Below, one piece after another: positions 1 to 64,000 of a stretch of 64,000 nt of DNA. The stretch is from the NCBI GenBank assembly GCA_032358255.1, contig JAULBX010026941.1:1-64000 (forward strand), read 5' to 3'. The notes under the pieces are model-generated. The model was not told the DNA's origin and searched no databases. It worked only from the letters and a program-made list of their open reading frames with translations. Every line of letters starts with the position of its first letter. Within the stretch, counting starts at the first letter, position 1. This DNA comes from Heterotrichella gracilis (taxonomy: Eukaryota; Sar; Xanthophyceae; Tribonematales; Xanthonemataceae). The translations under genes and the position numbers were made by a program.

Positions 1-2635
1 CAGCGGCCCCCCGTCCCCACCCCCCTCACCCCGCGGCGCCGCCCCGGCCCCACCACCCGCCCCCGGCGGCGGCGCCCAGTCCCCACCACCCTCACCCGGC
101 GGCGGCGACCAATCCCCACCACCATCACCCAGGAATAGGCCACCCAGCCCGCCTGACAACAACGGAGGGGGCCTGTCACCACCACCACCATTGGTCATCG
201 ACTTCCCACCACCCTCACCCGGTGGCGGCGCCCAGTCCCCACCACCCTCACCAGGCGGCGGCGCCCAGTCCCCACCACCCTCACCAGGCGGGGGCACCCA
301 GTCCCCACCACCATCACCCGGCGGCGATGCCCAGTCCCCACCACCATCACCCGGAGGCGGCGCCCAGTCCCCACCACCATCACCCGGCGGCGGCGACCAA
401 TCCCCACCACCATCACCCAGGAATAGGCCACCCAGCCCACCTGATAACAACGGGGGAGGTTTGTCCCCACCACCCTCACCAGGCGGCGACCAGTCCCCTC
501 CACCATCACCCGGCGGCGCCCAGTCCCCACCACCATCACCTGGTGGTGGCGCCCAGTCCCCACCACCCTCACCCGGCGGCGGCGCCCAGTCCCCACCACC
601 CTCACCCGGCGGGGGCGCCCAGTCCCCACCACCCTCACCAGGCGGCGGCGCCCAGTCCCCACCACCCTCACCAGGCGGCGGCGACCAGTCCCCACCACCC
701 TCACCAGGCGGCGGCGACCAGTCCCCACCACCATCACCCGGCGGCGGCGACCAGTCCCCACCACCCTCACCCAGCGGCATCCAGTCCCCACCACCCTCAC
801 CCAGTGGCGACCAGTCACCACCACCATCCCCCAGGAATAGGCCACCCAGCCCACCTGACAACAATGGCGGCGGCATCTCACCACCACCACCATTGGTCAT
901 CGACTCCCCACCACCACCACCAGCCTCTCCACCACCTCCTGGTCCTCCTGGTACGACTATCCCCCCCTTTGCTACCTATCCTCACCATAACTTTCATCTA
1001 CCATCGTGTGCTATGGTGCATTTATTCCAACATCCAGTGCTTTCCTGTATTTTCTCTGATTAAATAGCCTCCTTCCAGTGTTTTCCTGTATATTCCCTAA
1101 TTAATCATGTCCCCTTCCCCCTCAGGTGGCACCCACAGTGACCCCCACATCAATGGAATAATTAGGTTTCTTCCAGTGATTTCCTGTGTCTCCTCTAATT
1201 ACTATTGTTTTCTTCCCCTCAGGTGGCACCCATGGTGACCCCCACATCAACGGCTTTGACGGCTCCTGGTACGAGTTCCCGGGCCGCGACGGCAAGATCT
1301 TCAACATCCTGTCAGAGCGCCGCTTCCTGCTCAACGCGCTGTTCCAGGACATCCACAAGGGCAAGGTGGAGAACAACTTCTTCACGCTGGTGGGGCTCAA
1401 ATATGGGGACCTGCGCATCTCGGTCAGGGCAAAGGGGGAGGGCAAGATCTCAGGTGGGTGCTGCGCTATGAAGAATACTTGCGTTGCGAGGAGCAGGCTG
1501 TGTAGTTGATTCAAGCTGTGCAGTTAATTCAAACTTCTCATCTTATTGCGTGATGTTTCACATGGGTTTTCAACGGATTGGTGTGCACCCCCGACTGAAA
1601 TAGAAAGTAAATGAGGGGAGCATCATTTGAGACTGTTGGACAACTTCTGTGTACGCATTTGTTTCAGGACAGGCCATGCGGGCAGCTCTATGCTGACGTT
1701 TTTTTTTTTGCTTGTGTGCGTGATGATGGAGGGCGAGGAGATCACCATGTTCCTCTTGAACCCTAAACCCTTAATGCCAAACCCTAAACTTACTATTGTC
1801 TACTTGTGTGCAGTGATGATGGAGGGCGAGGAGATTACCATGTTCCTCATGCCCAACACCCCCTTCAAGCTGCGCCAGTTCCACAACATCACACTCACCC
1901 TGCAAGTGCCCGGTGTGCGCGGTGGCATGACCCTGGCAATAGACGCCCCCGAGATGCACTTCAAGATCTTCTCGGGCCACAATGAGCCCTTCCTGGACAC
2001 CCAAATCTCGGTAAGCACCCTGCTATATGGAAGCAGCTTTCTCGAATATTGTCAATGCCCTTGTCGTGTTCTGCCTGTTGTAACTGCCATGCACCGCATG
2101 TGCCCGTGTGCCTCTCCACCCCCCATTCAGCAGCAGCTGACCTCCCCTCCTCATTTTTCAGGTCCTCTCACCAACGGTTGAGAACATGCACGGCGTGCTG
2201 GGCCAGACGTGGCGGGACGGCCACCCGGTGCCCCTCCCCGTCAGGGGCAGGACGCTCATCTGGGAGGGCAAGACCGAGGACTACATCGTCCAGGACGGCA
2301 TCTGGGGCCACAAGTTCAAGTTCAACCTGTTTGACCCCAACCCGCCCAAGGGCGGCCACGTGCGGCGGCACCAGCGGCGCATGCTGCTGCATGTCAACCC
2401 CATCGGCCAGGTGCAGGACATGTTCAACAACATCCTGCACCCCATCGAGGGCGCGGTGCGGCGGCCGCTGGCGGTGGCTGGAAGCTACTACGCTGAGGCG
2501 GTGGGCGCCCCGGGGGCTGGCACCAGCATGGAGGGGATCATCAACACACCCACGGATGAGCTAGCTGCCATGCTGGACAGTTTCAGCCATATCATGAATG
2601 TGGATGACTTCCAGGTGGCTTCCAACATGTGGTAG
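1..2635 (+). CDS. SPPPSP-repeat extracellular glycoprotein with VWD/root-cap-like domain (5' partial)
   Basis: Exons: <1-950, 1223-1453, 1814-2010, 2162-2635 (stop TAG); phases agree at every junction and the frame is open to the left edge. About 616 residues lie in the window. The first ~315 are an extensin/pherophorin-like array of 11-residue SPPPSPGGGAQ units (A, D or T at position 10), a type normally hydroxylated and glycosylated in algal walls. The remaining ~300 form a globular domain: a GDPHINGFDG start as in von Willebrand D-like domains, FHNITLTLQV, then GVLGQTWRDG, an order resembling the plant Root_cap family. The signal peptide must lie left of the window. Role in wall or matrix is inferred from composition. 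Two exon starts (1223 and 1814) have decayed duplicate copies just upstream in the introns. Confidence 0.85.
76..880 (+). repeat. 33-bp coding minisatellite with higher-order block
   Basis: Tandem 33-bp units encode SPPPSPGGGxQ. A second block encoding PRNRPPSPPDNNGGG interrupts the array three times, near 130, 418 and 832. The first and third blocks are followed by SPPPPLVID. The array is therefore built from larger modules of about 290-410 bp as well as from single units, as expected for unequal exchange. Confidence 0.9.
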
Positions 2636-4926
2636 ACAGCGGCAGCCGCTCCATGTTTAGGGTTTTCACTAATCGAGGTCTAAACCCTAAGCAGTGGGCA
2701 GCCAGCGCAGCAATGCGCAGCGAGCACGTGAGTGAGTTGTCGAGTGTCGGCTTTTGCTTCCCTTTAGTTTCCTAGTACCGTACTCTGTTTTCTGCATCGT
2801 AAAATTGTTTTCAGCTGTCCAATAAAGGCAGTTGCTCAGTGTTGGCTACCCCGTACACATAAAATCTATATTGTTGAACACCGCCACGGTCATTGCCGTA
2901 GCAAGTGTTGCGCTACCCCTTGAATGGGGGCGCCTACATCACTAGTGCTTTCATCCCCGTGATACTACTAGGCCCAGCCTTTATAAACTTTGGACACAAG
3001 TCATATGCTTTACACCATACGCACTGAAGTTTGCCTGCAGGAATTCCCAGGTGTATCCTACTTTTACCAAACAATTCAGGTTCCACAGCTGCCCATTTTC
3101 AGCACAACTACTTAGGAGCTCACCACACACAGGCACCTTACCCCCTATCGCTTACAGCTTTTGTCACAGCCTCCCTTTTTCCGTTTGAGCTGTGGACAAC
3201 TGCCAAGCAGTGCGGCGTGTGTCCACATAATGTGTGTCGTACATATCATACACTTTATAGCTAGAGAGTGCAAGTTCCTATGTCCCATCTATGCCAATAG
3301 CAGCGCCCCTTGTGGATTTTCAAGGGCAACGCCTTTCCCCCCTTCTGGAAGCACCAAGTCCCAGCCTGGGCTTGAGTCAACCCAAACCGCTTCAAGCGTG
3401 CAAGTTTTAATGGACTGCACCCATTTCCCTGTAAAAATTGAACCCATCCACTTGCAAGCAATGTGTTAAGTGGCCTTCCTGCTGACATAGTGCACTGCTG
3501 CTGCCACACTGGCCAGTGCCTCCCAACTCTGGAGTGCCAAATAGCTGTGCCAATTAACTGGTGGTACCTCTTCAAGACAAGCTCACAGTGTACCACTGGT
3601 CTGTTACCAGAAGATCTCCAGTTGGAGCCTGCACTACACTGACGTGAAGCCTCACAAAAATGGCACCCGCGGTCTTGGAGCCAAATTGCACAGAGGCACT
3701 GCCAAGTGGCACTTGCCGCCAAAACATGCTAGTGCCCATATGTTGGCGCCAATTGCCATCTTGGAAAGAATGTGGCCAGGTTGTGAGTAACAGCGTGCAG
3801 CAAACTTGCCAGATTGTGGTTGCAAATCCAATTCGACCTGTGCTGCTGGGAGTTATACGGTTTGGCGGCCAGGGCATGACAGCTGTCAAGTTGGGTGACA
3901 ATGCATGCTTGCAATGTTTACAAAGCCTCTGCTTAACGTACTTTTGCTTTGCTGCTAGAACATTCAATATGTGTCGTATAACGCACTTCCAATATATAAG
4001 GGTAGCCTCCAACTACGGAACTTTGTCAGTGCACCGATGCATGCATGCACCTCGCACTTTTGCCAGCACCCTCATAGCACCCACCAAAGCACCCTTATTT
4101 AACACCAGTCGACCTAAACCTCGGCGAAGGCGGCTCTGCAAGCACTCAATGGGCACTTGGACGTGACTGGTGGCCCTTGCCAACGTGAACCAGTGTTGGA
4201 CCTTGCTGCAACGAATCTGAGTAAGAATTGCAGCGTGCTTCCTCCTCCTGACTGGCCAGCTGTCGCGGCTGTGCATGATGCTATGGCATACCAGGGCCTT
4301 ACACTGGTTCACGTTGTCAGCAAGCTACATGGGAGGTCCCAGCATGTATTTGGACACTGTGAGTTCACCTAGTGTAAGGACACCGTGTACCCCCAAGACG
4401 AAAATTTGGCTGGTACCAGGCTAGTACACAATTGAGCCATAGGATACAACAGGCGCCAAGCCAGTACTCGACCTTTTCTTGCACGCATATACGTTCATTA
4501 GGCACTGCTTTCACTCGTGATTGTTACAGAGGTGAAACAGGTGACAAGCGGCGCCGCCCCAGTAGCACTAGCCGCCTCGGCGCAACGCTCAAGCCTGAAA
4601 AGCCAACAGCAAGCTTGATAAGACACGTATTAGAGGGAGCAGAAGTGCAATAGCACAGCACACAAAGCACCTGTGACAAAGGGCTACACAGGCCCTGTGT
4701 CATAGAACCACAGCACAAAGCACAGGTCCCAGAAGTGTGCACGCATGCCATGCGTGCACCCATCACTTAGTGTGCACCCATCACTCAACAGCTGGTGCAA
4801 GGCTGATGCAAACATTGGAGCAAGTTCCCACTGGCACGAGTTTCCCTTTCCTGGAAACAACAAGCCCACGTGGAGAGGCTGTGCCTACTCACATTCCGCA
4901 GGTGCTCCATGCGCAGGGTTTAGGGT
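2636..4926. other. intergenic, convergent 3' ends; no gene recognised
   Basis: This 2.3-kb stretch lies between the 3' ends of the glycoprotein gene and the eS12 gene. It holds an AATAAA near 2821 and TTTAGGG-like motifs near 2656-2690. Open frames occur on both strands (for example 3660-4166) but show no recognisable family, no exon pattern and no coding bias over the opposite strand. Confidence 0.6.
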
Positions 4927-6672
4927 TCAGGGTTTAAGGCTGTGCCCACTTACGTTCTTCAGGTGCTCCTGCAGGAAGTTGTATGCCTCGGACTCTTCAC
5001 CGTAGTCCTGCAGCAACCACCACAACAATTCAAAATCACGGCTTGAATTTCTCAAAAACCCTTAATCTCGAACCCTAAACTCAACCGGCGGGCTTGCTGT
5101 GCAACAACATATGCCACCCTTGCGCCCTACAGAACAGATACATGTCCGCGCAATGACCCGCATGCACAGTTGGTGGTACAGGGTAGCACTGGCAGCGTGT
5201 TACGCTGGTGGTATAATAACTTACCGTGACCACGGCGCAGGAGCAAGGGCGGACCTTCCTTGCGTTGCCCTCCTCGTCCAGGCGGCACAGCTGCACAAAA
5301 GACAAGCGGGGGGGGGTTCAGTCTAGGCACTTTCAAGAAAGGCACCGTGCTCAGCAAACGCGAGCATAGCCCACTAACCATTGGTCTGATTGTGGAGTTT
5401 CTGTGGAAGCACATGCACGAGCTGAGCAGTGGATTGGTCTCTGCCACCCCTGGTATACATGCTTGTGTGGATTATGCAGTGGGGATATTTGCACTCGGAC
5501 GGCTGCGGTGCAATTAACTAACTATGTGCATTGACACGCACACGCCCCCAACCTGGTGTTGAAAGCAGGAGCAAGGTTCTGTGCAAGCGAGCGCAAGCGG
5601 CCAGCAACCATTCAACTGCTGCCCCACCCCTGGTCCATCCATGCACACGTGGTGTGGAGGAACCTGTGCACTTGACTTCCGTGCACACCCCTGCCCACGC
5701 CCCCAACGTGGTGTTGATAGCAGGAGTTTCAGTAAAAGCGGGTGCCAGTGCCCAACAACCATTCGACTGCTGCGCCCCCCCTGCTCTTAGAAAGAAAGAA
5801 ACGCCCACAGGGGACAGTGGTCTATCCCTGCACGTGTAATATGGGGGACCATTTGCGCACGCACCCCTGCCCACTCCCCCAGCTGGGTGTTGTCCTCCAC
5901 AGACAGCAGGTTGACGCCCTGCTCGGCAGCCAGGGCCTCAATCAGCTTCTTGTAGTCGGGCTGGTCGCAGTTGTCGGCCAGCAGCACAAGCTGGGCCTGG
6001 CCCTTCTCAATGGCGCGGGTGGCCTCAGACAGGCCGCGGGCCAGGCCATCGTGGGCCAGCGCCTTCTTGAGCACCGCCCTGATGGCGCTGTTGAGGTCGA
6101 GGGGGGCGCCAGGGGCGGGGGCCTCTGGGGCAGCCGCCACCTCCTCCTGCTCCTCAACCACAGGTGCTTCCTCTCTGGTGGGGGGAGTGGGGTTGGTGTG
6201 AGTGGTGGGGGGATGCACGCAACGGGGAGCAGCCCAGCAACGGTGGTTCCCTGATTGGGGGAGCAGTGTGGGATGCATGGGGGGTGGGTTGACAGGTAGA
6301 GGTGTGCTGGAACTGTGCTTTGCAGTTCTGTTGAATGCAATGAATAATCTGGGGTAGATGCAGCTGTGAGGCAGCCTGGGTGAAGGGACCCTTGCACGCT
6401 GTGTGCAAGGCAGTACTTGAGTTGATCCCAGCCTAGTGCAAATGGAACCGCTCCTATAGTCGTGCTTCCAACCCAAGTAGAAAGCCTTTTAAAGAACCAA
6501 AGCTGAGGTGCAAGAGGCCACCTTTGGCTCCGTTGCAAACACAGCCTATGCACAAAGTGGTAATGGTACTGCATTACGACGGCTGCATGCCCAACTGTAA
6601 GATTACGAGCGATCCGCCACCATCGAACCAAGCAGTCCATTTAGAGGTACAGTTGACTCACCCGTCAGACAT
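4927..6672 (-). CDS. RPS12: 40S ribosomal protein eS12
   Basis: Exons on the minus strand: 6672-6662, 6174-5865, 5290-5225, 5007-4927, about 155 residues. The first exon is only 11 nt (ATG plus MSDG); its GTGAGT donor and reading phase join exactly to the acidic second exon. The protein has the eS12 core: LDLNSAIRAVLKKAL, LVLLADNCDQPDYKKLI, LGEWAG, then LDEEGNARKV, CSCAVV and DYGEESEAY. It is a small-subunit ribosomal protein acting in cytosolic translation. The extreme C-terminus is uncertain: the frame reads through a possible GTAAGT donor after HLKN to a TGA at 4927, and a decayed copy of the same exon end lies at about 4885-4911. The N-terminal acidic extension is longer than in animals. 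The gene is divergent from UCH37. Confidence 0.93.
5520..5730. repeat. duplicated fragments of eS12 exon 2 end inside intron 2
   Basis: Intron 2 of eS12 contains two decayed copies (about 5534-5560 and 5693-5722) of the sequence spanning the exon 2 donor end (5865-5897). They share a CCCACxCCCCCAxCxTGGTGTTG core and are spaced about 160-175 bp apart, together with further shared flanking sequence (AACCATTCxACTGCTGC). Confidence 0.75.
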
Positions 6673-7161
6673 TTGGTCCTAGGCAAATGGCTGCCTCCCT
6701 TGTCCTTTGTCCTAGAGGTACCTGCAACAAAAGTGATATCATCAAATGGGCTGCCCAAACATATGCATGTCCGGTGGATAAGCGGGAAGACAGAGGTGCA
6801 GCAGTACCTGCGTAGTCCTAAAGGAAAGTCAAGAAGTTCGTCGATGTGTGGGCGCTGAAAGAGGCAGGTTGCGGCCTGCCTGTGCCTTATATGGTGCTTG
6901 TCTGCGGCTTGGTGGCGGCAGCAGAAACACAGTTGCACGATTATCGAAATCGGGGAGTAAAATGACAAGGGAGTCATACCATGTGTGGATGACGAGCAGG
7001 ATTCTGGGTGCCCATTTTAAACCAGCATTGCGTGCAAGACAAGCCACAACTTTGTTTGACACTGAGTGATACTGCACTTCCTTTAAAGCCGTCAACGCCA
7101 CTCTTGACGCATCAGGACACTGCGATTGGTTTCTGGGCTGCTCTCTGCTAGAAGCTCAACA
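6673..7161. promoter_or_regulatory. bidirectional intergenic region eS12 / UCH37
   Basis: This 489-bp gap separates two divergent start codons (eS12 ATG at 6672 minus, UCH37 ATG at 7162 plus). It must hold both 5' UTRs and promoters. No TATA box or named element was recognised. Confidence 0.5.
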
Positions 7162-9214
7162 ATGGCAGGAAACGAGACTTGGACGACAATAGAAAGCGAC
7201 CCTGGGGTGTTCACTGAACTCATAGAGGAGCTTGGGGTCAAGAATGTGCAGGTGTGTCGAGGGTTGATAACGCCATTGGCGCTGCACTCGTTGTACCGTT
7301 TTGGGCATTGTTCTGGAAACAACAAGACACGTTGCAAGCCGTTTACTGCAATTGCAGGTGGAAGAGCTTTACTCATTGGATAGGGAGTCTCTACTTGCTT
7401 TGAAGTAAGTGTGTGTACATTGGCATCCCTGCTTTTGTGGCGTGGTACATATGCATGCATATGCATGCATGACATCTATATGCACCCACTCCTGACACCT
7501 AACTGGGCACCAGGGTCCCCAACCCCAACTTGCTTGCAAGCGTATAAAAACCAGCAAACCCATATTGCCCAATTCATCACCAGCCTGAATCTATTTAACT
7601 ATTGCAGGCCAATCTATGGTTTGGTTTTTTTGTTCAAGTGGCGGCAAGAGAAGGACGACCGGCCCGTGGCAACAGACTATGAAGGGGACGTGTTCTTTGC
7701 CAACCAAGTGATCAACAATGCCTGCGCGACACAGGCCATCCTGGCTGTCCTGCTGAACAGGCCGGACATTGAGCTGGGACCTGAGCTCATGCAGTTCAAA
7801 GAGTTCACGTCTGACTTCACACCAGAATTAAAAGGTAAAACCGAAGGCATGGCATACAACTGCGACGTTAAAAACGATATCCATATCAGCAGTATAAACA
7901 CGAAAGACATGAAACCAAAGGCACAGCATGGATCCATGACAATAAAAAAGACGCATGGCATGTCATGGCATGGCGAGAACCGTGCAGTCTATATACAGAT
8001 GGGTTTATCGTGTCAGTGGTAAATTCAAGCAGGACAAAAGCAGATATATTTTTCCACTGTAAGATATTGCTGCAGGTTACACGCTCCTGACAAGCAGGCT
8101 CTGTGTGCAGGTCTGGCAATCAGCAACAGTGAGACCATTCGGCGAGTCCACAACAGCTTCTCCCCACCTCAGCCCTTGATCCCCGAGGAGAGCAAAACAG
8201 CCGACAAGGACGACGATGTGTACCACTTCATCTCATACGTTCCTGTTGGCGATGCCCTGTGGGAGCTGGATGGGTTGAAGCCAGGACCAATCAAACTCTG
8301 TAAATGCACAGCGGTATGCTTTAACTCTGTTGCATGGGCTACTCTTGCATGGGTCAACACTACAATTACACGAAAGGCACTGTGCACTGGCTTACGCCAT
8401 ATACTATCATTGGCTACCATGACCATCCAACGGGAGAATGTAATTGCATGGGCTACTATCAGCATCCAAAGAAAGCATGTAAAGTCTTGCTGAAACTTTT
8501 GTTACTGTACATGGGGTTGCATTCACATCCAGGGTTTTATCTGCGCAGGATGACTGGTTTGAGAAGGTCGGGCCGCTCATCCAAGAGCGGATCGAGCGAT
8601 ACGCGCGGAGCGAGATCCGCTTCAACCTGATGGCCATTGTGAAGAACCGGAAGGCCATCTACTCGGAAGAGCTGGACCAGCTTTCACAAGCCAGCTCGCA
8701 GATCCAGGACAAGCTGGCCAGCATCTCGCAAGGGGGTGATGCCATGGCGGTGGACGACGACTTGCCCAGCGATGCTGAGGCGCTGCAGCAACAGCTGGAA
8801 TGGACGCAGCATGAAGTGGCAAGGTCAGTCTGGGCGAGTGCCGTGAATTATATATTAGATATTAAATATACATGGACACTTCTGCATTCATTACAGCTTC
8901 AGAATGGGCCAACTCAAGCACTCTCATGCTATGAAGGATTATCTTGCATCATTACCACCAGCTGATGCATGCCGGTACGTGACACAGCACAATGCCTTTG
9001 TAGCATGCATGCATGTGCTCATGTTGATGGCACTGTTCTTTGCAGGATACGATCTCAGATCTCCAATGAAGATGAGAAGTTCAAGCGATGGAAGGATGAG
9101 AACGTGCGGAGGAAACACAACTACATTCCTTTTCTGTTCAACTTTCTGAAGATTCTGGCAGAGAAGGGGCAGCTGCAACCGCTCATCGACAAGGCAAAGA
9201 GCAGCAAAACATGA
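7162..9214 (+). CDS. UCHL5: ubiquitin carboxyl-terminal hydrolase UCH37/UCHL5 family
   Basis: Exons: 7162-7251, 7358-7404, 7608-7834, 8111-8313, 8549-8823, 9046-9214, giving 336 residues, close to the usual length for UCH37. The peptidase C12 fold is plain: Gln79 and Cys85 in [15 protein letters not shown], His160 in YHFISYVP and Asp175 in LWELDGLK form the oxyanion-hole residue and the catalytic triad. The C-terminal helical extension typical of UCH37 follows ([13 protein letters not shown], then [19 protein letters not shown]). In other eukaryotes this extension binds the proteasome subunit RPN13 and the INO80 complex; the enzyme trims ubiquitin chains on proteasome-bound substrates. All catalytic residues are present, so it is expected to be active. 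A TGTAA poly(A)-type signal follows the stop codon. Confidence 0.96.
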
Positions 9215-10142
9215 TGGCAGTTGTAATGATTGTGGTGGGATATCAGGGCTGCCAGCTAGTAGCAGTGTATCTGTTCATGACTCGTGCAGCCCTGGGCCTG
9301 CGCTATGCTGTGGGACCATGAATGCTACACGTTACTTTCAGTCCGCATGTTACAAACAGTAGGCCCTCGCTGCCCACTGGCAGTGGATAGGCTGATTTTC
9401 GAATGAGGGGAAAGGGGGCACTCATGAGTGTGATAAGTGTAGTAATAATGTGCCAGGGGGTGCACCCAGTCTGGTGATAATGTGCCAGTGGGCAAGCTGG
9501 GCTACGTGCGGAATATGTAACAGGAAACAATGTTATCTTGTCAGGCTTAATTATTGCCACGGTATTTGTGGCACAAACAAATCTTGCATGCCATGCCATT
9601 GGACTGCAGCTGGCGCCACTGGCGTGTCTGACCTTAAACTGCAATTTGCCGTATGCCACGCAACATTATCATCCACCTTGATTACCTATTAGTATTGAAA
9701 AAGCATGCTACCCCATGCATTTCCTGCAATAAAAGATTTACGAACTGCATGGCATGCCACATTGTCAATGACCCAAGTCTCATTTAAGAATGAATTTGTT
9801 AAATTTTAACAAACCAAACAAAAAGCGGCCCAAAAACACAGGGAACTAGTGAATATCCCCCACCCTATTGTACATAAACATGGGCGCAGCCCTGAGATAG
9901 CGAGAAGAAAGTTCAAAAAATCACACAGATGCCGCCTAAAAGGCCGTCTCGGCGAGGTCTGGACTGGAATTTGGAGCTCGCGGTGGAACCCTTCTCTTCA
10001 CATGATTGTGTTTATTTGCTGATGGATTTCTCATGCCCACGCAAGGCGCACCTCCCTTACCCTCCGCATATTCACTGACCTACAATTGCACAGGCGACGC
10101 TCTTACCTCCCTAGCACAGGCACAAGTGGGCGTGGTGTGGTT
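9215..10142. other. convergent intergenic region; no gene recognised
   Basis: The 928 bp between the 3' ends of UCH37 (+) and the cyclase (-) hold both 3' UTRs and AT-rich sequence (around 9780-9920). AATAAA occurs near 9729. No coding sequence was recognised. Confidence 0.6.
9222..9226 (+). terminator. TGTAA poly(A)-type signal of UCH37
   Basis: The green-algal poly(A) signal TGTAA lies 8 bases after the UCH37 stop codon. The position is close to the stop, so a later signal may also be used. Confidence 0.45.
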
Positions 10143-13100
10143 CTAGACCCGGCCTGGCCCCGCTGTGGCGGACAGGTCCGACCCATCCACCTCGGGATCG
10201 GTGACGTAGCCCTGGTGCCGGGCGGTGTGCGCAGCGCTGCTGCCGCTGGTCATGGAAGCGTTCTCGGCGCGCTCCCGGTCGATGCGGATGGCCACGGAAC
10301 CCCGCTGCTGCGCCTCACTTCCTGGCGCGCAGATGGCCGCGGGGAGGTATGCGGAGTCAGCAAAGCTGGCGTTGATGTTGGAGATGCCGGACGCAGCGGG
10401 CGGCAGGCCTGCGCCATGCGGTAGGGGACCCGGCAGGTCGTGGACTGTCACCGCCACCTCAGCTGGGTGCTGTGGAGGCTGCTGCGCCGCTTGCGGGCAG
10501 TCCTGTGGGTCGGCTGAGCGGCGGAAGAAGGAGCGCAGCTTGCTGCCGGATTTGCTGGACTTGCGGGGCGCGACGGCTGGCGGCGCATGGTCGCCATCGC
10601 TGCAGCACACAGCAAAATAACCGTTACCATTACAGTTACAAGTGTTGTTCCATCCACACATAAATGCGTGCCCTTGGGGATGCGTCCACAGAAGAAGCGA
10701 AACAAACTTTATGCGTGCATGGCGAGCGAGTGGGGCATGCAAGCACTGCTATATTCTCAACTGACGGTTAAACTAACATCTACGGCTGGCCCCAAGCTAT
10801 CATATACAAAAGGTACCTTGTGCCCTCCCCCAGAGTCCCTTCTGTCAGTGCCCGCCGCGTCTTTGCGCGTGCGGTGCGCGCAGCCCTGTCATCGGGGGCC
10901 GAGTGCCTTCGCCTGTTGCCAAACATGTCCATCATGTGCCGCCGCTTGCCTGACTGAGCCACAGGCGAGGCCTCCCCTTCCTGCACAGGCCCACCCTCAG
11001 CCTCCTGCAGAAACACAGGACGGATATGAGTTAGGGGATGTTACTATCACTGATGTACTAGCATTATGTGCATTCCGGCACAAAAGCCGGATCATCAATC
11101 AGCCTTGCACAAGCTTGCGCCAATCAATTCTGCCATGCCATTGCCTGTACCATTTTTATATGTTGCAAGCCTGCAGGTCCTTCATAACAATTAATATCAA
11201 GGGTTTGAAAACAAGCCCTCGTTGCTTGTTTACCACTTCTAACAGTTCATAAGAAGTAAAATTCACTAGAAAATTCATTACCAAGTTCTACAGTCCTAAA
11301 AAACCAATTGTGAATTTAATATAAGAAATATTGGTACCTGGTGAGCGGCTGCCGCCGCGCCCTCCCTGCGCAGGCGCGACGGCGACGGGAAGCGGCGGCT
11401 GCGGCGGGTGGCGGGGTTGCTCAGGCTGCGGGGGATGTTGGGGGGCGGCTCGGGGGGCTCCGGCTCCTTGCTGCTCACAAATGGCGACCTGATTACCATA
11501 AAGCAGTGGGTACCAGCAGGACAAAGCACAAGGGCTGATGGCACCATGGGGAACGCAGCGCTGCTGTGGCATTGCCATGCATATAGCTGCACCAGCCAGG
11601 GTGCTGGCAGGAGGACGCTAAAACATCACCGTAGTATATTGGAGTCCTCCTGGTGATGGGATGCACTTGCACAGTCAGGGTTGGCGATTGGCTGCTACCC
11701 TCAAGGTGGGCACATGCACCCTTCCATGCAACATCAGGGATTTGCTTTCCAGGAATTTGAGACACTAAAAGCATGCATTCCGACTGCCTGCCCCACCCCA
11801 CGATATCCTGGGGGTCAATCAATCTCACTAATCTCAGAAGGCAAGTACAATGCCATCAGCCTGGCAGACTGCAATGCTGGGGCCCACCTGAAATGCGGCG
11901 GCAGGGTGCGCATGCGGTTGGTCCTCGAGTTGCGTATCGGCGCCGGCGAGGAGTGGCGCGAGGATGCGCCAGATGTGTCAGAGTCCATCCCTGACTCGTC
12001 CCGGGATCCCTCACTGGCCTCGGACCGCACGTTGCGGGTGACAGCTGCGAGCGACAGGCACAGGAAGCTCTTCAGCAGGCGGATGTTTGCCTTTAGCCCT
12101 TAAGCGGGCATGCAGCAAGGGAACCACTGATGCGGCAAAATGGTGGTGGTGGTGGTTCTCCTTAGCACGTCCGCAGGTGCAGCTTGTGCAGCATGGAGGT
12201 GGTGATGATAATCCCCATAACTTTGATAATCATTCCAGCACCACCCTTTGGCACCCACACACAACCTCCTAAGCCCTAACCCCTCCCCACTAACCCCAAA
12301 CCCTACCCATGACCTCGAAAACCCAACCCATTCACCCCACACCCTACCCGTGAACTCCTGCTGCAGGCGCCGGCGCGACCGCCCCACATCGTCATCCGAG
12401 AACATGCCCACATTGGTGGTGGACATGGACTCGCGCATGAGCGAGGCGTCGCCGCCGACGCCCCCGCGCTGCGCCCCCAAGCCCTTGCTGCGCCGCCTGC
12501 GGCTTCGGCGGATGATTGAGCCCATGCGGCTGGACAGGGACCCCAGGCGCTGCACCGAGGTGCCGCTGGACTCGCGCGTGGTGGCGTCCATGGTGGTGCT
12601 CACGCGCCTGCATGAGGGGGGGGGACACGTGGTGAGGCGCTGGTTAAAAACCCTGGGCCAATCTTTCGTGTCTGCGGGTGGGGGCACATGCTGGTGTGCT
12701 GGGCCTAAACCGTAAAACCTACAAGGTGGTGCCCATGCTGCTGGGCAGCGTAGGGCACAGCACACACGCCGAGAAGCGCAGAGCAAGCAGCGCTCATGGC
12801 GCAGCCACTCACAGGTCCCCACCTAGGGGTCATACAACATGGTAGCATCACCGCCATGCCATACCCCCATGGGCGCCACCAGTACCATCATATGCATGCC
12901 ATGGCGACACCAATACAACGACAAACCCCTTGAGGCGCACGCACCATAGCTCCCCTGTTGATTTGGCGCGGGCGGTTGCTGTGTCTGTGGCCATGGATGA
13001 TGGGGAGCGCTCTGTGAGCAGGTCGATGGGCATGCGCGCCAGGCGGCTGGGTAGGTGGACCAGGCTGAACATCACAGACCGGCTGTGCTTGCGCACACCG

Positions 13101-16100
13101 CTGGCCACCCTGCAGCAACATATCTGTTTTCAGTACCCAAGATACATAGTTACTTCTGGTACAAATTACATTTCCATAACAACAGAAATATTCCACATGT
13201 ATGATTTAGTAATTGCTGTTATACAAAGCCATTATCGGCTATCCTGCGCATAAACTCCAATTGACAACACAGGCTGCCCACTATGCAAGACTGAACGCTC
13301 ATCTGGCTGTATGATTATAATTCAAATGCATGTAACTGACTAACCCTGCAGCGGTGTCAGATGCCTCTGCAACACAGGTCTGATTTGACTGACCTGGCCG
13401 GGAAGTCCCCAAACGAGTTCTTTGGGCCCTGCATCTGCTTCATTGCGCTGGCGGGGGCATCAAAGCAGCGCTCCCTCAGCCCAGGGGTTTGCACTTGGTA
13501 GATGGGCTTGGCGTCGTCCAAACCCTGCGCACACTACCAGAACATGTGACACACGGACATTGCAATCGCGCAGTATCAAAACATGCACAGGATGTGAATA
13601 GAAACTGCTGATCTGGCTGCTGGAACACACGGAGGTAATTAAACTTCAATGCCAATATTAAGAAATAATCCAAGCCGCGCACCATTTCACTGTGGTGGAA
13701 CAAGTTACAGGAGGACATCATCCTGCTAAACTAACCAAAACATTAGCACCAATGCACCCCTCGGTGCCGCCCCATCCCCTCACCCCGCCACCCACCTTGA
13801 GCAGGAAGCAGCCCAGCATCTTGAGGTGCAGCACCTCGCTGTCTGTGGGGGTGCGCGGGGGCTCATCGGAGGGAGTCAGCTCAAGCCCAGACTCGCGCGA
13901 CCAGCTGGCGCTGCGCGCGGTCTGCGGCACACCATGGGAGCCCTCCATCAGCACCTGGCCGGGCTGCGCCAGGGCCGCAACCCGCGCGGCCAGGTTGGGC
14001 AGAGCGCCGAAGTAGTCCGCTCGCCCTGCGCAGGGGCGCGGGGAACATGCACAGTATGTTCTCCGTTTTAACCACCACACCATGACAAACTTGCTGCTGT
14101 CAAAAGCGGTATCGATTAGCTTTTCATATCTCTCCACGAGCACCTGCGCCAGCGCGCCAAAGTGGTCTGCTCGCCTTGCGGGGGCGCAAGGGAACACGCA
14201 AGTGCAGGTCGAGGATATTCCCAGACTTTAACCACCACACCCTGTCAGCGGCTGCGTTTCTTCAATAAGGTGTGATTGAATCGAGGCTGGCAATGCCTTC
14301 CAGTGTAGCTGCAACTGAAAGAGAGCAGGGAAGGGTGCTGACCTGTGTTGAGCGGCTTGCGGTTGCCCACCATGCCAAACGCCATGCCCATGCGCACCCG
14401 TAGGCCCCGCCAGATGACGCTGCCATTTGTGCCCCGCTCCGTTCTGCACTCGCTCAGGCGCAGCAGCTCCTCAGGCCAGGGCACATCCAGCAGCGCATGC
14501 TGCACAGCCACAGCCCAGCGCAGGGCGTCCTCCAGCCTCCTGCACGAGTAAGAATAAATGATAACGAAACCCGCCACGGCTCAGAAAACGCATAGACATA
14601 GCTTCCTGAATAGCCCAGCTAGCCAGCATGCTTAAAACCATCATCAACCTCAAACCCTAGAGTTTGGACGTCAGGTAAGCTCCCACGGCCAGGTTTGGAA
14701 AATTCGACACTATCACAAGGTATGAAGATATAGGAACAACGTAATTAATGTGCAATTACCTGAAGGCCAGCGTGAATTTGCCTGGCTCCGGCTCCTTGCA
14801 CTCATAGCCCTCATACAGCCTGGTCAGTGAGCGCACCACCTGCACGCACTGCAGCATGGCCTGGTGGAACACAGGCGCCAGGCTGCTGGGCCGCTCCCCC
14901 GCCACCGCCTGCTCGCCCTGCTCCTCAGACACAACCTCCTTGGGCTTGGACACCTGGCGCAAGGTACAGCAGGGATGAGCACGTGAAAAGAAGAAGGAAT
15001 CAATAAGGTTAAAAATGATAGACGGAGACAGCAAAGAACTGAGTGAACGCAAGTGCAATAAAAATAGATATAGAACAAATATGAGCAGCAGATATTCACG
15101 CTACCTGGTTTTAGACCAAGGTTCTTGCAAAGAAAGCGACTTAGGCAATGCGGAGGGCGGTACCCTCAGGGCAAGCATAAAATCCAACCCTAAACCCTAA
15201 CGACTTTTGCCCTGGAACCCTTGCATGCGCGCACCTTGATGAACACAATGGCCACCGGGTTCTCGGGATCAGGCGAGTCCCTGTATCCCGGGGACAGCTG
15301 CCGCATGGTGCGCAGCTTGGGGAAGGTGCGCCGCCCCAGCACAGCGGGGGTCACCTCCATCAGCAGCAGCGGCGCGGAGTACTCTGTGGTGAGCTCGTGG
15401 ATGCCCAGGCTCAGGACCTGCGGCAATAGGAGGAGTGTCCTTAACCTGTGTTGGAAGTTTTGCAATGTAGTTGTTTTTTGTGCAATGTTGGGGGATTGGC
15501 TGGAGAACTGAGTTGAATTGGATTGGGGTATATAAATAGCTATGCAAGACACTCAGTCTTCACCTTGAGGATGCATAGGCTCAGAGCCAGCAGGGTGTGG
15601 AATTCACGTTTGCCCAGTCCAGATTGTCTCATCCACTTCTAGGGCGAAAATGACACAAATGGCTTAACCCTAAACCCTAATGGCGCACCTGCGACTGCCC
15701 CGGTAGCTGGTCCTGCACCGCAGCCCAGGCGGACTCCGACAGCACCACCTCCCCCCCATGCACCACCATGCACAGCACCCAGGTCATCTGCTCCCCGTGG
15801 CCCGAGAACTTGCAGGCGTTGGGCCGGGGAGGGATGGGGGCCAGCTTGCGCCTGCACAGGATTTCCAAGTATTGGAAAAAACGGTAAAAACAATAAAGCA
15901 AAACTTAATTTCTGCCTCTGATCTTAACATTTAAAAGTTTCAAAAAAGAAGTAAAAAAGTTTTGACTGTTTCCCTTTAGCCAGAGGTGGGGTACAGCGAG
16001 CGCATGCGCAAACCAGGCCAGTATTTGGCAGCAGGGAGTCAATGCCAAGTACAAATGCTTGGAGGTGCTTACGTGAAGTCCATGGTCTCGTGCACAGCCA

Positions 16101-19100
16101 TGGCCACCCGCGGGCCCTTGAACAGCAGCCGCTCATCCGCGCCAAACTCGGTTGGGCCAGACACCTCGGCAGCCTCCGCGGGCCACACCGATGCCATCAA
16201 GGCCAGCTGGGCGGCGTGTGCAAAGCGCAGCGCCTCCAGCGTGGTGCTGAAGGCCAAGCGCACGTGGCCCTGTGCGGGACAGCAGGCAGGCCATTTAATG
16301 CAGTTCCACTCCAAGTCCAACTCAATTCCAATGTCAGCATTCATTTTATTTCAATAAAATCTCCGATTGCATTCGAGTTCACTTCTCATTTACTTCCATT
16401 CCTGCCTCATGGATCAGCCCACAGTTGCAGAACATAGGACACATAGAAGCGGCATGACACTGTGTCTATGTTGCACCTAGTAGGAGGAGCATGCAGGATG
16501 ACAGGCGCCGCAGCCACCGCAAAGCATGCAGGGGGGGCGCTCACTCACCGCCACGTCATCTATAAAGTAGATGAAGCCCCCAAACTGCATGGCAATGGCG
16601 CCCATCACCTGCTGCAGCTTCCTGCCCACCGCGTGATGCAGCTGCTTGCCGGGGCAGTCCTCCAGGGCCACTCGGCATGCCACAAACGCGAGGGTGCCCT
16701 GTGTTGGCAAACCAACTTGCTTAATCACTCGTTATCCATCACAGTGTCGCATTGCCAACACTGATACTGGTGGCTGAATGGGAACTGGAGCCTCAAGTTA
16801 GATCACCCAACTCGCCCTCCATAGAAGCTTCCAAGCCAAATTCTGCTACATTCTTGTGTTCAAATTAGCTGAAATTACTTTGGCAAAAACCCCAGTCTTA
16901 TCTTGGTGGGTAATGACATCGACAATGCTTTCCTCCCACCTTTTCTGGCAGTGGCTCGGGGGGCGGCATGATGAGGACACCCCTGCCAGGTTGGGTGGCC
17001 TTGTTTGTTAATCGGGGCGGGGGGAAGCTGCGCCACAGAGGCTTTCCCAGCTGATGTGTGACCTGCACACCACAAGCGATGATGGATATTGAGTATGAAC
17101 TGTGAATTTCAATGCAAGGATGAGGATGCTACGCCACGTGCATGGACCTGCTATCGTATAAGAGACGCAGACGATGAGACTATCCTCAACAATGACACCT
17201 GAAAGCACGCTATATAATAACAAATAACCTCACCTGCTGAAAGTGTTTTACACCAAAAATAATCAAAATAAACCCTGCAGCTGCTATCATTCAACTTGGC
17301 ACGCATGTGACAACCCTCAGGCACCAAGACCACCCATTGGACCACCAACCACACACTCCTCCCCAGGACTCGCCTGATAGATCCACATCGCGTTGGGCCA
17401 CGCCTGCAGCTTGAACAAGCCCAGGTCCTCAACCACCGGGAAGTTTGCCTGGGGCATCCTGTCCCGCAGCTCCAGCACAGCTGTGTCGGAGATCAGCACC
17501 TGGCCCCCGTGCGCTGCATCCGCCAGTTCATGCGCAATCATGTAGCCTGGCCCGGTGAACACCCTGTGCTTGGTCAGCATGTGCAGCCTGCGTGCACCAG
17601 AATGCGTCAGTGGTGTTTGTATATGAAATAAATACGTAAACTTAGATTTTCTATAAAGGGTAACTTTTTTATTATTCGAAAATGAAAATTTAAATTCTAT
17701 TTACAACTAATGGGATAGGCAGGGGCCCTTCCCATGCAGCTGTCGGTAGAAGCTCCACTGCGCCTCGTTGGCTCAGCAGTCCAGTGTGGCAGATCCTTTC
17801 TTAGATGATTGCTTACCAAACCAATATCGGGAGCAACGCTCCCGCGGCAAAACACCCGTGCCATTGTTAGGATGTACATTTTGGTATATAGTTATCATTC
17901 AATGGTTGATGACTAAGTCACCCTTTATGCAGGTGTCCATGCCAAGCACCCACCTGTGCGCCACTGTCCCCTGTGTAGCCCAGTGCACCCCCATCCGCAC
18001 CCTTGGTCCAGCAAACATGAGCTCCCCCATGGGGCCATGCTGCTCCTTGCAGGCCGGCATGCGCAACACGTGCCGGGTCCACTTTGTCTCAAGTAACCTT
18101 CACAGAAAATGAGGTACATGAACAGGTGGAGGTACATTGAAAGGTAGGAGGTACATTACAAAGAATGGGTGGCTGTACATTACAAAGAATCTCCAACGGT
18201 GTTGAATAAGAATAGGTGGAGATACGTTAAAAAGAAGGTCCAGGAACAGGTGGAGGTACATTACAAAGAATCTCCAATGGTGGTGAATACGTTGCAATGC
18301 CGGCAACACAATACCCACAGCGCAGATTGATGCACGATGCAAGCACCATGCACCACAGCCATGCTGCCAAGTGGGTTGCATACCGGTACTGGGTCTCCAT
18401 GCAAAACATGATGGCCTTGGTCATGTCCACAAAAGCGATGTGGAACGCATCCCCTTCAGTGTTGATCTCGTAGCCTTCAAACTTCATAATTCCTTCCCTG
18501 ATGACCTGCGGCAGCGAGACCCAGACATAAGCATGACCTCGATATGTTGCAAAGCAACTGCATGAGAAATTTGAACCACAGCAAGCCAGTCATTGAGCAT
18601 CCCACACTGTGCCGCTGTCAACCCAAAGAAAAATATAAAAATGTGGGATTCACACAAGTAGGTGCAACCACCCACTGCCACATACCGAGTCATGGACAGC
18701 CTGAATCTGCTTGAATGCTTCAGGATTGACGCTGGCTTGTGCGGTTGAGCTCTCCAGATCAGTGATGACGAATGCGACTTCTAAGGCGTTCTTGAACTCC
18801 TCCTGCTCCTGCCTGTTGTGGTCTGGTTGTGTGTTCACCACATTGTACAGCAGGGTCTTCAAGGCTTTGACTTGCAGCCTGTATTGGGCCCGCTCGACAA
18901 ACTTCGCATCCCACCTGTGAAGGACAGGCACATTTATTGATGCCATGCGAGGCTGAATGCACAATGGCGCCACAATCCTTGCCCTACGGTGCTGGCATCA
19001 CTGGTTAGCACTGCTGACTGCTGAAGGTATAGCAAGTACCTGCGCTTGATGAAGTAGCCAGCAATGGCAGCCAGCAGGACCAACGCCACAGAAGATGCCA

Positions 19101-21387
19101 GCACTATTCCTATGATGACTGGCGCCGACAGACCACTGGAAGCCAGAGCAATGGTCACAGGTGATGAGTCGTCATCTCCCCACAAGCCAGCTGCATTTTG
19201 CGCATACACCCGCACAAAGTACTGCTCCCCTCTGTCCAGCTTAAGGCCTGCACAAACATCAACTACATGGGTGCTGCCAACTGCTGCATTCTTGGGAAAT
19301 CGCAGGTACATAGCCATCAAGACTAGTTTTTTATTCGTTTGTTACATGCATGCCAGCAAAACAGCCAGATTAGCAGTATTTCTTGCACATGCAGCGCCAA
19401 GAAGTTGATACTCATGTACCCCTAGCATGAAGGGATATGCTGTCCGCCCACCTGTCACAATGGCTTGCCGATCTTTCCCACAGGGGGTTGGAGGATCTGT
19501 CACATTCTTCCAGTAGTATCCACTCAGGCCGCTGATCTTCACAAACTGCATCACCTGATATGCATACTGCTTCACACCAGTGGATGGATCAACAAAAGGA
19601 TCCCAGGAGGCCCTGCATGACACAAACGGCAGGTATTGGCTAAATGAGTACGGTAATCACCTCTCATTTCACAATTGTTTTGTGCACGATTGATGCACAA
19701 ATAGAGACACCATATTGCATGGACACAAACGTAATGTTTACAGGATCATCTCATAGCAGGGAACTTTGCAACCACTGTTCAAAGAGTGATCCATGCAACC
19801 CCTACATGATGGTGTCTGTGCTCTCTTGATCAGCTTCCGCTGCCTGGAATGTGTAGGTCATGTAGATGGAGCTGTTGGCTGGCAAGAATGGTGGCGTTGA
19901 ATCAACCTGCAGTCCGCATTAGATGCATCAAGACAAGCACATTTGATTAATCATGCATGCCGTATACTCGATGCCATGTCATGCAATTCAACATGCAAAT
20001 GACCAAATCAAGCACATGACATCCATCATACTGCGCCACACAACCCACACTGACTCTTGCGTTGCCAATGAACTGGGCCCAGGTACTCACAATGAACCCC
20101 TGGCTGGTGATGGTAGTGGCACGCTCGATGCCTGCTTCATTCCTGCCTTGCACAGTGACAAAGTACTCCTGCCCATCAAGGAGTGCCAACCGCTTGCTCT
20201 CCGAGATCACGGTGTACACATCCACGTCGACGTTGGTTCCATTAGGCAACGCGATTGTGACTGACTGCGTGTTGTTATCGTTAGGGATGAAGGGCTGATA
20301 TGGGTAGATGTCCAGGCCACCAGGGGATGTCCCCAAGCCCCAGGAGTATCGAATCACAAACTCAAAAGCTGGAAATGACTGCCTCAATAGCTGCACTGGG
20401 CCGGTAAGGTTGAGCTCAAAGTTGGTGAAGTTGAACACCATGTACTTGATCTGCGTCCAATACGGCGGCACCATAACCCTGCAGTGGTGCGGGGACCACT
20501 TTCAGAATGGTATGCCAATATCGTAATGAAGAGTTTATAATGAAAGGACTCTGCAGGGTACAGGGCAAGGGGAACTGGACCAACACAAGCAGTAGAAGGT
20601 GCACACTGTACCTGCAGCCTTGCTCTTCAAGGCATATGGGAGGCTGTATGTTGCAGAAGCCCCCTGTCTCGGCTGAGTCCAGAGTGTTGATGAGGGAAGT
20701 GTTGGTCACATCCCACACGCGGCTCCTGAGGCACTGGGGAACGATATCGCACAGCAGCAGGTTGTCTTCGATGCGCAGCGTGGATGTGACTGTGCTGTTG
20801 CACCATGAGGCTGGCAGTGGCCCAGTGAAGTTGTTGCTGTCCAGGAAGACGTCTGTGACCAGTGGCAGGCGCCCCACCCACGCTGGCAGGCTGCCTGACA
20901 GCCAGTTGTCTGTCAGTACAAGCTGCTGGAGCTTGGTCAAGCTGCCAAGCTCGTCTGGAAGGGAGCCGCGCAGGTTGTATCCCACCAGCTGTAGGTTCTG
21001 CAGCTCTGTTAGGTTCCCAAACTCGGCTGGTATGGTCCCGTTCAGGTCACCAGGCACGGGCGGCTTCAGGTTGTTGTTAAAGGTGACCTGAAGTACCCTC
21101 TGATAGGGTGTTGCCCCCAGTGCGCTGCACGTTGCTGGAGCCAGTGCGGGGAACACTATGGAGCAGTTGCACGAGACACCCGCCCAGGAGTCCGTGCAAG
21201 GGTCTGTGCTGGGCTGCCAAGAGGCCAGTAGCGGGTTGACTCCATCTGGGAAGCTGTTTGCAGCCTTGAAGGCCAACAGAGCATCCTTGTCTGAAGGCAG
21301 AGTGACCAGGCCCCCTGGAGTAAAGCTGGCCACAATAAACGCTACCAGCAGGGCCTGGCCAGCCCTTCTGTAACCAATGCGCGCCAT
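10143..21387 (-). CDS. receptor-like class III adenylate/guanylate cyclase (LRR - FN3 - TM - three cyclase homology domains)
   Basis: Twenty-five exons: 21387-20612, 20478-20091, 19906-19806, 19612-19452, 19247-19040, 18914-18686, 18505-18384, 18097-17954, 17587-17374, 17062-16940, 16698-16549, 16269-16073, 15851-15689, 15638-15564, 15417-15235, 14953-14760, 14539-14343, 14025-13796, 13524-13394, 13109-12945, 12607-12348, 12044-11888, 11488-11338, 11004-10817, 10599-10143. All phases close on one frame of about 1787 residues. Order: signal peptide (~1-28); plant-type LRR cap and LRRs (~31-210); FN3-like repeats (YFVTVQGRNEAG, YFVRVYAQNAAG); transmembrane helix (~515-540); cyclase domain 1 (~590-800) with Asp597 in FVITDLESST and Asp640 in NTEGDAF; degenerate domain 2 (~823-992); domain 3 (~1018-1285) with YECKEPEPG and GRADYFGALPNLAARV; a basic, Ser-rich tail (RRSRRRRSK). 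It probably makes cyclic nucleotide inside the cell in response to an outside ligand. Lys rather than Glu at the substrate position of domain 3 favours cAMP, which is an inference. Confidence 0.92.
14086..14250 (-). pseudogene. decayed duplicate of cyclase exon 18 inside intron 17
   Basis: Between exons 17 and 18, about 14086-14250 repeats the exon 18 start and its upstream intron (true copy about 13950-14085). Shared words include CGCCAAAGTGGTCTGCTCGCC versus CGCCGAAGTAGTCCGCTCGCC and TTTAACCACCACACC. The decayed copy lacks a usable acceptor AG and has lost the NLAARV stretch that contains the transition-state residues. Confidence 0.7.
18112..18296. repeat. intronic minisatellite in cyclase intron 7
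   Basis: Irregular repeats built from AGGTGGAGGTACATTACAAAGAAT, followed in some copies by CTCCAAxGGTGxTGAATA. Four to five degenerate units fill most of the intron between exons 7 and 8. Confidence 0.75.
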
Positions 21388-23097
21388 CAAGCTTGTTGCA
21401 ATTGTACACAAGGTGCATAGTGTGCCATCAACTTGGTGGACATGGGTGCTTCTGAGGCGACAGTGGGATAAGAACGTTTAGACTAGGTGGGCAGCGCCCA
21501 AATTCATACAGTGATGCTCCATGGAATCACTGTCAGCCACAGTCAACATGCAGGTACATAGTGGCTGACATTCAAGGGGCACTGCGAACAAAGTTGGGAC
21601 ACGAGCTCAACAGCTGTCAACACTTGCCAAGGACCCCACACGCATGCTGCAAGTTGAATGCTGCAAAGGAGGGATGTCACGGGACAAGAAGGGGAACCTA
21701 TGCGCTGTCGAGGTTGCTGCAAAAGCCCTCTATCAGCACCTCACCAGCCTCTCCCTCACCCTCTTTGCAAAACGTCTCGCAGTGAATCTTTGTACCCCTG
21801 TGCAAAGTGGAGTCATTTATGCAGATTTATGTCCCAAATAATGGTCCTCGTGAATTTGTACCCGTCTCATCCCCGTTTTACCTCGTCTGCACTTTTGCAC
21901 AGAGTCCTCGTGTCCCACAAAGCATAAGGCAAGCAAGCCCGTCCATCTTCTATCTACCTCTGACATTCTCTGCAAACGCCAGCCACTGGCATGAATTTGC
22001 TGAGCACCCACATTTTAACACCTCTCCCTCACGCTCCCTTCGGAACCGGGTGTTCTTGTCCTTTCACCGAATAACTGGGGAACAAAACCCAGACCAAACA
22101 AGTTAAGCAACCGTTTTTCGCGAGAAGGATCAGGTGTTCCCTCCAGCTGCTGGTGGTTTGTAGTTTGATGCTGCACTTGCTGTTTGGAGGCCACCAGCAA
22201 CTGTTGCACTGCCCTGCACACGGAGGGGGTAGGAAGGCGTGGGAGCTGCTCATATGAAGGTGCGTAGCTTGCTCCTGTAGTGCTGCCTGGCTGGTGAAGT
22301 GTGTGCGTTTTGTGCAGTATACCACTCGTAGGTTACAAACCCACTTTTTCTATCTTGTAGTACACGCAACGCAGACGGATTAGGGGGTGTTGGGATTCCA
22401 CCTCACCTGGTACCAAACTTTGGCGGTTGTTGGCTCGACGCTATTGATTCCGCCGTATCCAAGACACCTTGCACGTTCCTGCTCTGGTCTGCTGGAGTGT
22501 GCCAGCTATGTTGCGTTTAGCCTTGGAGCTGGGTTGGTTGTTTCGTTCAGGCGAAGTTCTCGTTTTATTCGTGATTTTTCCTCTGATGGTGGCAAGCACT
22601 TGCTTCGTCCGTGGGGTTACTTTCTTTATCCTGCTGTCTTCTGGCACCATCTTGGTGCATTCGTTGGTTTATATGCCACAGATCCCAGGCTCGTTGGCGT
22701 GTTCTGGTGTGGTGGCCTGCGGGGTAGATAGCTCCCATGGCTGTGAACTTGCTTACAAACACCGTCACCTTGCACTACAGTTGGAGGTATCACTTTGCTG
22801 CATTGTTTCACAACTATTACAGTGCTATAGTTGTCTTGCTTCAAGAGCGTTTGGCAGTGTTGCACTTGCTCTGAACATGCCTTGCATTTGGTGCGGAGCA
22901 CACTGTTGATTGGGGTGCAGCATCAGTGACTGTGCAGAGCCAGTGGGGATGCACGCATCACTGCCACACATACTCTGTCCTCAACACGGAAGCACCGCCT
23001 CACATATTCCAGTCTCATGCCCTAAGCAAAAGTCCTCACTGCAGCTGCTCCTGCTGCCACAGGGAGGGGTGGCCTTGTGATACCTGTTTGTCTGCTC
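21388..23097. promoter_or_regulatory. divergent intergenic region cyclase / Tudor-like gene
   Basis: This 1.7-kb gap separates the cyclase start (minus) from the start of the plus-strand gene at 23098. It carries both promoters and 5' UTRs. Open frames such as 22387-22731 lack any family signature and overlap equally long frames on the other strand. No named element was identified. Confidence 0.5.
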
Positions 23098-26000
23098 ATG
23101 GTGACTACAGAACCACCACAAGCACGCAAACAGCGGACCACTGAGTCTATTCGCACTGTGCCACGGTACGCAGATGGCGCCGAGTCTCGTATCAGACACC
23201 GGAACGCAGGCTCAGGTGAGGGCCTTGTGTTTTTGGGACCTTTGGTTATCTGCACCCATTCCAAGTTCCACGCTGAGCTTGCCTCACGCATGGCAGGTGG
23301 AGTAGTGAAACCCAGCAACGGGAAAGCTGGGACGCTCCCAGTCCCCAAAGATGACGAAGAGCTTGCACGCTTGCTGCATGAGGCATTGAACGGTGGGAAC
23401 TCCCCCACAGTTATGACCAGGCGCAGGCAGCGAAAAGCACCTGATTTCTTCACCCCTCAGGTAAGCCTAGGGCAGTGAGGGTGCACCATGGGTGCAGGGT
23501 GCAGCATGGGTGCATGAAGGCGTGGCATAAGTTGGTCTTCTCTGTCAGAGCTGAGCTTGAGCACAGGTTGCACCTTCTGTGTTACAGGTGGGCGGGTACC
23601 AAGCGTACCACTGCACCCAGTTTGCGCAGTCTGAGCCGGACACTGTAGGGTCGGACGGGGAGCAGGAGGATCCTAAAGCTCACAGTTCCAGCAGCTCTGA
23701 CGCAGAGGAAGGAGGAAGGCAGGGTGGCGAATCAGCGGACAGGCAAGCAGCGACAGAAACAGCGACAGACACAATGCAACCTAGGATGAACTGGCAAGAC
23801 CACTATCAGCGCAAAGCATCGCTGCGCGGGTATCATGAGGAAGGATATGAGGAGGATCGGTAGGTTATGAGGCAGCATTTTGGATCATATTTGCATGTCA
23901 GCATGCAGCTACCTCAGGGCGACGCAATCAGATACAGATACATCATTTATGTGGGCACCAATGATTATATTATTGCATGCAGGGAGAAACCCGTCACAGC
24001 TGTGTCCAACAGCCGGCGCACTGGAAGCCGCGAACTTGCGGCTCTTGGCGCCCATGCAGGTAAGTGGCGGCAGCGCATGGCTTGTTGATTTTTGCATTGC
24101 CTTGATGCGAACATGCTTTGCCAGGTTGTGATGGCATTTTGTATCCAGCCACACACAGGGTGCACTTCCAGTCAGCATGCCATCATGTTGCACCCAACCA
24201 CCGCCATCCTCCTCCAGGTATCGCCACCACTCCGCGCAGCAGCTCGGCACCGCGACCTGGCAGCAGCAGGCCTGCCAGTGAAGGAGATGACCATGCACAT
24301 GCAGCGGAGGCCGGGGGGGAGAGCGGATCAGAAAGCGAAATTGATGTGCGGGAGCTGCAGTCTCGGGATGATGAACCAAAGGTCAAGGTGGAGAAGACCG
24401 TAGAGGCAAAGGTGGGCTAGGCGTTAATAACTGCAATTTCAGCAGGGCATGTGAATCACCAAACATTCACGTGGCACGGCTGATGTTGTTGGTGTATTCT
24501 ACAGGTACCAGATGCACCTGCACCATCAACCACTGGTTCTGGGTCGCAGCACGAGAAGAACAAGGATGATGTGAGCCACCATGCAGCCCCAGTCAAAAGG
24601 ATGACGGGCAAGATCCCCAAACTGCCCATGGTTCGGCACAACAAGAAGTGGTATCGAGCGCGGCTTCTCAAAGACACACCAACCCGGGTGCTGATTGGTG
24701 CGCACCCCATGGAGCACGCCGTTTTCTACCATACCTGCATGACTTTGAAGGATAGTTGCCCAGCCATTGCACCGCACCACGCTGGATGTGCCTGCATTAT
24801 CATTTATCATTATCATTAGTGCATATGCCCCATGTTGATCATCCACTGCCGCCTTGCTGCAGAGTTTGCTGGGTTTGAGGAGGAAAGCACACCAATCTGG
24901 CTCCCAAGGGATTCGGACCGCGTGTGGCGTGGGTCATACAAGGGCAAGGACTGGCGGCACCTGGTGCGTACAGTACACCCCCTGCATTCACACACAATGG
25001 AGGCTCGCCAGAGCTGCATGGGGTGCATGTCATGTGGGCGCATGTTATCCACATTGTGTGCTCACTAGCATCTACATGTCATGATGGAACCTGGGGGTCA
25101 GGCTTAAAGGCTTGATACCTGTGAGGGTGCATCTGAGAGGATGCGCCGCTTGAATGGTATCTGCGCACATGCATTCCAGCAATGCAGCCAAAATCAGGAT
25201 GTCCAATCGTGCACACGTAGCGCCAAGCGGTTTCATGCTGGCACTGCCAGTTGTTGATCTTGCGCGATTTAAGGATCTGCTGGGTTGGCATCACGACCCC
25301 TCACTCTCATGCACCCCACAGGGTGATGGGGCCTGGGAGCCCAAGGTGTCCCAGGGCGGCAGGAAGGCCAAGAGCTCCACCTCGCGCAAGGGCAAGCGCA
25401 GCGGGCGCAAGGGCGGCAGCGGGCGGTCCAGTGGCGACAACAGTGAGCACGAGGATGACAGCGGCAGCGAGGAGGAGGACCACAGGGAGGCAGACAAGCA
25501 CAAGGCCACGTCGCGAGAAGGTATTATGACGTTGCATCAGGAATGTTGATACAATAATAAAGGCACTGGTGGTCAATCTGTCAAATCCGCGGTGCTGGGA
25601 GACTGCGCTGATCCTGTAGGGTCTGGCGTTCCTGAGTAGGCATGGCTTGTATGCGTTGGGTACATTCGCTGCCAATGCATCATAGAAGGTTATAGCTTTG
25701 CAGGTGTCGTAAGGACATTGGTCTGCTTGCTTGACTGCATCTTCATATTATATCCTTTAAAAATGTATATGCGCACAGTTGCCATCAAATCTGAGGAAGT
25801 TCATGAGTCTGACGCGGAGGACCAGGATGCCAAAAAGGCTCACCGGGGCGCGGCTGCCGCACCTGCTGGGCGCAGGAAGACAAGGGGGGCTGCACGCGAT
25901 GTGAATGATACAGAGATGGTGGAGGCAGCTGCAGAGGATGCCAAAGCAGCCGCGCATGCTCCGGCAATCAAGGAGGTCAGCATTGATGCATGCATGTGCC

Positions 26001-28972
26001 GGCATTTGTGAGCATGGTGACTGTACTGGCGGCTTGAGATTACAGCCAGGCCACATGCAGTGCACTGGATTGATAAAATGCTGCAACTGCACCCACCCAA
26101 ACCCTCTCGGGATTCATTGCATGGTGCGGCATCTGCCAATATCTTGTGGTGGAGCTGGAGGATGGTTGCCTGAAGGTTGTGCTGCATGGCGCAGGATGTT
26201 GAGGAGATGGATGCTGAGCCACATGGCGGCGCTGACCAAGGCCCGGGCGCGGCTGAGCAGCCAGCGGAGCGCAGGAAAACGCGCAGCCAGCGAGGTACCT
26301 ATTGCATGCATTGGCTGTCACTTGCCATCACACCAGCCCAGCAATGCTGTTACCAACACGATTGTCACCCAATGCCATGGTCCTTAACCAGCATAGCTGA
26401 GTGCCTTGGCTCATGCATGCCGGTCATGCCATCACTATTTGCATTCAGGAAGTCAGGAGCCCGTAGAAGTCTGACTAGTAACTGGATGCCACCACCTACA
26501 GGGGATTAATGGACACATAGTCATGTGTGCTAGCTTCTTTCTCTTATTCTTGCAAGGACAGGTTGGGCACTTATGTACTTCGAATTGTGAGTTTCTTGGA
26601 ACACCTTGCAGATGCTGCAGCACGTGGCCCATCTGAGCTGGACACCCCCGAGCCCACCCCGGGCCCCAAGGCCAAGGGCTCGCCCCCTTCTCCAGATGGG
26701 GCTGAGCCAGCTGGCGAGGCGCCACTGGCAGATGCGCTGCCACCTGCATGCCCTGACCTGGTGCTGTTGCCAGATCCTGCTGCAGATGTGCAGGCCAAGT
26801 CGCCCAACCTGCACTGGAAGGTGAGGCCCACCCCCATTCATGGCTGCACTGGCAGTGCAAAAAGGAAATTTTGGCATTCTTTGCACCGAGGGTGAGGGTG
26901 TAGTCTTACTAGAAGCTAAGGTGGCAGCTGCAGTTCATGCGTGGGACCGGGGATGTTCCACTTTCTGTACTGCAGCTGGCGAATTGATGGGAATAACCAC
27001 AGTGATATGGCATGCTTTGGACTTGGCTGGAAAGTCTTGCCTGTAGATGTAACCATTGCCGTGCTGATGGGCAACATGTGTGCGGCAGGGCGCTTGGAAG
27101 AAGAGCCATAAGCGCCACGTGGAGGCCACCTCGGGCACAGAATCCACACCTGCGGACGAGGTGCATGGCGACTCAGATGGCGCTGTGGAAAGGGCGCCTA
27201 CGGAGGAGCCTGAAGCGGCACACAAGACGCTTTCCTTCCGCAACCGGCGTCGCAAGGGGAACAAGCGCAGGCGCAGCTGGCCGCATGGGGGTGAGGGGAA
27301 GGCGGAGGATGGTGGGGGTGAGAAGGAGGAGCAGGACGGGGAGGAGAAGGAGGAGGATGTGGATGAGGAGTCTGGGTCGCCCAAAGCTCCTGAGGAGCCC
27401 CCTGCCCCGCGCATCACCCGCAACCGCCTGCACCAGCAGCAGCAGCAGACCTCTGCATCAGAGCTGCCGCAGTCTCCCCGAGCAGGCTCACAGGTGGGGC
27501 ATTATTTGGTAACAAGCTTTTTAGGTGCCAACCACAGTTGTCTCATGCATTCCGGTCCCCCTCAGCGGGGATTGCATCCCGCTATGGGACTGTGCATGGC
27601 TTGCAAGCATAGTATCGCAGGTGGTGCATCATGGCGCGAGAGTGGCGGTGCTAGCTACATGTGCTTCAGCAGTACAGGCACATGACCAGGCACCCATGCA
27701 CAGCTTGCGGCACCCATCTGATAAGACAGATACTATACTGTATCTTAGTGCGTAGAAGTGATTCCTAGCAACCACAGTGCTAGCGAATGTGATTTTGTAG
27801 TTACTGCACTCTTATAGCTGCATAGTCGTCTTGTCTTGAGTAGACGATCTGATGGATTAAGGCCGACACACTGCATGCGCCATATCCCTAACAGCGGTGC
27901 CCTGTCTGCCGCAGTCCTCGCCCCGCTCCCCGGCGCATGGCGGGCGTGGCCGCCAGCGCTTTAAGCGCCAGCGGATGGAGCAGGAGGATGGCGACATGCC
28001 GCCGCCCGGCTCGCCACCCATCATCTCAAAGTCATCGCTGCGCGTGAAGCCCCAGCCGCGCGCCCGCTCGCCGCATGAACCCGAGCCCCTCCCCAGGCGG
28101 CGCATGCCCAAGCAGCACATGCAGCGCGGCGGGCTGCTGCCCCCGCCACCCAGGGCCCCGTCCCTAGCCATGGCAGGGCACAGCGGCGTCTACCAGAAGC
28201 ACCCCTCGCAGGCGTTTGGGGCTTACCAGAACCCCCGCACCACTGCACCGGCGTACCACCTGCCAAACTCCCCGCACAAGGTGGCGTATGCGCAGCGCAG
28301 CAGCGGCAGCTACCAGGCGCCCCCAGCCAGCGGCGCGTTCCAGCCGCGCGCAGTGTCTGTGCCGGCTGCCTACCATGCGAATGCCATCGCCTTCCGCACG
28401 CTGCTGGATGCGCTGGGTGCTGCCGACATGCGGAAGATGCGCAGCAAGGGGCAGCGCGAGCCGATGGTGGAGCGCCAGCTGAACGGCAGCAGCCGCGGCA
28501 GCCCGTCCGGCGTCAGCAGGTGGCATGCTGCCGCGTCTTGCCCGAGGTGCGGCACCGCCTGGCTGGGTTGTGGGTGGGAGGGATACTGTGCGGGGGTTGT
28601 GGCAGTTTAACAAATGCTCGTGTCAGCTGCTTGCCACTCTGTAGCTATACTTCATCCTGGTTTTAAAACGTTACTGCCACCTTTGGTCACTTGCATTCGA
28701 GCAGTACAGCCAGATCAGCAATCATGTGTGCACAGTGTGCCCAACGCAGGGTCTTCTAAGCAAGCCATGCACCGTTTCCATCTTCACACATGTGTGGAAG
28801 CTTGGAGTTGTTTGACCTTTGCGTTGTACATGTCAGCTGACCCCCTCTTCCAATTCTACGCAGGATCCTGTCCATCATGCCTGACGGGTGCCGCTTTGAA
28901 GCCTGGAAGTCTGAGCAGTCAGCAGGCACCGGGCCAGCACTTCCGAAGCCCCCTGTTCCCTTGTTCAGGTGA
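23098..28972 (+). CDS. large charged low-complexity protein with Tudor-like segment
   Basis: Fourteen exons: 23098-23215, 23297-23460, 23588-23859, 23983-24059, 24218-24411, 24505-24697, 24863-24963, 25322-25520, 25779-25975, 26195-26294, 26612-26820, 27089-27493, 27915-28519, 28864-28972. All phases close, giving about 980 residues. Most of the protein is disordered: acidic Ser/Glu runs (SESEIDV, EEKEEDVDEE) alternate with Lys/Arg clusters (KRSGRKGG, RRKGNKRRR), and RRKTRxxR occurs more than once. The one ordered part (about 305-365, exons 6-7) reads KKWYRARLLKDTPTRVLIEF, a GFEEE turn, IWLPRDSDRVWRGSYKG: a small beta-barrel pattern resembling Tudor or Agenet readers of methylated histones. 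Proline/tyrosine-rich C-terminus ends in PDGCRFEAW. A nuclear, chromatin-associated role is inferred only from this. The first in-frame ATG of exon 1 was taken as start. Confidence 0.75.
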
Positions 28973-31055
28973 CGGAAACGCGTTGCAACAAAGTTATGGA
29001 TGATGAACGTCTGTACACCGGGTACACAGCAAGGAGAGCCTGTGGACCTGCATCTTAGCTTCCCATGCGTTGCGTGACGCATCGTGCGCAGCTATTGGCC
29101 TTGGGGCATTGCTGCCTCATCACATTAGCAATCTCCGTCCAGTTGATGGAATGGTACTGGTCAATGAGAATTTGCAAAGGGATACTACTTGTCAATGTGA
29201 AGGTGAAAAATGTGGGTGGGGCAGTGGGGATGGTACAACTGTGCCATTGGGATGAAAACATTATCCATGTGACAGCTGTTGGTTTTTGCTTGTGTTTGGG
29301 GTCGTTATCATGTTGTTGGTGGCATGTGGAGCTAATAAGGGTTTCCACCTGGCAGTGCACTTGCCCTTGAGCAAGTTAACACTGTGAGGGTTACGGTCTG
29401 TCACAGGGGTGCAGCTCGTCTATGCCTTTGTGTTTTATTTTTAGTAAACTGGCAGCTGGTTATCTCTCAACCAGGGCGTCAGTCATGCATGCTACCGTGA
29501 TGCATTGCACATTGTGCCGTTTTGCTGCCAACAAACTTTCTAAACTTTCCTGCTCGCTGTACCTGTATGCGGTGTTACAGCAAGTCAAAGTATGAGGTTG
29601 CCTCGTGCATATAGCACATCCACATAGCCATCGTGCACCTGCACCAGCCAGCCGGGATGAGGCGCTTGCATGAGCATGCAATGTGTGCCAGCGTTACACA
29701 CAAGTAGGCCAAGAACAATGTTTACAAGGCCTTTTCAATAGGATGTGCCGCCCTGAATGTCAGTCAGGGATCCAGGGCAGCCTGACAGTGTCTCACAATG
29801 TACATGTTTGTGCACCCATCAGCAAGGGGAGGGGAGTATCATAGGGTAACCGTTGGCGTTTGACATGTGTATCTGATATAACATGGCATGTTAAAGAGGT
29901 AACCGTTGTTGAACGAGCGTTGACCATGCATGACTTCAATTGAGTCAGTCAACCACAGTGACTGCCAATTGGAAAGGCTGGGCCTCGTGGCATGGCATGG
30001 CATGCATCCGTCGTCACACCACAGGTGCCAGAAATTGTGCATGGGACACTGAGGCTTTCAAAGAACAGTTCCTCCAATGCCCAAGTCGGTGCGTGGGCCG
30101 CCTTCCTAAGGGATATTCAAACTTGGTGACCTAGTATCACTGATGGCATGGGCAAATAATTTGAACCACTAAGTCTTCGAGAGTGACAGGCACCGCTTCG
30201 GACGTTGAAAGCAGGCTTAAGCCTCAGAGATCTACAACATAACTTTGAAAGTAGTTTAATACAGATATTTTTAAATAAAACCCTGTTTTGAACTGCTGCA
30301 TGCCATTGGTGCAGGCACGTAGTACTGCTTCTGAATCAACTGGAAATTGCAGCCTGAGGGACTAATCAATTAAGTTTGCGTTAAATTCAATGGCCAGGCC
30401 TCATGGGCTTCGGCAAATGCCAATAGTACCAGATATCATGCGACAAAATTGCATCAACTCGTTTGCTTGTTGTCCAAAACAAGGCATGCAATACTCATGC
30501 ACGCATGAACTGATCGGTCATGCACGGTCCGGTGATGATAGAAGTTGCTTTCCCAAGCCTCAGGGCGTTAATAACGCTAACTTAGCGATGTACGTGCCAC
30601 TGTATACATGCATGGTACACGGCCAGCAGCTGGATACAAGCCTGTGGCTATGACCCGGCGCTCCAATACGTCCAAAAACTATGCGATGCATTTTTCTGTC
30701 TCCAAGATATTCCAACTGGGGGTGTGAAAAGCGACACGGATTTGCTAAAATTTAAGGACAACGATCACCCAACTCTGAAACAGGTTTGTACATGGGCTGT
30801 GGTGCATCAAACGCTGGCATGCTAATAGATCACTGGTTGTATCTAGCCCAAGATGGACCAACTCCTCCAAGGACATCTGTTCCCATAATGATGTAGATGG
30901 GACAGCCAGGGCCCATGATTGGCCAGGAAATGGTCGGAGTGGCGGGGGGGGCAGCTTGGAGGGGCAGGGCCGTGACCCACGTGCGGCACTGGAAATTCAC
31001 GCCCCACGTTGTGCGCTTTCTCAAATGCCTTGAAAAACTCCACCACCCATACTCC
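28973..31055. other. convergent intergenic region; no gene recognised
   Basis: The 2.1 kb between two converging 3' ends contains no exon-like reading frame. An AT-rich segment with AATAAA lies near 30270-30285, and short repeats of the GGCATGGCATGC type occur near 29990. Nothing else was recognised. Confidence 0.55.
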
Positions 31056-34000
31056 TCACCCCTTGGCAAACCAGTATGGGCTCTTGGGATGAACCGCGTA
31101 GACAGTGTTGGCCATTGAGTCTTTCCTCGAGCCTGCATCACCGCCACATGGTGCACCTCATTAACTGGATGCAAATGATCGACACAGACATAGTTATACA
31201 GTGATGAGTGGGTTTCATATGTGATCAAGGTTAACAAGATAATAATACGGTAGGTCCCATGTTCTATCAGGTGCTTTGCAACCCACCTTTTGCCTTTTGG
31301 CCCGCTGCAGCTGGCTTGTGCATGTTGAAGGGCGCCAGCGGGTGGGAGGTGGCAGAGTCGGATGGGCTCTGCACAGCAGGCACGGGAGTCAGACAGGGTA
31401 CAGCACGCACCATGCCAGAACCCACCATTCACCACGTCATTCTATATCACACGAATTTGTGATGAAAGCATTGCCTGGCCTGGGGCAAAATGCCGCAAAC
31501 TCTGCATTTGACATGTCCGGCTTGAAAGCCTACTCATATGTCCTTGATATTATTCAACCCCCATACCCGCCACGGGGTTCCAAACCTTGTGCACCATACA
31601 CACCATAAGCCACGGATGCAGCTGCAGCTCACCTCTGCATACTTGTACGCCACCAGGTGCCCACCATGCTCGTTCTCCTTGTTGTAGTCATCAAATGAAG
31701 CCTGCACAGCACAAAAGGTTTGGAATCAGGGGTGAGGTGCTGAAATGCACATGTGGGATGGGTGCAACCAAACAGCGGGTGACTAAATGAAAACATCAAG
31801 GGACGGAAACAGCTTTACAGCAGGGCTGGCCAGTGCACACACATGTGGTGTGTGGGATGTCATGCAGCACAGAGCCTGTGGGCCAGCAAGGGGGAGGGCG
31901 GGTGTCGCACTCGTACCATGTTTGCAAACGCCTTGAGGCCTGCAGGCTCCGGCGTCCTGCACAACAGGGGCAGCAGCACAATCAGGGTGTGGGGCTTTTG
32001 CGGGTCACTGCACTTGTAAATAGTAGAGAATTAAAAAAAAATAAGTGGAAAACATGTTTTTTTTAACTCAGGAACGCGTTCCACAGCTCTGTGTATAATG
32101 GGGGAGAAGCTGTCCAAGGGTGGCAGTGACTTCGCTCAAGGCACTGTGTAGATTGGAAGGACAACAGTGCCAGAGAGCCTCATGCAATTGTGTCAGCAGC
32201 ACAAACGTCAGCAACCTGATAGGACTCCTCCTTGATATCAAAACCATTTACTTGAGCCTCAGCAAGCAGCCTGTGAGCACATATAACCTTATAAAAACCC
32301 CAACCTCCTGCTACCCCTTACCGCTCTATGGCGGGTGCAAACGTGAGCTCCTGTGCGATCTGGCTGGTGAGGGCCGCGCTGCGCTGCGCCTGGTCGTCTA
32401 TCATGCGCCGCGTGGAGCTCAGCATGCCCAGCACGCTGTCCAGCTCGCACTGCAGGTCGGGGCCGTCTGCGGGGGTGCAGGGGGGAGTACTGGGGTCCAT
32501 GCCCTGCACACGGTGGGAATTTGTTTAGAGGCGTTTTTTTTCAGTCCATTTGTTCTGGCCAAATTGACTGGGCTGCAAAAGGAGGCATCCCAGGCCAAGC
32601 CAGGTGGCACAGCCAACGAAACCCAGTGCTTAAGTGCCTTCCGCCAGCCACCAGCCTCACATGTGCATGAAGCTAGCCAGTCAAAATAATCCATGTTGTG
32701 GTAACACATCAAAACTACTGCCGCGGGGCGCACCTGGTAGGCCGGCTTGCTCACGCTGCCCTGCTCGCTCCCCACGCCATACTCCTCCATACCCATGCCC
32801 ATGCCATCGTCGTAGCACTCCCCTGCCCCGCCTGACACCTGCGCCCGCAGGCCCTCGCACTCCCTGTGGGAGGCGTCCAGCGACTCCTGCAGCCCCTGGG
32901 CCCTGCGCGCCAGCACCTCCAGCTGGTGCGTGAGGTCAGCCACACGTGTGCTGAGGGTGAGGACCTCCGTGGACATCATGCCCTCGTTGGTGCGGCTGGC
33001 ATCAAGCTCCGCCTGCAATAAGTGGGAGAAGATTTATCAGCATGGCTGTAAATTCTAAGGCCCGGCATCATCAGGCGTCTGTGGCCTCAAAGGAGTAGGG
33101 TCAGCAATCGGACGCAGCAGCCGTCACATCACCATTTGAGCTACAGCCGCGAATGGGCGCCAGTGGTACTCATGCAGATGGCGAGGCCCTAGCCATGGGG
33201 TCTGCTGCTGATTTAGCCCTTTAAAAACTCCCAGATTATTAAGGTTAATCAATTCGTCACAAGGTTTTGCTCTGCACGTGCATTGGCAATACCTCCCCAT
33301 TGCAAAGTTTACAGCAGGATGTGATTTTGCGTCTTCCACCCTACCTGCAGCGCGTGCACCTCCCCCTTGCTCGGCCCAGCTCAGTGGCCAACGTGGCACG
33401 GCACCCGCACCACACAACCCCCCCTGCTCTCGCCCCCACACTGCCATGACCCCTGCCCCCTGGCCCCCACACTCTGGCCCCCCCACCACCCTACCACCCC
33501 ACCCGCCCACCTGCAGCGCATGCACCTCCCCCTTGCTGGCCTCCAGCTCGGTGGCCAGCGTGCGCACCACCGCCTCCTTGGCGCTCAGGCTGGTCTGCGT
33601 GTTCTGCAGCTGGCCCTGGGCCTGGTCAAGCCAGCGCCGGCTGTTCTCCAGGGCGGCGTCGCGGCTGCGCAGCTCGGCCTGCGAGGCGGGAAAGGGGGTC
33701 AGGCTCAGTGCTACTCTAATCACAATAATTTGATCAAATCAATAAGAAAAATAATTTCTTGACCAAATTAATGGACATAAACCGTCATTAATAAGGTAGG
33801 CGCGCGGGCTAGTGTCTCACCACTGATCTGCAGACTACCCTGGTCAGTAACTGAAAAGCAATTTCCTTTCACCGAACGATAGGCGGTAGAAAAGAGCAAC
33901 CACAGTCAAACACCTCCATCCCCTTGATAGGAGCCATAGGATTTAGGGTCACACATCGAGGGCTTAGACCTCACCGTTGTCCTCTCGTTCAGCTGCAGCA

Positions 34001-36717
34001 GGTCCTGGTTGAGCGACAGCAGCTCGCTGTCCTTCTCGGCAAGCACCATCTCAAGCTCCTCGATGATTGCGGCAACCTCGGCAATGTCTACCATGCCCTC
34101 ACCACTGGTCTCCTGTGGATTTTAACCATGGGTTACAAAAATGCTAATTTCTCTTTCATATTTCTCATAATATACTTGCAAAAGCCAGTACAACCCGTTG
34201 TAATCGTGACTGTACTTTTTTTACGAAAGCTAAAGGGGAAAAGGACATTGATGCAGACAGGGCAGTCGAGGTTAGTTGCTCTCAACCAGCCTCGCCACCA
34301 GCCCATGTGTGCGCAACTCAAGTCAACCACCTAGCCTGGTGCGATGGGCAAGACATTGCTGCTTCCATGCAAACATTACACAGTAAATTTGCGCACCTGC
34401 AGCTTCTTCAGGGGCGTGGTCCTGAGCGACGCAAGGTCAGTGGGGGAGCCCCCCGGGGTGGTGGCGGGCACGGGGCTGGGGGGTGCGGGGGATGCGGCTG
34501 CGCTTGGCGTGACAGGTGGCGCCTCCTCCTCTGCCTGCTGGACATGCCTGGCTGGGGAGCTGCTGCCCATTGGTACCTCCTCCTGCACAGGCAGCAAATA
34601 ATAACCATCACGATTTTCACACAGAGATCGCCCGCTACCAGCTGCACATGTAAGTAGACAATTGGTGGGGTGTGCAGCACCACTTTGTAATGTCAGGTCT
34701 GCATGGTCCACGATCGCAGAGGACCAGCCAGCGAGGCCCCACATTACACCTTGTTGCTGGCACGCAGTAGGTCAGGCAGGCGCCCCATCGCATGTGATGC
34801 ATGGCACGCGGGCATGGCTGACCTCCACCAGCCGTACCCCACCACCACCCAGCCACCACTGCCAGCGTCGGCGCACAACAAGCCCCGCACCTGTTCCACA
34901 GCTGGCAGCTGCTCATCAGGCGTCGAGGCGGCAGCTGCGGGCGATGGGTCAACCACCTCCACAGGCAGCTCAACAACGCCATCATCCGCTGCATTTACAG
35001 CCTGTTCCACGCCGGCCTCCACAGCGCCTGTTGGCGCAGCAATGGCCTCTGGCACCGCCTCCACAGGCGCTGTGATTGGCTCCACGTCCTCGTCCTCGAG
35101 TGGATCCATGGCAGCAGATGTGGCGGTGGTGATTGCAAAGTAGAGCGCAGCTGCGGCGCACACCGCGGCGGCCATGGCTGCGCTGTGCACCAGGCAGGCA
35201 AAGGCGGCCTCAGTGGCCAGCCAACGTGGTGCCACACTGCGCACCAGTCACAGGGGTCACCGGAGGCATTTAGGGTTTAGGGCTGGGATAAGGGTTATGC
35301 GCTAGGAGGTGTGCACCAGGCAGGTGAAGCCCTCCTCAGGCCAGCCATTGTGGTGCCACACTGCGCACCAGTCACTCGAGGCCTTTAGGGTTTAGGGTTT
35401 GGAGGTAGCACATGCGGACGTCTGAATGACCTGGGGCCTTTGAAGATACCTTCAAAATCCTGAACCCTTTCCAATGAAAACCCAAAATTGCGCACGACAG
35501 AACTGAAATAATAAAGCCTGCATGAATCTGTTTGGCGCTGCTGGCGCAGTGCTGGCAGAACTGCTGGAACGTGACCAACAAACACCTGCACACACGTGGG
35601 CCACACCAGTGCAGGGGCCTTGACCAGCGCACCTCCAGTCGTAGGTTGTCTTGGGGTAGTAGAAGGACGTGTGGGCCAAGGGGTGGCTGGCAGGAGCAGC
35701 TTGCAGGGGCTGCGTGTCCACTGCCTGCAGCCACTTGTCGAGGGGGTGGGAGCGTGGAGGTGGTGAGCAAATTGGTGCCTGTTTGGCGGGCACGGGTGCG
35801 GGTGCAGGCACAGGCACTGGAGTGGGTGCGGCCACAATTACCGCCTGCGGGGGTGGGGTGCGACGTCTGTGAGTAGCTGTACCCTAATTTTATTCGCTGA
35901 AACTTAAAAGAAAAGGGATAAAAGCTCTGGTGCTTTCTAAATATAAAGCAGCACCCCTTGCCACTACTACCATAGGAGCCCCAAGGTTGAAATGGACAGA
36001 CAATCAAAACGGAGGTATATAAGGGAAGACGACACAGTTGTGTTTGCAGCGCGAGGTGGGTCAGTTGCTGTTTAGGGTTTACCTGGGCAGGTGGGGCTGG
36101 TGCGAAAGCAGAAGGCAAGCTTGTTGCTTGCTCAGTTGGGTAGGTTGAGGTAGCGTTGCTGGCGGCACGGGGCGTGTGAGCTTCTGGCGCTGGGACCTGG
36201 AATATAGAGGGGCACATCACACAGGCACGCCACCAAGTTACTCTGGTCAACAGCCAGGCTTCAGCACCGACAAGGGGTGCAGCTCCTACTGCACAACCAC
36301 CCAGACAGTTTGCCTAAATGCTACTTGTCGTGACAAGGCAATCCAGGTCACACTGAGGAGTTAGCACTTTGCTGCCTGTGCGTTTGGCTTAGCAGCCCCA
36401 GGTGCACTTGCCTGGTGTTGTGCCATCTGCGGCCAGTGGATGTACGAAGTGAAGGGGCTCAAGCCCAAAAGCAACCCCAATAGAAGCAGCACTGGAAGGG
36501 GCAGCTCCACAGAGAACCCCTTCTTGGAACCCCGCCCTTTTCTGCTGCTCAGCCAGTCTTGGTAGTCAGGGGAGCTCATCAGCTGGTTGAGCTGTTGGGA
36601 TGTGCACCCGTCCCGCCGTGCAGCGTACTCCTGGGGGGTCATGCGCCCACCAGACACCCGCGTGGGGCACCATCCTGGGCCTGTGTCAACCGCTGCCGGC
36701 TGTTTGCGTGGTGCCAT
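31056..36717 (-). CDS. membrane-anchored coiled-coil protein, function unknown
   Basis: Exons supported by phase: 36717-36412, 36196-36083, 35844-35633, 35236-34891, 34582-34397, 34112-33975, 33678-33511, 33012-32734, 32503-32322, 32270-32216, then 31701-31633, 31368-31287, 31132-31056. The stretch 32215-31702 contains one or two further exons (likely parts of 32128-32060 and 31965-31918) whose joins I could not resolve. N-terminus: KGFSVELP followed by a hydrophobic helix (LPVLLLLGLLLGL) at ~75-90, then a Pro/Ala-rich linker, a second hydrophobic Ala-rich stretch in exon 4, an acidic segment, and coiled coils in exons 6-8 (IIEELEMVLAEKDSELL; LATELEASKGEVHALQ). The C-terminus ends in VHPKSPYWFAKG. 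It may tether or shape a membrane; no family was recognised. Intron 1 has a GC donor. Exon 4 and exon 7 have decayed edge copies in flanking introns. Confidence 0.78.
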
Positions 36718-38024
36718 CGCAAGGGCTTGGCCACTGGCTGCAGATGGTAGCCAAGATGAGAAGAAAAAACACAGTTTCAGGGCGAAACGCAGCGTACATG
36801 AGCATCAATATACGATAACCTTTTGAGGTTTCCTTAGCATAGGTACAGCACGCCTAGAGCAAGTGGTGCAAGCCTAGTTATTCGACACATTCATACGTGG
36901 ACTTTGCTACCATTCAATCCACTCGTGCGGCTCAACGAGCGACGCGCGTTGTAAAGGCCCCTAATCATACACATCTGTCATCAAGTGAGTAGACAACTGG
37001 AATAGAAACCCATCACTATGTGACCTAAAGCAAGCAAAAGGTGCACCCTGTTCACACCCCTCTGCAATGGGTATCCACTGGACTGTGATTGCTGCTTTGC
37101 AGTGTGGTTCTGGCGGGGCCAGCAAGTACTTAAAAACCCACGGAATAATACGTGGGTTAAGGAGAGGAAACACACATTGCTTACCTGAAACGTGCGTGCT
37201 ACAGCTTCGAGAACGGTTATGCTCAGGCTAGTTTTCGCAGTCAGCTTGGTCCCCTCTTCTCAGCTGCAATCCTTGGATTGGCCAAACGATGAAACTTCAC
37301 GGGTTCAAGATGTGGGAAAGAAACACGCAAAGCTGTTGAACGCGTCTGATGTCTGAACAGCTCGCCGTCAGCTGTTCCCTTTCAGCAGTACCTTTCGAGG
37401 CAAGTTGGTCAAACCTCGCTTTTTATTCAAAATTTGACCAGCAAGGGGGGTGGCATAATTACCCTAAACCAGCCCGGAAATAAATCGATAAAGAAATACA
37501 ATTAATTTCTTGCAACCAATGAAGAAACATCTGCAAGGCCCTCACAAAGTTTGCAGCTGAGCTTCACAGCCTCAAGGATTGACCCCCCTACAAGTATTTT
37601 ATGATTGCCAGCTGGCGCAGGCCTCTGTCAGTGGCTCACCACAATAAATATGGAATCAGGCACCAAGGTTTTACATGTATGTAACTGGCACAGCTAGCGG
37701 TGATGGGCTCAGCCTTGCCAACCAGAAGTCATATCCAATGGACACCGTGTTGCAGTCTCTAATAGACATGACTTGTGCCAGAACCACGTGTTACAAGAAA
37801 AGTTTCCAAGCTGGCTTGTGCCCAAGCCTTGTGCCCACGATGCTACTTAGTCACTGGTATGGTAAATAATCATCAGCAAAAAGCATTTTATGCCTGTCAG
37901 GTGAGAAAACTCGGACCCTTGGTGTAGACACTTGGAGTGTTCAGCACTGCATGTAGCTATTGGCGACAGGTAGCTGCACTCGGTGCCAGTCTCTGATGCC
38001 TGCCGGTGGACAGAAGCCAGCCAC
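36718..38024. promoter_or_regulatory. intergenic region upstream of the coiled-coil gene
   Basis: This 1.3-kb gap lies between the start of the coiled-coil gene and the 3' end of the PsbP-like gene on the same strand. It should contain the promoter of the former and the 3' UTR of the latter; TTACA (TGTAA on the minus strand) occurs near 37793. No coding sequence was recognised. Confidence 0.5.
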
Positions 38025-40788
38025 CTAGAAGAATCGCCATGGGTCCTGGTCTGGTGCTACGTAGTCCTGCACACACAACAGCCAATCTCAACAGGAGGTT
38101 GAACCAAGCAAAAGACGCCAGCTAGCTGGTGTTGTTTTTGAAAAGGACGTCAGACAGATGATGGCTTTTTTTTGTTGCAACAGTTGCATGCCTCACGTGA
38201 GAGCATTGGTCTAGGCCAGAGAGAGTGAGAGAGGGCAAGCCTGGAAGGCAGGTCCTTCCCGCACTCTTCCCCAACAGGTACTGGAACTGCTTTGCAAAAT
38301 ATCCAAGAATTTTTCATTTTGCACTCACCGCGGTTGTCTCCACCAGGCGGAAGGACTCCACTGCCTGCTTGAAGGCCGCCTCGTACTGGCCCTCGAAGAA
38401 GTCCTCGGGGCAGGTGAGGTTGAGGGTGTACAGGTAGGGCTGGCCATCCAGTGCTGCGCGCCAGCTGGTCACCGCCACCGCGTGGCGGTAGCTCTCCTTG
38501 GAGTTGGGGTTGCCAAGGTTGGGGGAGCCCTGCACGGCAAGGCGGTAATGGGGGTCACGTTCGCATGCCAGTAGCCTTGGTGAGAGGTGGGGTTGTCCCA
38601 AGCTGCTTTCCCCGCATTTCCTATCCATATGTACTCTGGTGATCAGAAGCTCCTCACCTGTGACGTGTGCTTACACACCCAGTAGGTGTGGCCGTCACGG
38701 TCCACACGTTTAGCGCTGAGGATTAGGGTAATTAGGGTTTAGGGAGCACGGCCCTCCTCACCTGCGACGTGTGCTCATACACCCAGTAGGTCTTGCCGCC
38801 CCGCTCCACAGCCTTGGCGTACTCGATGTTGTTGAGCGCCACCCGCTGTCCCGTGGACACGCGGGCAGTGGAGCGGTCTGTCAGCACCTGCATGGCAACC
38901 TCACGCGGCTTCCACTCATCGGGGGAGCGGTCCTGCAGGCAAATGGACAATTAAGTTGAATTATTCAGAACAAATTATATTATATTATGTTAAATCTAAT
39001 ATAACTTTGTTAAATGTTCAGTTAATCAACATAGAAATGTTTAACAATGCTTGTGAGTGTATAATTACTCAAAGCATCAACTGCTTCTAACTCCGACCCT
39101 GAACATCAGATATCGAAAATTGATCCGCAGTTGACAAAAAACAATGCTATTTGAGATCGCTCTGACAAAGTGCACAGTCGCCACAGCTACACTTCCACCA
39201 GCCCATTCCCCTGCTTGCACTGCGCCTTGGGGCGCATCAGCTCATCTTGAGGAGCCCTGCCGGTGGCCCCACAAACACGCTGTAAATCACTTTGCTGATG
39301 AAGTCCACCAGCTCGCACACGATGCAGTATGCCTACATTAAACCCTTCGACATCTCAAACCTTGGCCTGGAAGAATATTAGTCAAACCCGCAACCTCTAT
39401 TACTCCACACTGTCAACATGCTAATTTCTGAAACACTGCCCTAGTCACACCTCACCTTGAGCAAACCTGCCGGGGGCCCCACAGACACGCTGTAGGTGAC
39501 CTTGCTGATGAAGTCAACCAGCTCGCATACGATGCGCTGGCGGGCGTCTGCGGTGAGGGGCGCCGCCGAAGAATACCGCTCGGGCTGGCGGCTGGTGATG
39601 AGGTTGAGGGGCGTGCCGGTGGTGGTGGTGGTGGGGTAGTCGAAGGAGTAGGCCAGCAGGGGGTCGTACAGGGTGGTGAACTGTGGTAAATTGGGAAACG
39701 GGGGGGTTGCGACACGGCAGGCTAATGGTGGTGGCGGTGCTGGTGGTGGTGGTGATCATTCCAGGGGGAGGTGTGTGGGCATACGTGTGGGGGGCCACAT
39801 GTTGAGCTCAACAGGAGTGAATCAGTTCAGTGCAGGGCTGTGACTACTAGGTGCACATATGGGGCTCTACCACTGCCTGCTGTCCAGGCAGGGTCAAAGA
39901 GCTTCACTGGGTTGGTGGGCAGGCATATATGGTTTGGGCGAGGTTCTTGCAGGCCTATGCTTGCACGCAAAAGAAAGGTTGTTCATGCTTGCTTTATGCT
40001 TGTATATGCTATACATGGCACACTTGTTTATTGGTACCTTTGCAGATGGTGGTGGTGGCGGTGGTGGCGGCGCTGCTTCCGCTGCCTCAACTGGCTCCGC
40101 CACCTCTGCAACCTCCACAGCAACCTCCTCTGAAGCAGCTGGCTGTGCGGCTGCGAGCCCAGCCACCGCAGCCAGGAGGGCGGCCTGTAGTAGCTGCCTC
40201 CTACCTGCCTCTGGCACTGCTGCAGGTGTGTGGGGGATTCGGTCAGGCAACTCTTCTTGCTCTATTTGTTACTATACAAGTCGAGTTCACGGAAATTGGT
40301 AGTTGTGGGCTGTGCATCTCTGACAACCAGTCTGGCTGTACACTTAATATGCCGCAACTAACTACTGCCACCAGGTTGGCATCATGTGTGTGTGGCATGT
40401 GCGCGAGATGTAGACTATGTGCACGCCCCTTGCAACTATTCACGAGCCAAACAGAGTGCGCCTCGCTGTAGATACACAACTAAAAACTGTTCCTGCTGTA
40501 TTGCAGCGTTTTATAGGCCCACTGTTAGATGAGTAGTAGACGTTTTTGATGGCACAGACTGTCTAGCAGGAAATCACCTGGATGCCGCTGCGAGTGGCCT
40601 TGTTGGCTGCTTGTTGGCTGATTGCCTGACGAACAGTGTACGGGGCTGGCTGGTACTCGCCAGCCGGAGGTGTGTGGCGCCTTGAAGCGGGGTAGCACTG
40701 GGGATCGACCCAGCATGCCGTGGGGGCGGCTGCTAGAGAGTGGACCCACCATCGCCACTGCGTGACCGCTACAGAGCTGCGTGTTCAT
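38025..40788 (-). CDS. PsbP-domain thylakoid lumen protein
   Basis: Exons: 40788-40578, 40219-40038, 39680-39456, 38932-38762, 38529-38329, 38066-38025; phases close on 343 residues. An alternative start at 40752 would shorten it by 12. The N-terminus looks like a chloroplast transit peptide (MVGPLSSSRPHGMLGRSP) and is followed by a twin-arginine thylakoid signal (GRRQLLQAALLAAVAGLAAA), so import to the lumen by the cpTat route is likely. A Glu/Ala/Pro linker leads to the PsbP fold: LYDPLLAYSFDYP, DFISKVTYSVSVGPP, KTYWVYEHTSQ, RHAVAVTSWRAALDGQPYLY and QAVESFRLVE. PsbP relatives help assemble or stabilise photosystem II or other thylakoid complexes; which one this serves cannot be told. It ends in DPWRFF. 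Decayed copies of two exon edges lie in introns at 39239-39327 and 38657-38705. Confidence 0.87.
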
Positions 40789-41735
40789 AATATGTTTGTT
40801 GATATATACACGACACCGTGGTGCGCAGTACTTGTTTGTGAACGCTGTTGGGTCTGTACACACTGCAGGACAAATGGATACTCGTCGATTGAATAGCTTT
40901 GTGACCGATGCTACCTTGTGCTCAATAACAGACAACTTCTAACACTTCACAGTGCGGTTTAAATCCAAACGCTGTGGCCCTTGATTGTTCTTGGTCGATG
41001 TGCTCTGATGGATAAGGTTTATCCAGAAAATATGAAATTGTAAGCCTTTTTATTTAAAAACGTGCGCACTCTTCTTTGTCGTGGACAGCTTCACTGTATG
41101 TAGCCCACTGACTTTGCAAAGTCTAAAGTTGCTGGGATTTGAGCTGTCACAAGGTGTGGTTGCAAGTAAACAACGAGTCAATCAGTAATGCATAAAAATT
41201 GCATGCATGCATCAGTAATGAATCGCGCTGTATACACAGTGCCTCGCCTAGGTTTATAACGTGGCGCCTGCAAACTTGTGGCAATCTATTTATGTCAGGA
41301 CTTAACATCATATACATGCAGGTCGCTCCTGCACCCTTAGATCGCCTCTGTGCATTTCGTGATGGCTAGCTATGAGCTCAACTCTTCCTGTAACCTGCAG
41401 GAAGTCGAGAGCAACAAGCCAGGTGTCCCCAGATAAGGGGTATGATCACCCTTGCCTCTGCTTGATGGCACTTTGCCTTTTCACAGCGACGCGCCCACAG
41501 CAATGTCCTTGCTGCGCTTCACAGTAATAAAACCGCCTGGCCAGCAGCTAGCACATACCCAGCAGGGGGCAAACCTCAGGTGACGGTTGCTCAGCTACTT
41601 GACTTTGATTCTATCTGTTCCAAACAGGACCAAGCATAGTTAACCGCTTCTTGTTTACATATTTGTACTGCCCACTACAGGCAAAACAGTTGCTCAAGAG
41701 GACTTCGGCGGCAACGAGCACCAGCGGGTTGCGCC
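40789..41735. promoter_or_regulatory. bidirectional intergenic region PsbP-like / MutT
   Basis: This 947-bp region lies between divergent start codons and must hold both promoters. It is comparatively AT-rich and includes a GCATGCATGCATC run near 41202. No specific element could be named. Confidence 0.5.
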
Positions 41736-43479
41736 ATGTCTGCACAAAAGACAGACACTGAAGGTACCATACCAGCGCCCACGTGCAGGCACTACTGGTA
41801 AATAGGGTGTGTGCACATCTTGAGTAATAGGGTTTCTTTTAGGGTTCAAATCCTGGCTTTCACCTGATGCGTTGCGCCCAATTGACTGGCATGGTGATTG
41901 GGCAACCTTGTTAAAAATTGGGCTGCCGTGCATGAGCCTGGCATCTCAACATTTTGGATGGTGCCGATGAGTACTGGCATGATGGCTTGACAATATGATT
42001 GCCCTGTCTGCACTACTGCCTGGCGCCTGTGGCTGCCGATGCTCACGCCACCATACTAGGACTGCAACCACCACTACACAAGGTTACCACCAATGTCACA
42101 TGGTTGCCTACTTGCAGGCGGTGGGATGCGGGTGGTGATGGTGGTGGCGGCAGCACTGCAGGACGGGGAGGGGCGGGTGCTGCTGGCGCAGCGGCCAGCG
42201 GGCAAGCCAATGGCAGGGCTGTGGGAGTTCCCAGGTGGCAAGGTGGGTGGCAGGAACAACCTGGGGAATGCACGCAGTGAGTAAGGCCATGCGGCAGGAT
42301 CATGTGCGTGCCCCATTCAAGGATTTCCAGCAGAGATGAGCTCACATTACGCCTTGGTGCATGCGCGGTATGTTGCAGTATTGCCTTGAACACAGCAGCC
42401 TGTTGTCTGTTGCATCAGATGCATGCACACCTTGCTGTGTCCCCCAATGCGGAGGCTTATTGTCGTTTTTAACTTACAAGTTTGCTGTTGCTTACCGTGG
42501 CTATGTGTGTCCCTGCTGCTTGTACGTTGTATTATTGTCTATGTACCTGTCTGTGCATGCAGGTCACTGGTCCTCCTTTTACCTTGTGTGGCTGTGTGCG
42601 TGTATGCAGATGGAGCCCGGGGAGACGCCAGAGCGTGCGCTGTGCAGGGAGCTGGAGGAGGAGTTGGGGATACAGGTAGCAATCATGGGGACCGGAATTC
42701 AAGCTAGATAATTGTCCTTTTGTTGATATGCATAGATTTTCCAGCTTCAGCTTGGTTCTGTCCTGTGCATACATTGAGCCATGTGGTTGGAACCGAGGCT
42801 TGCAGCACTGTTCCTGCCTGCCCACGGTGCAGCTAGTTGCATGTAGAGGGATGTACATTTGGACAATATATATACTACAGCAGCATCACGCAGATATTGA
42901 TGATGCATACACTGATCGTGTTGATTTATTGCAGGTTTCAGAGGGTGATTTGGAGCCAATCACGTTTGCATCGCACACGTATGAGAAATTCCATCTCCTG
43001 ATGCCGCTGTATGGTGAGTGACATCACCCATACCAACTTCAAGAGGGATTGGTGGAATCAGCTGCATGTCATTATGTGTGTATTTCCATACTATCCCCTC
43101 AAAAGCATTGTTTGATCACCCAGGGCATCAATGGTAACAGCTGCATGCGATTGTGTGGTCTCTTATTTTCCCATAAAAATAAATATGTTAGTCATCTGGA
43201 GGCATCAATGGTATCCTGGCCACAAGTCCTTTTGTGTGTACTTGCATCCTCCTGACATGATGGGCACAGCAACTGAGGCATGCATTCCCTTGCGCAGCAT
43301 GTCGGCGGTGGCAAGGTAAGGTCACCAGTGTCGAGGGACAGCAGTTCACATGGGCAGCAGCAGAGGACCTCCCCTCTTTCCCAATGCCCGCAGCTGACAT
43401 CCCTCTAATCGAACCTGTACAACGGACGTTGCAGCAAACTGTGGCAGCGAAGCAGCTTTCAGCCAGCGTGGTGCATTAA
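41736..43479 (+). CDS. MutT-type Nudix hydrolase (8-oxo-dGTP diphosphatase family)
   Basis: Exons: 41736-41763, 42118-42242, 42610-42675, 42935-43013, 43298-43479, giving 159 residues. The short first exon (MSAQKTDTEG) joins in phase to the second; translation could instead begin at the in-frame ATG at 42126. The Nudix box is assembled across the exon 2/3 junction: GGKMEPGETPERALCRELEEELG, with the REx2EE glutamates that bind metal. The flanks match bacterial MutT: VLLAQRPAGKPMAGLWEFPGGK before it, FHLLMPLYACRRWQG and FPMPAADIPLI after it. The reaction expected is hydrolysis of oxidised dGTP to the monophosphate, protecting the nucleotide pool. No clear organelle targeting peptide is visible. 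It is divergent from the PsbP-like gene. Confidence 0.92.
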
Positions 43480-43960
43480 CACCGTACAGTGGTGGCATTG
43501 CTATTTAGCCATGGAGCATAGGATAACTTTGTCCAAGGTCACTCAGCCAGTCTGGCAACGGAGTCAAATAATTCTACCAGACACTTTTGTTACTGTGGCT
43601 CATCAAATTGAGAGCATGCTAGCAGCAGACAGCTGGGTATAGCATTGCAATACACATTTTACTTTACAGCCAGATTCTCACAATGTACATCATCAGCAGC
43701 CATATCACTGTTCTGCCATGTGCAGATGGCCACAGTTTATGAGCAACACAACTAGCAACACAAAGTGGCTGCAATGTCAACAGTCTGATACCAAGGTGTC
43801 AATGGCCCAGCACAGCCCTTCCCATGGTACAGGCAAGCTTCCATCCATGCCACACACATTGATCACTTCACCCACAACACACAATAGATCGTCAGAAAAA
43901 CCACCCTAAGGGTTTACAAGCTTCCCCACACACACAACAGAAGGTCAGATGCCCAGCCCT
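43480..43960. other. convergent 3' region
   Basis: The 481 bp between the MutT stop and the stop of the small charged protein hold both 3' UTRs. A TGTAA lies on the minus strand at 43918-43914. No gene was recognised. Confidence 0.55.
43914..43918 (-). terminator. TGTAA poly(A)-type signal
   Basis: TGTAA on the minus strand, 43 bases after the stop codon of the small charged protein gene, at a distance usual for green-algal 3' ends. Confidence 0.5.
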
Positions 43961-44821
43961 TCATGCTGACTGCTCTTTGGGCGGCTTGTAGTCGGGGTCC
44001 GCCTTCTCAGCGGCAGCGTTGATTCTGTCAGCCTCCTTGTCCCCCATCTCCAGCTGCTCATTCACAGCAGGCTGGTCGTTGCGCTCCAGCTCCCACTTGG
44101 CAGCCTCCTGCTCGGAGCTGTAGTCATGCTTGCCGCCGCTGCCTGCGCAAGGGAAGAATGGGGCTCAGCAAGCTGTAAAGGGTGTTGAAGACTTGGGTCT
44201 CAGCAAGCAGCAATGACCAGAAGGTAGAGCTGCCGGAAAGGACGTTGACTTGACCCCAGTGCCAATGGCATGGGCTGCAACTGGAGCATTTGAGAGGAAT
44301 TTGGAGGAGATATTTTGCTTGTGCTTTCATAAATCGCAATGGCCCATTTGCTTAAGAGGACAATCATGTACCGCTCCGTGGTCGATAGTGCCAGCCCTAC
44401 ATGCGCACTGCCAGGGTGCACTGCCCTGTCAAACTAGGTATATAATACTATGCCTTTGGCGTCTGTTTTCTTTTCTTTTCTGTTGCTGCATGATGTTGAA
44501 AATCCATGATGTTTGCGCGTGCCTGACAAGGCTATGCCCTGTCTTGGAACTCCAGACTGCACCCTCCTGGCCAGTAGCACTTACACCGTGAATGCTAACA
44601 CACTATGCTAACACACCGTGAATGCTAACACACTTACACCGTGAATGAGTGCACTGCACGCAATGCACAAGTGAAGAACAAGTAGCTGGCCCAATTATGT
44701 AATATAATAAAAAAATGGCATTTTTATAGAGAAAGGTTCTTGGCCATGGTGATGGTGTTGCTGCTCGTACAGTACCTGCATGCGACCTGTTGTCCCCTGG
44801 GCCAGACTTGTTGTCCGACAT
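43961..44821 (-). CDS. small charged hydrophilic protein, 75 residues
   Basis: Two exons, 44821-44776 and 44142-43961, joined in phase 1. The product has no hydrophobic segment and is rich in Asp, Glu, Lys and Asn: it starts MSDNKSGPGDNRSHAG, continues KHDYSSEQEAAKWELERND, and ends KADPDYKPPKEQSA. A central amphipathic or coiled segment (AAKWELERNDQPAVNEQLE) is likely helical. I do not recognise the family. The composition resembles LEA-like or other small stress proteins, but nothing in the context supports a specific role. Support for the gene is the exact phase match, good GT and AG sites, the single Met start and a TGTAA signal after the stop. Confidence 0.72.
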
Positions 44822-46636
44822 GTTGTCAGCGACGTAAGTAGACTCAGTACTTCGGAGGTAACCTTTGCCTTGTGGTAGCAAGCGCGGGGCTGTCTGCGGT
44901 ATCTGTTCCTTTCTCAAGTGCTCAGCAAACTCTCAGTCTTTTACCAATCTTCGATACGTCGGTCTAGCAATCTGATGTTCTAACATCGTGTGGGCAACGG
45001 TTACTGTATGTATATGTACAAGCTCTTCACGAACCTGAACCTTTGGCCGAAAGCAGTGAAATCGTGTGGCAAAGGTCGAACATGCGTCAGTCCGACTCGT
45101 CTGGTTGCACAGCCGTGCACGTAGACCGATCACGCTGTGCAGCTGCTTGCGGGCTTTCACGGAATTGCTCAGAAGTGATGTCGCCGTCCTCGGGATGCAC
45201 TGCCGAAGCTCCGGGCAATGCACCACCAAAGGCTGGGATTCCGTGGCCACTTGCGTGGCCACCGTACTATTCCTTGACGAATGTGCCTGGCAGCCATTGA
45301 CAAAACCCCTCAGGGCATGCATGAAACCCTAGGGATCTGGTTGCGACAGCTCAATTTGCCCCAGTCCCAAGTCTTTGGGAGCTTGTTGTGTCAGCGTATG
45401 CCTCCATCAGGCAATATTCGATGTTTCACCACTGGTCAAAATGTTGATGATCAACTAATTGATCATCAGTTAGTCCCAAGTATGAGTCATGGCATTGCCA
45501 CCTACTGAAGTAGGATCCCGCAGGTCCCAATGGGAGCCCCTACCAAATGCATCCATGGCAAGCATGCACTCCATCACTGGCTAGTCCATGTGCAGTGTAA
45601 AAGCATGTATACATACGCCATGCCTGCCTCACCGTGTATTAGTTGGCGGTTGCATGTGCATCATGATTGTTGCGCAACAGCAATAATTATTAAATAGCGT
45701 AGACCCGGGTATTACCAACTTGGAGCACAATCATTGCGGCATGCGACTGACATTGTCGAACTTTGCATTTATTTGATGGACCAGCTCCACTCAGTGGTAC
45801 CGTCGCCAATGCAGCACAATGCCATCAAGCTTCTGACCAAATTGGATTGAATCGACGCCTCATGATTTCTCTGCAGCAGCTACGTGTGCTTTCGCTACAT
45901 TGCCAACCACCAATAAACCAAGGATTTGCATTGTGACTGTCACAGCAGGCCCAAAAGTACTCCCCGCACTGTCATCATCATCACGGCACTCCAAAATGAC
46001 GCACCCCAACGCAAAATAGGTGCACTCAATGTTGCGTGTCACCACGCACACTGTGGCATCACATCAATGAGCCAACATGGTCTTAATAGGTATGAACATG
46101 GCATGCCCAATGCGCCATCCCGCAGAATACTGCACATCCCTTTCTATGTCTAGATCATACAGTGCATTGTGGCTGAAAAATGGAAGAATAAGCAATGCGT
46201 TCGTGATATTAACATGCTGAGCACCTCCCAGCGAGTGTTGCATGCGTATACGATGTATGAGTGCACATGCGCAACGCAGGGCACACCAAGTTAAAACAAC
46301 ACTAATTAACACCTGCAAACCGCAGATTGTGCCATAGCCTTTGGCGCAGTGCCTGCTTTATGCAACCACGATGATACCAGACCAGGCCGCCTTCCAAAAA
46401 CCGACAATGTCTAGCGCTGTACCATCTGGCGCTCTCTAACACCCACACAGCGGAATGAGCTTGTGCTATAGCAGTTCAATTTCTTAAGCAAGTAGGCGTA
46501 CCCATCCCATCCCCAACGTGCCTGGTCCCCACACATGACCACAGTCCCAGGGTTAATGTGCACCCTCAAACCCCACCAGCATGCGCAGCCAAACCCTCCC
46601 CACCCCCACGCCCTCCCAGCACCCCGCACCCCCGCC
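44822..46636. other. intergenic region; no gene recognised
   Basis: This 1.8-kb stretch lies between the start of the small charged protein and the 3' end of SufB. Opposed open frames (45043-45300 plus, 44933-45322 minus) overlap with no family match. A perfect 10-bp palindrome with a 4-base spacer lies at 45445-45468. Confidence 0.55.
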
Positions 46637-49600
46637 TCACCCCACCGACCCCTCCAGCTTGAGGCTCATGAGCTGGTTCACCTCCGCGGCAAACTCCAGC
46701 GGCAGCTCGTTGAACACCTCCCTGCAAAACCCGCTGATGATCATGCCCACCGCCTCCTCCATGGCCACGCCGCGCTGCTGGAAATAGAACAGCTGGTCCT
46801 CGCCGATCTTGCTGGTGGAGGCCTCGTGCTCAACCCTTGCAGAGGGCTCGCGCACCTGGGGCAAGAGGAGTGGTTATTTGAGGACAAAGGAAGCGAAAAA
46901 GGGCAAAAGGGTTGGGGTTGGGTAGGAGGCGGAGGAGGGGGCTGCATGGGAGGTGCTGCATGGGCATTAGGCGATGTTGCACATGGGGTGGAGCGCTGTT
47001 GAAGGTTTCGATAATGGTCACAACGGTAAGTCTGGATATGGACATGCTCATGATCATGATCACCTGGGCAAGAGAACCAACAGGCACCTGTATGGGGCCA
47101 TGCATTTACACATGCACATGCAGTGCCAGACCAAGCCCATTGCCGCATGCACTTGCCTGGATGTATGGGTATGTATTGGCCGCCGCCCCATCGCCAATTA
47201 GCATGGAATCGCACTGCGAGTTGTTGCGTGCGCCAGTTGCTGAGGGCTGGATCTGCAGCAGCACAAAGGGCACGCGTCACACAAGGGTGCAGCAGGTGTG
47301 GCTCACGCCTATATACTTATGTCAAATTTCTGCACAAATACGAATGCATATATTCAACCTGTGTAAATGATTCCACAGGCGCACAACCCCACAGATGTCA
47401 CGCCCAACCAAACTCTTTTGACCACAAATTTGTGACAGCAACCGCACAAATGCATTTAATATGAGTGCCCACATGGCGCTCATCCTGCCCACCCCTCTTG
47501 GTGACATCAAAATACATGCAGGATAGTGATGCATTTGTGGCATCACCAAACACATCTTGTGGGTATACCCTTGCATGTCTCGCCTGCACCAGCCCCAGTG
47601 CCTGGCGCTCCTCTCTTTTGGTGCATTGATATACACTAAGCCAGTATGTGTGACAGCGTGCATTTGCCCATGCGCTTTCATCCTGGCCACCCCACCTTAC
47701 CCAACACATGCAGCCCTGCAAACCCTGCCCCAGTGCATTTTCTACCCTACTGGCAAGCCCACACAGCTGCATGTCTCACCTGCACCAGTCCTCGGTACGC
47801 GTTCTGGCTCTGGCCCGCGGATATCCCCTTTGACACGATGCGTGACCGCGTGTTCTTGCCGATGTGCACCATCTTGGTGCCTGTGTCCGCCTGCTGGTGG
47901 TTGTTGGTCAGGGCAACTGAGTAAAATTCCCCGATGGAGCTGTCACCCTTGAGGACCACGCTAGGGTACTTCCATGTGATGGCAGACCCTGTCTCCACCT
48001 GTGGCACGGCATGCAATGGTTTTGGGTTTAGGGTAATTCCAGGTGACAGCGGACCCTGTCTCCACCTGTGGCGCGGCATGGAAGGCGTGGGGGGGGACAT
48101 GCAGCAGCATTGGGTGTGCACTCCAGAGCTTGGCAGCACACTTGCAGAGTGCGGTGCCCATATTCGTCCAGTGCGAGCATGGATCAAGCTGGGTTCTTCC
48201 CTCTAATGATGGCGTGCAAGACACAGCACCAAATCCCATCAGACCATGCTGCTGCAGCTGTCAGTGAGAGAGGCACAAGCCAGAATTACAGCCTCAGTTT
48301 GCATCAATGTACATACTGGTCCAGGCTGCACCACATCCCACCTGTGTCCAGGAGATCTTTGACCTGTCTCCATGGCAGATACCGCGCTTTGTGACAAAGT
48401 TGTAGATGCCCCCCTTGCCCTCCTCGTCGCCCGCGTACCAGTTCTGGACCGTGGAGTACTTGATTTCGGCGCCTGCGCCTGTCCACAGCTCCACCACCGC
48501 AGCGTGCAGCTGGAGGAGCCATAGGGTTTAGGGTTTAGGTTTATGATATAGCACAATCCCCCACTTCCACCAGTTAGGAAGCAGGACAACAATAGAAGTG
48601 GGTCTGGCAGCGCGGCTTGTGGGCCAATTATGGGGCCGGAGGGAGTGCATTGCACCCAGTTCAGGATGGGACTGCGCAAGGTGATGCCCCTCCAGGGAAC
48701 CAATCAGGGTTTTCAAGCATGAGGAAACACCCGAACAATAAGCCACCTGGGCGTAAAAGCACCCACAGATGCTTTTTATGTGCGCTGTGAAGCCCAATTG
48801 CCCACACCATACCTGGTTCCGATCATAGGCTGGTGCAGTGCACCCCTCCAGGTAGCTGACAAAGGCATCATCCTCGGCAATGATCAGCGTCCGCTCAAAC
48901 TGCACAAGCAAGGATGTGGTTGTAAGTATGGCTGCTGGTGTGGTTGTTAAAGACTGTTGCAATTGTTGAAGAAGCCTGCGTGGCGCAGAAAATGTGCAGT
49001 GCTGATACCCTTCTGGGTGCACTGCTGCAATGCATGTCTCAAAGGGCCCCAGATGCGCAACAGGGGATGGCAGTGGTGGTGGTGTGGGTCGTTGTATTGC
49101 ATCGCCACATACCTGCCCTGTCTCGCTGGCGTTGATCCTGAAGTATGTTGACAGCTCCATAGGGGAGCGCACACCCTTGGGCACAAACACAAAGGAGCCG
49201 TCCGAAAACACCGCCGAGTTGAGCGCAGCAAAGTAGTTGTCTGCGATGGGGACCTGCAGCACAGGGGGTGTGGGTTGCCACTGCTTACCAATGATCTTGC
49301 GCTGGGGTTCTGCTTCTGGCTGCTTTGCTGGAGAACCCCTCTCTACTACTTTACGTGGGATCAATACCCGCCACTGAACTGTGCAAGTGTTGGGCATGGA
49401 CGGCATGTCGCCACTGTTGGTGGGTGCGTTCCTCCGGGAGCATACAAGTAACTGTGATTGTATCTGCAACTGTAGCTGTAACCGTGGATGTGGTTGTATT
49501 AGTGACCTACCACGCTGCCCATGTACTTCTTGACCAGCTCTGGGTACTCCTTCACTGCCTCGGAGATGCTGCAGAAGATGACCCCCGCCTTGGCCAGCTC

Positions 49601-50227
49601 CCCCTTGAAGGTGGTAGCGATGGACACCGAGTCAAAGACTGCGTCCACCGCCACGTTTGCCAGGCGCTTCTGCTCGTTCAGGGGGATCCCCAGCTTGGCA
49701 AATGTCTCCAGCAGCTCTGGGTCCACCTCATCCAGGGATGCCTTCTGAGGTTTGAACTTGGGAGCTGAGTAGTAGCTGAGGTCTTGGAAGTCGATGCGTG
49801 GGTAGGTGTTGTCCGACCAGTCTGGCTCCTCCATGGTCAGCCACTTTCTGTATGCCCTCAGCCTGAACTCCAGCAACCACTCGGGCTCCTCCTTTTTGAG
49901 CGAGATGGCTCGCACCACGTCCTCGCTGAGCCCCTTGGGGAAGACGTCCGACTCGATGATGGTCTTGAAGCCATACTTGTAGGGCCGGTTGAGCAGCTTT
50001 TGGATCTCCCCCCTCTCGTCTGCAGCGGTGTCCTCTGCAACCTCTGAGGTGGCTGTGGCCATCACCCTGCCTCCCATGCGCAGCTGCTGCTGGGAACGGC
50101 TCCGTGCCTGGCGCAGCAGAGCAGACGTGGTACTGTGGCTCCTGCTTGGAAGCACCAGCTGCTTCACCCCGCCGCTGTGGTGTGTGTGTTGGGCCTGCGG
50201 GCAAGGCCCACCCATGGCGAACGACAT
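46637..50227 (-). CDS. SUFB: Fe-S cluster assembly scaffold SufB, plastid type
   Basis: Exons: 50227-49511, 49253-49113, 48899-48813, 48509-48342, 47998-47780, 47252-47157, 46855-46637; 548 residues, all junctions in phase. About 55 residues of Ser/Arg-rich leader ([18 protein letters not shown]) form a likely chloroplast transit peptide. The SufB body follows at typical length: [81 protein letters not shown], then [18 protein letters not shown], the beta-helix core, [16 protein letters not shown] and a C-terminal [14 protein letters not shown]. SufB forms the SufBC2D complex that assembles clusters for photosystem I and ferredoxins. Intron 6 has a GC donor. A second, intact-looking copy of the exon 5 acceptor lies at 48041-48080. 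Confidence 0.97.
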
Positions 50228-50696
50228 GGCGCAAACGCCCGTGTCAGTAAAACAAAGCGGGCACCGGTATGCAGCAATATACGGTTATCAGCTACACTTT
50301 ACTTGCTCTTGCGTTTGTGCTTCTGCCGCAAACAGTTTACAGTCCAAATAAGAAACCTCACCAACATAAATATGGCAGCCTTATCCACCTCAGAAAGGTG
50401 GGCAGTGTGGGCACAAACTGCTGCAGATGAAATGTATGAAAGGCAGGCGCCTAGGGAACAGAGACACCAGTTCACAGGCTACCAAGGAAGTGTGATAGAT
50501 ATCCCCACGGTATCGATAGGTTTTGCTCTGCGATTCTTGCTGGCGGCAGCCAAAGTGGGCTCCATGCGTGCATAAGACCTGGGTGCTGGCAATACTGCGA
50601 CTGTATACCCCTATCGGGATAGCTGAAGTACGCTAAGCTATTTTTAAACTTCAGAGACCCAGTTTCGGCAGCGTTGGCTAGGGATCGGCGGTCACA
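50228..50696. promoter_or_regulatory. bidirectional intergenic region SufB / mL43
   Basis: The 469 bp between the divergent start codons of a plastid Fe-S factor and a mitochondrial ribosomal protein contain both promoters. No specific element was recognised. Confidence 0.5.
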
Positions 50697-51459
50697 ATGT
50701 CTGTGCGGGGAAAGTGGCAGCTGCAGAAGCTCTATGTGCGGTACTGTGAGTTTTCAGGCAGCTCAAGGGGCGTCAGGTGCGTGATCAACTACCATACCAT
50801 CCCACTGTCTCTTTCTGGCACCGGAGTTGAGTTTGGGAGAGGTTTTAAATATGCATGCATATGCGGGCAAGCGACAGTGGGTGGCTGCTTTACCAATCCC
50901 CATGGTTGCAGGGACTTTTTGGAAACGTATTGGCCGAGGTTCACAGCAGAAAACCCACAGCTTGCTGTTGAGAAGGTGGTGGGGCCTGGAAGGCACCCGA
51001 ACTTCAAAGCAGAGTACCGTAAGTGCAATGCGCACAATGCCTATTGCTGCCAGTGCCATTGCTAGCTACCCATACAGCACAAACCAACCAGTGTCTGCGT
51101 GTGCGTCTTTGCAGTGAACGGCAACTCACGAGTAGTGGACCTGCGCAACTTTGACAGGAATGACGTGCTGCGACAGGCGGTGTACCTGCGGAGTTCTGTA
51201 GGTATGTTGCGCACTTCACCCACCAAACCTTGCAAAAAATTGCTTTCTGTAGAGTTAGTTGTTTGGACACGAGCAAGCACATGCACCCTTGTTATGCCTA
51301 CCAAGCAACTGCTGTGTGATGGCAGGGAGGAAAACGTCCAAAGTCGTGAAGAAGAGGCACGAATCGAACAACCCCAGCATACAGGGGCCGTGGCACACGC
51401 GGCTGGACCTGGGCCAACAAACCAACTTTGTTAACCGTGGGCGCTTCACCAAACAATAG
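50697..51459 (+). CDS. MRPL43: mitochondrial large-subunit ribosomal protein mL43 (L51/S25/CI-B8 fold)
   Basis: Exons: 50697-50776, 50912-51018, 51115-51201, 51326-51459; 135 residues, phases agree. The protein opens with SVRGKWQLQKLYVRYCEFSG and SSRGVRDFLE, the conserved start of the thioredoxin-like L51/S25/CI-B8 domain shared by mL43 and complex I subunit B8. The plant-type mL43 pattern continues with NPQLAVEKVVGPGRHPNFKA, RVVDLRNFD and a C-terminal GRKTSKVVKKRHESNNPSIQG motif. The last ~20 residues are a short basic extension. It is a structural protein of the mitochondrial ribosome; as in many homologues there is no separate cleavable presequence. Complex I subunit B8 is less likely because the GRK...PS.QG C-terminus is mL43-like. 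Confidence 0.9.
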
Positions 51460-52398
51460 CGACAGCCAGCGGTGTGGGACGGAATGCAGGCAGCAGCAAA
51501 TAGTCGGCCAGGGGACAAATGAGCAGCCAGGAGGCAGCTCAAATGGTTTGCAGGCTGCGACGTCTATTTTTCTTTTCTCTTCAGCACAGCAATAAGGACA
51601 GGTAATACACACAGCTAGTAGAACCTGGCTTCCCTGCCTCAGCAGGAGCTGATTGGGTGGAAGGGTGATCAGCCTTGGGTGGATGGTTTGAGGCTGGCGT
51701 ATGCAATGCCAGCATAGAAAGTAGGCACAATCTCGCCGTACCCTTATCATCAAGGTTTACAGACTTTCACCGAAGGAGGCACACAGTTTGATGATAAGCT
51801 GAGCATTTTGGGGTGTTTCTGATCCTGGAACCTTCCACCACTTGGGAGCAGGATGTAGCAATAGAACCAAGTCAAAGAAGTGTGCTGCCCACGTGCAGTT
51901 GGTGTAAATGTCATGCTGCTTGTAAGGTTACAGTGATGTAGCTAATAATTACTGTTACAAACTTGGTGGTACCGTAAAAGGGTGCCCTGCTCCCACAGCA
52001 CAAGTGTTGCGCTCCTAATGCGCTCCACATGGCGCCCCACAACAGCACCGACAGTGACTGGTTGAACATACGAAACACCACGCAGATATTTGGGGATGCA
52101 CACACACGTACTGTGGGCTGCTGGTGCTGCACTTGCGGGCCCTGGGCATTTGCCATGCCATGGCACTGGCATCTGTCCAATAAACCCTAGGCTAGGTTTG
52201 GGCCCAAGCGATGCGCAACCCATATTGATGTTTGTGACTAGTGTGCGACTGGCGCCAAGCTGAGCTATTTCCTGGTAACTCCCGTTACGCAGAAAGAGCT
52301 TGAATCCTGTACACTCAAGTTGTACGCCCAAACCTTGTACACATCGCCGCAAAAAGGTTGCTTCTAGCCGTCTTTCTGCCCTGACACCCTCCACACCC
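51460..52398. promoter_or_regulatory. intergenic region upstream of MTR4
   Basis: The 939 bp between mL43 and MTR4 (same strand) hold the mL43 3' UTR, with TGTAA near 51903, and the MTR4 promoter. The long minus-strand frame ending at 51942 is largely antisense to MTR4 exon 1 and is not supported. Confidence 0.5.
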
Positions 52399-55300
52399 AT
52401 GACCGACGCCAAGAAGCGGCGGCAGGAGGCCGCTGCCGGTGGCGAGCACACTAGCAAGGCAGCGCGGCTGGAGGAAGAGGCCGAGCTCCCACCGCAGTCT
52501 GGGTCCAACTTCATAGAACTGGATGGCAAGCGCTGCACGCACGAGGTGGCGTGGCCAGAAGGCGACGGTGGCTCGTATATGCCACCTTCAACAAAGCCTG
52601 GCCCGCCGGCCAAGGAGTACGCGTTCAAGCTGGACCCCTTCCAGCAAACCGCCATCAACTGCCTGGAGGCTGGTGCGCGCTATGCATGCATGTGCGCCGA
52701 TTACGGCTGCTCACATATGCATGCATGCATCGACGCTGGCTATGCATGCACCCAACAGGTGCCACCGCAGCCGCGAACCACAACTTTAAACTACCTGTTA
52801 GTTTGCAATCACAAGTATACAGTATGTTATCGCCCAGCTAGGCTGTCGATGCTGTTGACATCGTAAACATGTCAGTCGACCCCCCACCCGGGTGTGCACT
52901 TCAAGCTGCTCTTCTGGAAAAGTAGGTGCCAACTGCACTCAAGGGGTACCTTGCCACTCTTATATGGCCTACAGTCATTACTAGGCTTGCAAGTGTGACA
53001 CAGCCACCCACACTGCTTCAGGTCACTCTGTACTGGTAGCGGCACACACCTCAGCTGGAAAGACAGTGGTTGCAGAATATGCCTTTGCGATGGCACTCAG
53101 GTATGCAAGAAACTATCACACCTCTGCTGCTTTTTGCTGTCGCACGTACGGCAACCAAAACTGGTTGGGGGCAGCATGGTGTGTTGGAAGTGCGGACGCT
53201 CACTACGGCTGGGGGATGATGGTGCATAAAGTGTGACGCCACTGCTTGGAGTCCAGTGCAGTATTTCTTTGCCGTCATGTGCTAATTTTGATGGTGGATT
53301 CATCACTGGAGTGGCCTACTGCAGCCGTTCAAGGCCTGTTCCTCCTGCCAACCTGCTCAGAACCTTTAAACCCTAAACTCTAAACCCGAGGATCAGAGCG
53401 TCCCGCCCTAAGCCTGTGGTGTTTGCATGCAGGGACAAGCAGCGAGTGATATACACCTCGCCGCTCAAAGCACTGAGTAACCAGGTGCGATCACACACAT
53501 CCGGCATAATACTGCATGTGTGCACCGTTCCCCTGCTGTACATGCCCATGCATACAGTACCTCCTCCACATGTGCACCACCGACTGGACATGCTGCTGTG
53601 CACAGAAATACCGCGAGTTCTATGATGAGTTCCAAGACGTGGGCCTGATGACTGGCGACGTGACCATCAACCCCGATGCCTCGTGCCTGGTGATGACCAC
53701 GGAGATCCTGAGGTCCATGCTGTACCGCAACGCAGAGGTCAGTTGCCCGTGCACCGACAGCTTGCATGCACGGCTGGTGCCCATGACTTGCTTCACACCA
53801 TCACCATCCACGCATGTGCCAGTCTGGATGTGATATGATGCAACTTGGATCAAGCATGCTCCCTCCGTCACACACACACACATGACATGACAGCACATGC
53901 TGCGCGGGTGGTCTGCTAGACGCAGCTGATTGTGTACATGACATCACTTGCTGAGAAACGCACGCATGCACACACATGTATGTACAAACCTACATACTGT
54001 TACAAGTGGTGCGTGATCCCAGCTGATAGTGTACCGATAAGGTCCCTTCCCAAGAAACCCATACACACATTTGGTCTTACAAATGTGCATACTGCGCAGG
54101 TGGTGCGCGAGGCACAGCTGATCGTGTATGACGAGATCCACTACCTGAGGGATGCGGAGCGAGGGGTGGTGTGGGAGGAGAGCATCATCCTGGCGCCAAA
54201 GAACGCGCGGTTCGCCTTCCTGTCGGCCACCATCCCCAACGCGCGCCAGTTTGCAGAGTGGGTGGCCGAGGTGCACAGGTGTGCGTGGGGGTGTAAACCC
54301 TAAACCCCTGAGCCTTACACCCTACTCTCTAAACAGTTTGCAGAGTGGGTGGCCAAGGTGCACAGGTGAGCATGGGGGTGTACTTGTAGGGTGGAAAAGT
54401 GGGGTGTGGGGCTGTAAATGTGGGGAGTAGGGAATATATGTGGCTGTGGCGACAGCAGGGTGTGCACTGCACAGGCCAAAGGGAACGAGATAGTAAAATA
54501 GGACTACATAAGACTACGTATATTGTTACTACCCTTGCATGGGCGTGGTAGGATTCCTGCGTCAAGTGGATGTTGATGTGCTGATCACCTCTATGAGCAT
54601 TGGCATTGCCATTGGCATTATAATGGATATGGTGCTGCATGCATTGCATAGCGTGTGCATGATGTGCATGAGGAGATAGGTGTGGGTGTGTGCCTGGGCG
54701 GGGATGATTCATTCGCAACAACTGCTGATCCACCGTGATTATAGCAAACTTGATTGGGTAATACTGAGCCTATCACTCGTCCACATGCATCATATACATC
54801 GCACATGACACGCCGCATAGGCCGCATGGCATTGCAGCGCTCGCTGCATCAGGGTTGTGATTTACTTGGGTTTGGGGTTTAAGTTTGGGAACTGTCCAGA
54901 CACAATCTGCATCCATTGCATAGCAGTGTTTTGCATTGCATGTGCACTGCATGCCACGTGGGGGTCACGGCATGGTGGGCACGAAATGGATATGGTGTGG
55001 TGTGTATAAACGGTTAATCATGGTCATTGGCATGTTGCACTAAATAGTCAAGTGGGTGTGGCACTACTGTGTACCACATGGGCATGTGCCTGGGCGAGGA
55101 TAAATCATTCGCAACAACTGCTGATCCACCGTGATTATAGCAAACTTGATTGGGTAATACTGAGCCCAACACCCTCCGTTGAGAGCCAGAGGCTCCAGAC
55201 TGTGTTTCATTAACACGCTGCTATGGGCATCATGAAGTTTACGGTTTAGGTTTGTGTAAGTGGGTTTAAAGTTTGGGTCGGTTGATGGTTTTAGGGTTAA

Positions 55301-58300
55301 TTTGGCCATGGTTGTGAGGGTTTCCGCTTGACATGAGCCTCTGGCTCTACCCTTCTATAGTTGGCCACATTGGCTGCATCATTCCCATCCACGAGCATCA
55401 CGCGGCTGCTAACTCAGAAAACTGAGTGGGCCCCTTGTGTACCACATTTGTGTGCGCCTGGGCAAGGATGATTCATTCGCAACAACTGCTGATACACCGT
55501 GATTATAGCAAACTTGATTGGGTAATACTGAGCCCTGCCGCATATGCATCCACATGGACAATAACTGTGAACTGTTCAAAATGTTGGGGTGATAGCCACG
55601 AGTGGGGTGCAGATTGCCCTTCCATGTGTCGTACTGCGCTGATTACTGTTCCTGGGTGCCGATTACTGTGCTGATTGTTGTGCAAAGGCGGCAGGTCACC
55701 CTGCCACGCTGGCCCTGATTACTGTGCTGATTACTGCGCATATATGCCGATTACTACTGATCATTGCAAATTGGCTGCCGATGACTGTGCTGATTGGGCC
55801 TATTTGAATGCAGGTCACCCTGCCACGTGGTGTACACCGAGTACCGTGCATAAAATACCGATTACTATGCTGATTACTGTGCATGGATGCCAATTACCTG
55901 TGCTGATCGCGTATGTTTAAATGCAGGTCACCCTGCCACGTTGTGTACACCGAGTACCGCCCCACCCCCCTGCAGCACTTCATCTTCCCTGCGGGGGGGG
56001 AGGGCCTGCACATGGTGGTGGACGAGCGGGGGGTGTTCCGGGACGACAACTTCCAGAAGGCTGTGGCTGTGGTGACCAACACTTCAGCGGATGGGGGCAA
56101 GGATAAGGCCAAGGGCAAGGGGAGGAACGGGGAGAAGTCCACGGGGCAGGGGCAGGACTCGGACATCTGCAAGCTCGTGAGGATGATCTGTGAGCGCAAC
56201 TATGACCCGGTAGGTGATTTATACATTGGTGGGTGTGTTGCCTAACGCATGCAGCTTTGGTAACACATAGGACAGGAAGAACAAAATGAAAGATCAAACA
56301 ACCTATGAAAACATCGTTGAAAAGGATGCAAACAGATCTCTTCACATCTGCCAAAAAAAGCTCTGGATTTGGATTTCATGCAACGTGTTCCTTGATGGAT
56401 TGCATTGGACCAGGGCTCAGCCATTGTACATGGGCAACGTGCACTGATCCAGCACCCAAATCGGATGCAGCAATCTCAGGGTATATTTAAGCTTGCCAGT
56501 GGCAGGCAGGATGATGACACCCCTTGAACATAATTCCTCTCTGGCGCAGGTGATTGTGTTCAGCTTCAGCAAGCGCGAGTGCGAGAACCTGCTTGAGCAG
56601 ATGAACGCGCTGGACCTCACCAACGACGACGAGAAGAAGCTGGTGCAGGAGATATTTGAGAACGCAACAGACATGCTGTCGCCCAAGGACAGGCAACTGC
56701 CGCAGGTGGGGGTTGTGTGGTAGGGTGGGGGTTGTGTGTGTGTGTGGTGGGGGTGGAGGGGGGGGAGGGTTGGGCATGCTATCCATTTATAGGTAGGTGT
56801 CGCAGGTGTGAGGTGTGGGGCTGGGGGGGGGAGGGTGTTTGCCAAAGCCACCAACATGCTGTTGCCCAACGGGTAGGCAGGTGTCGCAGGTGGGGGTGGA
56901 AGGGTGGAGGGGGCGTTCTGGATGTGAATATGGCATGGGATTTGACTTGGGATGAGCCGGTTTCTGTATCCATCCAATCAACGCAGGCTGCCCCATGTGC
57001 TGCTGCGCGGCCCCTCTGCATGGTGTCATATCTCCCTTCAGAATACCCCTGTTGCTGCGGTTTGTCACACTCCAACTGCATGGTATCTCCTCTCAGCCCT
57101 CTTGCCTTTCCATCCCCAGATCCAGAAGGTCCTGCCCTACCTGCGGCGGGGTGTGGGTGTGCATCACGCCGGCCTGCTGCCAATCCTCAAGGAGATGATT
57201 GAGATCATGTTCCAGGAGGGCTTCATCAAGGTATGGGCGTGGGAAACCCTACACCCTGTGCTCTATGTTCTCATGAAGTTGATGGATTTATATTCCAAGG
57301 ATTTTCTAAATTTGTTGGTCTGGGACTGTTTGTCAGCTGGGCTTTGTGGCATGCCATCCAGCAGTATGTGGAATTTGTGTGCCGCATAGCATAGACTGGG
57401 TATTAGAGTTTAAATATTACATATTATATATTATGTGGTATTAAAATTACCACTATTCTAATTGTAGTCACCACTGACTGATGGTGGCCTACCCAACTCT
57501 AATTAGCAATCCCACCCCTTCCATTCTGCAGGTGCTGTTTGCCACTGAGACCTTCTCCACAGGGCTCAACATGCCGGCCAAGACTGTGGTGTTTACAAAT
57601 GTGCGCAAGTTCGATGGCGGGGGCTTCCGATGGGTTTCTTCAGGGGAGTACATACAGATGAGCGGGAGGGCAGGGCGGAGAGGGCTGGATGACAAAGGTG
57701 TGTGCAAACCCCAAACCCTAAATGCTGCACCTTTTACCCTAAACCTTGAGGGTGGGTTCTGGTGGGTGTCCACGGAGGAGTACATAAACTGATGAGCGGA
57801 AGGCCAGGGCGGAGAGGGCTGGATGACAAAGGTGGGGTTGCAGTTTTCTTGGAACGCAAAGCGCGAGTTGCTCTTGTATGGCAATCCCAAATTGGACCCA
57901 GCACCACTCCGATTGGGTGCTGTCTGTTGTGTAACTTCGCAATGCCTCTGCTCCCTCAGCATAACTATGTAGAACTAACTGCGTGCGATTGCTTAGTTAA
58001 AGGAACTTTGACGAGTTTCAGGCGGTCCAGCCAGCACGAGGGTGCCAGTTCCCTATTATTTTCCCGTCCCAAACTTTAATGCGCTTCCCATCCTCCATCC
58101 CAGGTATCGTCATCCTGATGCTGGATACCCGCCTTGAGCCGGCCATCGCCAAGTCAATGATCCGCGGCGCACCCGACACCCTCTACTCCGCCTTCCACCT
58201 GGGATACAACATGCTGCTCAACGTGATGCGCATGGAGGGCGGGGATCCCGAGAGGCTGCTGCGCCTGTCCTACAGGCAGTTCCAGGCGCAGCAGGCCCTT

Positions 58301-61300
58301 CCAGAGATGCAGCGGCGGCTGGCGGTGGCGGAGGTGGGTGGTGGGTAGTGGGTGGTGAGGGGGCTTGTGGGTGAATAGATTGCAAATTTGTTGCTGATGA
58401 AATTTTTTGGGTGGCCGGAGAGGTGCTCAGCTTGGTTAGAATTGGCTCTGAAAGGTGCCAGCCCTTCAAGCGAGGCGGGTTTCTTGTTTCATTTATAATC
58501 TACAATTGATGGATTTCGCCCTGGGTGTGTGCAGGGTGAAAGGGATAGTATCATAATCGAGGAGGAGGAAAAGGTGGAAGAGTATCGGCACCTACTCAAG
58601 TCCCTGATCAAGCACCGAGGGGAGATGCGCAGCATTGCAAATGCACCCAAATACGCCCTCCCCTTCCTCCAGCCGGGGCGCATGTGTAGGGTTTTATGCG
58701 ACGAGGAAGAAACCCCTAGCGAGCCCTCAACCTCTGGGCGGGAAGGGGCAGACGGTACGGTCAACTGCATCAATGTTATATTATTGTTGAGGTCTTGGCC
58801 CTGCGGCGGGCTCTAGGCTGTCATTCTGTTTAACACATTATAAAATAAATTCTCAGCTATTGCGTGTGAATGGAAGGTGGCAATAGGCTGGGGTTTTGTT
58901 AGGGTTACCAGTGAGATCTGGGACAAAAAGGCCTCTGTAGGATCCTTGCGCAAAATTGCATCTCCATTGTATGGCAAGGGAGATAATGGCTGCGGTCCAT
59001 ATGCAGGGGAGGGACTGCCGGCCAATCTCACCGAGCGCAGTGTGTGGGGGGTGGTTGTGAATTTTGAGCGGCTGGGGAGCGCCAAAGCCGATGGGGCGGA
59101 GGGGGAGGGAGAAAAGAAATCGAAACGGACGCGGTACATCGTGGATTTGTTGATGAATTGCCATCCGGACAGCGTATCGTCCAATGGCCCCAAAGGGTGA
59201 GTGTGGATTTAGGGTTTAGGGTATGGCGAGGTAGAGGGCACGAGGGAAGGGGTTGGAGAAGGGTCTGCAGCAAGTATGTGTCCCCTAATCTCTAAACCCT
59301 GAACCCTTAATCCTTTGTGATTCAGAATCTGGACTGATGGATCATGGTGACATGGGTATGCAAGTTAAGGACTGACACCTGCATGCCTTTTCGCCTGCAG
59401 GCTGTAGTACAGGCGTTCATGTGGTACCCTTCCCTGCACATCACCTGGCAACAATACTGAGCACCCATCCATTCTACAATCCACCACCCCTCCTTTCTCT
59501 GGATCCCAGGGCGCCGGTGTTCATCCCCCCCAGCCAGCCGGGGACCCCTGTGGTGACGCCTGTGCAGTTGGAAAACGTGGATCGCCTGAGCTCTGTGCGG
59601 GTGACTCTACCCAAGGACCTGCGCCAGGTGGAGGCTCGAGAGCAGATGATCAAGGTGGGTGGTGCATGGATGTAGGATTGCCTGAGCTCTGTGCAAATTT
59701 TCAAGAGCTTTGCCAGCAGCTGGTTACAGTGGGGGGTGGTACCCGACATATCATCAAGCCGCGAGTCTTAGATCAAAAGTCTGTCCAGCCAAAACCCCGA
59801 CTTAGGGTTCCACTCTGGCAGGTCATTGCTGAGGTTGAGGCCCCGGTTCCCTGCACAGCTGAAACCCTTACCTAGGGTTGCATTCCTCCAAAACCCTGAT
59901 CTAGGGTTCCGTCTCCACAGGTGGTTGCGGAGGTTGCGCGGCGGTTCCCCGATGGGCTGCCGCTGCTGGATCCGGAAGAGGACATGCGAGTGGATGACGG
60001 GGCCTACCGGAAATCCCAGCGGAAACTGGAATCCCTGGAGAACATGGTTGGGGATCACGCACTGGCTGGGTCGCCCACGCTGCACCGGCGGCTGCATGAG
60101 TTGGAGCGCAAGCGGGTGGGTGTGGTGGTGGTGGGGGAGGAAGGGTTGGTGGGTGGAGAGTGGCGTCGTTTGGGTGGGGTATGGTGATGGTGCGGCGGTA
60201 GTGGTGGTGTATAAACACCAGGCTCTGAAGTGCTGTGCATGTGGTGTTGCACGGTTTTGGCAGGGTTTGGGTTTAGGGTTTCATGGCATGCAAACCCTAC
60301 GCAGCAGTGCTTCAGTTCTGAAGCTGTGGTGCCATGTGCGCAGGTGGCTGGCGAGAAGGTCAAGGTATTGAAACGGGAGCTGAAGGCAGCACAGGGCCTC
60401 ATCATGCGGGACGAGCTGAAGAGCCGCCAGAGGGTATTGCGGCGGTTGGGGTATTTGGATTCAGAGGGGGTTGTCACGCTCAAGGGGAGGGTAGCATGCG
60501 AGATCCAAACTGGGGATGAGCTTGTCATCACTGAGATGATTTTCAATGGGGTGTTCAAGGTGAGGCGGCCATGATCAGGGTCTAGGGTTTAGGGTTTTGG
60601 TTTACAAAAAGGCCCTTGGGTTGCGTGAGCCTTGTGTGTGTAGGGGACATCGGAATTGTCATCACTGAGATGGTATTCAATTGTGACGGGGGGGGCTAAT
60701 CAGAGAACAGGGGTTGGGCAAGTGCAAAACACGGTCCTGTGATGTACATCCTGGTGTGCAGCTGAAATCGGTACAAAAAAGAGCACACTCTGGCAGTGCA
60801 GCTGCCGAGTTGTGTTTTTACCACCCTTTCATGAAATCTGGATTGGTTGCGCAAATCCCTCCTTGTGGTGAGATCTGACACCCCCAACCCCCCCCCTCGT
60901 GCAGGAGCTGACCATTGAGCAGACTGTGTGCCTCATGTCATGCTTTGTGTGGGAGGAGAAGTCAGAGGGCTACCGGGTACGTGAGGCTCTAAGGTTCTAG
61001 GGTGTAGGTCCAGGCTCTAGGGTGTAGGACAAAGTGGCATGCTGCTTGTATGGGGACAGGCAGCAGCATCCATACCAGGCCACATATCCTCTCATCTCCC
61101 TCATGCATCTCCTGGTGTTTGTTCGATTGCGGTGTTTTTTCTCCTCATCCCCCTTGGCCAACACTGATCTGCAATTCCGCCTGCACTGCACTGAGCGATA
61201 TCGCCCGGGGCATGCCATTATTCTGTCACATGTAGTCTGTGTCTTCGTTTCACTATTGTCCCATCATTCCATCCATCAAAACATTCATTAATTGTTCATT

Positions 61301-62010
61301 CCATGTGCTTCAGGTGCGCACCGACCTTGAGCCCGCCTACAATGCTTTGCGGGAAACCGCCCGGCGCGTGGCCAAGGTGAGAGAGGAGTGCAAGCTTGAC
61401 GGAGACTCCGAGGAGTACATCGCCTCCTTCCGGCCCACCGTCATGGATAGCGTGGCCTCGTGGGTGCGGGGGGAGACGTTTGGGCAGGCGCTGGCGCACG
61501 GAGGGGACAAGATGTTTGAGGTGGGTTGTGGGGGGGTGGAGGTGGGGAGGTGGTGGGTGGGTTGATGTTGGGGTGTGGGCGGGTGGGAGGAGACCTGCGG
61601 GCTGCCGCTGGCGCATATGGGTGGCCCTTATATTTGTATCATTAATATGGGTAAAACTTTAGAACCCCTGGGCAAATCTGTCCTTCTATTGTCTTGCAAC
61701 CCTTGCAAATGGCAACCCAAACGCGCCGCCTCCCCCGAATCATGTTTGAACCCCTTTGCACCTCTCACCGCACAGGGCTCTTTGGTTAGTAGGTCCAAAT
61801 TCCCACAGTCCTCCACTTCTGTTAGATACCCTCCCACACCCACTCCCGCAGGGTTCCCTGGTGCGCGCCATCCGGCGCCTTGAGGAGGTGATGCGCCAGG
61901 TGGCGGAGGGGCTGGACACCATCGGTGACGTGGCGCTGGCAGACCAGTTCAGGCAGGGCATACACAAGGTCAAGCGGGACATCATCTTTGCGGCCTCGCT
62001 GTACCTGTGA
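52399..62010 (+). CDS. MTR4: exosome-associated RNA helicase MTR4 (Ski2-like DExH)
   Basis: Eighteen exons: 52399-52672, 53022-53100, 53433-53484, 53606-53737, 54100-54278, 55927-56209, 56550-56705, 57120-57230, 57532-57697, 58104-58333, 58535-58754, 58857-59196, 59408-59654, 59921-60115, 60344-60559, 60905-60976, 61314-61520, 61852-62010. Phases close on 1105 residues. Motifs: AAHTSAGKT (Walker A, Lys105), [11 protein letters not shown] (Ia), DEIHYLRD (II, from Asp190), LSATIP (III), [12 protein letters not shown] (VI). The arch/KOW region ([11 protein letters not shown]) and C-terminal helical bundle ([28 protein letters not shown], end FAASLYL) identify MTR4 rather than Ski2. It unwinds RNA and feeds it to the nuclear exosome (rRNA and ncRNA processing, surveillance). 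The KOW region has an insertion. Intron edges are unusually rich in decayed exon-edge copies. Confidence 0.96.
54690..55534. repeat. three dispersed ~81-bp direct repeats in MTR4 intron 5
   Basis: Near-identical ~81-bp units lie at 54690-54770, 55086-55166 and 55454-55534. Each contains TTCGCAACAACTGCTGAT and TAGCAAACTTGATTGGGTAA and ends in TACTGAGCC. They are spaced about 396 and 368 bp apart. None has terminal inverted repeats or a coding frame. Confidence 0.85.
55630..55960. repeat. ATTACTGTGCTGATT-rich array with repeated exon 6 acceptor copies
   Basis: The 3' end of MTR4 intron 5 contains many copies of GATTACTGTGCTGATT-like words between about 55632 and 55900. Interleaved are two decoy copies of the exon 6 start, GCAGGTCACCCTGCCACG, at about 55690-55707 and 55812-55848, before the true one at 55923. 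Confidence 0.8.
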
Positions 62011-62746
62011 GCTGGGGAAAGGTACCGTGTGGGGAGTAACCTTCACATGTTTTCAAATTGACAGGAATATGCAGGCTTTGTTTGCGGCCACCGTTGCCAA
62101 TTTCAGCCTGTCGCCTTGCAGTCCGCTGCGATTCTGGCATTTGTGTTGTGTATTTGTTGAGAGCGTTTGGCACCGCGCGGTGCATGGCTGTACGCATTAC
62201 CGCATATGGAATTTTCAGGACAGATAATTTGAATTCAGCTGAGCTAGAACCAGTATGTGCTACATGACTCATAGTCGCTTATCATGCTACAGTGTTAAGG
62301 GTTACAGTAACTTGCTCCACACATGTTACTTTGGCGGCACCGAGAGTTGCTCAACTCTGGATTAAATCTCACTAGTTCACCAAGACCTTGGTGGGATCAA
62401 TGTCTCCACAGAGTCTCCAAAAGCAGTATTACTGAATCTGTGCGATAATGAAAAAAGGCGTGTTTGGGTTGTCACCAAAACTGGTTGTGCATTTTTGACA
62501 TTAAAATTCGTTATCAATAAAATTGGCCATGCAGGCGGTAAGCAATTTCCAGACAGTGTTCTAAACTGTGTGAATAACGGACCGACAGGAGCATTACTGG
62601 AAAAAAGACTCGATATTATAATAGCGTTTTGGCAAATCATGCTCTGAAAATATCATGTTCCTACAACTACCGTAGGTAACCAAGAACCGATCTTTGATGA
62701 TCGACACAAGGCCTGCCACCCCATTCCCTGGTCACCCCCTTACATC
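62011..62746. other. convergent intergenic region; no gene recognised
   Basis: The 736 bp between MTR4 and the LRR-type gene hold both 3' UTRs and AT-rich sequence near 62430-62640. No coding sequence was recognised. Confidence 0.55.
62740..62744 (-). terminator. TGTAA poly(A)-type signal, LRR gene A
   Basis: TGTAA on the minus strand starts 3 bases after the stop codon of LRR gene A, at 62747. It is so near that its use is uncertain. Confidence 0.3.
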
Positions 62747-63250
62747 TCAGTCCTCCTCGGCAGCTGCAACAGCGTGCAGCAAGGCATAGCACTGCTCCCA
62801 CTCCGCCCTCGCTCCCTGCACTAGGAGCGCACCTGCCGGAGCCCCCCCGGGCAGGCGCTGCAATGTGCGCACCACCAGACTGGCATCCTCATCCATGCCT
62901 ATGCTGTACTCGCCGTAGCGCCCCTTGATCACCACCTCCGCACTGCGGCGCATCGGCATGCGCAGGTTGGGGTTGATGGGCAGCTCCAGCTGCACTTGGG
63001 ACGTCTTGAGCAGTGTGAGGCTGGGCATGACTGGCAGCACCAGCGGCTCTGACAAGCCGTGCACAACTAGCTCGCGCAGGTTGGTGAGGCTGGCCAGGGC
63101 GGGGGTCAAGCCCTGTACTGTTGTGCCAGTATGGCTGAGGTGCAGTGAGGTCAAGTGGACGAGGGCTGGGAGAAGTGCAGTGGCATCGACGTTCGCCAAA
63201 AGGGAACATAGCCTCAGCTCCTGTAGGGATGTGGGGAGGCATCCAGGCAT
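62747..63250 (-). CDS. leucine-rich-repeat type protein, copy A
   Basis: A 167-residue frame from ATG 63250 to a stop at 62747. The first half has LRR spacing (TSLQELRLCSL, LVHLTSLHLSHTG, LASLTNLRELVVHGL). The second half is a shared tail with MPSLTLLKTSQVQLELPINP, EVVIKGRYGEYSIGMDED and a C-terminal EWEQCYALLHAVAAAEE. It may be complete or only the last exon of a longer LRR gene: an acceptor-like CCCTACAG lies just inside, before 63220. The neighbouring copy B shares the tail, so this is a local tandem pair. No function can be assigned beyond probable protein binding. Confidence 0.6.
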   Translation of the reverse strand: MPGCLPTSLQELRLCSLLANVDATALLPALVHLTSLHLSHTGTTVQGLTPALASLTNLRELVVHGLSEPLVLPVMPSLTLLKTSQVQLELPINPNLRMPMRRSAEVVIKGRYGEYSIGMDEDASLVVRTLQRLPGGAPAGALLVQGARAEWEQCYALLHAVAAAEED

Positions 63251-63669
63251 TAATTATAATATTTGATTGTCACACGTCAGCACACGTGGCGCCAAACCTT
63301 GAAAAATACGTGAGATACAGCGTGTGAGCTGGCTGCAATCCTCTTACACATGGCCCGCAGTCGAGGAAGTCGTTGCATATGAAAGAGAGGAGAATATACT
63401 ACCTTGTGTCCAATGCCATTGCGCCAACATGGCAACCCAAACCCCAAGTGGCGACCCTAAAACGCACGGTCCAACACCCTCGCAGGCTAACCTGACTGCC
63501 TTGATAACTCGATGCAATCTGCCTGTCACACATAGCCCGCCTATACAGACACACGGTGGCCGCAACGCGATACAAATCCTGCAAAAACTAGTTACAGCAC
63601 GCTGCCAGAGTGTGCATGAACATATACTGTATATAATGTAACATAAGGAATATGTATTTTCTGGAAATG
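63251..63669. other. spacer between LRR copies; nothing recognised
   Basis: The 419 bp between the two LRR-type copies contain no recognisable exon. They must hold the 3' UTR of copy B and, if copy A is complete, its promoter. Confidence 0.5.
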
Positions 63670-64000
63670 CTAGTGCCCGGCAGCTGCCACCTTATGCAGC
63701 CATGCGCTGCACTGCGCCCACTCCTCCGCCCCCGCTTGCACCGGATAGGCACGCGCCGGCACCTCCTGGTGCAGACACTGTTTCGCCTGCACCACCAAGA
63801 CACCTTCACCCATGCCCATGCTGTGTGTCCCATAGCGCCCCTCAACTACCACAGCATTGGTATCCGAATACCAGGCGTGCCACTGCGGCATCCGGAGGTT
63901 GGGGTTGATTGGCACTCGCAACTGCACTTGGGAACTTGAGAGCAGTGCGAGGCTGGGCATGACTGGTAGCACCAGCGGCTCTGACAGCCTGTATGCCTGC
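63670..64000 (-). CDS. leucine-rich-repeat type protein, copy B (partial, runs off the right edge)
   Basis: The frame is open from the right edge of the window to a stop at 63670, about 110 residues. It aligns with copy A over LSEPLVLPVMPSLALL, QVQLRVPINPNLRMP, VVVEGRYGTHSMGMGEG and a C-terminal EEWAQCSAWLHKVAAAGH. A short insertion (WHAWYSDTNA) separates it from copy A. The LRR part lies outside the window. The divergence from copy A suggests an old duplication. Confidence 0.6.
   Translation of the reverse strand, partial: QAYRLSEPLVLPVMPSLALLSSSQVQLRVPINPNLRMPQWHAWYSDTNAVVVEGRYGTHSMGMGEGVLVVQAKQCLHQEVPARAYPVQAGAEEWAQCSAWLHKVAAAGH

Follow-up and report, generated by a model that had tools for sequence, protein, structure and literature searches.

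In the window, that is the complete stretch of 64,000 nucleotides from Heterotrichella gracilis (contig JAULBX010026941.1), an LRR-cyclase gene was modelled on the minus strand (21387..10143), comprising 24 exons and 1775 codons including the stop, which corresponds to 1774 residues. Splice signals and homology guided its manual assembly. Its frame contains no internal stop, and among the 23 introns 22 are of the GT-AG type and one, at 17374, is GC-AG. The GC contents of the three codon positions amount to 0.62, 0.49 and 0.77. Compared to an intron GC of 0.48, the third-position values of the three cyclase domains (0.75, 0.89 and 0.85) indicate a coding base bias in all of them. A previous sequence-only reading had placed the cyclase at 18914..13796, which agrees exactly with two exon boundaries of the model (start of exon 6, end of exon 17), but the gene runs beyond both ends. 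The predicted protein comprises, in this order, a signal peptide, plant-type LRR, a weak FN3, one TM helix, three cyclase domains (D1, D2 and D3) and a Ser/Arg-rich tail:

10143..21387, minus strand: whole gene model with 24 exons, every exon join in frame
20612..21387, minus strand: exon 1, signal peptide, LRRNT_2 and LRR ectodomain (residues 1-259), from Pfam and hydropathy
19040..20478, minus strand: exons 2-5, remaining ectodomain with one weak FN3, then the single TM, from Pfam and hydropathy
16940..18914, minus strand: exons 6-10, linker, cyclase domain D1 and link to D2 (HMM 138.7 bits)
15235..16698, minus strand: exons 11-14, cyclase domain D2, seemingly lacking all seven scored catalytic residues (HMM 45.5 bits)
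13394..15417, minus strand: end of exon 14 to exon 18, cyclase domain D3 (HMM 93.4 bits)
10143..13109, minus strand: exons 19-24, Ser/Arg/Pro-rich cytosolic tail, exons chosen from splice signals and frame alone

In exon 1, Pfam matches were obtained for PF08263 (E 7.7e-11) and PF24141 (27.2 bits, cut-off 27), and hydrophobic windows at residues 10-32 point to a signal-like start. Besides this start, hydropathy showed a single TM helix (windows at residues 517-555, peak at 531-549), so that the topology would place the LRR/FN3 ectodomain outside the cell. The description as a single-span LRR/FN3 receptor is thus borne out for the TM helix and the LRR, while the FN3 match (PF00041, E 0.0013) stays with 19.3 bits under the Pfam cut-off of 25. 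The tail gave no Pfam family match at E 1, and in the five scanned pieces of the protein neither a PP2C nor a kinase domain was matched.

For the assignment of the cyclase domains, a class III HMM of 189 positions was built without the window sequence. Its input came from a scan of genome contigs, from which 80 loci of 221 relatives were taken and four were dropped because their extracted length exceeded 260 residues, leaving 76 bacterial loci; since the motifs of the metal Asp and of the Lys were part of the scan patterns, residue frequencies among these relatives are biased upward. The HMM recognised all three domains, D1 with 138.7, D3 with 93.4 and D2 with 45.5 bits. The match of D3 begins at position 30, and that of D2 spans positions 63-188, its first half being placed only by MAFFT or pairwise alignment. 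With PF00211 (cut-off 21.9), D1 remained under the threshold (19.0) and D3 lay barely over it (22.0). By sequence profile, D1, D2 and D3 are class III nucleotide cyclase catalytic domains. The possibility that D2 is unrelated filler is ruled out by its HMM match.

To assign the catalytic residues, each domain was realigned to the trypanosome enzyme 1fx4 in ten ways, namely with five MAFFT settings (83 rows), twice with a single window domain and with three pairwise gap penalties. Residue numbers are those of the sequence-only reading plus 12 (D609, N648, D652). In all ten realignments D1 showed the same eight residues. It keeps both metal Asp, D609 in FVITDLESST (from residue 605) and D652 in NTEGDAF (from 648), as well as the triphosphate Arg R722, while N648, V731, M738, E742 and Q783 replace K, D, N, R and K. 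D1 is therefore without the base-reading Lys/Asp, the ribose Asn, the transition-state Arg and the triphosphate Lys. This confirms the earlier assignments, including the Asn in place of the substrate Lys and GPGYMIAHEL (from 734) where Asn and Arg are expected.

The opposite pattern was observed for D3, which keeps K1118 (YECKEP, from 1115), D1199 (ADYFG, from 1198), N1206 and R1210 (PNLAARV, from 1205) and K1272, and thus has each of the five residues that D1 lacks. Across all ten realignments, identical residues were obtained at seven of the eight positions. As proposed before, both metal sites are lost (FIKVS, from 1063, and PGKF, from 1122): G1123 occupies the second, and the first, which lies outside the HMM alignment, was assigned to K1065 in eight realignments and to E1075 in two. 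Glu, a carboxylate, appeared there in one further alignment as well, and Asp in none. The second metal loop of D3 is longer by one residue and the first strand is followed by a long insertion, which leaves the fold of D3 near the active site uncertain.

For D2, a loss of all catalytic residues had been claimed. This holds for ten of the eleven alignments placing the domain, in which none of the seven canonical residues was present; one pairwise run was plainly misaligned. One alignment, by a gap opened inside the first strand, puts an Asp (LEDC) at the first metal site. A third, apparently dead cyclase domain thus sits between the two halves.

Altogether, each of the seven scored residues is present once across D1 and D3, while no single domain of the window holds all seven. 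The triphosphate Arg carries little weight, since it is found not only in D1 but also in D3 and, in most alignments, in D2, and since this column shows poor conservation among the bacterial relatives, 36 of 76 having Arg there. The division matches the class III half-sites and the A/B residue assignment in section 7 of PMC2576301, and the Lys and Asp of D3 are the ATP-type pair in the terms of this source. The likeness to animal C1/C2 extends to a residue not named in the sequence-only reading, the triphosphate Lys, which D3 has as K1272 and which Gln 783 replaces in D1.

A comparison of conserved positions showed that D1 keeps 35 of 45 non-catalytic, but only two of seven catalytic ones (Fisher p 0.016), while 1fx4, a solved trypanosome enzyme, keeps 33 of the same 45. 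The losses in D1 are hence concentrated at catalytic positions more than expected by chance. If five losses in D1 and two in D3 were drawn at random, the exact partition would occur in 1 of 441 cases, or in 2 of 441 for either order; this count was made after the fact and without phylogeny.

In animal membrane adenylyl cyclases (class IIIa; AC5 C1 and AC2 C2, 1azs/1cjk), the residues are likewise distributed over two domains of a single chain, the first holding those for the metals and the second those for base, ribose and transition state. In contrast to their two six-helix cassettes, the protein described here has one TM, an extra middle domain and an LRR ectodomain. The claimed division of labour as in C1/C2 is correct for the residue split, while membership in that family is opposed by the single TM and by the tree tests below. 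The nearest solved catalytic domains are those of the trypanosome GRESAG4.1/4.3 cyclases (1fx4 for D1, E 1.5e-13; 1fx2 for D3, E 1.5e-8), which also combine a large ectodomain, a single TM and a cytosolic cyclase. However, 1fx4 holds all seven residues in one domain, whereas none of the three domains here is complete. Single-TM trypanosomatid enzymes work as dimers, according to passages of PMC4534343.

Fungal LRR adenylyl cyclases of the Cyr1 type equally join LRR and cyclase in one protein. Section 6 of PMC2939053 groups their cyclase domains with those of Leishmania and Trypanosoma and describes them as containing PP2C, with Cyr1p being cytoplasmic, in contrast to the signal-like start and TM found here; the same survey of 101 eukaryotes from 2010 lists LRR-cyclases as unique to fungi. 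Among the groups compared, bacterial class III cyclases of the GYEVKTEGDAFMVAF/DYFG type (Myxococcota, Planctomycetota, Riflebacteria and others) showed the highest identity to single domains, with 37% over 191 columns for D1. They differ in that, of the 38 relatives possessing the Lys, 33 have the seven residues together in a single domain, in a scan biased toward these motifs. Plant LRR receptor-like kinases share LRRNT_2, LRR and the single TM, the kinase being replaced here by cyclase domains. By title or abstract opening, the literature matches listed included no description of such a receptor, which is weak evidence of novelty. A look-up of terms returned no mention of cyclases in PMC6652019, PMC3446292 and PMC11126685 and nothing on the question in PMC2447327, while passages on guanylyl cyclases were returned from PMC6731263.

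Trees were calculated from 40 (first tree) and 39 (AU tests, without D2) of the 83 rows, with bacterial rows thinned at 65% identity. Shared descent with animal C1/C2 was rejected by the AU tests for D1 with the AC5 C1 clade (p 0.012), D3 with the AC2 C2 clade (p 0.012) and all four together (p 0.030), subject to long branches (D1 and D3), an unsettled bootstrap and groups named after the first tree. Since these groupings are rejected, the D1/D3 split probably arose independently of the animal one. An origin of D1 and D3 from a single clade is neither shown nor rejected (p 0.25). In the first tree D1 and D2 formed a group (91/93), and their phase-2 introns lie one alignment column apart; both observations are suggestive at most. 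Scans of viral contigs with D1 and with D3 found no relatives.

Based on these data, the protein is fairly probably a single-pass receptor adenylyl cyclase with catalysis between D1 and D3. Binding of a ligand to the ectodomain would alter the geometry of the cyclase domains via the TM and the linker before D1. D1 and D3 would fold head to tail as animal C1 and C2 do, D1 giving both metal Asp and the triphosphate Arg, and D3 contributing Lys and Asp for reading adenine, Asn for the ribose, Arg for the transition state and Lys for the triphosphate. The pair would form one full ATP-to-cAMP site and one dead mirror site, while D2 may keep the cyclase fold without a working site and space, orient or regulate the pair. 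This reading is favoured by the exact half-site partition and its stability on realignment, the loss pattern of D1, the coding bias, the ATP-type pair and the presence in the same genome of two loci with PF00233 phosphodiesterase exons and of 25 cNMP-binding exon matches. It is weakened by the Lys or Glu at the first metal site of D3, by the doubt about the D3 fold and by the Asp of D2 in one alignment.

The site could also be formed jointly by two receptor chains, with D1 from the first pairing with D3 from the second and D2 with D2, resulting in a dimer with six cyclase domains and two sites. We regard this as somewhat unlikely. The dimers of the single-TM trypanosomatid enzymes speak for it, as does D2, which keeps D1 and D3 about 250 residues apart. 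However, in the animal enzymes C1 pairs with the C2 of its own chain despite a longer insert, and within D1:D3 catalysis same-chain pairing is slightly favoured.

It is improbable that the receptor is catalytically dead, with three relic domains serving as scaffold or nucleotide sensor and a coincidental complementary pattern. D2 looks dead and D1 and D3 form long branches, but the partition is exact even for the triphosphate Lys, and D1 retains its structural positions as well as the trypanosome enzyme domain does. A pairing of D1 or D3 with another cyclase protein of the cell is very unlikely. Three other PF00211 loci (L001-L003) were listed in the genome, a search in which the LRR-cyclase locus itself was absent among the matches listed. 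Read by eye, however, they are of another type, the usual Asn being replaced in all three and the Arg in two; the window domains gave no match around them, and exon by exon, among the best candidates, neither this gene nor one bacterial relative found a second locus of this type. That the three domains belong to separate genes or a pseudogene is very unlikely as well: the model is hand-built with one GC-AG intron and links D1 to D2 by one splice (exon 10 to 11), but D1 ends within exon 10, which continues as an open linker towards D2, exon 14 holds the end of the D2 profile match and in most alignments the first strand of D3, and the frame of 1774 codons is open with coding bias in every domain.

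Following the reading of D1:D3 catalysis further, we tentatively propose, with less than even confidence, that a cyclase domain of trypanosome/bacterial type was triplicated in a plant-style LRR receptor, two copies then decaying into halves that complement each other and the third into a pseudo-cyclase with a structural or regulatory role. This would represent a second, independent origin of a C1/C2-like arrangement, in a ligand-gated adenylyl cyclase with three folds per subunit and six per dimer.

If this is true, duplicated cyclase domains have decayed in a complementary way more than once, and animal C1/C2 would be one instance of a repeatable route and not a single event. The alga would possess a cell-surface receptor making cAMP directly, and LRR-cyclases would occur outside fungi, where the survey of 101 eukaryotes cited above (PMC2939053) found none.

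All three cyclase domains of the predicted LRR receptor protein (D1, D2 and D3 in order) were recognised as class III cyclases by a custom profile, with 138.7 bits for D1, 93.4 for D3 and 45.5 for D2. The profile comprised 76 bacterial relatives and the trypanosome GRESAG4 cyclase 1fx4, while the sequences of the window were left out. It covered D2 at profile positions 63-188 only and D3 from position 30 onward; the parts ahead of these matches were positioned by other alignments. For D1 and D3 alike, the closest solved structures by sequence were the trypanosome receptor cyclases GRESAG4.3 and GRESAG4.1. Compared to the PF00211 cut-off of 21.9 bits, D3 was barely above (22.0) and D1 below (19.0), and this locus was absent from the matches listed for a PF00211 search of its own genome.

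In one class III site, monomer A provides two metal Asp and the triphosphate Arg, and monomer B the base-recognition pair, ribose Asn, transition-state Arg and triphosphate Lys (PMC2576301). D1 carries the first half (D609, D652, R722) and shows N648, V731, M738, E742 and Q783 in place of the expected Lys, Asp, Asn, Arg and Lys. D3 carries the second half (K1118, D1199, N1206, R1210, K1272) and lacks Asp at both metal sites. The division of catalytic residues between D1 and D3 proposed in the sequence-only reading is real and extends slightly beyond its original statement. The triphosphate Arg was not counted as support, since Arg also occupies this position in D3 and, by most alignments, in D2, and the column is variable among the relatives, of which 36 of 76 have Arg.

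Every domain was realigned to 1fx4 in 10 ways. The assignment of D1, including both retained metal Asp and the lost Lys, Asn and Arg, was identical in all 10, as was that of D3 except for the first metal position, which was K1065 in eight and E1075 in two; a separate small alignment also gave Glu. The second was always G1123, adjoined by K1124. The claim that D2 has lost all catalytic residues held in 10 of 10 realignments (0/7 residues), one pairwise run among them being plainly misaligned; seven MAFFT runs gave R843, D881, G885, K964, Q971, V975 and T1014. It is qualified, however, by the small alignment, which sets the Asp of LEDC at the first metal site via a gap inside the first strand. 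The realignments leave the odds of the readings unchanged.

All seven residues lay within one domain in 33 of the 38 relatives with the base-reading Lys, a frequency biased because the relatives were gathered by patterns including the metal Asp and Lys motifs. The remaining five all retained both metal Asp. D1 kept 35 of the 45 conserved non-catalytic positions that were aligned, similar to 1fx4 (33/45), compared to 2 of the 7 catalytic positions (Fisher p 0.016). For D3 the values were 25/38 and 5/7 (p 1.0), and D2 kept 15 of 26 aligned non-catalytic positions. By a simple count, made post hoc and ignoring descent, the exact D1/D3 partition amounts to 1/441, or 2/441 in either order.

The window belongs to contig C443 of the 68.5 Mb genome (903 contigs), and the following features were placed in it:
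21387 to 10143, minus strand, whole receptor-cyclase gene model, 24 exons, all joins in frame, 1775 codons including stop (1774 residues)
7384-8019, plus strand, neighbouring exon, ubiquitin C-terminal hydrolase family 1 (PF01088, E 2.6e-22)

Separate genes are unlikely for this model, since exon 14 contains both the end of the D2 profile match and the strand taken as the first of D3, and exon 10 contains the last part of D1 together with an open linker; as D2 begins with exon 11, D1 and D2 are connected by one phase-0 splice. The 23 introns comprise 22 GT-AG and one GC-AG, at 17374, the sole non-GT donor (CAG/gcgagt); taken as such, MWIYQ joins VTHQL without gap or insert relative to the profile. 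GC content was 0.628 in exons (GC3 0.771) and 0.477 in introns, and the other two frames of the joined exons contain 52 and 42 stops. The positions of tail exons 20-24 derive from splice signals and frame only.

A partial duplicate of the intron end and exon start lies in the intron that precedes exon 17 (14144-14247 versus 13964-14087), seen as short direct repeats 21 nt (90%) and 17 nt (82%) long. It reads GRADHFGAL alongside GRADYFGAL and looks like a dead exon duplicate, since the acceptor AG is absent at the matching place. Minus-strand introns near the D2/D3 exons (15150-15700) contain TTTAGGG-like runs (ttagggtttagggtt), which we take to resemble plant-type telomere repeats. At the window edge, 1-1064 shows Ser/Pro-rich SPPPSP repeats of extensin-like look with more than one frame open; the one frame scanned gave no Pfam match.

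From the N-terminus, the protein comprises a signal-like hydrophobic start, LRRNT_2 (E 7.7e-11), LRR (PF24141, 27.2 bits, cut-off 27), a sub-threshold FN3 (19.3 bits, cut-off 25), one TM helix (hydropathy peak at residues 531-549), the cyclase region and a Ser/Arg-rich tail without Pfam family match. The first 525 residues contain 12 N-glycosylation motifs.

In trees of bacterial, trypanosome and animal domains, D1 and D3 fell with the bacterial set, away from the animal halves AC5 C1 and AC2 C2. Clades of D1 with C1 and of D3 with C2 were rejected (AU p 0.012 each), as was one of all four (p 0.030); a single D1+D3 clade (p 0.25) and D1+D3 with trypanosome (p 0.10) were not. These values are subject to long branches, unsettled bootstrap and groups named after the first tree, and, by the program's warning, the AU test shares the long-branch pull of the model. 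The C1/C2-like split is best read as having arisen independently, which falls short of proof. Animal cyclases are described as pseudoheterodimers arisen by gene duplication and fusion (PMC9552081), and trypanosomatid ones as single-TM and dimeric (PMC4534343). Among the relatives, L026, L031 and L039 lie on contigs titled Klebsiella pneumoniae MAGs; L026 and L039 stood among Pseudomonadota and Planctomycetota rows, L031 was left out of the tree, and the labels may be wrong.

A PF00211 survey of 101 eukaryotes found no LRR-plus-cyclase gene outside fungi, whose cyclase domains group with Leishmania and Trypanosoma (PMC2939053). Such a survey could miss a gene like this one, since D3 barely reaches the PF00211 cut-off and D1 stays below it. 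The literature matches listed (titles and abstract openings) included no three-domain or LRR-receptor cyclase from algae; as most subscription papers lay outside this scope, they do not establish novelty.

Exon by exon, with this protein and one bacterial relative as queries and only the best candidates scored, no second locus of this type was found in the genome. Guanylyl-cyclase-type exons occur at three other loci:
L001, 1501-1653, Asn/Arg helix ATSTTAELL
L002, 1501-1656, APVLAERLQ
L003, 1501-1671, TLKVATMLA
By eye, the usual Asn is replaced in all three and the Arg kept in L002 only; they are possibly degenerate or divergent cyclases. The chlorophyll-binding family PF00504 gave 43 exon matches, which point to a photosynthetic alga, although the presence of this family is not in itself a sign of a green one.

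Altogether, the best reading of the sequence would be a single-pass receptor with one site formed by D1 and D3. Since D3 has the Lys/Asp pair, ATP is the predicted substrate. Cyclic nucleotide signalling is plausible, because the genome has six exon matches to phosphodiesterase PF00233, at two loci, and 25 matches to cNMP-binding domains.
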